A stretch of 64,000 bases of DNA from Sabellastarte sp. h YS-2021 (lineage: Eukaryota; Annelida; Polychaeta; Sabellida; Sabellidae), in the NCBI GenBank assembly GCA_964017235.1, contig OZ024928.1:2418001-2482000 (forward strand). The letters run 5' to 3'. The position numbers were made by a program, and so were the translations under genes. Shown piece by piece: positions 1 to 64,000 of this stretch (its first letter is position 1; the number at the start of each line of letters is the position of its first letter). Under the pieces are notes generated by a model. It saw only the letters and a program-made list of their open reading frames with translations. It was not told the DNA's origin and did no database searches.

Positions 1-1020
1 CCATCATTGATCATATCAATATTTAAAAAAAGCTCTCTATTTCAATAATTGAACAAACCCACAGCTGTAATTATTCTATATGATAAATTACAGAATATGT
101 TTAGCATTTGTAAAACAAAATCTTAATGTTTTTAAAGAATCCCCCTGAACATGAGTGTTTGTGGCCCGGATTTACAAAGCCCAGTGTGTTTATTGTTTAA
201 GTGCTTTAGTTTATAAACCATAACTGGAGCACCTTAACAGCCTGTTGAAGTCCTCATAAATATCTCATATTATGTAATAAATGCTCAAGCATTACTTTCA
301 GAAAATATGGTACTTCCAATAAAACCACCTAATATCAGTCTAATGCCCTTACTCATGTGATATTTACGCCAAAGGATCAATAACTCTTAACACATTTATT
401 ACGATATAATGCTTTCTATTAATTACCTACTCTACTTAGGTAAATTTAAATTTAAATCATTTTTCAGAAAAAAATAACAACACTGTATGATATTCTATGT
501 TTTTTTGTAAATATACATTTATGTTCTTTTAAATAAATCTAATTTGGAAACATATTCAGTCAAGAAATTATAGAAAATAGAACAACCATTTAACAACGCA
601 TTATGAACTACAAGATTATATATAAATAGAAAACAAAATCTAGAGCATTTCAGTTGTTTGTTTTGGATTACACACAAAAGTGACAACTGCATAAATACAC
701 TCAAAATACCATTTCAGCTATCTTATTATACCTTGGTTGAACTGTTGAAATCTCATGTAATCTTGCCATAAGTGGCTGCTGTCCTTGCATGATTGCTCAG
801 GACATTCTTGGGTCAATCATAGATATAGCTTCTCTTACATCCCACCGTATGTGTATATACGCGTGTGTAAAGAATATTGTTGAAAAATATGAGTATGGCC
901 TGGTAGTGGAGTAGTAGAGAGTTGTACGTGTAAACAGGTGAATTCTTTCAACAATAGCTACAGGTTGTACAGTGGGTTTATATACATGCAAGGTACCCGT
1001 GAGTGTATTATACGACACCT
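1..1020. other. intergenic, nothing recognised
   Basis: This is AT-rich sequence. The short open frames lack coding character, and I see no repeat family. Confidence 0.6.
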
Positions 1021-1567
1021 GGGGCCGATTTCACAAAGGGACTTAAGTCCAGATTTAGACTTAAATTTAAGACTTTGGTCTTAACTTTATGTTAAGTCTG
1101 TGGTCTTAGACTTAGCGGATTTCACAAAGCATCTAAGTCCATGAAATTGCTAAGTCAGTGGACTTAACTTTAAGTCTGGGAGGTAGTGGGCTTAAATTTT
1201 GTAAAGAGGACTTAAATATGGGCGCCATAAACTTTTCTCCACTTCAAAATTTGAAATGGCTATAAATAAAGTATAATTATGCAGAATACCTTACTGAAGT
1301 AGTCTTTCGGAAGTTTAAATAATGTAACAAGGTTTTCTTTTCCAAAACAGCACTTATCCTTAGATAAAATGTATCAAATGAAGGATATAAAAGGTCATAT
1401 GACACAGAAAACCACTGTGGTTATTTGATAAGCTTGGACTCAGCTAAGTCACCCTTTTGTGAAATCCATTTAAGTCCCAGACCTAGCTAAGACCAAAGTC
1501 TTAGATTTAAGTCCAAGACTTAGCCAATAAAGGGACTTACTTTAAGTCCTTTAGTGAAATCGGGCCC
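1021..1567 (+). mobile_element. foldback MITE with GGGCC...TTTCAC ends
   Basis: The left end GGGGCCGATTTCACAAAG is mirrored at the right end as CTTTAGTGAAATCGGGCCC. The arms are built from repeated CTTAAGTC/GACTTAAG words and can fold back on themselves. The centre (about 1205-1460) is shared with 18018-18330 and, inverted, with 60680-60925, which defines an interspersed family. No coding capacity is seen. Confidence 0.75.
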
Positions 1568-3257
1568 TGTAAACAATGTAAGTAAGTGGGGAAAAATACA
1601 CTTGCCCAAGTCTCTCATAAATTACCATGGAGACATATGGATGCATTTGTAGCCATACTGTGTGCACGCAGAGAATAATGTGCATGCCAATTTTCAATGC
1701 GGGGTCTCTGTGACCTTGTGATTCTGTTATAAAATTGCATGTGTAGCTTTAGTAAGCAGGACGCACGAGCACATACGATGGGATGTAAGAGGGGCTTAAG
1801 GCTGATTTACATAGATTTACATGTTAAACTTGTTTTGCAAACTTTTGCAGCTGAGCATTTCTGTTCCAGCTATTTCCTCAAACTTGTCGGTCATAACTCC
1901 CCCCTATGACCTATTTTTCAGTAAAAGGACATTTTGTATAGTACTTTTACCTATCTTCTCAACAATTTTCATTTATCGCCCACCGTGCGCTGCATACTAC
2001 CTGTAAGAGATTTACAGAGCAGGATATGTATATACTTTGTATACAGCGGGACCCCCTTATGATTGATAATTAGTGCCAACACTTTCTGAATTTATGTTCA
2101 TATTTCGGAAACTCTGTACCCTAAAAATATGTTATATATATCACTAGAAAGATATTTTTATAGCACGTCTGCTCGTATTTATCGTATAAAAATTTATGCA
2201 GAAATTACTGAGAAATCACAAGTTGTTTTCTCTTCATTGGTGTCCCTGCATGTACAACAGCCTTTTTTCACATTCTCTTTTCAAATATGGATTTATTTAA
2301 CTTTTGAATCAGACAAAATGGTGGATAATAAAAGTAAAACATCCCTTGTCAGGCATATACAGCAGAAAATATTGTGATCTTCATTTGTGATATATATTTT
2401 TTCTATTCAGGGAGTTTCCTATTATACAATAACTACTGCCTGGGACACACAGACACTCAACCACAGGTATTTCCAGGGAAATCACAAAATCAATTCCAGA
2501 TTCACAATTCAGATCAGAGATCCAGACTATCTTTGGTAAGAACCAGGCTACAGGTAGTCCTCACCTTGTGTGAAAATGTAATCCAGACGCGATGCATAGT
2601 TGTTGAGTTATGCGCAGACAGTTCACGAAAGGGGAACTGGGGTATTAATTAAGTGCATTTATTTCTATGTTGTCCTCTGATTTATTAACACAAATATTTA
2701 CAATGATTCTGTGAACAAAGAAATACACCTTGTGTTTGCAATATTCAAATGAACTCTCTTATAAATGCTGGCTTATATTACTTTATTTATTTTGATAATA
2801 TAACACGTATGCTTTGTCAATCACATGAGACGCCGGGAGGGCAAGGAGATTATGAAACAAAAGCCTAGTTGAAGGTCCTTAGCTGTCGGTCATCAAAAGT
2901 AGGTCAAATATTGGGCTGATCAAATATCAAAGTGAAGATCATTCAAGAACATTGGAGGCCTTGACGGCCATTGTATGCAAAATTGTTCATCCTTATTTAA
3001 ATTACACCTGAGAGATTTTCTTTTATTAAAAGAGTCCAATATTATTCACTAATAGGCAATTGTTCTACGCAGTGATTTTGGCCATATATACAAGCCTTTT
3101 TCACATATTTCCAAAGAAACACCTTCTAAATTTATTTCAGTTAAGATGATCGTAAAAACCCCCCAGAAGACACACCAAAAATCAAGGATATTAAACAACA
3201 TCGATCTTTAATAACAAATTAATAACTATAGGTTTATAGCCTCGTAAGTGTCTAATA
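1568..3257. other. intergenic, nothing recognised
   Basis: There are no exons with supported borders and no clear repeat family. The open frames near 2129-2652 are short and look random. Confidence 0.5.
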
Positions 3258-3485
3258 TTTGAAAATAAAGGACTGTTTTCCATTATTTTCAAATATTGGG
3301 CACTTACTTGGCCATTAACCAGTATGTAATTCTTTCACCAAGGAGGTATTAAACTTATGAACATTTGATGGTTTGAAAATAAAGGACTGTTTTCCATTAT
3401 TTTCAAATATTGGGCACTTACTTGGCCATTAACCAGTATGTAATTCTTTCACCAAGGAGGTATTAAACTTATGAACATTTGATGG
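3258..3485 (+). repeat. perfect 114-bp tandem duplication
   Basis: 3258-3371 and 3372-3485 are identical by eye. Each unit begins with an inverted repeat (TTTGAAAATAA ... TTATTTTCAAA). The identity implies a recent duplication or gene conversion. Confidence 0.85.
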
Positions 3486-3504
3486 TTTGTTTGTTTGTTA
3501 GAAG

Positions 3505-3740
3505 GATTGTGCAAGTACTACTGATTGGATCATCATGAAAAGAAATTGAGAAGATGGGTCTTGGTCCAACTTATATTCCCTAAAAGGTTGAGATACGGAT
3601 CACTGCCTGGATACAAAACATATAAAAGATCTTTATCTTCCCATTTACTTATTATTGAGCCATTTTGCTTTAGAAAAGAGAAAATAAGGTTCTGATATAA
3701 ACTATACGTGGTCTGTGCTCTCAGAGTGCTCTTGTTATAG
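3505..3740 (-). repeat. interspersed repeat with GAGCACTC hairpin end
   Basis: On the minus strand it begins AAGAGCACTCTGAGAGCA and runs through AATAAGTAAATG, TTGTATCCAG and GACCAAGACCCATCT. The same string of words occurs at 63235-63400. Ends of this family recur at 14771, 20215, 31510 and 59827. It is probably a non-autonomous DNA element common in molluscs; the class is uncertain. Confidence 0.55.
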
Positions 3741-3950
3741 TTGTATTTTGCCAATTTCAAAAGGAAATGTTTCACAGACGCTTAGCTATCTGTCTTAAAT
3801 AATTTTGAACATTCTCAGTGCCTGGTAGCTTGTAAGTTTGGTCTCTAACTATACACGGTTACCTCTGTGCATGATTAGGTCCCACAAATGGCAAAAAATG
3901 TTGTGGTCTTGTCTAATATGACTCTGGTGGTTAAATGGGGCATAAGAGCA

Positions 3951-4133
3951 GCCACAGTGGTCAAGTGGTAACACACGTGCCTTCCACCCCCGAGGTCAGC
4001 GGTTCAAACCCTGGACCTTATGTGGGAAAGTTGGTAGTTGCTTACCTGTGGTCGGTAGTTTAAAGTACAGATCTTTGACCAACTATATGTACTGATTTCC
4101 TTAACACAATGTAAAAACCCAAATAAATGAATG
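3951..4133 (+). mobile_element. tRNA-derived SINE (main family)
   Basis: It has a tRNA-like head with a B-box (GGTTCAAACCC), then the family body (GGGAAAGTTGGTAGTTGCTT) and the tail AAAAACCCAAATAAATGAA. It has diverged from the young copy at 40346-40574. Confidence 0.75.
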
Positions 4134-4259
4134 GAACATAAACCCCTAACTTTGTCCTTTGAACTTAAAATGATATGGAGTACGGAGACATGGGAGATAG
4201 AGTCATGGACTGTCACTGTCACGGGCAAGTGCGGTAGCAGTTACCAGTTGTCTTTAAGT

Positions 4260-5233
4260 TGCAACAGGAAAAGACAAAAAGTTTAACTTAACAAATTTAT
4301 TTAACAATTAAAAATAATGATTACAGTCAACTGGTATGCTCTCAATAATACACACAATGATACACTAATGAAATTAATCTCACCTGGCCACTGTAACTGA
4401 TAGTTAAGTTTGTCCACTGTATCCAGCAGTCTGTCCTGTGATGTGTCCTGTGATCCGTCCAATGTCCACTAATACACAGATATCTATATCCTGTGATCTG
4501 TTCAATATCCGATAACGGAAAATGTCCTTATCCTGTGATGTTTTTGATATCCAATCACACAAAATGTCTGTATAGAGGTATTCAAAAAGTCTGCACAACT
4601 GTATTCTCTGTTTCAAGATATGAACAATGTCCAAAATGCAGTAAGTCCACTCTCTGGTAGAACCACACACTACATGCAGAGATAAAGTATCCAAAGTACA
4701 GCAAATTTTTCCAGACACTGTATCCAGTTCGCTCCAGTAATAGTTCAATCACAAAGTATAAAGTACACAAAAAGTATATGTCCAGTTGATAGTCAATGTA
4801 GCTCTAAGACACAATTAGCCTTCTGTATAGCCAGTGAATACTATGTCCATCTGTGGCCAGGTGTACAGTGCTTATATACAAGCATAGAAACTTCCAGACA
4901 GTTATAGAACTAACTTGAATTTAACACCTGTTACCAGATTCACCAAGGAAGTTCTAGAGACTACTGGTAAATGGGTTTCCCCAGATCTACTAATATAATC
5001 ACTGAGGTTATTAGAAGGATTTCCCCAGTCTTTAAATAGATCATTACTGCATAACACATAAAAAGAATCAATAACCCAATTACCTTATATGGCAATATAT
5101 AGACATAAAGCTTAGATTAAACAATGCACTTATGTAGCGCCCATATATGTAACATGGACAATATTGTAAACTGTTCAAAAATGTTGTGGTGATAACCCAA
5201 AATGTGACAATTTTCGATCTTATGAATTAAGGT
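4260..5233. other. intergenic, weak CCTGTGAT-type repetition
   Basis: The words TCCTGTGAT and TGTCC recur irregularly between about 4430 and 4560. No gene or named element is recognised. Confidence 0.4.
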
Positions 5234-5234
5234 T

Positions 5235-5345
5235 GCTAAAATCATATCTCCTCAACAGGCTTTTCCACCTTAGCATATAAGCGATCTCCGGGCTATCAAA
5301 CTGGCTATGTCTATGGCTACATGTAGGTGACGGTCAAGTGGCAGT
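5235..5345 (+). mobile_element. LINE 3' end fragment
   Basis: The words CAGGCTTTTCCACCTTAGCAT and TCTTGGCAGA match the 3' end of the LINE at 5513-6403. Only the tail is present. Confidence 0.5.
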
Positions 5346-5512
5346 GCGAGATCTTGGCAGAAGGACACTCAGACAGACTCTGGAAAGTTAAGCATAGTTT
5401 TTGAATATAGTTGTAGTGGTGAAAAATACAAGACGGTTGGACAGTTGTTTGTTTATTCATTTGTCATACAAAAATGTCACCTCGGCCTTATATAAATTGA
5501 ATTCTTGTCTTC

Positions 5513-6403
5513 AGGATGTTGAGGAATGGATGTAACCAAGTATGCTTAAATTAAACCCTGAAAAAACACAGTTCATCAAATTTGGATCGCATGCTCAGCT
5601 AAAGAAATTAGATTCTTACCTTCCTGTTAGGATATTTGGTAAACTCTTGAATCCATCAGCTGTTGTGAAGAACCTGGGTGTCTGATTTGATGCTAATTTT
5701 TCCTTTGCTGATCATGTCTGCAGTATATTTGCAACACTTGCTTCATCCAAATGCGTGATCCCAGGCGGGTTAGACAGTACCTGACTGGCGAGGCTGCTGT
5801 CCTGGCAGCAAATGCCCTGGTGAGCAGTCGTCTGGAGTACTGCAACTCTCTTTTCAGAAGTCTGTCCAGTTTCAACATGCATACTTGGTAGGATTGTCAC
5901 AAATTGCAATAGATACTCACAGGCTACCCCGATTCTAAAAAACTCCATAGTTGCCAGTTAACTTTCAGTGTATTTTCAAAACTGACACTTTGGTTTATAA
6001 GTTTCTTCACACTGGTCAGCCAAGCTATTTCGGCCCTCATCTGTCTATTCATCACCTGTGGAAGATTTGGCACAAGATACAACCACCCAGATAAAAGATT
6101 CCTGGAAGTTCCTCAATACTACCCATCTGTACACTCCGGTCACAGTTTTGCTTTTGATGCTCCCACACTTTGGAATAATCTGCCTGGTGATGTTCGTTCT
6201 GCTCCAACTCTTGCCTGTTTCAGGAACAAGCTAACATCTTCTCTTTGATAAGGCTTTCCCACCTTAGCATGTAAACTTCCCAGCGTTTCTGTGGTGTCGA
6301 CCTGGGTATGTCTATGGAATGATAATTATTAAGTTGGACCTGGTGTTGCGTCTTACAGTCTGCCTTGGCAGAGATTAAAAAAACTTTAAAATAGAATAGA
6401 ATA
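5513..6403 (+). pseudogene. 5'-truncated CR1-like LINE, broken reverse transcriptase
   Basis: Translated pieces read MLKLNPEKTQFIKFG, PSAVVKNLGV, LAANALVSSRLEYCNSLFRS and TLWNNLPGDVRSAPTLACFR. These are the thumb and C-terminal segments of CR1/jockey-type non-LTR reverse transcriptases. The frame is broken by a stop after NLGV, another soon after, and frame changes before the TLWNNLP block, which ends at a stop near 6249. A 3' UTR and a short AATAG-repeat tail follow. Confidence 0.85.
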
Positions 6404-7119
6404 GAAGACAAACAAAATATTATTTGTCTTGTGAGTCTTCTGATGACGGATCAGATATACCAGAAATCTCCAGATAAAACAGGTACTCAAAACAATACAG
6501 AACAAGATGCACTCAGAGAGAGCAAAATGCTCGACTCCATGTGACCAGTCTCTCAAGTGATATAAAATATTGTAAGGAAGACAATAAAATAAAACAAAAC
6601 ATGTAAATTAATTTTCATAGAAATATCAAGTAGAAAGCTAAAGCCATTAAAAATACATTGAAATGGGACCTCTGAAAAATCATGAATTTTTTGTATCTAA
6701 AATAAGATCCTGATCTTTCTTTTAGTAACTTCTTCCTTCAGTCAGGTCCTACTCACAAATTTTTAAATAAAGATCTGTTCATTAGTTTTGTAGTAATCTA
6801 AACACACACACCCCCCACGCACACACACACAAAAATAAATAAAACAAACATAAACAATTAACACACAGAGAAAATAAAACAGAAATAATAATTAATAAAA
6901 ATGATGAATATACCACCTCCCTCTTTATTATGTTTATGTCAATTTCAAGACATACAATGAGAAGAAATATTTTTACTTAAAGACATCAAGTATCACAAGC
7001 TAGGTTTGTGACCTCACAAAGGCAGTTACATTGTGACATCACTTAGTAATGACTTCATCAGAAAGCAAAATATTGATTTTTACGTATGTGATGAAGAGAA
7101 GCAGTTTCACTGTGTATTC
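6404..7119. other. AT-rich intergenic with CA microsatellite
   Basis: A CA/C-rich simple repeat lies at about 6802-6832. No gene is seen. Confidence 0.6.
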
Positions 7120-7530
7120 CCAATTAAAATAAGAAAAACTCTCTCCTGGCTTTAATTTTCAATCAAATTAGACCAAATTTGGAAGAATCTGTCTGTACCC
7201 CATGAAACACCTTTCCACCAAATTTGAGATTGATTGAAGTTATAGTTTTTGAGTTATAAGGGCAAAATGGTGCACAGACAGAGAAGCAGATTTCACTGTA
7301 AAAGCCCAATTAAAAATAAGAAAAACTCTCTCCTGGCTTTAGTTTTCACACAAATTACACCAAATTTGAAAGAATCCGTCTGTACCCCATAAAATACCTG
7401 CCCAAATTTGAGCTCGATTGGTGTTATAGTTTTTGAGTTATAAGGGCGAAACGGTGCACAGACAGACTGACAGACAGAAACAAACTGATTACAATAACCC
7501 TCTCCTATCGTCGAGCGTTAATAAGGAGAA
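7120..7530. repeat. two-unit array of a non-autonomous element
   Basis: Two copies of a unit of about 187 bp start AAGAAAAACTCTCTCCTGGC at 7131 and 7318. They share GAGTTATAAGGGC and GGTGCACAGACAGA. The end carries GACAGACAGA and TCGTCGAGCGTTAATAAGG. The architecture resembles the other array-bearing elements here. Confidence 0.6.
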
Positions 7531-8685
7531 CAATTTTTTGGCTGAATTAGATAACTTCTACATCTGTCAAGGTAAATATTCTTGAAGTAGGAGGAAATCA
7601 AAAAAAGGAACAAATTGAAGTTTTGGTAGAAAATCATATCCCATGGGCACACAAACACTTTCTGGGGGAGGGAAAGTAAACCACATATGACAAACCATGA
7701 TTGTGCTTGACCTAGCTAATACAAGGATCTGGTTATACGGCTTTGGACAAGAAAGACCCGAGGTGCAAGGAACCTATCTAGCCAGTCTTATGGAAGATAC
7801 CATAGATCTTCGTGGCACAATGCCAAGGCATCAGACACTGTAATACTAGCTGTTTGAAGTAGAGTGTGAATATCTCACATGACAGGACACACACCACATC
7901 AATCACATTGGGAGGGCTTATTCCCAGAACAAAAAAATGTCCACAGTAAGAAAAATTTGGAAAATACGGATTCCAGGAGGATTTATTTTTGTAAACTTTA
8001 TGACACTTTATATACAGCATTCAAGTGGACCTTTTCGATTTGTTAACTTTAAAACTATTATTGTTATTACATGCACTGTTTTTTCTCTTATTTTTTGCAT
8101 ATTTTAACTGATATTATACCAGAAATGGACTGAAAATGAATAAGACTTCAGTTTTCCGGTTTCATGATAGAACAAGACTGGAAGTGAACAGGCCAAGATG
8201 GGAGTTATTAGGACAAGACGGGAAGTGACTACAACAAGTGGCTTTCCAGGTGGGCGGAGCCATGGTCGGGAGCAATAGTCGAGGATGGTCGGTGAAATAT
8301 CAAACATTTTTGATACCCACCACAAGCTAGTATATCATAAAAGATCAAACGACTCTGTAAACATTGCTCCCAACCCTCAAAAAATCTTTAGTTACTGACA
8401 AGAACATGGAAAGGCAGAAAAAAAAACAAATAAATCATATTACGTCATGTAGTTACAAGGGGTTATTGGCGGTAACCTCCATATCACCTATGGTAGGTAG
8501 AAAGTATGAGCATTTCAAAACTTGCGTGTGTGAGGCCACAGAGAGCAGGAAATGTCACACTAGATAAACTTTAAAGAAAGAAGTCTGGCAGTCCATGGAG
8601 GAATGGGGAGTTGTGTGAAATGCAAAATGTAAAACGTACCCATTGCCCTGTCCAAAGTGAGATATTATGATTCCCATGATAACCT
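7531..8685. other. intergenic, nothing recognised
   Basis: There are no supported exons and no repeat family seen in this stretch. Confidence 0.5.
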
Positions 8686-8689
8686 ACAG

Positions 8690-9960
8690 GTTGGCTTGGC
8701 ATTGCAAACCTCTAGGACCACTAATGGGCAAGTTTATAATCATCAGCTAACCTCGACCTTGAAGGAGCCGCCCAAAAGATCAAATCTAACCACATCAGAA
8801 GACTTCCAGCCAATGATTACCAAATAGGTTTGTTTCATATCCCTAAACTCTGGGAACGAATGAAAAGCACTTTTAAGTTTGGCTATCCTCGTTTGATCTT
8901 GAATGAGTGAACAGGGGTAAATCTGGGATCAGAAGAATCCCAGCTAATGATTTCCAAAAGGTTGGCGCCACATCCCAAAGATTTAGGACCAATAATAAGC
9001 GAGTATTAAGCACTTTAAGCTTGACTATCCACATTTGACTTTGGCGGAGATTTCCAACAGGTTGGTTTCACATCCCAAATCTAGGACCAATAATAAGCAA
9101 GTTGTAAGCACTTTTAAATTTGGCTATCTTTGTTGACCTTGAAGGAGGGGCCCAAGGTCAAATCTGACCACATCAGAAGACTCCCAACCCATGATTTTTT
9201 ATAGGTTGTTTTGATATCCCAAAAGTCTAGAAAAAATAATAAGCAAGATATAAGCATTTTTAAGTTTGCTATCCTTGTTTCACCTTGAAGGAGGGATCTA
9301 AGGTCAAATCTGTCCATGTCAAAAGACTCCTAGGCCATGATTTCCTATAGGGTGGTTTGACATCCCAAAACTCTAGGACCAATAATAAGAAAGTTAGAAC
9401 CACTTTTAAGTTTGGCTATGCTCGTTTGACCTTGGAAAGGGGGCCCTAGGTCAAATCTGACCACATCAGAAGAATCCCAGCCCATGATGACCTATAGGTT
9501 GGCTTGACATTGGAAACCTCTAGGACCAATAATAACCGAGTATTAAGCATTTTCAGTTTGGCTTTCCTCAATTGACCTTGAAGAAGGGATCAAGGTTAAA
9601 TCTGACCACATCAGAAGACTTTCGGCCAATGATTTTATACAGGTTGGTTTCAATCACAAAATCCTAGGACCAATAATAAGCGAGTTATGAGGACTTTCAA
9701 ATTTGGCTATCCTCGTTCGCCCTTGAAGGAGGGACCCAATGTCAAATCTGACCATATCAGAAGACTAGCAGCCAATGATTTCCCCCAAGTCAGTTTCGCA
9801 CCCTAAACTCTGGGACTAATGATAAGTGAGTTATAAGCACTTTTAAGTTTGACTACCCTCGTCTGACCTTGAAGGAGGGGCACAGGGTCAAATCTGACCA
9901 CATCAGAACACTCCAGCCCATGGTTTATTCCAAGTCAGTTTCATAAAGTCTGCTACATGG
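8690..9960 (-). repeat. array of about nine 145-bp units
   Basis: TTGAAGGAGGG-type motifs recur at about 8759, 8899, 9042, 9138, 9284, 9432, 9580, 9723 and 9868. Each unit also carries TCTGACCACATCAGAAGA, ATAGGTTGGTTT and TAGGACCAATAATAAG. The same unit occurs inverted at 42540-42990 inside a terminal-hairpin element, so this array is probably the core of a similar element. Confidence 0.8.
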
Positions 9961-10400
9961 AACAAACGCTAGTGGCGGCCATCTTGTTTTTCAAAACGAT
10001 GCTAAAAATAGTCCTACGCAAGCTTTTGTAATGATCCACATATCCCGCAAACTTGAGAACTATGCCTATAAAACCTACTTTAGATAGGGAAAAGCTCTTC
10101 ACACTGATTTTTTCAAAATGAGGCCAAAAATATTCCCAGTCAAGATTTTGTTATGATGCACATTTCCTGCGAAATCGAGATCTCTACCTATAATACCGTT
10201 TGCTCTAGAGGACCAACAAAACTCCTTGCTGAAAGTCTAAAAATGCCTGTGGTGGTGATCTTGTTTTTCAAAATGGGGCAAAAAATATTCCCAGGCAAGA
10301 TATTGTAATATTGAATATATCTGCAAATTTGAGAACTCTACCTACAATACCTTTGCCTCTAGAGGAGTAACGAAATAATCTCTACACACTGTTTCGGCAG
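9961..10400. repeat. second short array next to the 145-bp array
   Basis: Three imperfect units contain GCGGCCATCTTGTTTTTCAAA or its derivatives, then AGTCCTACGCAAG/ATTCCCAGGCAAG and CTCTAGAGGA. It may be the end segment of the same element. Confidence 0.55.
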
Positions 10401-11682
10401 CTGAGACAGCATACTCATGGTTAATCCATAGTATCAATCAGATGCTATCCAATGGAAACAGTTAACCATTAAAAGTGCTTTCAAGGGACAATATTATAAT
10501 TTCCATTTGAAATTGTGTCCCAAAGTAGCACACAAACATTTCTGAAAACATCAGTGGTCACTTCAGCTCCCACGACTCCCATAGCCTGTACCTTATATCC
10601 ATGTATGGTCCCTTCCCCAACAGAGTTCAAGGCTACAAATGAAAACCACCAAACTGTGATTTGTTTCTCTGTATTCTATTGAGGCTTGTGCCAAGTTACC
10701 CAACATTATGCATGCAGGTAAAGGATATGAGGGCATTATTGAAATATTAGTATTCTTTTATGAAAGTGTGCATTGTGAAACCAATCAGCTCAGACTTTAG
10801 CATGAAAAGAATTAAAACAATACAAATATTTTCCGGTAAGTGTATGTATTTTTTTTTTAATATTAAGGTGTGTTGCCTCCCGTCGTGTCATGTTCTGGGT
10901 TCAATTCCAAGCCAGACCTAAAGTTGGTAGTTGTTTTCATTCTAGATAGGAGCATCTAAGACACAACTATGAGCAAAATACTTCTTAGATTCTTGCAAGA
11001 TTGACAAAGGTGATGAACCTCCAGGAACCTTCCATCCAGTCATTTTAGCTTGTGGCTACAGGGGAACTGAAATAAACTGAGGTGACCAGTATGAGCACTT
11101 CTTAAAAACTTGTAGACAAGTGTAACTACCTTATAAACACAATGGTATCATTAACAACAAATGAACAAAGAATATTAAGGATTACAATAGCCCTAGTGTA
11201 CATATAATTGTTGTTGACAGCCCATACAAGATTGTTTTGAATGCATTATAGTTTGCATTTGTTGAAATTAGATATCCTTCCAAAAAAAGAATTACAGTAG
11301 TCCAAGCAATTACTAACAAGAGCATTTGCATCAAGGACAGCGCTATCAACAACATCGTCAAAGTGATATTAAAGCAAGGTCAGTGACATTACCTTACAGA
11401 AGTATAAATACATAACTAATGGACACAAACAGCTGAACAATCTCAAACAGAGCAAATAAAACTACAAAAATGAAGAAAGAATTGTTTAATAGCCAAAGAT
11501 AAAAAGGTACACAACAGATAGATTGTTTACAACATAACTGGCAATGGTTTCACAAGTGTTATACATGTTGTTCATACAAAAATAACAGAGAAAAAAAGAG
11601 CATTTATAAGAAATTGTACCTGAATATATTTGACTTCATCACTTTATCAAAAAAACAATCAACAGATACTGCTTGGATTAGT
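10401..11682. other. intergenic, possible SINE fragment
   Basis: A B-box-like GGTTCAATTCCAA followed by AAAGTTGGTAGTTG lies at about 10889-10945 and may be a decayed SINE. Nothing else is recognised. Confidence 0.35.
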
Positions 11683-11863
11683 CATTTGGCATACGCCTCG
11701 AATAAGCACACAAAATATAAAGTAAACAATCAGTGTAATCAGTAGCCAATCATGTCTACTGATACTTAATCAAAGTACTCTAGCCTGTATGCTGATTGGC
11801 TGTTTGACAACTGTAGTGCAAATTTAGATTTTGTGCCAACAAATAAGGTCTGCCAAACGATGC
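11683..11863. mobile_element. putative small MITE with degenerate inverted ends
   Basis: The left end CATTTGGCATACGCCTCG and the right end (inverse) CGTTTGGCAGACCTTATTT are similar, and both continue into CACAAAAT. An internal CCAATCA/TGATTGG pair also mirrors. Confidence 0.4.
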
Positions 11864-12110
11864 CATGACAAGCAGTATTTGAATTAAAAAACAGAATTTT
11901 ATATCTACAAAATAACAACAGTAACAAATCCATTGTATAAGTAATCCCTTTACAGCTTATATGCTTGATCCTGATAATGTTTTCTTACTTATAAATATGT
12001 ATTATGTCAACATATCCCAACAATATGAACAGTACAAACAAGAAACAAAGACAATTTGAAGATATCTTTAACTGCAAAAATATTATAAGGTATTCAATAA
12101 TTCTTTATAT

Positions 12111-12336
12111 TTATTTGGGGTTTTACATCGCTTTCAACACTGTACAGGTCATATCACGACGGGTAGTTGTTGAAAGGGCAGAAAAAACCAGTACATACAG
12201 TTCATCAGGGTTCTGTACTGTAAACTGCCAACCAACGGCAAGCAACTACCAGCTTTCCCACTTGAGGCCGTGCCGGGAACCGAACCCCAGCCTCAGAGGT
12301 GGGAGGCGAGTGTTACCACTCTGCCACCGTGGCCCC
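12111..12336 (-). mobile_element. full-length tRNA-derived SINE, young
   Basis: It is flanked by a perfect 15-bp target duplication, AATAATTCTTTATAT, at 12096-12110 and 12337-12351. The head resembles tRNA-Gly (CTCGCCTCCCACC), and the tail is AT-rich (AATAAATA on the minus strand). Confidence 0.9.
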
Positions 12337-12425
12337 AATAATTCTTTATATAACCAAAATCACTTTTTTTGATATATTTTGTTTTGATGTAAATCTATTA
12401 AATTCCTTCCAGTGTTTTCTTTCAG

Positions 12426-12431
12426 TTTATT
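12426..12431 (-). terminator. candidate poly(A) signal of the SPFH gene
   Basis: AATAAA on the minus strand is the first canonical hexamer I found downstream of the stop outside the SINE. It would give a 3' UTR of about 1.4 kb. Variant signals closer to the stop are possible. Confidence 0.25.
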
Positions 12432-13204
12432 GGATGACTGATTTGGATTAAATATCACCTCTAGCACATGGTTTACAGTCAAAGAACAATCAGCAGTTTA
12501 GGGGAAGGAGGATAAGAGCGCATACTGCACTGAAAACCATCAGGCCCCACCCAACAACTGTCCAACTTTATCTGTAGAGTATTCAACTTACTGTCTGGTA
12601 TTAAGTGCTATAGAAAGTCATACATTATGTTACTAGTAGCAACTTAAAAGTAAAAAAGAATAATACAAAACTACAACTAAAATACCACAGATCTGAAAAC
12701 ATGTTTATATAAACTTCTATTTCCCTTGGAGAAAATAATAATCGATATTTACACAAGAATCTATGGAGTTCTTCAAGGGACAAAATAAGTACATACTTCT
12801 CAGCCAGTCAAGATTGTCACACAATGACAATTCCTATTAACTGGATGTGTTAAAACAACACCAAAATTTGTCAACCAATAATGCCATAACATAATAATAA
12901 CACGATTTTGTGAGTAAACTGCTCTGATATGTGATTTTTTTTGTCTATTTTAGAATGTTTTTCCCCATGAGTTTTGATTAACATAAAACATGTCAAAAAG
13001 ACATATTTTCTAGTCATTTACTTTTGTTGTGTTTACTGCTTTTCTTTGCACACGTTTTCTGTCATATTTATACTATAATGCACTGTTTTATCAGTCTTAA
13101 CACATTTCCACAAAATATTTAACATCTTGGAAAAAAAATAGATAAATATACACAAAGAGAACAGACCTACAGCTAACTTCAATTAGATATCCTAAAATTG
13201 TCTG

Positions 13205-13500
13205 ATGTCCTATTTTAAAATGGTAACTATGTCACAATTGTTCACAACTTTAACCTTAAAATTTACCAATTAAAATGCCTAGCATAGCATTTCAAATGGT
13301 TACTGTGTCCCAATTAATTGACAATTTATACTAAATATCAATGTTTAAATGGTACCATGTTCTATATTAAAAATGCTTCCTATGGCATTAACTGCTCACA
13401 AACTCAATGGAATAGTCTATTATTTTAAAATGGCTACTATGTCATAATTGCTCAGTGAGTTTCTACTAATGGCTGTTGTTCAGTTAATTCACAAATTAAG
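13205..13500. repeat. imperfect repeated motif in the predicted 3' UTR of the SPFH gene
   Basis: Variants of TTTTAAAATGGTAACTATGT followed by CACAATTG recur at about 13213, 13292, 13343, 13421 and 13464. They are strongly degenerate. Otherwise 12360-13807 holds no recognised feature. Confidence 0.4.
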
Positions 13501-13807
13501 GAGCCCAAGACTTAATTTGAATCCATAATTTGTCAGAATTTACAACAAAAGCTGTGCTATTAAAATTTATAAGGAAATGGTTTTTGCAGAAATAACTTTT
13601 GTTTCTTTTGTAAAGTGTTTCTGTTGTCTACAAATACTTTTAAAATGTAACTAGTGCCTTAATTTAGCACACATAAAATTTTTGTTATTTACTCCACATT
13701 AATATATTTTGGATTCAATAGGTAGAAAGTTTCATTCATAATAAGTACTGTCCTTTTTTTGCAAAATTATGGCCTTTGCCAAATTAGGGCACACAATCCT
13801 TGCTAGT

Positions 13808-14000
13808 TTAAGGAGCATAAGATGCCTGGGCAGGAGCTTTCATTCCCACAGTGACAGGCACGTTTTCAATGGCTCGGATACCCATGTAGGCCAGAAGACC
13901 TTCGGAATTGAAGCCTAGACCGTCATTAGAGGTCAGGCGTTTGTAAGTGGCTGCCTCTTCACGATACTGGTTCAGAATTCCCTCTGCTTCTTTTTGTGAT
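13808..14000 (-). CDS. SPFH gene exon 7: C terminus and stop
   Basis: This terminal coding exon is 193 nt, with acceptor TTTTTTCAG and stop TAA. It completes Gln238 and encodes residues 239-301: the end of the coiled coil (SQKEAEGILNQYREEAATYK) and a tail LLAYMGIRAIENVPVTVGMK ending SYAP. The LLAYxGxRAI pattern matches the 'tip' segment often found after the SPFH coiled coil. Confidence 0.86.
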
Positions 14001-17000
14001 CTGAAAAAAAATGAATAAACAAAATTTGTGAACATTATTTCTATTCATTTTGTTTAAAATATTTCCATCACCACAAAAAATCCAAGACTTTATGGAGATC
14101 AAGATAATAAAATATTAATACATTCTATGTATTTAATTTTGCTAATACTGTCCTGCTGAATTTGGTGCATGTCTTAATTTGGCACCAACTGGAAATACAC
14201 AAGAAATTCAGTGTCTAACCAATTTTGATAGCTGTCAGAAAGACTTTGATTTGGGATGGCTAATTCAAATCGAAATAAAAGTTTCATGTCACTAATACTT
14301 CAACTAAAAACCGATTTAAAACCATGTCAAAAGTTTGATTACCTCAAAGAGACTTGAAACCAACGTCATCTTTGTTCTAACTGAGAAGCTGTTTACGAAT
14401 ACAAGGCTCAGACTTGGTCATAATTAGGACTAGCTATGTTAGTGTTTTGGAGCTGTAGCTTGGAGTGAAATGACATGATCAACTTTCAACTTTGTATAAT
14501 TTAAGATGACAACTTACTGGATTGCCAGAATGTTGGCATCAGACTGGGCTTTATTGAGGATAATTTCAGCCTGAGTCTCAGCTTCTCTCATCTTGGTTTC
14601 AGCCTCCGTCAAAGCCTGGGGCCTCTCATTCCCCGCCACCTGCAGAGAGAGCAACATCACATTGTGCAGAGTCAAAAATGTTCAAAACTACAAATGGTGT
14701 TAAAGCATTTCATTCATAAAAACCAGACTGAATGCATAAAATGAGAAAAGTTTTACTTTAATGGTAAACAAGAGCACTCAGGGAGTGCATACTTCTGCCA
14801 AAGCCAAACAAATACTTTAAAAAAATCCTCGATTCGGATTTCGTTGCAGATCATATCCAAAATTAAATGAGTTCTATGTTATGCCAAGACTCACCAGCTG
14901 TGGAAATGTGATGTAAATCCATGAAGTACTTTGTTTTTGTATATCTTGGTAACATAAAAACCAAAGAAATAGAATACAACAATCACATATCCCTCTTTTG
15001 CCAGAGGCAATTAAATATGCTTCAATGACAAAGTAATGGATTAAGGTTGCCTGGGTCAATTGTGTTGTGCCACATTTCCATCATTAATTTGCCAATAAAT
15101 GCCACTATTGCATATTTACGAGCTATTGTAGGACCTAGCCAAGTTTAACGTTGGGCCCTGCTATGATCAATCCTGTCACAAAAGATGGGATACATTGTGA
15201 ATTACCAATTAAATTTTATTACATTATGATTAGAAATGGTTAGTCATACAATCAAAAAGGTACATCTTACGACTCGCTCCTAACCACAGTAATTCAAGCA
15301 GGTAACTGATAACTCCAGGTTATGACCATTGTTGGAAATCATGGAAGATTAATCGGGAGACCTTTCTTCTGATTCAAGACCCAATCCAATCCAGGTCAAA
15401 GTCAAAGCTGGGGTTTTATATCCCATTTAACAGCCAGGGTCATATAGGGACAGGTCCTCAGCAATGGCACTTGTGGGACTCGAACCCACAAATGTGACAG
15501 CCTATGATTAGATGCCAAACATGCTAACCACTAGGCCACTGAGGACTTCCCAATCCAGTTCAAGACCCAATGCAACAATAAAGTTGGAACTGATGTATGA
15601 CACATGTTTATTCCTAGCCGACAAACAATACGAACAAATTAAAAATAATTTTCGCTCTGAAAAATTGTCGGTAGGCTATCGTAAGCATATATCACACAAT
15701 CCTCTACATGTCCAGAGCTTTGTTATTTCTTATATTCTTACCGCAGTGGCTTCTATTTAAAAAGCAATATATTTCTTGAAATATGTACAAAATTTAAAAG
15801 AAAAAAAATAGGTTGACTTAGTTTTGTAAACACTTAAATCTTCCAGATTTAGCAATCAAAATGTGACATAAATTGAGCAGACCATTTCTGTCAACATATA
15901 AATTGGTCTAAAAATTCAGAAAAAATATATCTTTTTACAATGCACATGTCCAAATATATATTCAGTTGAGTAAATTTAGTACAGAAAAAATTTTTACAAG
16001 TCAAAGATGACTACTAAAATTCAGCCAATAAAGAAAGACAATATTCATTAGGTTATAACACTGCCCAAGTTCAGTGAAGAATACAAATTTTTACATTACA
16101 AAGGTGGACTTTGTAAAAGTAAGTTCAAAACTGGACAAATTCAGGACAGAATATATATTTTTGTCATGCAAATTTGACTTTTATTTTATAATCACAAATG
16201 GAGCTGCCCTAATTAAGCAAGGAACATAATTTTGCACCAAACTTACCACAATGTCTTCTCTGGCTCGTTCTTTCTGCCTGATAGCATTTTCATACTTGGA
16301 TGGCCGCACAATATTGTTTACCTGCAATATTGATACAATAATAAACATAACATATTGAAACCTGCATAATTCAGGAGTCCCAGATGAGCAAATGCCAAGC
16401 AAAGACTTGGTTTAATCGATCAGGGTCTTTGTTAAAATCAAGCCAAATTTAGAGTGATGAATTTAACTTTATAATTCACAACAGTTATATTACATTTATT
16501 ATCCACAAGAAAGCAAAATAAGTCTGTTTACCTAAAGATTACAAAAAGAACCTGAGAAGTGAATCCATAGCAAAGGGTACCAATGAATATAATAATTTCT
16601 GCCTGAATTTTGATACAACAAAAAGGAGCATAAGCTTTGTAAAACTACCTTTCTATATAACTATTTTATAGGATGTATAGTATCCTAAATATTTCCTGTA
16701 AAATGTCACTTGTTTACGCCAAATCTGAAAAACATATCTCTAGTAAGGGTAACTGCTGAATAATAATTATTATTTCCCGAGTTTTTATATCTCAATTTAA
16801 CTGAATACATTTCGTGGTGGATGATAAATCTTAGGCTGATTAACTACTAAAGCCCCATTCACACTACAGGTGGAAAACCCTGCAGTTGTAGATGTTGGTC
16901 AAAACGCCCCAGTCCTTCAACTACCATCTGACATCTGTATGCAATCTCGTGACACAGTGGCCAAATGTCCAACTCCTTGCACATGCTACGGAAGTTTAAA

Positions 17001-20000
17001 AATGTTTAAAATTTCTGCCTCTGGCCATCACCCCAGCAGTCACAGCCAATCGCCATCCCATATCAGTAAGACCCTCGAGCCTTTATACATACAACTCCAT
17101 ACCCGTCCTTCCATTTCAGTGACATTCTGCAGATAAATTTTTATGGTAACTGAGGTTATATAAGGTTGTGATTTTGTCTCATTTCGGTAGCATATGTTCA
17201 TCCGACGGTTACCATGGTGAGTTGAGGTTAATGGAGGTTGTTTCTCGTTGAACATTGGTTTGTTTTGTACTGTCATCCTATTGTTATAGACGGTTACAAC
17301 TGTGTCCCTTTCATGGCCGTGTGAGTCAAGCCTTATGCTATGAAAACTACAAATCGTGGGAGATATGAAGTATCCTTGGAGATTGTTCCGCTTCTGAGTA
17401 ACACTTCTAACCGTGGGGTATACTGCCTGTAATGTGATTGGGGTATTAGGAAGTATATTAATTTTTTTATCCTTTTATATTTTCATGGAAAATTTCTTTC
17501 CAAAAATAATTAGGTTAAATAATAATCCCTGTAATGCCAACCATTCCAATACCTACCTGCATGTCTGTGACGTCAGTATCAATCAGATTGTATTTGTCAA
17601 CCAGCCTCTTTCTGAGATCTTCCTGGAATAAGCCTCGCTCAGCCTGGAACTGAGAGGTATTAAAATGACTGCACGAGTCATGGATTGCCGACTCCCCTGT
17701 AACCAAACAAGTAAACACATTTAATAAAAAAATTTTGGGGTTTAATTATAATATTTTATTTTACATATAGAGTGCTATAGTACTCCAGCTGTGTTACCAT
17801 TTACTATTTTACTCATACTGTTTTACCCAGTAAATTTGGCAGACAAATAAAGAAGATAGAATAATCATCAACATTTCTGTGTTCGCTGAATTTCAGGCCA
17901 CATATTTTGAATATACAACTAATGACGGCCAAAGAGACATAGGAAATCAATTTTTTTTTTGAAATTTCAAGTATTTCTGAAAGCAGATTCCACATTTTGT
18001 GCTAATTTGGGCTTAACAATATTAACCAAAGACTTAAATATGGCTGCCATAAGTTTTTCTCCTCTTTGAAAATTTGAAATGGATTAAAATAAATTTTAAA
18101 CACCACCACCCCCAAAAGTATTCATCAGAAGTTGTAATGTGGCTACGGTATCTTTCCATTGTAGCGTTTCAATTTCAACAGCATCTTTCTAAAGATAAAA
18201 TGCGTCAAACAAAGGATACATCTGTCACCAATAGTGCTTTTTCAATAGACATAAAGGGTCACATGACACAGAAAACCACTGTAGTTGTTCGACAAATCTA
18301 GCTGAGTCTTAGTTGAGTCACCCTTTGTACAAGCAAGTATGAACAAGGGTTTTGATTCCAAGGTTTGCCCAGCTACCAATTAAACTGTATACAGGTAAAA
18401 CTTAAAAATCAAAGCTAGATTTTTACATTCCATTTCAAGCTGAGTTGACAAATGGACAGGTCATAACTTAACTGCAGGCATCAACATGTTTGTATGAAGG
18501 TATGCCCTCTTACAGCACCCTTTACCCAGGTGCACCCTTTTCCCCTTCATAACTTAAGTATTGTTGTATTTATAGTCAGTGAAATATTTTCTTTACAAAG
18601 GACTTCGGAGTGTTACTTCACGCCAACTGCACAAGTACAGCCCAAGTTCATTGCCTGATATTGCCCTGGCTGAAAGAGAAATCTTTGGTATGACCATTTG
18701 TCAATGTTCCTGAGGTTCTTTAGCCTGCCACTGGTGACAGGACCCAATGGCAGAAGACTTCTATTTTAAAGTGACTTGTACCTGGGATTGGTCCCAAGTC
18801 CTCTGTGTTACAAAGCAAAGTACAGTTTAACTCTAGCTCTTAGGTTGATGTCAAGATTGAAATGAGAGAAATACTTGATCTACTAAACCAGATGTTTCTA
18901 CATAAAAGTTTCAGTTTCACTGGAAATATAATTGATACTTTCCTATCCCTAGTAATGAAGATATTCACAGTGGATACAATATTATTAAAAATATACCAAA
19001 ATTTTACACAAATAAATCTATTTCTTTCCAAAGCATTACACTTCATCTGTAACATACTATTAACATACTATATAATTACTCTGTTGTATTTTTGATTTGT
19101 TATGAAAGTAACAGTGTAAATATATATCTGCATGTATGTCAGTATCGAATACATTTACTGTTTAAATAAACATTTAATAAACATGCAAAATAATAAACAC
19201 TAAATGGGTGAAATAAAATTTTCAGAAAGCTTACACACTTAAAAATTGCACCTCAACAGAAAACTACATACAACACTTACATACACTAAAAACTTCTATT
19301 TTCTGAAACAGTTGGGGGAATCATATGTTGTCTGAATAGTAGAAGATTTATAAAATAGGAGAAATACTTACATAAACATATGCATATTGGGTTATCTATA
19401 CTGTGTATGGCATACCTTACTGGGCCCGTATTCACAAAGATTCTTATTCTTGGAATTAGTCTTATTCTTAGAATTTTTCTTAGAATTGTTGTTTTTCTTA
19501 GAAAAATTCTAAGAATAAGAATTTTCCTATTCACAAAGATTCTTATTCTTAGAATTACGCTTATTCTTAGAATTTTTCTAAGAATGGCCTTTATTCTTAG
19601 AATTTTTCTAAGAATAAGAAATTGCTATATGCACAAAACTGTTATTCTTGACACCAAAAGTGCATCCAAATACAGAAAGTCACTTCTGGGCCTGTATTCA
19701 CAATGATTCTTAGAATTTTTCTTTCAACTACACTTAGTCTAGCCTGTGCACACATTTCCTTTTACTTCTATTCTTAGAATTATTCTTAGCTAAGAATTTT
19801 TTTTGTGAATAGGACTTTATTCTAAGAATAAGAAAATTCTTTGCAAAGAATTTTTCTTAGACTTAAGTGTAATTCTAAGAAAAATTCTAAGAATCTTTGT
19901 GAATACGGGCCCTGATTAAAAAAAACTGGAAAAGTTTGAAAGTTAATAATAAGACCATTTTTTTTCCATTTGATTTTGGGAAGAGCTGGGCCATGACCTG

Positions 20001-23000
20001 TAAATATTGTCCAAACTCTGGGCCAAATAAAATTGTCACCAAATCTTGACAATGGCACGAGGAACAGACAATATATTTTGGTGGTCATCCAGATCACAGT
20101 CAGAATCCAAGAATTTTTTTTAAAGTATTTTTTATCATCAATACACTCATAATCAATATCTGAGGTGTTGGACCTTTGTGGAGGTATGCACTCTTTGAGT
20201 GCTCTTGTTATTACGTTATTATTACAGAAGGATTCAGGTTACACTATACATAGGACTGAAATATTATGAATTCACCAAAGCAAGGCTGTTCTTATGAATT
20301 AATAGAGAACGATTCAGGGATAGACTGGTTTCAATGAAGGAGATATCAGGTAAAAACTCCAAAACAGCTATTTTTTACCCCAGTTTGACCCATAAGGGGG
20401 GGGGGGGGTCGGGTGGTAAAACTGACCGGCTACTTAGACTCTCCACATATGCTTTCCCAATACTTCTTAATACATTCTCAATCTATAAAAGCATCATTAA
20501 AGGAGATATAAGACAAAAACTCGAAATCAGCTATTTTATGACCCCAGTTTGACCCATGGGGGGGAGGGATCAGGGGATAAAAGTGACCAGCTATTTAGAC
20601 TCTCCACATATGCTTTCCCAATACCTCTTAATACATTCTGAAGCTATAAAAGCAACAATAAAGAAGATATAAGGCAAAAACTCGAAATCAGCTATTTTAT
20701 GACCCCAGTTTGACCCATAAGGGGGGGTCGGGGGGTAAAACTGACCGGCTATTTAGACTCTCCACATATGCTTTCCCAATACCTCTTAATACATTCTGAA
20801 GCTATAAAAGCAACAATAAAGGAGATATAAGGCAAAAACTCAAAATCAGCTATTTTATGACCCCAGTTTGACCCATAAGGGGGGGCCGTGGGGTAAAACT
20901 GACCAGCTATTTAGACTCTCCACATATGGTTTCCTATTACCTCCCAATACATTTTATGGCTCTAAATGCTGAGACAAAGTTTAAGACCATATATGAAAAT
21001 CAGCCCCAGCTATCTTGTCATAGCTTTAAATAAATAAACTCACCAATGTCATTAAGCATGGATTGGTAGCCATCATAATCTCTGAACTGCAGGATAATCC
21101 TCTTCAGGCTATTTGGTCTGACTCGATACTGGTAGCTTATGGACAATGTCACCTCAACACCATCTTTATTTAAACACTGAAGGGGAACACAACATATGTG
21201 TGATAATTAATGGGAGTGGATATGAATTTAAACAGCAGACAAAATCCAACACATATATAGATGAGCGTCCCTTGCTTCTCTCTTCAGATACGTAGTCTGT
21301 ACCAAGTTGATTTGGCAATAAATGTAGCCCAAAGTGCAGTAAACCTTTCTGATTTGGATAGGTTTTAAAGGAAAGTGAATAAAGCACCCTTTCCCTGATA
21401 CTGTGCTCCAAGTAGACTACACTGACAAGTATGTCAAAATTTCAGACAAACAAAAGGGAACTTAATACAAATGCAACACAAAACATATACATGAACGCAG
21501 GCAGTACAAAACCACAGTCGCAAGTACAAATAAATTTATGGTTTCCACTTTATATGCACACACAGTAGTGTCTCCATTATCCAAAATTCCTTCATCCAAA
21601 TGTTCCATTATATGAACTCATTTCCTTTAAGTTTTCAAACTGAATATACCTCTTCTAGGATGGTGCTATACTTTGAAATAGTCATCTTTCGGTATGGTCA
21701 GACAACAATAGGGCTCTACCATAATGTACACATATATGGGCTATATATACTGTAAATTCATCCGCCCCATCAGTATCTTGACTATGATTTTGAGTGAGAA
21801 AAGATCAGAAATTAATGCAAATAGAAATTTCCCTGCCCTGTATGTATCAAAATTTGTCCTGCACTGCACGCTTATATGTGCAAGGAACTTTAGAAAATGC
21901 TGCCCGACACTAAAAATCAATCTCACAATAACACAAGCATCCCTGTCTGGTTCTTGAATTTTCTGAAACTAAAAAAAAATGTCTAAAATTATAAACATAA
22001 AAGGCTCATTTCACTACAACAGAAACATTAAAGCATGCTAACAGGAGCTCCAAGCGATGACTCTCCAACTCAAGTTTTGACTCGCAAAACTAAGCAATCT
22101 GACCAGAGTATAAAATATCTCACAACTTATCATGGCAGAGCTTGATGTGATAATTTGGAGAAATCTTGAAAATAAACTGTTAATTTGATTAGATTATCTT
22201 GCGTAAACTCACTTGGATTTATTTAGATGAAAATATAACTTGACACATTTGCAAGTTATGAATGTACTTAACTCAGTAAAAAAACAAAAGCATAAAAAAT
22301 ATTTGTAGGGCTTTGTAGCGGTGAAAATATAATTTCTGCATGACATAAGCACCCTAAATTGGAAAACAACCAATCAACATACAGCTTACAAAGATCTATG
22401 TTTGTATTGGTGTTCCTGATTGGCCAGTGTTTATATTAATAGTCTACTTTACGTTTGTGCCAATTTAGGGCTTTTGTCAAGTTTACATGGAGCAATTGCA
22501 TTATTCAAATCTAAATTCATCTCTATTTACATTTTGCCTGCAAAACCTCGAGTCTGAAAAACCAATTAGAATCATCGCTTGGGCTCTTCGATAATAAAAC
22601 ATAATTCCACAGATGCCATCACAATACAAACATTACATCGTGATATCACCAAATTTTTATGGTTATTTTATGTATTATAACGTCCCCCAAAGGCCAGAGC
22701 GTGTAACTCAGAAGAGTAAGAGAGAGAGCTTAAAATTCTCTAACTTTGTTATCTTCAGTCCACGAGCAAAGGTCACAAGTTCAAACATCTGGCCCCAAGT
22801 TCTGCTTAACATTAGAATTTAGATATTTTAATAGCCGGAGAGTCAAAAATAAAAGAGCATTAGAGTGTTCTCAGGGATCATATTCTACAACAGTATCATT
22901 TTTAACATAGATTTTAAGTATTTCTCACGCCCCATTCACACTACAGGCAGTACGTCCCGTAGCAAGAAGTTTTTCTGGGCGGCGGAACCACCCCCAGGTT

Positions 23001-26000
23001 GCTCCACTTTGTTCAGGGCAGGTGACCACTGATTGGACAGACAGCATTACAAACGTTGGTGGCCGAGAAGCAACCTCCATTAACCTCAACTCACCTTCCG
23101 TAGCCGTTGGACGAACATGTGGCGAAGCAACCAATACCTTTAGTTCACCTTATGTCACCCTATTACACCGAAAGACGACCAATTCACAACCTTATGTACA
23201 CTGTGGACCACACCTTTGGTTACTGTAGTAAGAAATCAATATATGCATGAGCGAAATTGTCTGCGTTTCCTCATGGTACGAAAATCAGAGAGGGAAATTT
23301 TAAACTTCTTCAACTGTGATATTTGCAGGGTAATCGACAGTTTGCCACTGACTCACAAGGTCGCATACGGATGTCAGACGGTGATCCAAGGACATTTCAC
23401 CAAACGCAGGTTACTGCGGCTGATACTGACTGTAGTGTGAATGGAGTTTTAGATTTCAAGTAAGAAATTATGAAACTGAACATTCCTAACTTTTGTTTCG
23501 TGAAAACACAGTCCAAGAAAAACTTGAAAACCTTCCCTTACTTAGATCTAAGGTCACCTCAACTAAGTATTGTTGTAGAATACGGCCCCAGGTCTGGAGC
23601 TCTAACTCTCTTTGGAATAACTTCCCCTGGGCAGGCTACTCAGCTTATCCAGTGGTTAGTAATTTCATCCAATATGCAGGCGTTTCCTATTCATAAATTC
23701 ACAGTAGTAATAAGTTCCTCTGTAGGACATATTTTTACAACAGCCATATCTCTTAACGGTTTAATATACCTTGATGTTAATGTAAATATACCTTGACATA
23801 CCACTCTAAGTTGGATATAACATCACCATTTGAGTATGAAGTCTAAATGGGTTTTAGATTTATGAAATTCTCTTGTTTTTAAAAATTTCCAAATTTCATC
23901 TAATTTAATGGTTCAAACAACCCATTTAAAGAAATTATATGAATTTGGTTAATTAATTCGATATGAAAAAATATATACCAAGTTTTCATGTAAACAGAAT
24001 ACTGCATCTGCACATTGGGAAATGTGCACTAATGATGATATCACAATGTAGAGATTTGCCACTGACATCAAAAGTACATTCATGAATCTGTGGAATCTTA
24101 CCAAGATATCTAAGCATCTTTTTGAAAATGTCATAATCCCTGAACTGCAGAATAATGTTCCTGATTTCAGGTGGTCTGACCCGATACTGGTAACTGATGG
24201 AAAGTCTCACCTCCACACCATCCTTGTTAAGACACTGTTTGGGAGCAGGGGCATTAAGTATATAAACATTTATATGACATTGGTGAAATCTTGCCGTGTG
24301 CTTAGGCTGAAAGTATGAAACCAGATATTCATTATTTGCTTAGACAGAAATGCAACCAAGTTTTCTGGCAATCAGAAAAAGTTATAATTCTAAGTTGAAG
24401 TTTTGCTATAAAGAGAAAAGGATAATGAGAATGTTAAATGTTTCTAGTTATAAAGAATCCGCTTCAGATGGAAATACCTGGTGTGACATGAATCTTCCCC
24501 TCCTCTTGCCAGCAAAATGTACATCCCTTGGGGTTGCAATATAATTGCTAAATATGTAAACATCAATATACCGTTACTGCTTCTTTAAATAGACTATATT
24601 ATTTAACTGGTTTGACATGTCCACATACATAGCTGAGTTACATATATTCAAATATTAACACCAGGCGTGCTGTCGCCACAAAGAAATACAAAGATGTTCC
24701 TGTCTTTAACCCTCGTATTCACAGGTACAAAACTCATTTTGATAGATCCTTTGCTAATGATGGACCCAGGCTATGGAACAGTCTCCCACTGGCTGTACAA
24801 TCTGCCCCCACACTGGCATCTTTTGGGCGAGAGCCTGTCCTCCTTGTAAGCACCTTCTCCTCTGGTTATGCCAATGCTTTCTGATGCCGACTCTTTTCTG
24901 TCAATGGACTTACGATATTCTCTTTACCCTCATAATTTATTGTGCCTTAGAATTTGATTTAGATCGAAATTAAGTGCTAAAAAGTTTGTATATTATAATT
25001 ACAGTAGAACCTCTATTATCCAACCCTCTATTATCCAAATTTTCAGTTATCCAACCTCAAACCCACTCTCCCAACTCCATTTAAACCTGTTATTTTAGCC
25101 TTCCTATTATCCGACCTTTCTATTACCTAATTTTGACTCTCCCAAGAAGGTCGGATAATAGAGGTTCTACTGTATATTTTAATTGCTTTAATGAATCTGG
25201 GTTCATGTTGCTTTAAACACTTTGTACTGGTCAAATTGTGATGGATAGCTGAAGAGATGGAGGAAAACAGGGCATACAAGTCCATTCTCATGATAATTTA
25301 TTGCACTGAGTACCGTTTGCAATAGATTAGATAAGATTAGAATAGTATGAAGCCTCTTTATTACAGCTAGACTGATAGATTATAGTTGAACACAAACCTC
25401 AAGAGAGCTGAAATCCAGAGTTCTGAAGACACTTGGGAACTTGATGAAGTAATACCCTGGGGGTCCCGTGTGAAGTCCCGCATAGCTCGGTGTTGAGTAC
25501 AACTTCTTCTGGAAGTTGTTATACTTGATGGCCACTGAAATTGTAGGAAAATAACTGCATGGTGCTATTCCTGATTGCCGAAAGTAAGCTTGACTTGTTG
25601 CGCTGGTCTCCATATATTGATATTTCAATATTAAACACCACTAGATGTCTAGACTTGCTCACAAGTCTTTTACTTTGGGGTTTTTGTTGAGACAATGAAT
25701 GAGTGCATTTTATAGCAGTCTGGATATTTAATATATATGTTTTGTACAAGTTGAGATTTTGTACAAGTTGCAACTTGTACAAACAGATTGTACAAGTTGC
25801 AACTTGTACAGGTTGACTCATACAAGTTGCAACATGTACAAATTTTAGACAATTTTATTCATACAAAGGTTGTACAATTGCAAGAGAAAGAAATATTAAA
25901 TTATTTCTTTAAATATTAAATATTAACACTCTCACTACAAGTACTTCTAGAGGGAAATGGTCTCAGAGAATCATAGTGCACTAAATGAAGGACCTTACAC

Positions 26001-27066
26001 AAGGTCTACTGGTCAGACCTTTTTGAAAAAATATAATTTACAACAGGTGTCTTTGAGAGATATCACAAATTGGCAATGATTCTAACTGTTTAGTTTCAAT
26101 ACGGATATTAAAAGTGTGAAATAATATTTTTTGATCAATTTCAGGTAAATATCTCAACACTGTACTATAATTAGTTACAAGTACTAAATATTTAAACCCT
26201 CAACCTATCACTTGTATTATATATTTGGAGATAAAACTTGATGTGTTAAGGCTTTATTGTAATGCATTATAATAGTTATGATAACTTTAGCATACATTAC
26301 ACAATATGTTATAACGTATTGATAAATTAAGCAGAATTTTAGCAATAAGATGAGTTTTTCAACACCAAAAGTAGAAAGTAGTTTTGTGTCAATATATAAC
26401 TAGAACTATGTTTGTTAGTGCCCTTTTATTTTAAATATCACCATGGTTTATACAAACAAGTGTAGAACATTTTGCTAGTAATTTGCACTGCTATATAATC
26501 TAAACAGACGTCCAGGTCAAAATTACACAAATCTACTAGATTTTTAAAATAATAACGACATGGAGCATAGCGTGAAAAAAGTACAAAAATATCTATGTAT
26601 ATGACAGGTGAAAAATAAAATAACAATATTCTCAAGTTGCCACCTGCATTCTAAAACAGCTTTCAAATAATTCATTTATTTACTGCCAAAATGTATTTTG
26701 AAAATAACTGTTACTGTAAAAATTACATATTAATAAACATTACTACACTTATGTATTTTCTGGAAATGCTACAATCCACCCAAATAAGATCAATTAAGTA
26801 ATTAGTTCTTTCGAATATTGGCTCTTTAGTTGATAACCTTAGAGTGACTTAGTTAAATCGGAAACTTAATAGGAATATCATCCCGAGAATGTTAAAGCTT
26901 ACCTTCATCGGAATTGAGACGTTTTATTGATGACACAACTAAAGAAATCACAACAATGATGAGTGTAACCACAACCCCGCCGACTATGTAAGCTACAGCT
27001 TTACCCATAATTCCCTCACACCTGGTCGTCTGCTACACGTGTTATTGTGAAGATTCACTGTATAAC
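13808..27066 (-). CDS. SPFH/Band 7 domain membrane protein, whole gene (301 aa, spliced)
   Basis: I built this model by joining exons with GT-AG borders and matching phases: 26903-27008 (ATG at 27008), 25398-25534, then either 24102-24234 or 21044-21176, then 17557-17696, 16247-16321, 14518-14639 and 13808-14000 (TAA at 13808-13810). The product is 301 residues. Residues 5-26 form one hydrophobic anchor. Residues 36 to about 200 read like an SPFH domain, with beta segments (DGVEV, LSISYQYRVRP) followed by the helix-rich FQEDLRKRLVDKY region. Residues 185-262 are Ala/Glu/Gln rich and coiled-coil-like. Such proteins assemble as oligomeric scaffolds on membranes. Neither the membrane nor the partners can be read here. 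There is no cleavable signal peptide beyond the anchor. The family call is by pattern recognition. Close relatives could be stomatin-like or an invertebrate-specific SPFH group. Confidence 0.85.
14518..14639 (-). CDS. SPFH gene exon 6: coiled coil
   Basis: The exon is 122 nt, from acceptor CTCTGCAG to donor GTAAGT. It encodes residues 198-237 plus two bases of Gln238. The protein, VAGNERPQALTEAETKMREA continuing into TQAEIILNKAQSDANILAI, is rich in Ala, Glu and Gln, as expected for the long helix following an SPFH domain. Confidence 0.85.
14771..14860 (+). repeat. GAGCACTC-hairpin repeat fragment in intron
   Basis: The words AAGAGCACTCAGGGAGTGCA and TACTTCTGCCAAAG match the end of the family also present at 59827 and 31510. 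Confidence 0.5.
15395..15546 (-). mobile_element. second type of tRNA-derived SINE
   Basis: On the minus strand, GGCCTAGTGGTTAGCATG (A-box region) and GGGTTCGAGTCCCACAAG (B-box region) are followed by a body related to the main family. The tRNA-like part lacks a sound acceptor stem, so it is not a tRNA gene. Confidence 0.65.
15905..16185. repeat. degenerate intronic repeat, about four copies
   Basis: Segments reading AATTCAG-x-AGAA-AT-rich-TTTTTAC/GTC-ATGCA recur at about 15911, 15976, 16069 and 16138. This is an old, much diverged tandem array. Confidence 0.35.
16247..16321 (-). CDS. SPFH gene exon 5
   Basis: This 75-nt microexon-like exon (25 codons) is in phase 0 on both sides, from acceptor TATTGCAG to donor GTAAGT. 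It encodes VNNIVRPSKYENAIRQKERA then REDIV. This is the SPFH-to-coiled-coil transition; the segment Y-x-x-A-I-x-x-K-E-x-A is common to SPFH proteins. Confidence 0.85.
16853..17443 (+). mobile_element. MITE with CCCCATTCACACTACAGG ends, copy 1
   Basis: The left end CCCCATTCACACTACAGG is mirrored by CCTGTAATGTGATTGGGG. It sits about 110 bp from SPFH exon 4, inside the intron. Other copies are at 22930-23446, 34411-34973 and 55468-55790. It is non-coding, about 560-590 bp. Confidence 0.8.
17557..17696 (-). CDS. SPFH gene exon 4: SPFH domain helices
   Basis: The exon is 140 nt, from acceptor GTTACAG to donor GTAGGT, and encodes residues 126-172. The protein contains ESAIHDSCSHFNTSQFQAER, then GLFQEDLRKRLVDKYNLIDT, then DVTDMQ. 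The pattern is an amphipathic helix, then an Arg/Lys helix, then a beta strand, which is the usual second half of an SPFH domain. It ends in phase 0. Confidence 0.85.
18018..18330 (+). mobile_element. fragment of the 1021-1567 MITE family
   Basis: It shares GACTTAAATATGG, the run TTGAAATGG, and GACACAGAAAACCACTGT with 1205-1460. The outer arms are missing or lost. Confidence 0.65.
18568..18828 (-). mobile_element. long tRNA-derived SINE (300-bp family), decayed
   Basis: It carries TTATAGTCAGTGAAATAT, AGGTTCTTTAGCCTGCCACT and GTACCTGGGATTGGTCCC, matching the better copy at 35226-35531. Confidence 0.7.
19422..19912. mobile_element. nested foldback MITE made of TTCTTAGAAT words
   Basis: The outer ends GGGCCCGTATTCACAAAG and CTTTGTGAATACGGGCCC are inverted. 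Inside, a second inverted pair (CCTATTCACAAAG near 19526 and TTTGTGAATAGG near 19805) and a further GGGCCTGTATTCACAATG near 19687 indicate hairpins inserted into hairpins. The arms are almost entirely AGAATAAGAAT-type repeats. Confidence 0.75.
20165..20215 (-). repeat. GAGCACTC-hairpin repeat end
   Basis: GAGGTGTTGGACCTTTG, then TGCACTCTTTGAGTGCTCTT: the same end as at 31440-31510. Confidence 0.5.
20320..20990 (+). repeat. array of four units of about 160 bp in SPFH intron
   Basis: Units start near 20336, 20499, 20659 and 20818. Each contains CCCCAGTTTGACCCATAAGG, a G run, GACTCTCCACATATG and CTTAATACATTCT. The reverse-strand version forms the larger array at 48340-49510. The G runs vary in length between units. 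Confidence 0.85.
21044..21176 (-). CDS. SPFH gene exon 3B (alternative to 24102-24234)
   Basis: This is the downstream copy of the duplicated exon: 133 nt, acceptor CCCTTCAG, donor GTGAGT. The phases and length match exon 3A. It encodes CLNKDGVEVTLSISYQYRVRP, then NSLKRIILQFRDYDGYQSMLNDI, and its last base joins GG of exon 4 to make Gly126. Coding-level conservation of both copies suggests both are used. Which one is the default cannot be told from sequence alone. Confidence 0.82.
22930..23446 (+). mobile_element. MITE with CCCCATTCACACTACAGG ends, copy 2
   Basis: The left end CCCCATTCACACTACAGG pairs with CTGTAGTGTGAATGGAG at the right. It shares TGTACACTGTGGACCAC with the copy at 55468. 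It lies in the intron between exons 3A and 3B. Confidence 0.8.
23490..23700 (+). pseudogene. possible LINE reverse transcriptase remnant
   Basis: A short translated stretch, RPQVWSSNSLWNNFPW, resembles the PRLWNSLP block of CR1-like C termini. The similarity is weak and nothing else supports it. Confidence 0.25.
24102..24234 (-). CDS. SPFH gene exon 3A (alternative to 21044-21176)
   Basis: This is the upstream copy of a duplicated exon: 133 nt, acceptor CCAAACAG, donor GTAAGA. It starts in phase 0 and leaves one base. It encodes 44 full codons beginning CLNKDGVEVRLSISYQYRVRP and ending RDYDIFKKMLRYL. No stop or splice defect is visible. It is identical to exon 3B at 31 of 44 residues. The differences fall at position 10, positions 22-26, and positions 36-39 and 42-44. 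Either copy, but not both, keeps the frame into exon 4. Confidence 0.8.
24662..24985 (+). pseudogene. CR1-like LINE 3' fragment
   Basis: It translates as KKYKDVPVFNPRIHRYKTHF then DGPRLWNSLPLAVQSAPTLA, the C terminus of a CR1/L2-type reverse transcriptase. A 3' UTR follows with GTGCCTTAGA and GAAATTAAGTGCTA. It is heavily 5'-truncated and lies inside an SPFH intron. Confidence 0.8.
25002..25172. mobile_element. 171-bp Tc1/mariner-type (pogo/Tigger-like) MITE
   Basis: The ends CAGTAGAACCTCTATTATCC and GGATAATAGAGGTTCTACTG are perfect inverted repeats flanked by TA on both sides, the usual target site of this superfamily. It has no coding capacity. A decayed relative is at 27190-27355. Confidence 0.88.
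25398..25534 (-). CDS. SPFH gene exon 2: start of SPFH domain
   Basis: The exon is 137 nt, from acceptor TTTCAG to donor GTTTGT, and encodes residues 36-81. The protein reads AIKYNNFQKKLYST, then GPPGYYFIKFPSVFRTLDFSSLE. The GYYFIKFPS pattern is the early beta-strand region typical of SPFH proteins. It ends in phase 0, as both exon 3 versions require. Confidence 0.85.
25732..25880. repeat. single arm of the TTGTACAAGTT palindrome element
   Basis: It begins ATATATATGTTTTGTACAAG and carries diverged palindromes (TTGTACAAGTTGCAACTTGT). It matches the left arm at 32162-32340, but with GC at the centre instead of AT. No second arm was found nearby. It sits in the intron between SPFH exons 1 and 2. 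Confidence 0.7.
26903..27066 (-). CDS. SPFH gene exon 1: 5' UTR end and membrane anchor
   Basis: The acceptor TTTTCAG precedes 27066, so at least one untranslated exon lies further upstream. The ATG is at 27006-27008, and an in-frame TAG occurs upstream in the leader, which fixes this start. The 35 full codons encode MGKAVAYIVG, then a Val/Ile-rich segment to about residue 26, then SSIKRLNSDE. The exon ends after one base of a codon at the donor GTAAGC, and that base plus TG of exon 2 makes Val36. Confidence 0.85.
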
Positions 27067-27189
27067 CTGAAAATACAATGCACAATACAAAAACAATGCA
27101 CCTTTAACTCTCTTTTTTGCCTATTTTGAATGACTATCATGAAAATAACACAATGAATGCACTTCCTTGCTGATTTTCAATGATATTCT

Positions 27190-27355
27190 AATAGAGTAGA
27201 ACCCATTTTATCCATACCTCTTTGAGCAGTAATAATTGGGTCAACTAACAGAAGTGTTGGATAATAGAAAGTCTAAAATAACAGGTTTAAATAGAATTGG
27301 GAGAGTGGGTTTGAGGTTGGATAATTGAAACTTTGGAAAATAGAGTGTCAGAATA
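27190..27355. mobile_element. decayed copy of the pogo/Tigger-like MITE
   Basis: GAGTAGAACCCATTTTATCC, TTGGATAATAGAAAG, GGGAGAGTGGGTTTGAGGTT and GGATAATTGAAA match segments of 25002-25172 in mixed order. It lies just upstream of SPFH exon 1. Confidence 0.55.
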
Positions 27356-27529
27356 TCTACTGGAGTTCAACATACATTTTCTTTCCTCATTTTTAATGAC
27401 TATCCTGGATTATAATACAAAATCCCTTGACTATGACTTTTTGTCAATTTTTTCGTTAGTTTAGTGCACAAAGTTTCCCCTATATGGGGAAGGATATTGT
27501 GCCTGCAAAGCAATAGATTAGATCGGATT

Positions 27530-27777
27530 AAGTAGGAACTACACCTGTCCTTTTTTCTTCACTCGTATTCATTATTGCCTGTATCCGTGATACCCTAGAT
27601 CTTTTGGTATAAAACAATGTACTAGCTGTTTGTGTCCGTGAAGAAGGAATTTTTTCCTTCCTAATCACTGACACGGATGAGTTCACTGTTTTTATACCAA
27701 ATGATCTAGGGTGTCACGGATATGGGCAATAATGGACATGGATATGGGTGAAGAAAAAGGACAGGTGAAGTTCCTAC
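27530..27777. mobile_element. long-arm hairpin MITE
   Basis: The left arm AGTAGGAACTACACCTGTCC and the right arm GGACAGGTGAAGTTCCTAC pair. The pairing continues inward for about 80 nt (CCGTGATACCCTAGATC with GATCTAGGGTGTCACGG). A second copy is at 36950-37250. Confidence 0.82.
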
Positions 27778-30700
27778 CTTAGACTGTCCTGAAAAATGAC
27801 ACAAAATTGACATAATATTACATATTTATACCATATTTACTGTGTATTTGTCTTCTGAATAAGAATTACTCAAATAAAACCACTCATCCATCACAAGCTG
27901 TGTTACAATGCGAGTATCCTGTTGATATTTCATTGCATATTCAACTATAGATCTATTGTGGTTGAAGACCTATGAATAACTAAGTAGATCGCTATAGATT
28001 ATTCATTAGGAGAGATTTCATATACTGGGATTTCAATATTGACCAATATACCTGTACAATTTTCAAAGTAACAACTTCAATATACCAGCACTTGCTTAGA
28101 AAAACTTTCAAAAGATTACTGTAGTTTATCAGTTCACTTCAGTTTGATCATCCATGTTCATACAATAAAAAAAATATTCTGAAATTGTTCACAAAATGTA
28201 ATTGTTTTTACAGCAAGTTTGTGTCTCTAATTCATAGTCAGGTTTATATATCTCACAAGTTAATCTAAGAGTTTTTGTTAACTCAGGGATCAATAGCTGC
28301 AAACTTATATATTTTACAGCATGAAACAATCTCTCAATACTAATCATAATGCAATGCCATAGTGGAGTCTGGTATTGACTTACAAATTCTATTAATTATA
28401 TTCTAAACACTGTTATTGACCTTTCAGTTCCATGATCCAACTTGGAATTAATGACATGGGAATCTTCAATTAATTTAGCTCTAATGAAGTTATTTACATT
28501 AAAGGACAGATTTCCTGGTTTGAGATAATATTGCTTTTAGCATATTATTAAATACTAATAGATCCATACAATAAGGGCATTCACTGGTGTTTGTGGTCAT
28601 CAAGCAATATTTTTTCTAAACACATAAATTAAAAAAATACAATGAAGCTCAATGCAAGAAATACTATGAAGCTAAATGCAAGAATAATTAAGGTATTATT
28701 TTTGAATTTGTTCAAGATAAACAAAACCTTAGGCTGGTAATATAACTTATAATCGAATGATTAATTCCAGCAAGGGTGTTTACTGGTAGGTTGTAAGTGT
28801 ATAATTTCAGTCTGTCTTTGTCCTGTCTTACTTTCATAAAAAGAAAAAAGAACAATGAAAACATGATAGATATCTTACAACAAGAACTGTCAGAATGTAA
28901 ATTTTTTAAATCATTCCTGAAATTTGACAAACCTTAACTCTAGGTTATAAACTCCCAAAATACCTGGATGTCCAGTGACCAGAGACTCTATGTGAAATCC
29001 AATGATATCTGTGTTATATACTTGAGCCTGAGAAGTACACAGTAATACTTTAGGTATAAATATTCCAACAACAAGTACCTTCCCTTTGCTATTTACACAG
29101 TAGCCTTGATCAAGGCTTAAATTCCCCACATTATTTTGATTGTGTGGCTGTTCTACCTTTGCGATCCGATCATAATTCTAGCTGATATCTTATAATACAT
29201 CATACAGCATACTTATACTTATTGTCTGTAATATTATTTACAGTGTGCAGGCACAATTAGTTTTACTTGAAATTTTTGTGTTAAAACTTAGATTTATGTT
29301 CCACTGATTAAAAGATAAGCTTTTGACCTAGGCCCAAACTCCTATTACATTTCACTTCTGGGCTATTGGGAGTCATTGTATTCAAAAACCAATGAACCTA
29401 ACTGTATACTGACATGTTGCATAATTCCCCTATGTGATTGTGAAGCATTCAATAAACCCTCATATTTAGAGCAAAGTTACGGCATTAATATGAATATTAT
29501 GGTAATTAAATGACACTGAATTACTGGACATCAATTACAATGTCTCTTTCAGTTGACCATTTGACAGAATAATTACTGATTTAAAACACTCTTTTATTAA
29601 ACACCTGAACTTTAGGATTTAAACATAATGTTAAATTATTGCAGTTTATATATCTGTAATGCCTTAAAATCTGAACCTTTGGCAAGACTACTGTAAGAAC
29701 ATGCAAGGTCAAATCGGGTACATATTTCCATTGCCCATTTTCAAATTTGTAACCTTTCCCTGACGTTACAAATGAAAAACAAAATAGCTTAAATATTGTG
29801 TTTGTACATGTCCAAGGAATATTATAAAATCAAGTTAAATCCACTGCAAAGCTACATACTAGATGAGCAATTAATCATTTCAATCAATATTTGTAATTCT
29901 TCAAGCATATTGTTTTCAATTTTTAAAGTACAACACAGCACAAATACATAAAAATAAATAAGAGTTCACCAAAGCATAGATTCTAATTCTAATAACACTT
30001 TTATAGCACTTAATTTCCATCTAAGGTGAGACTCTATATTTTCTGACAATCAGAATGCTTGTCTTTAAGAATTGTAAGACTATAATTTAACTGTATTGTA
30101 GCTTTAAGTGCCTTTCAAATATTATAAATTTAGGATTTTAAAGTTTAACATCTAACAAACAACAGAAGTATGTTAAAAACATGACTCACCGATATCTCAG
30201 AAATCACATAAAAATTGACACTTTTATTATATGGTTATTGAAACTCTTAACCATTTTGGATCAATATTTAACTTTCAATATGTGATAACAACACTGGTTT
30301 AAGCATAAGTAGTTCATTTGTACAGGTGGAAAATGTACTGGTCATTGGAAAAATCCATCACTTTTGAATAATGTCATAAAACAGCAATATAACAATTTAA
30401 CAATGAATTTCCACATTGTAGGTGTAAACAATTAGCTCACAGCGATGCATATGTATGTTTCCATATGAAAGACAGCCAATTGTTGTCAGTAAAACTGTGG
30501 ATACTAACGTTTCTGTGCATCAGATTTTACTGGCTGATTCAATTTCTGGCAAATCAACTAATAACATTTTCTGTGGTTGTATCTTGCTTTACCTTACTTC
30601 CAATGGGCAGCGCAAGGGTATTGTTATCATCTCCAATTGTCTGTTTGTCCGCGTGCATAACAAAGAATATGATAAATTGGATCGTGGTCATATTTTAACA

Positions 30701-31200
30701 AAAGTTGGGGTCTACCCTTGCCTTGGTCATCCTCAAAGGTGATCCCTACAGTTTTTTTTTTCATTTTCGGCACAACCTGTTTCAGGATCCCAGTGCAAGC
30801 GTTTCTGCACTCTCAAGTATAGTGTGTTTTTATTAATTAACGTAGGACAAATTTTCAATGTTATTTTACATATTTTATATTTATATGCTGACATTTTAAG
30901 TTCAGGTAGCCAACTGGGCATTGTCAACCATGACTACTGAACAGTGCTGTTCCCCACCATATCTTGCCACAATATAGGGACCAAATCTTTGTTTATGCCT
31001 GTTTAAGTGGTCTAAAGTGAACTTCGTTTGATGCACTGATACAAGCAGAAGTAATAAATGTACTTTACCCTAACGATTTCATAGTTGGAATAAAATCAGT
31101 TTAATTCTTTGGTCACTTCAGCTGCCATCGCCTCTATCATATACAGTAGGCTCCATTCAAGGAAATACACAAGTGTTCCCAATGACAACCAGTAGTTGAT
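27778..31200. other. intergenic, nothing recognised
   Basis: This is AT-rich. There is a small 24-bp tandem duplication at about 28641-28688. The open frame near 30455-30742 has no recognisable domain or splice support. An untranslated first exon of the SPFH gene may lie here but cannot be placed. Confidence 0.5.
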
Positions 31201-31204
31201 TAAT

Positions 31205-31510
31205 TTTCTTTATTATCTCCACCAAACATGATACTTTTTGGAGGGTGTGTATTCATCTTTTTTTTTTGTTTATTTTATGGTCTGTTTGTTTGCAAAAAAC
31301 AACTCGAATAGTTAAGGATGGATTTCAGGAAATGTCGACAAATTGGCACAATAAACAGATCATTTAATGGTGCTGATGGCCCTGATCACCCTTCAGATCT
31401 TGGACTCTTTAAACAATGTGTTTTATTACTGCCCACATGAGCAATATGGGAGGTGTTGGACCTTTGCAGAGAGGTTTGCACTCCTTGAGTGCTTTTGTAC
31501 TGTTTCATAC
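31205..31510 (-). repeat. degenerate element with GAGCACTC-type end
   Basis: It starts TTATTATCTCCACCAAAC and ends GGTTTGCACTCCTTGAGTGC, with a TTTGTTTGC-type segment between. It is an old non-autonomous element related to the fragments at 20165 and 14771. Confidence 0.45.
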
Positions 31511-32160
31511 TGAGTTGAGATGTTTGCCAAGTTTTAGCTGGAAGCAATTATGTACTACAAGCAGCTTCCGGCATCTGTCATTGATTGTCATAATGGAAAC
31601 ACCACTTATGAAAAATCTAAAACACTAATAAACATATTGTTAGAAAACTACTCTATAGAACTGTCTGTTACAGTACTGCAACAAAGGATTATCACAATAA
31701 TATAAATAATATTGAAAATAACATCTAGCATCAATATCAAATTTATTGTATTGGTATTTATGAATCTTCTGAATTGTTTTCAAAAGAACAGTTGTGACCC
31801 ATAGCATTTTTGCTTTATATTTTTACAGAGGAGCATCTATTCATAATATAAATGCAGGATATTTATGGTTATAGGAATATTTACTAAAAGTTAAGAGAGT
31901 ATTTTTAGTATTAAAGATGAAAGATTCTGGAATAATATGACCGATGTATTCTTAATTCAACCCTTTGGTAAGTGGAATTTACAATGTATGAAACAAACAA
32001 GAACTGATTTTTAAAAACACAGGTTGAAATGTTACTAACTTTCTTATACATTTTTACTTTCTTATACATTTTTAAAAATTACACAGTTAAATACAGTAAA
32101 ACTTCTTCTGACGAAACCGTTTCAGGAAAGTGAGATTTTGTTCAGTAAAAACAAATGCAT
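31511..32160. other. intergenic, nothing recognised
   Basis: There is only a 19-bp tandem duplication (ACTTTCTTATACATTTTT) at about 32037-32076. Confidence 0.5.
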
Positions 32161-32161
32161 A

Positions 32162-33541
32162 TATATGTCGTGTACAAGTTGGGATTTTGTACAAGTTATA
32201 ACTTGTACAAAATCTTGTACAAGTTATAACTTGTACGGCTGAGTTGTACAAGTTATAACTTGTACAAAATCTTTTTCAAATTTTGTACAAGTTATAACTT
32301 GTACAAAAATTATGCCTGTACAAGTTATAACTTGTACAGCACTCTTCTTCATTGATGTTTGGTAATGTGTTTTTGCTTTTAACCTTTCAAATTACAGATT
32401 TCAGTAGGCTTTAATATAGGTATTCTATTTAAGGAAACTGTAATAAAGTGACAAATTCTGTATCAGTTTATACAGAAAGATTCAAATAGATAACTTTTTT
32501 ATGTCTTGACTGTATGTTTTTATTATACTTTTGCTGTGAACATTTCAAATTTCAAATTAAATTAGCTTTTAATATTGGTATTCCATTTAACCTAGCAAAA
32601 ACTTTTTAAGTTAGTATTTTTCATCTAAGCATTTTTTTATCAAAGCAAAACAGTTAATTGTGATTTAAGGATGCACAGATAGGACCCCAAGCCAAAGGAA
32701 GCCACATGTGAATTACTGTTATTGAAGGTCCTCTTATAGCTTTGATTGAAAATAATAAAAAGTGAGGGAGGCTTAAGAAGCCCCTATTGTAAGGCAATTA
32801 TAATTACATCAACTCTGCATTGACAGTGATTATAAAATGTGTGGCAGCCTCTAGAAGTCCCTTTTGTCAGTCAATTACAATAATGTTAAAAACAGTCACC
32901 ATTTAACCCATCTTAACCAACAAAAGGTTTCTTAAGTCTTTCAAGTACAACCTGTATAAATCCACACTGTTTAAAATGAGTGATTAGATTTTGGTGCAAA
33001 ACTGTGTATCTGAAATGTAACTCAGTTCTTTCAACTTTCTAATTTCCTTATCAGTTATAACCTGTGTTACCTTGCACTACTACTTTATTCAATTGTTATT
33101 GATGTACTTTTAAATATATTTTAAACTTTACATTATCCTTGTTACTTGTTAAGATTTGGAAAAAGGAAATTCAAACTTATTTATAGAACTTGAAGTTTTA
33201 GAGCTTGAAAATTATCAAAAAACCATTGGCCAAACTTGTTCACCTAAATTATATGCAATCAGTTAATTAAGGCAGGCTTTATAGGAGCCCAAAACTATTG
33301 AAAGCTTACTTGTACAGCTTCAAAACCATTAAAATGTGTATTGGCCTAACTTGTACAACTCATTTGTACAAGTTAAGCTTTTTAGAAGCATAAAATCTGT
33401 ACAAGTTATAACTTGTACAAAATTTGAAAAAGATTTTGTACAAGTTATAACTTGTACAACTCAGCCGTACAAGTTACAACTTGTACAAGATTTTGTACAA
33501 GTTATAACTTGTATAAAATCCCAACTTGTACACGACATATA
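32162..33541. mobile_element. foldback element with arms of 24-bp palindromes
   Basis: The outer ends TATATGTCGTGTACAAGTT (left) and AACTTGTACACGACATATA (right) are inverted. The left arm, 32162-32340, holds five complete copies of a palindrome whose half is TTGTACAAGTTA. The right arm, about 33303-33541, holds four complete copies plus partial ones. The spacers between palindromes (AAATC, CGGCTGAG, AAATCTTTTTCAAATT) match between the arms in mirrored order. The 1-kb core has no coding frame. It may be flanked by a TATA or TA duplication. The superfamily is unknown; FB/Galileo-like architecture is an analogy only. Confidence 0.85.
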
Positions 33542-33544
33542 CAC

Positions 33545-34410
33545 TGTACAGCAATAAAGAAATACATGTTTGTGTGACAGTAGAATTAACTGTATATTTA
33601 CCCAATCTCTTTAAAAGTCTAATTTACAAATTTCAACCATATTTATCTGGTCCTGTCACTTTCTAATCAACAGACTTCAGCTCAAATTATCCATTTAAAC
33701 ATTTACCAGTGAAACTGATAAACCTATGTGATTTTCCAGAATCTAAGCTAACTTACAGTCCGGGTTATGGCAACAGGTATGCTCTGCTTTGCTACATCCC
33801 CTAAACTACCCTTGTGATATGACCTATACAAAGTGTTGAAGAAAACATGACAGGTCCTCAGCGGCCTAGTGGTTAGCAAGTTTGGAATCTAATTACAGGG
33901 GATCAGACTGCTGGCCATTGAACAGGATGCAAAACATCAACTTTGAAAGATGAACAAAACTTTCTACATAAATCACACACAAAATAAAATGTCATTTTTT
34001 TTCAATTTAATCCTTTGTTCAGGCTAGCGAAAATAATACTTGTTTATTTCCACAGGCCAAACAATATATGAAGTGTTTTGTCAATTTAGCATTGACATCA
34101 ATTTGGAAAATGGAGATTGGGTGTGTGTGCATTTCTTCATGTATTCCCAAAACCTGTAACTACTAGCTACTAACCCTGTTTTTGTTAACAAAACAGGCAA
34201 GGTCATGTATTATACAGTAGCCTTGCAAAATTGACTAAGTCAAAATCTAGATTCAAAACATTCATTTCGACAGCTAAGCTAAGGTCCCAAGCGAATCCCA
34301 TTTGTTGTCATGAAATGCAAACACAAATATTTTACCAAAACTGCAGTCTCACAGCAAACTCTGATGATGGAGGTTCTTCTATAATTGTACGTCTCCAATT
34401 AAGGTTGAAA
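33545..34410. other. intergenic with a SINE head fragment
   Basis: CAGGTCCTCAGCGGCCTAGT and GGTTAGCAAG at 33850-33900 match the head of the SINE at 15395-15546. Nothing else is recognised. Confidence 0.45.
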
Positions 34411-34973
34411 CCCCATTCACACTATAGGCAGTATCACCCGCAGTAACCTGCATTTGGTGAAACGTCCCCATCCTTGGATCACCATCTGACATCCATATTT
34501 AACCTTGCAAGTCAATGGTGAACCTTCTATTACCTTGCGAGTCCTACCGAAGTTTTAAAATATTGGAATTTTCCACCTCTGATTTTGGTACCGTGAGCAT
34601 GCGCAGATAATTTCGTGCATGTGAGTATGAATGTCTTACTAGAGTAACTGAATGTGAGGTCCACGGTGTACATAAGGTTGTGATTCGGTTGTCTTTTGTT
34701 GTAATGTGGCGACAAAAGGTGAGTTAAGGTATTGGTCATTTTGCCACGTGTTTGTCCGACGGCTACCGAAGGTGAGTTGAGGTTAATGGAGGTTGTCTCT
34801 CGATGACCAACGTTTGGGGAACTGTCATTCTACTGTTATTTGACAGTTAAAAACCCGTTTCCAATTGGTGGCCATCCACCCGCAACTCAGACAAAATGGG
34901 TTGACCTGGGAGAAGGTTCTGCTGCCGACAGAACTTCTAACCGTGGGACAAACCGCCTGTAGTGTAAATAGGG
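34411..34973 (+). mobile_element. MITE with CCCCATTCACACTATAGG ends, copy 3
   Basis: The left end CCCCATTCACACTATAGG pairs with CCTGTAGTGTAAATAGGG. Internal GGTGAGTTGAGGTTAATGGA is shared with copies 1 and 2. Confidence 0.78.
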
Positions 34974-35225
34974 CATAGTGTGCATGGAGCATAACAAACA
35001 GTTCCCGGAGTGAGCAGATATTAGGGAATAAATCTTGAAAATGACTGGAAAAATGGATCGACTTGAATGAAGAAAACCGAGGTAATGTAAAAACATGACC
35101 CCAATCCAACGTACAGTATTCATGCATGCAGACAAACCAACAGACAAAGAAATGGATGCAATTTTTATATAGTATCTAAATGTAACAAACTATGGCAGGT
35201 AAAAATTATTATTATTATATATTTA

Positions 35226-35531
35226 TACTCAGCGCAATATCTCCATATACTACAGGACTCAAAGCGCTATTTAACCAATCCGACTGTACAGGTACAGCCC
35301 CAACTCACAAGTAACTGACATTCCCCTAACTGGAAGATAGAGGCTCAAGGATGACCATTTATCAACGTCCTTGAGGTTCTTTAACCTGCCACTGGGGATA
35401 GGACCCAATGACAGAGGACCGTCATTTTAAGTGGTCATCCGAGCCACTATGTATCTGCCTGTACCTGGGATTGAACCCACGTCCTCTGAGTTCCTAGACA
35501 AGTGTGTTACCCGCTAGGCCACAGTGGCAGA
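35226..35531 (-). mobile_element. tRNA-derived SINE, 300-bp family
   Basis: On the minus strand the head reads GCCACTGTGGCCTAGCGGGT and GGGTTCAATCCCAGGTAC, with a body ending in TGGAGATATTGCGCTGAGTA. Other copies are at 18568-18828 and 49752-50060. Confidence 0.82.
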
Positions 35532-36610
35532 TGGTAGGTCTTACATTTTTTTCTGAACAATTTGTAGCTGACTATATCGCCGACGTATTCAGGCAGAAAG
35601 TTCGAAGAATTTGGTGCATAAATACAGTGAAACTATGATCCCCAAATATCTGCTGCTGCTGTTGTTCTTGGTACTTAAGAAAATGAGAACTTAAGAAAGT
35701 TTGCTTTAGAAACCTTAAAGAATATCAACAATTATTACTTTTTTTCAGAAATCAGCCTTTGCAGAAACTTTGTGAGCATCATTACGAAGGCACTTATGGA
35801 CTACAATTAATGATTTAGTATGATTCTGTAACTAATTAGGCGCCAGTGGACTGTGTTTTACATTCTCTGAACAGCTGCTAAACTTATTACAGTTTCACAC
35901 AAACTTTGCTGAATCAATTTGTGTTATATTTAAACATTTATATTGTCAGAATTATTGATAGCAGTGTAAATTTCAATAGAATAAAAAAAATTCTAATTAA
36001 TGGAGAATACTGTTTAAATATGTTAGGTTGTATACAACTTCCTTTTACAGAATTCCTCCAGCCGAAACGGTAAAATATAATTAGCAATCAAATTCATAGC
36101 TAAAAGAAAGCCAACAGCAAGGCTATGTTATGTGCATGCAACTGTGGAGACTTTGTTCTTTTCAGCCTTGACTAGGGCTTGAACTTCTTTATTGGGGGGG
36201 GAGAAAACTTAAAAAGTTGGCATCATATTCTCTTTGAAATCAACATACTGCTAAGATGGACAATGCTGAAATATCTAATAACTCTTAAATTATACAAATG
36301 CTTTGTGAATACAGAGTCGTAATGTGCATGGTTGAAAAAGACTTCTGACACAAATGTGAGCCTACAGTATGGCTAGTTGTTTGCAACAAGTGATGTTGTT
36401 TATTAAGTAGTACAATAAGTACACAGTGGAAGATAGTTTGGAGAAAAAAATCTATCTTGGATATTTTCGCAATTTACAATTTACTCGTCAGATGAAATAC
36501 ATTTGTGATAAATCATCAATTCTTGAGTGTAGTTTTTCTACTTGGATTTTCTACCCATGACATCCAAACAGGAGGTAAGGAGATAACTCATGTGTAGTAG
36601 ACCCTGTATT
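35532..36610. other. intergenic, nothing recognised
   Basis: This is AT-rich. I see no gene or repeat family. Confidence 0.5.
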
Positions 36611-36624
36611 TCTTAGGCCATAAC

Positions 36625-36829
36625 TCCCACCTCTGCGGCCGGGGTTCGATCCCCGTCATGGCCGTAAGTGGGAAAGCTGGTAGTTGCTTGCCGTTGGTCG
36701 GCAGTTTACAGTACAGAACCCTAGCGAACTATATGTACTGGTTTCCTCTGCCCTTCCAACTACCCGTCGTGATATGACCTGTACAGTGTTGAAAGCGACG
36801 TAAAACCCCAAATAAACAATCTTAGGCCA
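36625..36829 (+). mobile_element. 5'-truncated young SINE (main family)
   Basis: It is flanked by a perfect 14-bp duplication, TCTTAGGCCATAAC, at 36611-36624 and 36830-36843. The tRNA head begins only at TCCCACCTCTGCGGCC, so the A-box half is absent. The body and tail are nearly those of 40346-40574. Confidence 0.9.
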
Positions 36830-36949
36830 TAACAGCTACTTGAATTATAAACAACAGTACATAATATAACCAATTTGAATACCCTCTGTTACTCGCTGTT
36901 GTATCCCTACCTACTTGATTTCTGCTGGATGACTTCCTTAAGTAGGAAC

Positions 36950-37250
36950 TTCACCTGTCCTTTTTTTTCATCACCCGTGCCCGTGTCTGCTAAATTACCT
37001 GTACCCGTGATATCCTAGGTTTGGTATTCACCAAAGGATCAGGCTCAAGTTGAGCCAAAAATCAGCTCCAAGTTCACAGCTGTTTATACTGAACTAGAGC
37101 TAATTTTTGGCTCAACTTGAGCTTGATCCCCTTCGCGAATACAGCCCTTAATCTTTAGGTATAATACAGTGTTATCATCAGTGTCTATGATGTGGAAGGA
37201 AAAAATTTGTTCCTCATCACGGACATACATATTTTAATACAGCTTCTGGG
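36950..37250. mobile_element. second copy of the 27530 hairpin MITE, interrupted
   Basis: AAGTAGGAACTTCACCTGTCC-type start, then CCCGTGATATCCTAGG, match 27530-27777. The match resumes at TTTAGGTATAATACAGTG after the inserted hairpin at 37022-37147. The right end is worn. Confidence 0.65.
37022..37147. mobile_element. 126-bp hairpin MITE inserted in another MITE
   Basis: GGTATTCACCAAAGGATC, GGCTCAAGTTGAGCCAAAAA and their mirror images (TTTTTGGCTCAACTTGAGC, CGCGAATACAGCCC) form one long stem. The ends belong to the GGGCC-xx-TATTCAC group. Confidence 0.78.
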
Positions 37251-38242
37251 ATTATGACAGCTATTTCAAGCATTTCAAAAGAGCCGTCTCAAATGCAAAT
37301 AACACATACTGAGTTGTGGTGAATCATCCCAAAAGGCATATCCTACCCTAGCTAATACCAATCCCACTGAATATTGCACTGAATACATGCTACTCAAATA
37401 TAGGACAGGTTGAAGAACTGAAAGTTGTGATCCTTTCACAGAAAAGGTGTAACCTTGGAAAAATGGATTCGTATATAAGCTCACATTGTATTGCCATTGA
37501 TGCAAATAAAAAATTAAGGTATATTATATGAGTTCAAGCTTTTCTATTTATCTAATTTTAGGTCTTATAATTTCATTTTGCAAAATCATCTGAAATATGA
37601 AATAATTCATTTCATACCAACTCAGTGATATTAAGTCATATTGCACAATCAATATCTTTCTTATTTTCTACACAAGCTTTCTTATTGATATTCTGAAAAC
37701 ATGGTACATCAGCACATATCATAATAATGTGAAATAATAATAAAAAGGTACATTATTATTGCATAATTTCTACAGATGAATAATAACATCAATACTCACA
37801 ATACCAAGAGGTATATCCCTTTAGGTAAAAGTATTCAATGAACGTGTTTATTCTGCCATCAAGCAAGAGTATTTGTCCTTACATGCTCAAACAAAGATGT
37901 TGCTTTATTTGCCCCGGCACCTGGCCTTGGTTACAGGATTGGTGCGACAGGAATTTTAACCCCTACCAAAACTTGCTATTGCCATATTTATCTAAGCAAA
38001 GGTCAATACACAATTGAGCTGTAAAACATTTTCTTTCTGTTTACGTGAAACTGCTTGGCTTACTAAATTCAAACTCTGACCAAGCAGGAACACTAATATC
38101 ACTAGAAAAGCACTCATAGAATGCAGACCCACTCCAAGTGCTCGTTCCCACCCCTATTTGTTTCTGTTCTGGGTCACACTATCCGGAATTTTGGTAGGAT
38201 CCTGATCAAACATTGGCAAACTATAGCCAGTATTGTGATTTA

Positions 38243-38473
38243 GATTTATTTTTTGTTTTACATCGTGTTCAACAGCCAGGGTAATATTTTGGATGGGTAG
38301 TTTACGGGTACAGGAACCAGTGCATACTAGTTGGCCAAGATTCTGAACTGTAAATCACTGGGCATCGGCAAGCAACTACCAACTTTCCAACATGAAGCGT
38401 GTGGGACCGAGATTTGAAATGGCGACCTCAGAAGTTGAAGACGTGCACTTTAACTGCTACACCATCGAGCCCC
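38243..38473 (-). mobile_element. decayed tRNA-derived SINE
   Basis: TTTACATCGTGTTCAACAGC, GCAAGCAACTACCAACTTTC and a worn head match the minus-strand form of the main SINE family. Confidence 0.65.
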
Positions 38474-38979
38474 CTGCCACTATTGTGGGAGTGTCCTGTA
38501 TTTTTTGGTAAGCAATATGACAATTAATTATTGAGGTATAAACACATATAATTAAAGTGACCCATCTCGAAATGATAAAAAATCTGTCAAAAAGTGACTA
38601 TATCCAGACATTTATCCAGACCACCACTTTAACTGGACCATCTATTCTTTAAAACATTATGGATGATTTCCCGAAAATTTCATCAAAATCCGCCTATAAC
38701 TTTGTCAGAGTGACAGAATGTTGGACAAGTGTGGCATTTGAACATTCTGATCTTGTTCTTGATTGCCTCATTACGTCTGGCAGATCTCGGGTTTGAATGA
38801 AGGTCTTGTAAATAAATTGAATTCACTGTACCCTGTCCTTAGATGACCTTAATTAGCTGCAGATAAAGCTTGGACTTCAATATACTGTACATGGGTGAAA
38901 TTCAAACTATCACACCGGAAATTCATAAACAAGATCATTGGAATTGGGGAAGCTGGTTGTGTGTATGAGCGTGGTGCTG

Positions 38980-39030
38980 ATGGAGGAGGAGGGGGGATGG
39001 GGGGGATTGGGGGGGGGGGGGGGGGAGTGA
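38980..39030 (+). repeat. G-rich tract, G-quadruplex candidate
   Basis: GGAGGAGGGGGGATGGGGGG is followed by a longer G run (about 39009-39026). Four or more G tracts of at least three lie on the plus strand. The glycine-rich open frame over it is an artefact of the tract. Confidence 0.7.
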
Positions 39031-39806
39031 AAGAAGATATTGATCCATTTTTGAGTTGTGTTTTTGGTATTGTGGGTGCTGGATCTATGCATATTGCAAG
39101 GATTCATTGATTGATGTTATAAATCAAAAGGGTGGGAAAAAAAACTCGATATGTGTTGCTATGGTGTAGTATGTAGATAATAATACTATTAATAAGAATG
39201 CTCCAAGTGTACCCTATATTACTGGACTAAGGATATTTCTACTATGACTGAAGAGGTTAGTTTATAATTGTATTTTATATGTACCTTTCAAGGGAAACTA
39301 AAGAAGCCATATAACAATTTAATCCCTCTCTTAACTGATTCACACAACCGGAACCAGAAATATGTTTGTGCTTGTTTTATTAAAAGGCAGAATTTATAAA
39401 TTTTATAATAATAAGATTGTCAAAATCCAATACAGTGCTACTTTTAGACTTAGAGTGACAAAAAGTTAACTAATGAGAATTAATGGCATAGACTTAACTG
39501 AGAGAGGCTTCAGAAACCACAGATTAACCAAGTACGTAGCTTAATTAAGTCTTGAACTTAAATCCCAGATTGAAATCCAAGCACTAGGATTTACTGAAGA
39601 CAGAAGTCCAATATTGCTTAAGTCTAAGACTTTTGTCTCAACTAAGATTTCATGTTGAGTTTATGTCCAATTATTTGAGGTGATGCACCAATTGGGCTAA
39701 GCCCATTTTAGGACTTAACTTTTGGCTTAAACTGGAGGAGGACTTCATTCTTAAAACAATTTCAAATATTTGTATATTGTCCTTTTATTGTTTTTCTTAT
39801 TGGTTA

Positions 39807-39915
39807 GGGCCGGTATTCACGAAAGGTCTTAGCCAAGTCTTAGGCTTAAGTTGGCTATATTTTTATACAAAAGTTAAGCCTAAGACTTGGCTAAGACCTT
39901 TCGTGAATACGGCCC
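39807..39915. mobile_element. near-perfect 109-bp hairpin MITE
   Basis: The left arm GGGCCGGTATTCACGAAAGG continues TCTTAGCCAAGTCTTAGGCTT. The right arm is its complement with about one mismatch over 45 nt. The loop is about 20 nt. Confidence 0.85.
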
Positions 39916-40345
39916 CAGGTGTCTTAAACATAAAAAAATCCAACACTAAAACATGTTACCTTAAAATAATTACAGAAAACCCAATAATATATTAATAGCA
40001 TTGATGAAACAGTGAATAAAATCTGGCAGGACTTGAAGTGATCAGCTCCGTTTTAGAAAATAACCCAATGCAAAATTAAACATTGTAAAAACATAAAAAT
40101 TCCAACCTTGTACTTTTTTGTACCTTTTCTGAATTAGATACTCCCCTTTTTTATGCATCCATATGTCGAGGGGAATTTACGAGAGACTTGGGCATGTGCA
40201 TTTTCCTTGCTGGTGTTGCACTTCCTTCCCAGTTACTTAAAGGGTTTGTACGTGCTGTAAGATACACTCACATGTACCTAACACTTATATAAACCTATTG
40301 TACCGCCAGTAGCTATGCGCAGACTGTTCTTTGATATTGAAGTAG

Positions 40346-40574
40346 GGGCCACGGTGGCAGAGTGGTAACACTCTCGCCTCCCACCTCTGAGGCCGGGGTT
40401 CGATTCCCGGCACGACCTCAAGTGGGAAAGCTGGTAGTTGCTTGCCGTTGGTCGGCAGTTTACAGTACAGAACTCTAGCGAACTGTATGTACTGGTTTCC
40501 TCTGCCCTTCCAACTACCCGTCGTGATATGACCTGTACAGCGTTGAAAGCGACATAAAACCCCAAATAAATAAA
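40346..40574 (+). mobile_element. full-length young tRNA-derived SINE
   Basis: It is flanked by a perfect 15-bp duplication, TTGATATTGAAGTAG, at 40331-40345 and 40575-40589. The head GCCACGGTGGCAGAGTGGTA, CTCTCGCCTCCCACC, GGGGTTCGATTCCCGG resembles tRNA-Gly(CCC). The body ends AAACCCCAAATAAATAAA. It is the best family reference here. The 229-bp length agrees with 12111-12336. Confidence 0.92.
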
Positions 40575-41364
40575 TTGATATTGAAGTAGTGACACTCTTT
40601 TTGGGAGGATACACCTTGTGTGTACGTGCAGATTTCTACTACCCCACTACCAGGCGATGCTCATATTTTTCAACAATATTTGTAGCACACTTACGTGTGT
40701 GTACACATACAATGTAATGTAAGAGAAGCTTTAGTTTTGAATTCAAGCTCAATATTTTTTTCAGCCACTGATGTTTGTCCCCCAGTATAGTTCATCGATC
40801 ACTTGCTATTTTATGGGAATATTAAAAACTTATCATAATGAAGTTTCAATTTGCAATCAAACATAAATATTTCTTGCACTGAGAGTTTTTACAGTGAATG
40901 ACAAACTGATAGATTGAGAAAAGCCATCAATTAAAAGGAGAAACAACCCCACATATTGCCTCTTTGGACAAAAGCCCTCAGCCAGTTTCGGTAGCTTCAG
41001 GACAAAAGCCCTCAACGAGGATTGCAGCCTGTGTAGCCTGTGAAAAAAGCCCTCCAGTTTGTATCTTGTGGAGGATAGATTATCCAGAGAGAAGCTTTCA
41101 ATCTTGACATCAAGTCACTTATTATGAGACGAATTACCTCTGTGAAGGACGTAATGTTTTTTGTTTTTTTTCTGAGATAACTCAAAAACTGACAAACAAG
41201 ATGTTTCTGATTTTTTTGGTGGAAAGAGCCTGGCAAAGGAAGAATTAATTGAATTTGGCGAAAGATCCGGATCTCACTCTGTCTACAGAAAAATTTTGGA
41301 AAGTATAAAAGTCTCACTTTCAATGACATTTCACTGCCTTAGTGTTCAATATTACTCCTTATTA

Positions 41365-43030
41365 TCTCCCACCTGCGGCCGAAGGCCGTGGTCGGGAGAT
41401 TATAAAATGCCTTCCGTATGCCGTTCGTCACATTTTTGCATAAACCTTAATATCTGATTCATTTATAAAGATATCTTCAACAAATTTGCAGGGAATATTT
41501 ATGGCTATGAAAACTTGTCTCTGCAAAATTTTAGCCTCATTTTGAAAAACAAAATGGCCGCCATAGCTAAATGTTTGAATACCATAAAGGTGCTCTAAAT
41601 CTTGAAATATTCTAGCTGACTTCATCAAATTTGCACAAAAGCTATATGGCTAGAAAAGCTAGCCTGATAGTAATTTTGGCCTAGTTCAAAAAACAAAATG
41701 GCCGCCATATCACATGTTTAATGTCAAACCGAAAAGTGGGGCTACTATGATTGATAAGGGGTGATAAGTTATCACTGATAACATAATTTGTTCCAGAAAT
41801 CAGCATCCAAACTTGAAACAAGACTTGGGGAATGCACTCAAAATTTCCTGGAAACAGATAATTTATGTTCGTGGACACTTCTACTACCTTTTATGGAACT
41901 GATACATTCCAGGGAATGTCTAAATGTTGCCAATGACAACCAGTTGTTTATTGTATCCCCGAAAAGTGGGGCTACTATGGATCAAGCACTGTCATCGCCC
42001 GCGTCCGTGTCCGCAGAGATTTTCTAGTGTTCAACCTACAAGCTACATTTCTTTTGGGATTATAAATTCTTTTAAACTTTGCAAGTGGCTTGCTATGGCA
42101 GAGATCTGGCCACCCTATTCTTTTAGCAGCCCAGGAGTCAAAATTATGCTCTGCGGAGTCAAAAACATCCAAAATTTTTACTATTGCTTGTGTTCAAGCT
42201 GTAGGGCAGTTTCTTTCAGATTTATTGTATATTTTGTGCAATAATTGGTGGGTGTGAGGTCTCGCCATCCTATCTTTTTTGTAGGCCTGGGTTGAAAATC
42301 AAGCGAGTAATAGCTATTTTAAGCCCAGGAGTCAAAATTATGCCCTGGGGAGTCAAAAACATCAAAAATTTTGACTTGTAACTTGAAAAGTATTGCATTT
42401 AGAGAATTTTGTTTAAATATGTTATTCAGCTACTTTTGGGTCAGCTATAGCATAGTAAAATTGCAGACCTGTAGCTCATTGCATAGCTGAGTAATAGCTA
42501 GATTGAGGTTCTCACTGTTCAGTAAATCAGTTGTAACTTGAAAACTATTGCAAAAAAGCTTATAACTCACTTATTATTGGTCCTAGAGGTTTGAAATGTG
42601 AAACCAACCTATAGGAAATCACAGGTTAGGAATCTTCTGATGTCAGATTTGACCTAAGTGGGCCTCTCCTTCAAAGTCAAATGAGGAGAGCCAAATATTA
42701 AAGTCCTTATAACTCACTTATTATTGGTCCTAGAGGTTTGGGATGTGAAACCTACCTATAGCAAATCAATTGGCTGGGAATCTTCTGGTGTGGTCAGATT
42801 TGACCTTGGCCCCTCCTTCATAACTGGCTTATTATTGATCCTAGAGGTTTGCAATGTGAAACCAACTTATAGGAAATTATGCGTTGGGAATCTTTTGATG
42901 TGGTCAGATTTGACCTTGAACCCCTCTATCAAGGTCTAACAAGGACAGCCAAACTTAAAAATGCTTATAACTTCAGGAATCTTCAGCCTCTATGTCTTTT
43001 ATAATTGCTTCTACAGGTTTGCTATGTTCG
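41365..43030 (+). mobile_element. terminal-hairpin (HINE/pearl-like) element with arrays, one end missing
   Basis: It begins after TA with a 35-nt hairpin, TCTCCCACCTGCGGCC...GGTCGGGAGA (41365-41399), then AAAATGCC. It contains AAAATGGCCGCCAT segments, two TTATGCTCTG/TTATGCCCTG GGGAGTC repeats at about 42140 and 42340, and three units of the 145-bp satellite (42540-42990), inverted relative to 8690-9960. No matching right end was found. Confidence 0.72.
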
Positions 43031-44800
43031 GGGATACACCGTCGGGTCGCAATAAAGCGAGCAGCATAAGTCTAGTAATTCTAAGTTTTATCTTATGCCA
43101 ACTTATGGTGTGTGCCAAGTTATAGCAGGGAACAGTATTGCCCCTTGACAAAATACACTAATTGGCTTTTTTTGGTAAAATATATTTATAAGATTCACTT
43201 GTGCAAATATATTTTAACCAAAACCAACTGACATTAAACAATGTATTTTAATTAATGACATTAAAATTAAAATAAACTGTGAAAAAGATTTTTCAACAAC
43301 CTCTGTCAAATTACATGTACCTCAAAGTTGATTGATAGAGTGAATAACTCTAACTGGGTATAGAATGATTCTAATTACTTGGAAAGCAGTACAGTACAGT
43401 TTGTCATAAAAGATATTATAAAATATTCAACTGATACAAAATATTGTTTATGTATATAAATTTGTCAGTATAATTCCTACATTTTACTCACCTGTCAAAA
43501 TTTCCACTGAACAAATGCTATCCCAATGAATCTCTATGAAATTCCCTATAAGGCCACCAGAGTTCACAATACCTTAAGTAAGCCAAGTATATAACTAGTT
43601 GTGCTATTTACTTAAAGCCTTCATACAGACAGGTCCCACTAAAGCCTATATATATTTGGTTATCAGTAAAACTATATACACCCCCCCCCCTCCAAGAGAA
43701 ATATTGCCCAATTAAGAGACCTCTGACAGAATTGCATATATTGACAATACAATTTATTGATCAATCCTAACTAGGTTACACATAAATGTACTAAGTTGCC
43801 AAACTTTTGCCAATTCTTGCTTAATATTAAGATTACCCTACTTTTACATCATAAACATAATAACTGACTATGCATCATAGTTATAAATAGAAAGTATAAA
43901 TTATGTTAATGAGAAGAACTTAAGTGGCACCATGCATACAAATAATTATTGTAGTTATTGAGTAAATGTGCTCCTTAAAAATCACCAGTTTGCACAAAGT
44001 TTATAAATTTTCAGCATTAACCACACTTAATGGTATAATGTTTGTTGTGTTCTCAAAACAAGGACTCTCTTGTATTACAGTAAAATTATGAGAATTTTTA
44101 GCCTTTCTAATTTTTGCCACATATTAATATTTTTACATAAAACATTTGAAACCTGAACTTGCAGTTGATACACAAGTAAACATAATTCTTTAACTTACAG
44201 TTTTTGACATCATTCTTTTTTTGTATATTATACTAATTTGGTTATTTTGCAACAAGAAAACAAGTGTTGATTTATAGCATATAAAGTTGGCAAAATGTGA
44301 TGCCTTTACGCTCTATTTATCTGCATAACTATGTCAGAATACTTAAGGTGCCTGACAATGAATGTTATATGAAAAGGTTTTTGCAAAACAAACTTTTGCA
44401 TATATTGGGGAAAAACTCATTATTTTCTGTGGAATAGATATTGATTTTTGGTTATAGTAGTGAAATACTATTAACATATTTATAAAGGCGTATGTATAAC
44501 CAAGAATATATGGATAATTAAGGTCTGAATATAAAATAGAAATAAGCCTATTTTTAGATAATTAAGTTAGTACTTACCAAATTGTTGTTCTTTGAATAGA
44601 TAGGCCAAGTTACTGGCAATATATCCTTTGAATTTCAGGCAAAGAGAATCCTGTTAGGACACTTAAATCACCAATATATTAAGATTTGTATGTGTGGTTA
44701 TATATTTTATGACAAATTGGCTGACAGGAGATTCATCTGTGTTGAAAGAATTCTATTGCATATCTTGCAAAAAGTTTGGAAATATTGTGTGATTCATTCA
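43031..44800. other. intergenic, nothing recognised
   Basis: This is AT-rich, with a short C run near 43680. There are no supported exons. Confidence 0.5.
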
Positions 44801-44811
44801 TACATTTATAG

Positions 44812-45075
44812 TTAACTGTGAAAATTTTTTGAGTTTTCTTTTGGCCTTGGCTGGTTTGCATTGCGACATTCTCGTTGACGCAGGAATATTTTACTAAGCC
44901 CCAACTTATTGAATAGCCTGATCAGTGAATAAGAGTTAGGTTGTGGGTATTGATCTTTGAGAGATATATTGCCGTTACTCACGATATCTTTCGCAATTAA
45001 GTCAAAGCTTTTGCAGTAATAAGTATCTTTCAAACCAGGAATACACCTGGTTTAACAGTCAAACTGGAGTTAACG
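44812..45075. other. unexplained segment with an open frame and splice-like borders
   Basis: On the minus strand a 74-codon frame (44812-45033) reads like protein (KSFDLIAKDIVSNGNISLKD, SLIRLFNKLGLSKIFLRQRE) but has no family I know. On the plus strand a strong donor, AACGGTAAGT, ends the segment at 45075 and could mark a leader exon of the plus-strand gene. Neither reading is established. Confidence 0.3.
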
Positions 45076-45227
45076 GTAAGTACCGTATATTTCTACTGTT
45101 TAATTTATACTAACTTATTTTGTATAACTTTCCAAACATTTGCTTCAGAGCAGAATTTATTTTGAAATGTTGTGGAAAATGTCCATATATTTTGTGAGAT
45201 TTTATCACAAGTTTTCTCACAAGGCCT

Positions 45228-45345
45228 CTGTCAGTGGGTGAGTGGCTGATTTAGCATTCTGTTTAATCACTAGACTCTCACGCAAGTGCTGTGGGTTTGA
45301 GTCCACGTCCTAACTACATGTGAGAATTGCTGAGGGGCCTGTCTC
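45228..45345 (+). mobile_element. tRNA-derived SINE head fragment
   Basis: GTGGGTGAGTGGCTGATTTAGC and GGGTTTGAGTCCACGTCC are A- and B-box-like, followed by TGAGGGGCCTGTC. It abuts the MITE at 45348. Confidence 0.5.
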
Positions 45346-45347
45346 CT

Positions 45348-45593
45348 GGGCCCATATTTGTAAAGATTCCTAAACTTATACTAAAAACTAAAACAAACTC
45401 AGTTTCTGTTCCACCTGAGATTATGATGAAATTGGTATTTTGAGGAGTAAACTCACACGCGCCACTCTGAGTAAGAGTTTCAGAAATGTTTGTATTGTGA
45501 AAAGTTTGGCTTTGAGCATAAACTCATAAAAAATGAGTTTATGAGTGAGCCTTAACACGAGTTTAAACTTAAAAATCTTTGTAAATACAGGCC
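45348..45593. mobile_element. hairpin MITE of the GGGCC group
   Basis: The left end GGGCCCATATTTGTAAAGAT is mirrored by ATCTTTGTAAATACAGGCC. The arms carry TAAACTC/GAGTTTA words. Confidence 0.75.
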
Positions 45594-46214
45594 GTGTTGT
45601 TATGAGAAATCATTCCTTTTAAACAAGTACTCCCAGAGGTGGTCGTGATTATATTGCTTCCCACCGTAACTTGGCACAAACCTCAAAATAGCACAAAATG
45701 GAAATTGGAATGTTTATTAACATTTGATTGTCATCTTCTAAACTCTTTAGAAATTTTATTATTGCTCATTAAAAACAAGTGTAAAAGGTTATCATTTTGA
45801 TTTTATGTTAGTAAAACAGCATCAGAGGTGCCCTTACCCCACAGCTGGGGAAATAGTTTTCAACACCATGAAATATAGAAGTAGTGAAACAGTACAAAGA
45901 TATGGATACTTTCAGAGTGGTGTCAGTTATATAAAGCTCCAAATAGTGTTTAGAGAAAATAACATTAAGAGAAAGAAAATGCATGTATAGATAAAGTATT
46001 AAAATAAGACAGTTCAATAACAAGATGACAGCATTAATCAGTAAAACTAAAAATTATGAAGCTGTAAAATTTATTAATTGGAGAATAGCTGTCAATAGGA
46101 AAAGCACAATTATGTAAAAGTGCATACAATAATCAGTTGCAGCAATCCATATATCTTTGTCATAAGAGAAAGATGTCTCAAATATGGCAGGTGAACACAC
46201 TTTGGCAGAGCCCA

Positions 46215-46700
46215 AGTTAAAGGTCATACCATGAGGCACACCTTTTCACAAATGTACCTACCAGGCAACAACTTCCTACACTGTACGGTTTCCGAGATAT
46301 AGCCCGAACAAGATTTTATAGGTCAAGGTCACTGCGCCAAGGTCATAGGTCAAATCAAGGTCACACCATGATGTGGCACACCTACATAACGTAACTAATG
46401 TCCCTACTAAGTATCAACTTCCTGCATCTTACAGTTGCCGAGATATATCACGGACAAGATTTTAAAGGTCAAGGTCACTACGGCAAGGTCAAAGGTCAAA
46501 TCAAGGTCGCACCATGATGTTGTGCACACCTACACACTCTAACCAATGTCCCTACCAAGTATGAACTTCCTGCACCTTACTGTTTCTGAGATACAGCCCG
46601 GACAAACTTTTTCCCGCTGCCCGCCAGAACACCTGCCCATCCGGATACCATGGGTGAAAACAAAACCCCAACAGCCCTTAAGGGCTGCGGGATAAAAATG
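46215..46700 (+). repeat. three 148-bp units rich in AGGTCA, with a palindromic end
   Basis: GAGATATAGCCCG-type motifs recur at 46293, 46440 and 46589. Each unit has AACTTCCT and AGGTCAAGGTCAC. DR1-like pairs AGGTCA-x-AGGTCA lie at 46340-46352 and 46486-46498. The end carries the perfect palindrome CAGCCCTTAAGGGCTG at 46672-46687, then CGGGATAAAAATG. It is a non-autonomous terminal-hairpin element. Confidence 0.78.
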
Positions 46701-47912
46701 ATTTTATAGCTTCAGCCTGTGTCAATTCATATTGGTATAAAGAAAATCCACTAAACTACACTTAAAGCAAGAAAAAATAAGGTTTTTATGTCCAAGTTGT
46801 GCCAAATTACGGCGGGGAGCAGTACAGGTCATTCTATGCTGTTACATCACTTTACATTGTATTCAAAAAACATACAAAATTTTAGTTACTGCTGAAAGCT
46901 TTTCTCTTCTCTCTCTCAATATTAGTTTTATAAAATTTGGTAACTTTTGTAACTTTATGCAATAACTGGTCAAAAGTAATTTGAAATCGATCTTTGTTGA
47001 ACCTGCAATTAGGCTTCAGAAATTATCGCACAAAAATGGTTTAAAGGTTTAAACAACAAGAACACAAACTAAATGTCATGGTAAGCATTGTTTAAGTCTC
47101 TTTTGTTAGGTAGCGTGTGCGATTTTCTTATTAACACTACTTAGGTTTGAAAACTTTGAAGACCATTTATCTCTATGACCATTTATCTTAGTGACAAAGC
47201 GTGTACCATTTATTGCTGGTTCCAATTATCGCCAGGCAAAAATAAAATAGTCATGTCTGAAAATTGTTCATTAGGTAGAACTATCTCTAAACTGAATATG
47301 ACAAATGTACACCAAAACGCCCTGAATATTTGCTGTCATTGCAGAAGTATGAACATTATATTTACAAGTGGCAGTAATTGGTACCCGGCTATAATGGGTC
47401 ACATGGCAGTATAGACATCAAAAATATACAATCTTTTATCTTTCAAACAGTGGAATTCATCAATGTGGTGAATAGTTTACTCAGATCAATTCAGATCTGG
47501 ACCCAGATTCATTCATTTAATTGTTTGTATCACAAGGTAGTTGTCTTGATTTCTCTCATGTGGATCCAGAAGGTTAATTGGTAAAAGTATAAAAGTTTAG
47601 AGGCGATAAATGTTTGATTTAAATTCCAAGTGAATAATTTTACTGAATTTTTTGTAGTATTCTTTATAATCTATACATATAAAATAAGTTAAAATTTGAT
47701 ATAAAAATAAACAGCAGATACGATACAAAATAAGTTGTTTATTGCAATCCTAGCAATTCTAGCTACAAATTGTAGACTGCCCAAATTGTATACTTCTGTA
47801 AAAATATCCTCTAGATTTTCATCTAATTGTCACAATGATGTTGAAATATCATGAGAATTAAAACACTGATAACACTTTAGTGTCATTAAGTGATCCTATC
47901 GACTACATAATT
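46701..47912. other. intergenic, nothing recognised
   Basis: A donor-like GTAAGC directly after ATG at 47078-47080 is the only gene-like signal, and it is weak. Confidence 0.4.
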
Positions 47913-49584
47913 AAGCGTCCCTGAAAGGGCGCTTATTTGTTTTCGCCTCAGTTTCCTCGCCACCGCCGCCGCATTATGGTCTCCCTTGAATATCTCCCTT
48001 ATTATTAGAAGGTTTCAAACCATATTTGGCAGTTATATACCTTAGGCGTGGGAAAATTTTTCTGCATGCTTAAATTTGACCTTTGACCTTTATGAAGGTC
48101 ACATGATCAAAAACTACTTTTTGAAGTACACCCCCCCGTCATCACAGTTCAGGAAAAACTACTTGCTACAGAGCCTTATAATTTGACACACCTGTTCATA
48201 CTATCGAAATCGCGAGCTGATTAGATTTTGGGAGCAATCCCTTGAAAAATGTCTCATTTATGAGTGATTTTCTGACACCTCCCAATCTGAAAGCCTTAAA
48301 TTTAGGCCAACCCCCCCTATTATCTTCTTAAATATTGCATTTAGAGCTATAAAATGTACTGGGAGGTAATAGGAAACCATATGTGGAGAGTCTAAATAGC
48401 CGGTCAGTTTTACCCCACGGCCCCCCGTATGGGTCAAACTGGGGTCATAATATAGCTGATTTTGAGTTTTTGCCTTATATCTCCTTTATTGTTGCTTTTA
48501 TAGCTTCAGAATGTATTAAGAGGTATTGGGAAAGCATATATGGAGAGTCTAAATAGCCGGTCAGTTTTACCCCCTGGTCCCCCCTTATGGGTCAAACTGG
48601 GGTCATAAAATAGCTGATTTTGAGTTTTTGCCTTATATCTCCTTTATTGCTGCTTTTATAGCTTCAGAATGTATTAAGAGGTATTGGGAAAGCATATATG
48701 GAGAGTCTAAATAGCTGGTCAATTTTACCCCCCAACCCCCCTCCCCCCCCCCCCCCCCCCCCGCCCCTTATGGGGCAAACTGGGGTCATAAAATAGCTGA
48801 TTTTGGGTTTTTGCCTTTATCTCCTTTATTGTTGCTTTTATAGCTTCAGAATATATTAAGAGGTATTGGGAAAGCATATGTGGAGAGTCTAAATAGCCGG
48901 TCAGTTTTACCCCCCGGCCCCCCCTTATGGGCCAAACTGGGGTCATAAATAGCTGCTTTGGAGTTTTTGCCTTATATCTCCTTTATTGTTGCTTTTATAG
49001 CTTCAGAATGTATTAAGAGGTATTGGGAAAGCATATGTGGAGAATCTAAATAGCGGGTCAGTTTTATCCCCCAATCCCCCCTTATGGGTCAAACTGGGGT
49101 CATAAAATAGTTGCTTTGGAGTTTTGCCTTGTATCTCCTTTATTGTTGCTTTTATAGCTTCAGAATGTATCAAGAGGTATTGGGAAAGCATATGTGGAGA
49201 ATCTAAATAGCCGGTCAGTTTTATCCCCCGACCCCCCTTTATGGGTCAAACTGGGGTCATAAAATAGTTGCTTTGGAGTTTTGCCTTATATCTCCTTTAT
49301 TGTTGCTTTTAGACCTTCAGAATATATTAAGAGGTATTGGGAAAGCATATGTGGAGAGTCTAATTAGCCGGTCAGTTTCATCCCCCGACCCTCCCTTATG
49401 GGCCAAACTGGGGTCATAAATAGCTGCTTTGGAGTTTTTGCCTTATATCTCCTTTATTGTTGCTTTTATAGCTTCAGAATGTATTAAGAGGTATTGGGAA
49501 AGCATACGGTGCAGCTTTGTGCATTCTTAGCTTTACAACATGCTTATTAAAACCACAAAGCATTTTAAACTTTAAGGGACGCTT
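47913..49584. mobile_element. array-bearing element with AAGCGTCCCT inverted ends
   Basis: The left end AAGCGTCCCTGAAAGGGCGCTT is itself a small hairpin. The right end reads AAGGGACGCTT (49574-49584). Between them lie a unique leader with GCCACCGCCGCCGCATTATG and an array of about eight 157-bp units from 48340 to 49510. Each unit has GGAGAGTCTAAATAGC, a C run and TGGGTCAAACTGGGGTCATA. The units match 20320-20990 in reverse. The C run reaches about 22 bases near 48741. Confidence 0.82.
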
Positions 49585-49667
49585 CACTTTTGTTAGCAAA
49601 AGCATTCCTCTAGTTCATTCCTTGCCTTATTTGGCTAGAGAATCACAATTATAAGTTGTCATGTGAC

Positions 49668-49748
49668 CCACTATATGCTGTACCTGGTATTGAACTCAGG
49701 TCCATTGTGTTCCTAGGCAAGTGTGTTACCAAATAGACCGCAATGGTA
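49668..49748 (-). mobile_element. 300-bp family SINE head fragment, inverted
   Basis: On the minus strand TAACACACTTGCCTAGGAAC and a worn GTTCAATACCAGG match the head of the next copy, so the two stand head to head. Confidence 0.65.
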
Positions 49749-49751
49749 GAT

Positions 49752-50060
49752 ATCATCTGCCACTGTGTCCTAGTGGGTAACACACTCATCTAGGAACACA
49801 GAAAACGTGGGTTCAATCCATTAGGTACAGGCAGATACATACTGGCTTGGACGGCCACTTAAAATGGCGGTCCTCTGTCATTGGGTCCTATCCCCACTGG
49901 CAGGTTAAAGAACCTCAAGGACATTGATAAATGATCATCCTTGAGCCTCTGTCTTAAAAGTTAGGGGAATGTCAGTAATTAGGGAGTTGTACTGTACTTG
50001 TACAGTCGAAAGGATCATGTAGTGCTTTAGTATATGGAGATATTGCGCTGAGTGTAAATT
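49752..50060 (+). mobile_element. tRNA-derived SINE, 300-bp family
   Basis: The head TCTGCCACTGTGTCCTAGTG and GGGTTCAATCC is followed by a body with CCTCTGTCATTGGGTCCTAT and an end TGGAGATATTGCGCTGAG. It lies about 200 bp before the exon candidate at 50259. Confidence 0.8.
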
Positions 50061-50258
50061 TTATACAAAATACAAAATAATGAAAGGGGATGAATTGAAC
50101 ATTTTAGGTACTCATCAAACTTATGCGACAAATCTTATACAGTTGTTTTTTATTGTAATAAATTTGAGGGCATTGTATTGTAGAAATTATGGCATATTGT
50201 AATACCAGAATGGAGCATTGCAAACAAAGTATTAATAAAGTAATATTATTTTATTCAG

Positions 50259-50363
50259 GAGTACAAATCCGTGCGACAAAATCCCCCAGCCTCTGAGACA
50301 GTCACCGTAGCAACCCCAATCGAGTCTTTTGACGTTGAGAGTCGAACAGAATCTAGAAGACGT
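50259..50363 (+). CDS. exon candidate, N-terminal extension or 5' leader of the second SPFH-like gene
   Basis: The 105 nt between acceptor TTATTCAG and donor GTGAGT form 35 codons in phase 0 on both sides. The segment is visibly richer in G and C than its AT-rich surroundings. It reads EYKSVRQNPP, then ASETVTVATPIESFDVESRT, then ESRRR: hydrophilic, Ser/Thr/Glu rich and probably disordered. Spliced to 56036 it continues in frame (RQICPV) into the ATG at 56054, putting a basic cluster on the cytosolic side of the anchor. It contains no Met, so either a coding exon lies upstream or this is an untranslated leader. An ATG ending at 47080 directly before GTAAGC would fit in phase, but this is weak. 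Confidence 0.5.
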
Positions 50364-51414
50364 GTGAGTATATCAAGTAAAGCTTTGCATTTCTGTTTGA
50401 ATTTCTGTGAAATCTGTCTTCACAGAAGGCAAACTCATATCATTAAAGGTAATTTCACTCTAGTGTGGTTAGATTAGTGTTTCAGTCATCACATACAACT
50501 ATACATCTAGTATGACAAGAGCAATGTTTCACTGGTCAGTAGACTGAGACTGATATCCTTGTTTGCATTGGTGTGTGGCTCATAGCGACAGAGTTCACCC
50601 ACTAAGTGGTCAAAAACTTTGTAAATATGGAACAGAATAAATATAAAATCGACCAGTATTTTAGGAAAATATGCTTATGTTAGGGTTATATTGGGCAACA
50701 TTCTTTAGCAGTTTACTTCCTTGCGTTTGGGTGCCATTTTGTCATTTATTCACAAAAATGATACTTGGTAGTCTACTCAATTGTTTTTATAAACTGTTAC
50801 TGCCAGTTACTGTACCATTGTCATCACCTTTCAAATTGAAATTATTTTGTGTTATGAAAAATAAAAATATATAAAGTATAGAAGAAAATCATCTTTGTGG
50901 CTACATATTTTCCACACATGTATGGTCATTTACTAGTTCACCAAAATTGTCGGCAAATGTTAGAAATGTAAATTTATTCTCATCTTAACCCATTATAAAG
51001 GATCACCTAAGAATATTGGTATGATATACAGATAAAAATACAAGTTTTTTACTTGGAGTTTCTTCATTTAAAAGTTATCATTGATGCAGATATATATTGT
51101 GCAAGGTTTTTCATTACAAATGAACAAATGTTGCTGCTAGCTTTTCATCAGTTCAAACAGCAATTATTGAAAAATCAGGAAAAACACCCCAATCTGATTA
51201 TAGTGTCAATCTAGATAATAATGTATATTTTTTGTAAATATTCAAAAACCAAAGTTTGATAGTAACAGAAACTCAGTCTAACTGATCATGTCCTTTATTT
51301 TTTTGTTAGCTGATGTTGTTCAGCTGACGTATTATTGTGGTCTCGTCATCGTATATACTTCTGTGTCATCATCTTATCTAAAACAACAACACCTATACTC
51401 TCCTCTACCTACCA
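50364..51414. other. probable intron, nothing recognised
   Basis: This is AT-rich sequence after the donor at 50364. I see no repeat family. Confidence 0.45.
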
Positions 51415-51416
51415 GA

Positions 51417-51600
51417 TTCTGGGTTTGAACCCTGACCAGGCGACCCCAACCCAAAGGTCAAAAGTTGGTAGTTGTTTACTAATACCCATTTTCAATGCAC
51501 TATGTTTATGGTATGTGCTGTTTTCCTCCACCTCCTCAGCTTCATACCATATGACCTTGTATAATGTGTTGAAAGTGACATTAAATCAAAATCAATCAAT
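51417..51600 (+). mobile_element. decayed tRNA-derived SINE
   Basis: GGGTTTGAACCCTGACC, AAAGTTGGTAGTTGTTTACT and GTGTTGAAAGTGACATTAAA fit the main family. It ends in an AATC simple repeat (51590-51620). Confidence 0.65.
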
Positions 51601-51619
51601 CAATCAATCAGTCTTTCAA

Positions 51620-52380
51620 TCAATTAATCCTCTGGACTGCAATCCTTATATAGACATTGATAATTATAATTTTTAAAATCTTACCTGATGAGAGCTGTTA
51701 GCCTTGGTTAATCATTGGTTTGTAATAGTGTAATGTCCTGTTAGCTGCAATACATCTGCAGAAAATTGTTATTAAACTTTTATTCCCTGGCAACAAAAGC
51801 ACAGTCTTAGATTCAAAGCTCTCATTGATTCAAGGTCTTTTTCACTTTTAAGCGTTGGCACAAGTTAATTTATTTACATATATTAACCAAACCAGTTATC
51901 CAACACTTATGTATTAATGGGCAAAACCTTCTAAAGGCCATTGCACACTAAAACAATACAAAAGTGCAATACAGATAAATGTTGGCTAGCCTCGAAGAGG
52001 CCAAAAAATAAAGGTTTCATAAATAAAAGTTGTCAAGTGAGGTAAATAAAACCTACAAAAAAACCCCAATAAAATATTAAATGTTCAGAAAACGGATCAG
52101 TCAGCCAAAACTCAACTTAAGTTTGTCATAAAAAGGAGTTTTTCGCTGATTTTTGGGGCTGGGGGAGGAGCCTGATGTCCTTTAAAGTTAAAGAAAAGAA
52201 TAAACATTTTGTGGAATCAGTATTTTTTTTGGGGGGGACTGTGTAAAATAATTTTTATGGTAACTAGCTTACAGATAAAACTCCACATACATATAACTTA
52301 CCTCTCTAACAAACATCTCGTATGTATTGTGTCATGATCTAAAATGTTCCAAATGTGCCCAGTCAGATTATTCAAAAGTG
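51620..52380. other. probable intron, nothing recognised
   Basis: I see no exon or repeat family. A short G run lies near 52232. Confidence 0.45.
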
Positions 52381-52385
52381 TGGTC

Positions 52386-52555
52386 TGCAGTTCAAACCCT
52401 GGACCCTATGTGGGAATGTTGGTGTTGCTTACTAATGGCTGGCAGTGCAGAATCTTGACCAACTATTATGTTCTGGTTTCCCATGCACTTAAACTATAGC
52501 GATACAACCTATGCAATGTGTTGAATTGGATGTTGAACCCAATTAAACCAAATTA
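52386..52555 (+). mobile_element. decayed tRNA-derived SINE
   Basis: GCAGTTCAAACCCTGGACCC, then GGGAATGTTGG and GTGTTGAATTGGATGTTGAA match the main SINE body. Confidence 0.65.
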
Positions 52556-53124
52556 TTCAAGGGTGGGACATTTTGTTTGACGTTAGCTTTATAGAATTCG
52601 TGATTTTTCTCAGAGAATAACTAAATTGCAATGACTTCTGTAATTGTAGCCAATTGACTTTTTTCTCATCAAAAATGCTCTATCAACAGAAATTTAGCCA
52701 GCAGAAAAGTTAATGATTTCTGAATTTCTATGGTTGGTTTCAACTTGAGAGATTATTGTACATACTGATTAAAAAAAACTTTACAGGAAATTAACTTTGT
52801 AATATAAGCTAATGTAGCCAAAATTAATACCAAGTGAAAATGTCTGGACTGGTATATGGAATCTCAAAAGCTATGATATTTTGTTTCTTTTTCAATTAAA
52901 TGAAATTTTCAATGCTGCGATATAAACTTACATTGACTTCAAGCCTTGACACCTCTTGCCCAGTGTTTCCATATATACGACTGTTGATTAGCAATTGACG
53001 ATCAGTGAGCATAATGTTTTCTATACATATAAAAGTATAACAAAGCATAACATCACCCCCATGTCATCTCTGATATGACCTGGTTGTGTCAGAGGATCCA
53101 CGACTATTCAAATTGTTAATTGCT

Positions 53125-53205
53125 TAGCCGTGCCTTAGAGTCCATCAATTGATGGAGATTAAGCGCTATAAAAGTCCACATTAGATTAGATAGGATAAAC
53201 AAGTG
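53125..53205 (+). mobile_element. LINE 3' tail
   Basis: GTGCCTTAGAGTCCATCAAT and GATGGAGATTAAGCGCTATA form the short stem-loop tail also seen at 60205-60250. It ends in an ATTAGATTAGAT repeat. Confidence 0.6.
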
Positions 53206-53220
53206 TTCTGTTTATATACT

Positions 53221-53450
53221 GGATTGGGTTTTAATGTCACAAATTGTTTTAGTCATATCATGACGGGTGGTTAAGGGGACGGAGGAAGTCAATGCATACC
53301 AGTTGGTCGACATATTGCACTGAAAATATCAGGTTCCAGCAGGCAACTTTCAACTTTCTCACTTCACTGGTCAGGCCAGGAATCAAACCCAGAATGTGAG
53401 CGGTAGAAGGCAAGTATGCTATCCACTTCACCACTTTGTCTCTTCTTCTC
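53221..53450 (-). mobile_element. decayed tRNA-derived SINE
   Basis: GGGTTTTAATGTCACAAATT, CATATCATGACGGGTGG and AGGCAACTTTCAACTTTC match the minus-strand main family. Confidence 0.68.
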
Positions 53451-53455
53451 TCTAT

Positions 53456-53640
53456 GTAGGGTCTCATGTGGCCCAGTTGGTATGGTGTTGGACTCATAAT
53501 CCAAGGGTCGTAGGTTCGCTCCCCACTGATGCCAAATGTTTCGTATGGGATAACATCCTTGGGAAAGATGTCAACCTAGACTGTGCCTGACTCTCCACAA
53601 AGGGGAAAATATGGGTACCCAGCTATACTATATAAGAGCC
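53456..53640 (+). mobile_element. SINE with a Met/Ile-like tRNA head
   Basis: The head TGGCCCAGTTGGTATGGTGT, the anticodon arm TTGGACTCATAATCCAA (CAT in the loop) and GTAGGTTCGCTCC are tRNA-like, but the ends do not form an acceptor stem. A SINE-like body follows to TATATAAGAGCCCAG. Confidence 0.6.
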
Positions 53641-53757
53641 CAGTATTTTTATTATTACTTATATAAGTTATTATTATATGTTATTGTTGTTCGGTGTTAA
53701 GCTTAATATTAATATTTGCTTGTAATGGGTGTAGGGTATACAGGCATCACTTTGACG

Positions 53758-53950
53758 AGGAATACTTACTCAATATTAAAACATTGACTAAATGTAAAGG
53801 TAACCTGTCACTATCGAGATTTATCGGACTACTTCAAATTAAAAGGAACTTTTTGGCATCCAGGGTCCAATAGAACATATTAGCTCTTCCTGCTTATCTG
53901 GCAGAAAATATTGAAGCATATCAGAAGGTACTGACTAATTTGTTATTGTA
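53758..53950 (+). pseudogene. short coding-like remnant, unknown
   Basis: One frame reads KTLTKCKGNLSLSRFIGLLQ and ILALPAYLAENIEAYQ around one stop. It looks like decayed protein-coding sequence, probably from a retroelement, but no family is recognised. The rest of 53641-55260 shows nothing. Confidence 0.25.
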
Positions 53951-55266
53951 GTCACTGCAAACTGTGCCAAATAATTTAAAAACACTTGGATAGTATTTAG
54001 TTCTAGAAAGGTAAGACGTATGTTGAATTATTGGTCATTTAAAATTCTATTTCAAATCAATCACCAACACAGCGAATCTTCCATCCACTGTACATAGCAC
54101 TGATTTGAGGCCAACTTCTACATGGAATGATGCATTCAGTGGGATATTATTATGTCAGTTGATCTGTACATGTAACATACAGATACAGAAATGATTTTAA
54201 TGCTAAACTTTGTTTACAATTCCTCCACTAGACATAATACCAGTTGTGTTTGCCAATTGCAAATTCCATGTGTGGAGACGTGGCATTTTTCACAAAAACA
54301 GCTTCAAATACTGATGAAATTCCAGATTGTAACTTAATGAAAACTTACAATTTTACAGTAATGCAAATGGCTTCTGAAGCTGAGTAATTATAAAATGTTA
54401 AAAACTTAAATAATCAGTCTAAAATCTCTGTTTTTGTTTTGAAACTTGGTCGACAGTTACTGAAACTTTTTTTAACAGAAAGGGGGTTAAATTTGGCTCA
54501 CTGTAATAAGGGTGGAAGATAGATGTCCCTAACTATATAACAATGGTGAAATGAATACCTTGCACCAGCTAGAATGACCAATTAAAGCTGAGGTTACTTT
54601 GCCGGTTTAAGCTATGTTGTGTTTCTTTTCTCACAAACAAAAACTCTATCAAGCTGAATAAAGCTAAGACTTTCAAGTCAAAACTCAGTTTTAGCAAAGA
54701 GTGTGCAAGGTTTGTTGTAAATCCACCCCGGGAAAATCCAGTTTAAAGAAATCTTTACAGGATAATATTCACTTTAATCTCATTGGATAATGCCTTGTTG
54801 TGTGACCACATCTGTAAGAATGCAGTATTCACCAAATAAGGTAAACATTTTGAGAAGTTAATCCTTTCCCCATTGGCTTCCATGCATTTTTATATAAACC
54901 TCATATTGGTACGATAATTCTCTGAAACTTGTGAGTTTTTCACTGCCTAAACCCATGCATGGATTTTCACCAAATTGTGAGGCTATGTCTAGCCCAAGAG
55001 GGTCTAGAACTAATTAGGGTTTGGAGAGTAACTGGCAACTGTTGTTGGCATAGCAATGCTTTCAGATTTTTGGTCTTTACCTTAATTTGTAGTTAAAAGG
55101 GGGCACTAATCAACTTATATCACTACAGTGGCAGTTTTATATGTATCAATCTCGGAAAAACTAGTGCCTTCTCAAAATAAATATGTTGCCTCATAAAGTG
55201 ACAGATGACTTCCTATCGTTAAGGGGTTCTCACCCCATGAATGAATAAAACCTGTATGTTTTTCAG

Positions 55267-55446
55267 CTGTTCAAACCCCGGACCTTATGTGGGAAAGTTG
55301 GTAGTTGCTTACCAATTGTTGGCAGTTTACAGTACAGAACCTTGACCAACTGTATGTACTGGTTTCCTCTGCCCACAAAATTACCCATCGTGATATCACA
55401 TGTATAGTGTTGAAACTTGAAAGGGATGTAAAACCATAAATAAATA
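55267..55446 (+). mobile_element. tRNA-derived SINE, 5'-truncated
   Basis: GTTCAAACCCCGGACCTTAT, GGGAAAGTTGGTAGTTGCTT and a tail AAACCATAAATAAATA match the main family without the A-box half. Confidence 0.78.
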
Positions 55447-55467
55447 CTTTTGAAGTTGTTCCTTATT

Positions 55468-55790
55468 CCCCAGTCACACTACAGGTGGTATCCCCTGCGG
55501 TAATAGGAGTTTTACAAGGTGGCAGAACTGCATCCCAGCACACCTCATATCTCCAAAGGTTTGGTGTATCCATAAAGTATGACACGCATGGCCACTGCTT
55601 GGACACAGTGTATAACTTTAAATAACAGTAGAATCATGGCAGTACTGAGTAGGACGACAGTAGTATCACTGAGAGACAACCTCCATTTACCTCAACTCAC
55701 TTTATGTCACCGTATTACACCAAAACATGACCAAGTCACAACCTGATGTACACTGTGGACCACTCCTTCAGCACACCTTCAGTTATCTTA
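55468..55790 (+). mobile_element. MITE with CCCCAGTCACACTACAGG end, truncated copy 4
   Basis: The left end is clear. Internal CCTCAACTCAC and TGTACACTGTGGACCAC match copy 2. The right end is lost at the G-rich tract that follows. Confidence 0.65.
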
Positions 55791-55794
55791 TGTG

Positions 55795-55856
55795 GTGGGA
55801 GGGGTTGGTAGGGTGGGAGTTGGGTGGGGGTGTGTGGGGTAGGAGGGGTTGTGGAT
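55795..55856 (+). repeat. G-rich tract upstream of the membrane-anchor exon
   Basis: GTGGTGGGAGGGGTTGGTAG then GGTGGGAGTTGGGTGGGGGT: many G tracts of three to five separated by one to three bases, a strong G-quadruplex pattern. It ends 180 bp before the exon at 56036, in an intron or in a promoter if transcription can start here. Confidence 0.7.
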
Positions 55857-56035
55857 ATATAGGGCGGCTCATTTGTCAATGTCTACTGCCTAGATATTAA
55901 GTCTCTGGAGACTTGAAGACAAGGCCCTTGTGCGGAAATCAAGTATGACAGAAACGTCCCGCACGTAAAGGTGAATACGGTCTCAGGTTGGTTTACTACA
56001 CTAAATTACATTGAACTGTTGTGTATTCTGAACAG

Positions 56036-56161
56036 AGACAAATCTGCCCAGTCATGACGGACATGAAACCAGTGATTTGTATTGCGGTGGCTGTTGCCGT
56101 CGTAGCGGGAATACTGGCGATTATCCTTCCAATCAGCTTCTCCACGCTGGAATATTATGAG
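56036..56161 (+). CDS. first recognisable coding exon of a second SPFH-like gene: membrane anchor
   Basis: The acceptor TTCTGAACAG precedes 56036, the ATG is at 56054, and the donor GTTAGT follows 56161. The coding part is 36 codons: MTDMKPVICIAVAVAVVAGI then LAIILPISFSTLEYYE. One strong membrane segment spans about residues 6-27. The LPxSFSxxEYYE ending resembles the start of invertebrate and ciliate SPFH/Band 7 proteins, and the layout (short N terminus, anchor, exon end just after) parallels exon 1 of the minus-strand gene. Later exons were not found before 64000, so the gene is incomplete here and the family call is tentative. Confidence 0.65.
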
Positions 56162-56468
56162 GTTAGTTGGATCATTGTTGTTATCCCACAGACTGTGAGT
56201 AGTGAAAAGTTGTTACATTTATGATTAGATTGCTGGCTATGATTACTGAATTATTATTTTAAAACACAGCAGAAATTCATTCATAAGGTAACACTAACAT
56301 TGACAGACTTCAAACATGATCTATGTCACTAATATGTCTACAGTATGGCTTTTACTCAAATGTAATATTACCAATAAAAGTGCCAAAGGAATAATGTGGC
56401 TTTCAAAAATTGCTGAAATACAAGTTGAAAGTGAAACAATGCCACCACCGCTACCGCGGTATTTATTA

Positions 56469-58621
56469 TCTCCCGCCGGCCGATAGGCCTGGTACGGGAG
56501 ATGATAAAATGCCCTCTGTCCATGCGTCCGTCCGTCCGTGCGTGCATCCGTTTGTCACGTTTTTACAAAAACCTTTCTATCTCTTAAAATATTATAGCTA
56601 GAGCTTCCAAATTTGCAGGATAAATTCATCATTGGAACAACTTGTCTGGGAATCTTTTTCGGCTGATTCGGAAAAACAAGATGGCCGCCACGGGTGTTAA
56701 CAAGATGGCTGCCATGGTTGTTTTTTTTTCAGGTGTTCTGCCATGGGTTTTTTTTTCGTTGATTTAGATGGCTGCCATAAGTGTGTAGTTGCACTTTTAT
56801 ACAGCCTAAAAATAGCCTGCTTGGTATTTTTCAGACCTAGTGAGTAATAGCAATGGTGGCTACTTTCAGTAAAGTTCTCATAACTCCAAAACGACTGCAT
56901 TTAGAGCATTTCTGTAAAATATGTTGTTCAGCTACTTTCTCCATACCTACAAGATGGTACCATTTTTAGGGGTCTATCTTGATAGCTAAGTGAGTAATAG
57001 CTATTTTCTGTTTTTAACAATGACCAAAATGAGTAAGTTGCTTTTATCTTTGTAACTGTTACTTACAATATTGGTCTCAAATATGTTGTTGAACAACTCC
57101 TTCATGTACTATATCATGGTGAGGTTTCCAAGGTGTAGCACCATAAATAAGTTAGCTGAGTAATAGCTACACTAAGTTTAACATTTGACCATTCAGCAAG
57201 TCACTTATAACTCAAAAACTATTGAATATAGAGGATTTTTGTCAAATATGTTGTTTATCTACTTTTTGATGTACTGTGTCGTGGTGTATTTTCAGAGCTG
57301 TAAGTCCATAGCTCATTAAACTGAGTAATAGCTACTTTTAAATTTCTTAATTTCAACATTGAATAAATCACTTATACCTCCAAAACTATTGAATTTAGGG
57401 AATTATTGTCAAATATGTTAATCGGTTACTTTTTAATGTTCTGTGTCGTGGAAAACTTTCAGAGCTGTATTTCCATAGCTAACTGAGTAATGGCTACTTT
57501 GAATTTCAACAATGGGTAAATCACTTATAACTCCAAAACTATTAAATTTAAAGAATTATTGTCAAATATGTTGTTCACTTGCTATTTGATGTACTGTGTC
57601 ATGGGAAATTTTCACAGCTGTATCTCCATAGCTACCTGAGTAATAGCTACTTTGAGGGTTTTCATTGAGTAAATCACCTTTAACAGCAAAACTGTTGAAT
57701 TTAGAGGATTTTTTTCAAATATGTTCTTCACCTACTTTTTGATGTACTGTGAAATGGCAAATTTTGAGAGCTGTAGGTCCATAGCTAACCGAGTAATAGC
57801 TACTTTAATGGTTCTCCATTGAGTAAATCACTTATAACAGCAAAACTGTTGAATTTAAAGGATTTTTCTCAGATATGTTGTTTAGCTATTTTTTTATGTA
57901 CTGTGTAATGGCAAATTTTGAGACCTGTAAGTCCATAACTAACTGAGTAATACCTACTTGGATGGTTCTCCATTGAGTAAATCACTTATAACAGGAAAAC
58001 TATTAAATTTACAGGATTTTTGTCAAATATGTTGTTCATGTACTATTTAATGTTCTGTGTCGTGGCAAAGTTTCAGAGCTGTAGGTCCATAGCTAACTGA
58101 GCAATAGCTACTTTCATGGTTTTCCATTGAGTAAATCGCTTATCACAGCAAAACTGTTGAATTTAAAGGATTTTTGTCAAATATGTTGTTCACCTACTTT
58201 TTGATGTATTGTGTAATGGAAAATTTTGAGACCTGTAGGTCCTTAGCTAACTGAGGAATAGCTACTTTGATTTTTGCGGAAAATGAAAAAGTCTTAAGAT
58301 CTCGAAAACTGTAAGAGATAGAGGGATTTTGGGTGATTTTTTGACCCGCAGGGTAGTACATGAGTATACTATGCAAAAGGGAAAAAATTCAATTTTCGCC
58401 ACTTTTGGCGGCTATCTTGGATTTTCAGCAGAAAATAAACATTGAAAATATCTTTGAAATGGTAACAGACATAGCGATTTCGAGCGAATTTTTGACCCAC
58501 AGGGTAGCACAACAGTATTCTGTGCCTAGGGGAAAAATGTCATCTTGGATTTTATCGGAAAATGAAAAATTGTGAATATCTCGAAAAAGGTATTTCCTCC
58601 CCTTTAATGCTTGGCGGGAGA
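56469..58621 (+). mobile_element. complete terminal-hairpin (HINE/pearl-like) element with 154-bp array
   Basis: TA precedes a 33-nt hairpin, TCTCCCGCCGGCCGA...GGTACGGGAGA (56469-56501). The other end is GGCGGGAGA followed by TA (58622-58623). After the hairpin comes CGTCCGTCCGTGCGTGC. From about 56900 to 58260 there are about nine units of 154 bp with GAGTAATAGCTAC, TTATAACTCCAAAACT and TCAAATATGTTG. No protein is encoded. Helitron-like relatives would use a replicase supplied elsewhere. Confidence 0.82.
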
Positions 58622-59330
58622 TACACACCACGGCAGGGGTCTTTTTAACTTGAATATCCAAATTAATGCAAAGCAGAGCAAATCATTTTCAGCAGTTATC
58701 ATTCATCTACAGTTCTGGGAAAACTTTTTGAACGGTACGAATTTCACCTTTCACTTTTATCAAGGTCACATGGTCAAAATCAATGTTTTCTTGCACGTCC
58801 TTTTTACCAGATTGTCTCAGAAAGTACAGCATACAGGCCAACACAATTTAGCAGGCACTTTCCTCACATCAAAACTAAAGGCAGGTTAAATTTCAGATTG
58901 CTTAGATCATAACTGACTAACTGAGGGCTGACTGATTATTGTTTAATAAAAAATCAAGCTAAAATTGACCATTTTGGGCACATATTGTATATATCTACTC
59001 ACTTTAAGGACCTTACAGAACTTCAATATGTCATTGAAGCATGCAGATTGGGTTTATAGCTTCAAAACTACATCATTGTGTTAAGTTTACCATAAAAGCA
59101 GTCAAATCGGGAGTCTTCCTGCATGCTTTATACTGGCAGAAAAGATTTCAAAAATGTCAGTTATCTCTTTTATTTTTGACTTAAGAGCTGTGGCTTATAT
59201 TGGGTGACCTGTGATTTCCAATGCCCATCAAATTTGCCCTCTGAACCCCCTCTCAAGGTCAAACTGGGGTCACAAAGTTTATTTTCTTGCATTTTGTAAT
59301 GTATATAGTTTACCAAAATGTTGCCTGAAG
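58622..59330 (+). mobile_element. remnant of the AAGCGTCCCT element family, split by the 56469 insertion
   Basis: TTGAATATCC..., GGGAAAACTTTTTGAACG and ACCTTTCACTTTTATCAAGG follow the leader of 47913-49584 (about 47985-48110). The left flank GCCACCACCGCTACCGCGG at 56441-56459 resembles its GCCACCGCCGCCGCA. A degenerate array word, GTCAAACTGGGGTCACA, lies near 59256. Confidence 0.5.
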
Positions 59331-59820
59331 TCCAATAAAACTTCATTGATATATTTGCCAGGCTTATCCACACAGTGTACATGACTTTCTGCCTTTAAGG
59401 TCAATCGTATGACCCTAAATTAGTCAGATTTGCACTTATTGCTAAACATTTCTTTTATTACAGCAGTTACGCCTTTTTAACATACATGGAGATGTAATAG
59501 GAAAACATAACCTAGAATACTAAAAACCCTGACAAAGTGAGAGCTAGGGATACTACTTAGGGATACTCTTAAAATATGAAATGCATTGAGTCACAAATGA
59601 GCCCCGATGAGTTAAATATTTTATACTCGCATGTAGCTCATAAGGGCAACACAAAGCAGTAGGCACTTGGACAACTGATTGATTGATTGATTTAATGCCC
59701 GGTCAAAATCAAAATTGTGATCTTGCCCACACAGATTTAATGTCCGTAAAAGATGAAATCAAAATTTTGATTTTAAAATTACCTGGTAAAGATTGATATT
59801 TTTATAAATTACTTCATAGA
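59331..59820. other. intronic, nothing recognised
   Basis: It holds a short GATTGATT repeat near 59680 and no gene. Confidence 0.4.
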
Positions 59821-59826
59821 TTGTAC

Positions 59827-59885
59827 AGGAGCACCCATAGAGTGCAAACCTCTGCCTAGCCCAACGTAAACAAAGGAAATGAGCC
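59827..59885 (+). repeat. GAGCACTC-hairpin repeat end
   Basis: GGAGCACCCATAGAGTGCA and AACCTCTGCC are a worn copy of the end seen at 14771. Confidence 0.4.
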
Positions 59886-59904
59886 TACATACAGTCCTAT
59901 TGGT

Positions 59905-60255
59905 GTACAAGTCAATCTGATGGTGTGCTGCTCGAGGTCCCACATTTTGTATCAATACTTAAGTCTACAAAGCATTTTGGCCTCAGCTTTGCATATTATA
60001 CTCCAAGGATTTGGAATGATCTGCCTGATTATGTATGCTTAGCAACATCTCTCTTCAGTCAGGAAGAAGTTAAAAGGCTATCTCTTTGCAAAGGCATACC
60101 CACCGTAGTTTTCTGATCTTGTTTCAGTCTTTCTCTGTGGTACTGACCCTGAAATGTCTCTGATTTAACGATTACAATCTCTGAATTCTGGCATTATTCA
60201 TCTTAGAGTCTGTCAATCGACAGAGATTGAGTGATATAAAAATTAATATTAGAAT
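59905..60255 (+). pseudogene. CR1-like LINE 3' fragment with tail
   Basis: The pieces PRIWNDLPDYVCLATSLFS and, in the next frame, RKKLKGYLFAKAYPP then a stop are the C terminus of a CR1/L2-like reverse transcriptase. One frame change separates them. The 3' UTR ends in a stem-loop, GAGTCTGTCAATCGACAGA, then GATTGAGTGATATAAA. Confidence 0.82.
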
Positions 60256-60563
60256 ATAAGAACTAATTACCAAACTGCAGTTTAAACTTTTTCAACAGTG
60301 TAGATTTCATCATATTTTTTATCTCCACATAAATGTGTGTAGTATGCTATATAATTGGCATATTTATTGGATTTGTGATAGTAAATTCCCTTCTAGCAAA
60401 CACTTGCAATGATACAGGTTTTCCACGCAACTTTATACATCATTAATAACGTCTGTATTCGAGACAAGGAACAAAATATGAAAAAAAAAGTCATTACAAT
60501 TGAACTGGGGTCGGGCATAATGATGCAGTGCGTGGCACACTCATACCCCTCCAACCATTTTTT

Positions 60564-61139
60564 GGGGCGGATTTCACGAAAGGTCTCGGACTTAGCCCAG
60601 TCTCAGGCTGAGCCACTGGCTCAGCTAAGCCTTTGTCTCAAGTGGTTTTCACAGAAGGGGTCTCAGTTGAGACCAAGAGTATCAAATATCCACAGTGGTT
60701 TTCTGTGTCATTTTTGTAATCAAAATATTCTTTTAATGACATATATGTTCCTTGTTTGACACATATTGTCTCTGGTGAAATGCTATTTTGTAATGGGAAA
60801 CCTTGTGAACACGTAGAAACACCCAAAGACTACTTTAAGTAGTTGTTTTATATACTTGTACTTTATTTCCATTTCAAATTTGTAAGTGGAGAAAGAATTA
60901 TGACGGCCATATTTGAGCCACTGTTTACAAAACTTAAGGCCACTACCTACCAGTCTCGGCATTTGAGCCAGTGGCTCAGCCAAAGTTGAGACTGAGACCT
61001 TTTGTGAAATCCACAAAGGCTGAGCCCATGGGCTCAATTAAAATTTTCCAATAATTTGAGACAAAAGTCTCAAATTTGAACCTGAGTCTGGGCTAAGTAA
61101 AATCCGCCCCAGGCTAAGACCTTTCGTGAAATTTGCCCC
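60564..61139 (-). mobile_element. foldback MITE of the GGGCC...TTTCAC group
   Basis: The left end GGGGCGGATTTCACGAAAGG pairs with AAATCCGCCCC (to 61110) and, further out, CCTTTCGTGAAATTTGCCCC. The arms are GGCTCAG/CTGAGCC and GAGACTT-type words. The centre (60680-60925) is the inverse of the centre of 1021-1567, although the arms differ. Confidence 0.75.
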
Positions 61140-61215
61140 AAGGGTTCAACTCCAGTCTGACCTGCAGTAGGAAATTTGGTTGCTGCTTGTTAATGTCCAC
61201 ATTATTAAGGGCAGA

Positions 61216-61490
61216 ATCTTGGCCAACTATGGTTTGTATAGCATCATTCTCTAACATCAGACCCTACATACTTTGGTTTGTATAGCATCATTCTCTAACA
61301 TCAGACCCTACATACTTTCATGCAGTGACCAAATTTTTGCATATGAAACACAAGTAACTATGGTTTGTATAGCATCATTCTCTAACATCAGACCCCACAT
61401 ACTATGGTTTGTATAGCATCATTCTCTAACATCAGACCCTACATACTTTCATGCAGTGACCAAATTTTTGCATATGAAACACAAGTTTAA
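61216..61490 (+). repeat. compound tandem duplication (45-bp and about 131-bp units)
   Basis: GGTTTGTATAGCATCATTCT, continuing TCTAACATCAGACCC, occurs at about 61229, 61274, 61361 and 61406. Each pair is followed by CATGCAGTGACCAAATTTTT. So a 45-bp duplication was itself duplicated together with its flank. Confidence 0.82.
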
Positions 61491-61771
61491 TGCAGGAGTT
61501 CTGTAGGTATTTTTCATCACACAGACGGCACACTATGGCCATACAGTAGAAATTGGGGTGCAAATTATTTTCTGCATGTTCATAGGAATAACTAACACCA
61601 AACCAGGCCACAAGATTAACTTGCTCTGCAAGTAAGACACACTTGCAAAGATCTACTCCCCACACAATTGACCACAGCTATAAATTTCACAAAAAGTGTA
61701 GTGTCCCAGTACATATTATAACCCATACAGCAGGATGTGGTAAAGTAGTTTTGCAGTTGTATTAAGACCTA

Positions 61772-63145
61772 CCGTAAATGACCTATTTACGGCACGTGCC
61801 CTTATAACCATGCAGAGAACTTACTCAAGCCATCCAGAGAAAAAAAAACATATCACATATAAGTATTAACTTTTGTTCACGCAAGACTTCCACACCACAC
61901 ACATACACAGAGAAAAACAAGGCCACTGATGCAGCAGTTATCTCCCGCCTTAGAATCAGTAATAATGGAGAACTGAAGGAGACATAAGGCCTTTGTAGTA
62001 AGATAACCCCACTTGACATTGAAGAAGGGGTCAAAGGTAAAAGTCAGCAATTGGAAAATAGTCTCAGGCCTTGACTTCGTATAAGTCGTTTTCACATTTG
62101 GAAGCCATAGTAGCAATGATAAGGGATATAAGGCCTTTTTAATAGGATAATCCAATTTTAACATGTGATATGATGGCCATTTTGTTTTTGAAACTAGGTT
62201 AAACTAGGCTAACTTTCCTAGCCATATATATTTTGCACATATTTGATGAACCTAGCTGCAATATTTCAAGTTTTAGAGCATCTTCATGATTTTTAAATAA
62301 TTGGTTATGGCAGCCATTTTGTTTTTCAAAATAAGGCCAAAATTTTTCTCAGGCAAAACATTTGAAGGCCAGAACTTTTGATGGTCTGTCTTTATATTTT
62401 GAAGCCATAGCACCAAGAGGAAGGGACAAATAAGGATGTTTTAGTGTGATGACCTCATTTAACCTTGAAGCAGGGGTCAAAAGTCAAATTCAACACCTGG
62501 AAAAGATTCCCAGGCCATGACTTCCTACAAGTTGTTTTCACATTCCAAACCTCTAGGAGCAATATTTGGGGAGATATAAGGCCTTTTAAATAGGATAACC
62601 CTGTTTGACGTTAAACATGTGATATGGCGGCCATTTTATTTTTTTGAACTAGGCTAAAATTACTATCAGGCTAGCTTTTCTAGCCATATAGCTTTTGTGC
62701 AGATTTGATGAAGCTAGCTGGAATATTTCAAGATTTAGAGCACCTTTATGATTTTCAAACAATAAGCTCTGGCGGCCATTTTGTTTTTCCAAATGAGGCT
62801 AAAATTTTGCAGAGACAGGTTTTCATAGCCATAAATATTCCCTGCAAATTTGGTGAAGATATCTTTTTTAATGAATGAGATATTAAGGTTTATGCAAAAA
62901 CGAGACGGACGCACAGACGGATGCACGCACATATGGAAGGCGCTTTATAATCTCCCGCCGACGGCCTCCGGCCGCAGGTGGGAGATAATAAATGGATTGT
63001 CCTGTGAACATGGCCCTGACAACTTCAGTGAAAAAACATCAGCATGATTGGGTGCGCTAAAAGGGGAACTTTTTTCCACCAAAATATTGACTAAAACTAG
63101 CCTTTCCTTAGGGCACTGTGCGCTAAATAGGTCATTTACGGTATA
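61772..63145. mobile_element. MITE split by a terminal-hairpin element
   Basis: The ends TACCGTAAATGACCTATTTA (left) and TAAATAGGTCATTTACGGTA (right) are inverted, and both continue into GGCACGTGCCC or GGGCACTGTGC. Removing the insertion at 61941-62985 leaves an element of about 330 bp. Confidence 0.78.
61941..62985 (-). mobile_element. complete terminal-hairpin (HINE/pearl-like) element
   Basis: TA (61939-61940) and TA (62986-62987) flank TCTCCCGCC ... GGTGGGAGA. The right end is a 35-nt hairpin (62951-62985) matching that at 41365, in reverse. The inside has two units with TTGACATTGAAGAAGGGGTC/TAACCTTGAAGCAGGGGTCA and two segments with GCGGCCATTTTGTTTTTC. Subterminal GACGGACGCACAGACGGATG mirrors CGTCCGTCC of 56469. 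No coding frame. Confidence 0.83.
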
Positions 63146-63234
63146 TATGATGTGCTGAATTAGCTGGGCTAAACTCCAAACAGTTGAACAATCTCTAAAA
63201 CATTGGACTGGCTGCATAGTGATCGATGGCACTT

Positions 63235-63400
63235 CAAAGAAAATCACCAGATGGGGCTTGGTCTAATTTCGATCCCATTAAGTTTTGAGAGTGATCTAAA
63301 TTACCATCTGGATACACAAAAATAATCCGGATGTTTGCATTTACTTATTCTTACATGCCCTGGTGGAGGTATGTATTCTCTGAATATAATGATCTAGATT
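63235..63400 (-). repeat. interspersed repeat related to 3505-3740
   Basis: On the minus strand AATAAGTAAATG, TGTGTATCCAGATGG, GATCACTCTCAAAACTTAAT and GACCAAGCCCCATCTGGTGA match the same word order at 3505-3740. Confidence 0.6.
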
Positions 63401-63439
63401 ATTGAGCATGGTCATAGAAATTTTTTCGATACTTCACAA

Positions 63440-64000
63440 TCAGAAGTTACTGGAAATTGATAGATTTGTGAAAAACGGGACGTTATGATTTTTATCAATC
63501 TTTAAATTTAGTTCTTCAAATCTAAAATTTTTATTTCTATAAATATTTGTAATTGATAGATCAAAGGCATTTTGTAAATATCTGATATTTTGCCAGTCCA
63601 GGCCTGACAGGAAGTTATACTTTTTGAATTCTGATTCGAGAGCTATGTAGACTGTTCTACTTCCTCTCTGTAAGTTTTGCATAAAAATTACGTGGCATGG
63701 TATTTTTAAAAAAAATGCAAGTTTTGAGGAGTTTTTGTAGATTTCCCACCTATAGTCATTACTTCAGGCTTTGGTGTAAATTATTTCATTTGAACAAAGG
63801 TAATACCAATACTTTTTAATTCCTCATCTGAGAAAAATTTCTCCTCTTCCTTAAAGTAACTATATTCGTAAAATGAGAACCATCGTGTGTTTTGTCAGAT
63901 GACTCAGTTAAAAGGTTTCATTTAATTTTGTTATTTTTTACTGAATTTTTTGGAGAGCTAGGCAAGCTTTGGCAAGTAGAATATTGCCTGGTACTTTGAC
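63440..64000 (-). pseudogene. coding-like remnant of unknown family
   Basis: Several open stretches on the minus strand read like protein, for example SRTVYIALESEFKKYNFLSG with DWQNIRYLQNAFDLSI (63440-63682) and WFSFYEYSYFKEEEKFFSDE (about 63790-63870). No single frame spans them and no family is recognised. It is most likely a decayed mobile-element coding region running off the window. A host exon cannot be excluded. Confidence 0.3.

Follow-up and report, generated by a model that had tools for sequence, protein, structure and literature searches.

The window, the whole 64-kb stretch of annelid DNA analysed here, carries on its minus strand an intact gene for an SPFH/Band 7 protein of 301 residues, built from eight exons, seven of which are used per mRNA (Table 1). 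All junctions of the gene model are GT-AG and in phase, in-frame TAG and TAA codons lie 5' of the exon 1 ATG, and the protein contains a single hydrophobic helix, located at the N-terminus. Exon 2 has a rather weak donor (equalled or bettered by 6.4% of GT sites); that of exon 6 is weaker still, and nothing firm was drawn from the weakness of the former.

Table 1. Exons of the SPFH/Band 7 gene, and the intron between the two exon 3 copies, in window coordinates.
Feature	Position	Strand	Length (nt)	Remarks
Exon 1, from ATG	26903..27008	(-)	106	N-terminal hydrophobic helix MGKAVAYIVGGVVVTLIIVVISLVV; donor AAG|GTAAGC
Exon 2	25398..25534	(-)	137	SPFH domain begins here; ends in phase 0; donor GAG|GTTTGT
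Exon 3A	24102..24234	(-)	133	First of the pair; net charge +4
Intron 3A-3B	21177..24101	(-)	2925	
Exon 3B	21044..21176	(-)	133	Second of the pair; net charge +1
Exon 4	17557..17696	(-)	140	Carries the remainder of the Gly codon that 3A or 3B begins
Exon 5	16247..16321	(-)	75	
Exon 6	14518..14639	(-)	122	Charged C-terminal helix region begins
Exon 7	13808..14000	(-)	193	Length includes TAA; coding sequence ends

Exon 3 exists in two copies, and the order in the transcript is exon 2, 3A, 3B and exon 4, with no further exon of the gene identified between 3A and 3B. Each copy takes up the frame after 243 coding nucleotides, in phase 0, and leaves it in phase 1. A sequence-only reading had described the pair as two 133-nt exons at these places, with good splice sites, no stops, these phases and 31 of 44 encoded residues in common; all of this was confirmed, and 95 of 132 nucleotides are identical. 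Such similarity greatly exceeds chance: a 3A query recovers 3B at E = 8e-19 and the next place in the window at E = 0.55. Exon 3A is bounded by the acceptor ...CCCAAACAG|TGT and the donor TTG|GTAAGA, and exon 3B by ...CCCCTTCAG|TGT and TTG|GTGAGT. Within the gene span, 1.2% and 0.7% of 809 GT sites pair with U1 at least as well as the 3A and 3B donors, respectively. The pyrimidine tract of 3A is the weaker of the two, matched by 15% of the AG sites in the span against 2.4% for 3B, and the 3A acceptor equals that of exon 4 in quality. By inspection, the sites are U2-type, with no U12 sites at either copy.

Both isoforms match the Band_7 profile (PF01145) over residues 31-219, well above its curated cut-off of 23.6 bits: isoform A scores 67.9 bits (E = 1.5e-18) and isoform B 76 bits (E = 5e-21). 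The better score of B is only a hint that A may have changed more. In the PDB, 38 distinct sequences match at E up to 0.01 a search profile that contains four distant phage/plasmid relatives; the best is PHB2 (1.5e-19), and the matches include prohibitin, HflC, erlin, HflK, QmcA, stomatin and flotillin, so broad a range that the gene is filed under no subfamily. Isoform B alone retrieves prohibitins at no better than E = 0.015 and 0.11 (PHB2), with an unrelated kinase between them.

The 13 replacements that separate 3A from 3B fall at exon positions 10, 22-26, 36-39 and 42-44. The earlier observation that the differences cluster in two patches (22-26 and 36-44) was borne out: 12 of the 14 patch residues are replaced against one of the 30 core residues outside them, and clustering this strong appeared in 0 of 300 permutations. 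The core retains 29 identical residues despite 14 nucleotide differences, 11 of them at third positions (dN 0.04, dS 1.09; bootstrap pN/pS 0.00-0.19). For the patches, pN/pS is 1.44 (range wide, 0.69-5.27); the division into core and patches was chosen after the differences had been seen. Between the two copies, dS is about 0.9. In a neutral simulation of 5000 runs, one copy was frozen and the other decayed until nucleotide identity matched that seen between the exons (distance 0.36); at least 31 residues remained identical in 0.2% of the runs starting from A and 0.14% of those starting from B, and none of these combined an open frame with as few as 95 identical nucleotides. Long neutrality of either copy is rejected because the core protein has been kept through about one synonymous substitution per site. 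The comparison thus argues that neither copy has been dead for long and that protein-level constraint has acted on both over the long term.

A reading in which only one copy, probably 3B, is in use now, with 3A a recently disused duplicate or spliced in by error, is unlikely. The weaker pyrimidine tract of 3A, the poorer Band_7 fit of isoform A and a patch pN/pS compatible with relaxed constraint would all fit such a state, but the frame of 3A is open, its donor is good, its acceptor is on a par with that of exon 4, and its core has been held at the protein level for too long to allow extended neutrality; any loss would have to be recent. In a repeat search, the stretch joined around the two exons came to only 154 nt, which fits an old event, and similarity ends near the exon ends. 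Each of the two upstream introns also contains one of two 59-nt stretches that are 71% alike (21562-21620 and 25001-25059; repeat family D6). These could be a remnant of the duplicated flank, but since the 25001-25059 member lies within a small palindromic element and the distances to the exons differ, they are more probably a dispersed repeat.

The reading frame governs how the two copies can be used. Either 3A alone or 3B alone yields 301 residues. An mRNA with both reaches a stop after 128 residues, a few codons into 3B and well upstream of the last junction, and an mRNA with neither stops after 118 residues. Full-length protein is therefore made only from mRNA with exactly one exon 3 copy, and because both other products stop early, the frame itself enforces exclusivity. 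The sequence-only reading had concluded that the frame forces a single choice; this holds for the full-length protein, and the spliceosome itself could still join both exons. The 2925-nt intron is too long for steric exclusion. No distant branch point was found, the AG-free zone before 3B measuring 92 nt; the best ungapped pairing of the 3A-3B intron with the neighbouring introns was at or below the shuffled mean (20 shuffles); and splicing-factor motifs formed no noteworthy pattern, introns 2-4 holding a single TGCATG, at 19187 after 3B. Human frame-separated mutually exclusive exons form a recognised class in which joint inclusion shifts the frame, as it does here, and leads to decay, and an RNA-level exclusion device is helpful and not required where frame and decay suffice (PMC5740500). 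In the main text of that paper, the words stomatin, prohibitin, flotillin and SPFH are absent.

The same early stop, a few codons into 3B and far from the last junction, together with the lack of steric hindrance to joint inclusion, could also be read as the mark of a poison exon, with mRNAs containing both copies made deliberately and then destroyed so as to set the amount of protein. A poison exon does not need a conserved protein sequence, yet both copies keep theirs, which makes this account very improbable as the main role of the second copy; as a by-product, such a role can coexist with mutually exclusive use. An assembly error, or parts of two tandem genes taken as one, has nothing specific in its favour and is barely credible: tblastn with the isoforms and exons revealed neither a third exon 3 nor a duplicate of any other exon within the 64 kb, exon 3 being the sole doubled one, and two haplotypes are excluded because dS is about 0.9 and similarity stops near the exon ends.

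Exons 3A and 3B are thus likely an old, genuine mutually exclusive pair that arose by tandem duplication and is enforced by the frame, and the pair would tune one face of the SPFH2 domain. The earlier proposal of a mutually exclusive pair within a Band 7 domain is well supported by the domain E-values, the frame logic and the long-term constraint on both copies. We propose that one SPFH exon was tandemly duplicated long ago, giving two alternatives used one per mRNA. Transcripts with one copy would encode the 301-residue SPFH protein, and those with both or neither would stop early and, we infer, be removed by nonsense-mediated decay; the choice between 3A and 3B would presumably be made by splicing regulators. 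One gene would probably provide two forms of the same membrane scaffold in this way. The membrane anchor, the strand core and the C-terminal helix region are common to isoforms A and B, which would differ where two helices of SPFH2 begin. Because these helix starts lie near neighbouring subunits in known rings, the switch would most likely alter subunit fit or what binds to the ring.

The location of the patches comes from alignment to prohibitin. They align with PHB2 residues 113-117 and 128-136 in a match that is weak (E = 0.11, isoform B alone), and the profile alignment is similar; a pairwise alignment shifts patch 2 some residues further along prohibitin, so that the register is uncertain by a few residues. 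Within this uncertainty, the patches appear to sit at the starts of two SPFH2 helices, taken as prohibitin helices 2 and 3. PHB1 and PHB2 themselves differ in the patch 1 stretch and hardly in the patch 2 stretch. In closed PHB1/2 rings, most SPFH2 contacts pair beta8 of a subunit with helix 3 of its neighbour, helix 2 and a beta7 leucine taking part as well, and most of these contacts are gone in the open ring (PMC12624060). The salt bridges that hold stomatin rings together lie in SPFH1 and later helices, away from the patches (PMC12344292). The idea that the pair swaps one face of the domain consequently stands in part: the patches align with helix starts that make contact in the closed PHB1/PHB2 ring, but the register is loose, the contacts are mostly lost in the open ring and stomatin places its salt bridges elsewhere. 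It is plausible that the pair tunes one face of SPFH2.

Relatives carrying the exon pair were sought in viral and prokaryote scans, whose yield was limited to distant SPFH proteins and matches due to chance. With isoform B, pattern matches came from 7 stretches of viral contigs and 28 stretches of genome contigs, and with a bait alignment from 225 stretches of viral contigs, none containing a relative. DNA patterns of two conserved-looking motifs gave no match or three chance matches, all of them free of SPFH relatives by tblastn. One record in the plasmid collection and three in the phage collection matched at 23-25%, two of the four being annotated as SPFH; they are too distant for any call on which exon copy is ancestral.

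Several known systems resemble this one in part. The coq-2 exons 6a and 6e of nematodes, other helminths, annelids and molluscs are also equal-length internal exons, used one at a time, that remodel a protein core, and in C. elegans they measure 134 nt, likewise not a multiple of three (PMC7434440). COQ-2, however, is an enzyme whose product is switched, as proven by RNA-seq and mutants, whereas the protein described here is an SPFH protein known from its sequence. Exon 10 of oyster alternative oxidase was also duplicated in tandem and yields equal-length proteins, with 15 of 41 residues differing in C. virginica; its copies are terminal exons, each with a stop codon of its own, and involve an alternative 3' splice site, unlike the internal, frame-separated copies seen here (PMC5589949). 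Among SPFH genes, C. elegans mec-2/stomatin is varied by splicing and two of its isoforms are proposed to act as heteromers, but there it is the C terminus that changes, through an alternative 3' splice site and a cassette exon, and the stomatin domain is present in all three isoforms (PMC8934639), whereas the present pair would swap part of the SPFH domain. No mutually exclusive or duplicated exon pair in an SPFH protein was found among the open-access papers surveyed, in keeping with the earlier statement that no such switch was known in stomatin/prohibitin-type proteins. The kind of splicing is already known; as far as those papers show, its occurrence in an SPFH protein is new.

Rings with two kinds of subunit offer a further parallel. 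PHB1/PHB2 and Erlin1/Erlin2 rings alternate two similar SPFH subunits, with some contacts in the region matching exon 3; these are supplied by separate genes, 50% and 74% identical overall, in contrast to one exon of one gene (PMC12624060). The SPFH ring of human stomatin, a 16-mer, also alternates two subunit forms, but these are conformers of one protein that differ in the C-terminal region (PMC12344292), so ring alternation does not need two isoforms. By analogy with the two-gene rings, A and B, differing at the subunit interface alone, could be both subunit types of a mixed SPFH cage, alternating as PHB1/PHB2 or Erlin1/Erlin2 do; we consider this unlikely. If true, an A:B ratio set by splicing would decide between homomeric and mixed cages in each tissue.

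The closed rings formed by SPFH proteins organise membranes, and to our knowledge it is little understood how cells vary them. One gene that swaps 44 residues near the probable subunit interface would amount to a natural experiment in what determines ring make-up. If the mutually exclusive pair is genuine, splicing can retune the SPFH domain itself, beyond its tail, and if synonymous divergence is a fair guide to the age of the pair, it should be present in related species too.

The window (35.6% G+C, AT-rich) allows one complete gene model to be built on its minus strand, with GT-AG boundaries and phase agreement at all junctions and in-frame stops upstream of the ATG. Its introns, and the repeats of the window, mark the DNA as eukaryotic, perhaps from an animal. 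The predicted product has 301 residues with either copy of exon 3 and consists of an N-terminal hydrophobic helix, a Band_7 domain (residues 31–219; E 1.5e-18 for isoform A, carrying exon 3A, and 5e-21 for isoform B, carrying 3B) and a charged C-terminal helix region. With an E limit of 0.01, 38 distinct PDB sequences matched a profile built from both isoforms and four distant phage/plasmid relatives, prohibitin 2 being the best; the protein is named only an SPFH protein because none of the subfamilies is clearly closest.

Window positions of the exons of the SPFH gene and of repeats and other elements
Feature	Position	Strand	Remark
Exon 1	27008-26903	minus	starts at ATG
Exon 2	25534-25398	minus	
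Exon 3A	24234-24102	minus	
Exon 3B	21176-21044	minus	
Exon 4	17696-17557	minus	
Exon 5	16321-16247	minus	
Exon 6	14639-14518	minus	
Exon 7	14000-13808	minus	includes TAA
Tandem repeat	20332-20969		intron just after 3B
Longer array	48321-49506		
Element with many self-matches	19429-19910		intron after 3B
Palindromic element	25001-25173		intron before 3A
Its relative	27196-27348		upstream of exon 1
59-nt pair	21562-21620, 25001-25059		introns upstream of 3B and 3A
Dispersed repeat	3951-4098, 12100-12340, 36624-36816, 38239-38398, 40345-40572, 55283-55446		
Dispersed repeat, 38-nt piece	33804-33840		
tRNA match	53469-53526		

The exon pair put forward by the sequence-only reading is confirmed: 3A and 3B, 133 nt each, share 95 of 132 nucleotides and 31 of 44 residues, and the segment carries a net charge of +4 in 3A and +1 in 3B. 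Among the GT sites of the gene span, the donors fall within the best 1.2% (3A) and 0.7% (3B); the pyrimidine tract is weaker in 3A than in 3B, and equal to that of exon 4. Searching the window by tblastn with the two exons and the whole isoforms returned no third copy of exon 3 and no second copy of the other exons. An mRNA containing both copies encodes 128 residues before a stop a few codons inside 3B, and one containing neither encodes 118 before a stop within exon 4; the full protein therefore requires exactly one. Judged from sequence, mutually exclusive use is very likely. The Band_7 score of isoform A lies 8 bits below that of isoform B, which hints at greater change in 3A than in 3B.

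The differences had been placed in two patches (exon 3 residues 22–26 and 36–44), and this holds: none of 300 permutations of the replacements was as clustered. Patch boundaries were set post hoc, by the earlier reading and again here, but the permutation scans every pair of windows and so allows for this choice. The pair as a whole (44 codons) has a pN/pS of 0.41 (bootstrap 0.21–0.78). The 30 core codons outside the patches hold 11 synonymous and three nonsynonymous differences (dN 0.04, dS 1.09), and random placement of these 14 retained 29 of 30 identical residues in 0 of 20,000 trials; in the 14 patch codons pN/pS is 1.44 (0.69–5.27), a value compatible with either relaxed or positive selection. 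We also simulated neutral decay of one copy with the other frozen, in 5000 runs per distance. At 0.36, the distance giving the observed nucleotide identity, at least 31 identical residues survived in 0.2% of the runs from A and 0.14% of those from B. An open frame with at least 31 identical residues and at most 95 identical nucleotides never occurred in 5000 runs from either copy at any of five distances (0.1–0.45), at short distances because that many changes were not reached. By these comparisons, a dead state for most of its lifetime is ruled out for both 3A and 3B; either may have fallen out of use very recently.

Steric exclusion is ruled out as the means of exclusivity by the 2925-nt intron separating the copies. 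The splice sites of the pair look U2-type, and the AG-free zone upstream of 3B (92 nt) stops short of the 3A donor. Among the three introns, the best ungapped complementary stretches scored at or below the mean of 20 shuffles each (30.5/31.0, 28.5/30.1 and 32.0/32.4). With none of these devices found, exclusivity would probably be left to the reading frame and decay, with a regulated choice of exon, a recognised class of human mutually exclusive exons (PMC5740500).

Just after 3B lies a tandem repeat of ~160 nt in four copies, with a longer array of its relatives in opposite orientation ~28 kb away; the same intron holds an element rich in TTCTTAGAAT-like units with many self-matches in both orientations. 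Inverted ends of 29 nt mark a short palindromic element that has an 80% relative and looks like a small DNA transposon. The 59-nt pair (71% alike) may be a dispersed repeat or a remnant of the exon duplication. A dispersed repeat of up to ~230 nt, found in six places (71–92% alike), suggests a putative SINE, and a single Rfam tRNA match (30.7 bits against a cut-off of 29), absent from the ARAGORN output, is perhaps a tRNA-derived repeat.

Exon 3 spans about residues 94–136 of prohibitin 2 (PHB2) in a HMMER alignment with isoform B (weak E, 0.11; the profile alignment is similar), which places patch 1 at 113–117 and patch 2 at 128–136. These are taken as the starts of helices 2 and 3, an assignment of our own that relies on the published positions of L109 (beta7) and R171/F175 (helix 5; PMC12624060). 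Plain pairwise alignment gives the same place for patch 1 of isoform B, moves patch 2 a few residues onward within its helix, and shifts isoform A, which leaves the register uncertain. The SPFH contacts of the closed PHB1/2 ring mostly join beta8 of one SPFH2 domain to helix 3 of its neighbour, and helix 2, helix 5 and the beta7 leucine are also involved; the open form loses most of these contacts, and in Erlin rings two hydrogen bonds link neighbouring SPFH2 domains (PMC12624060). Between PHB1 and PHB2, 10 of the 14 residues in 113–126 are different, against only 1 of 10 in 127–136, so patch 1 coincides with differences between ring partners and patch 2 does not. That the patches lie near subunit contacts is the best of several guesses as to what the switch could change.

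The closest parallel in kind is coq-2, in which one exon of a pair (each of 134 nt in C. elegans) is used at a time, as described in helminths, annelids and molluscs (PMC7434440). Closest in family is mec-2/stomatin, whose splicing alters the C terminus, the stomatin domain being common to the isoforms (PMC8934639). Among open-access papers, with long result lists covered in part, we found no report of an exon switch within an SPFH domain. Human annotation lists 236 tandem-duplicated exon events, most called ancient, and the words stomatin, prohibitin and flotillin are absent from the main text of that report (PMC9741552). The pair would be a case of a known kind of splicing in a family for which we found none described.
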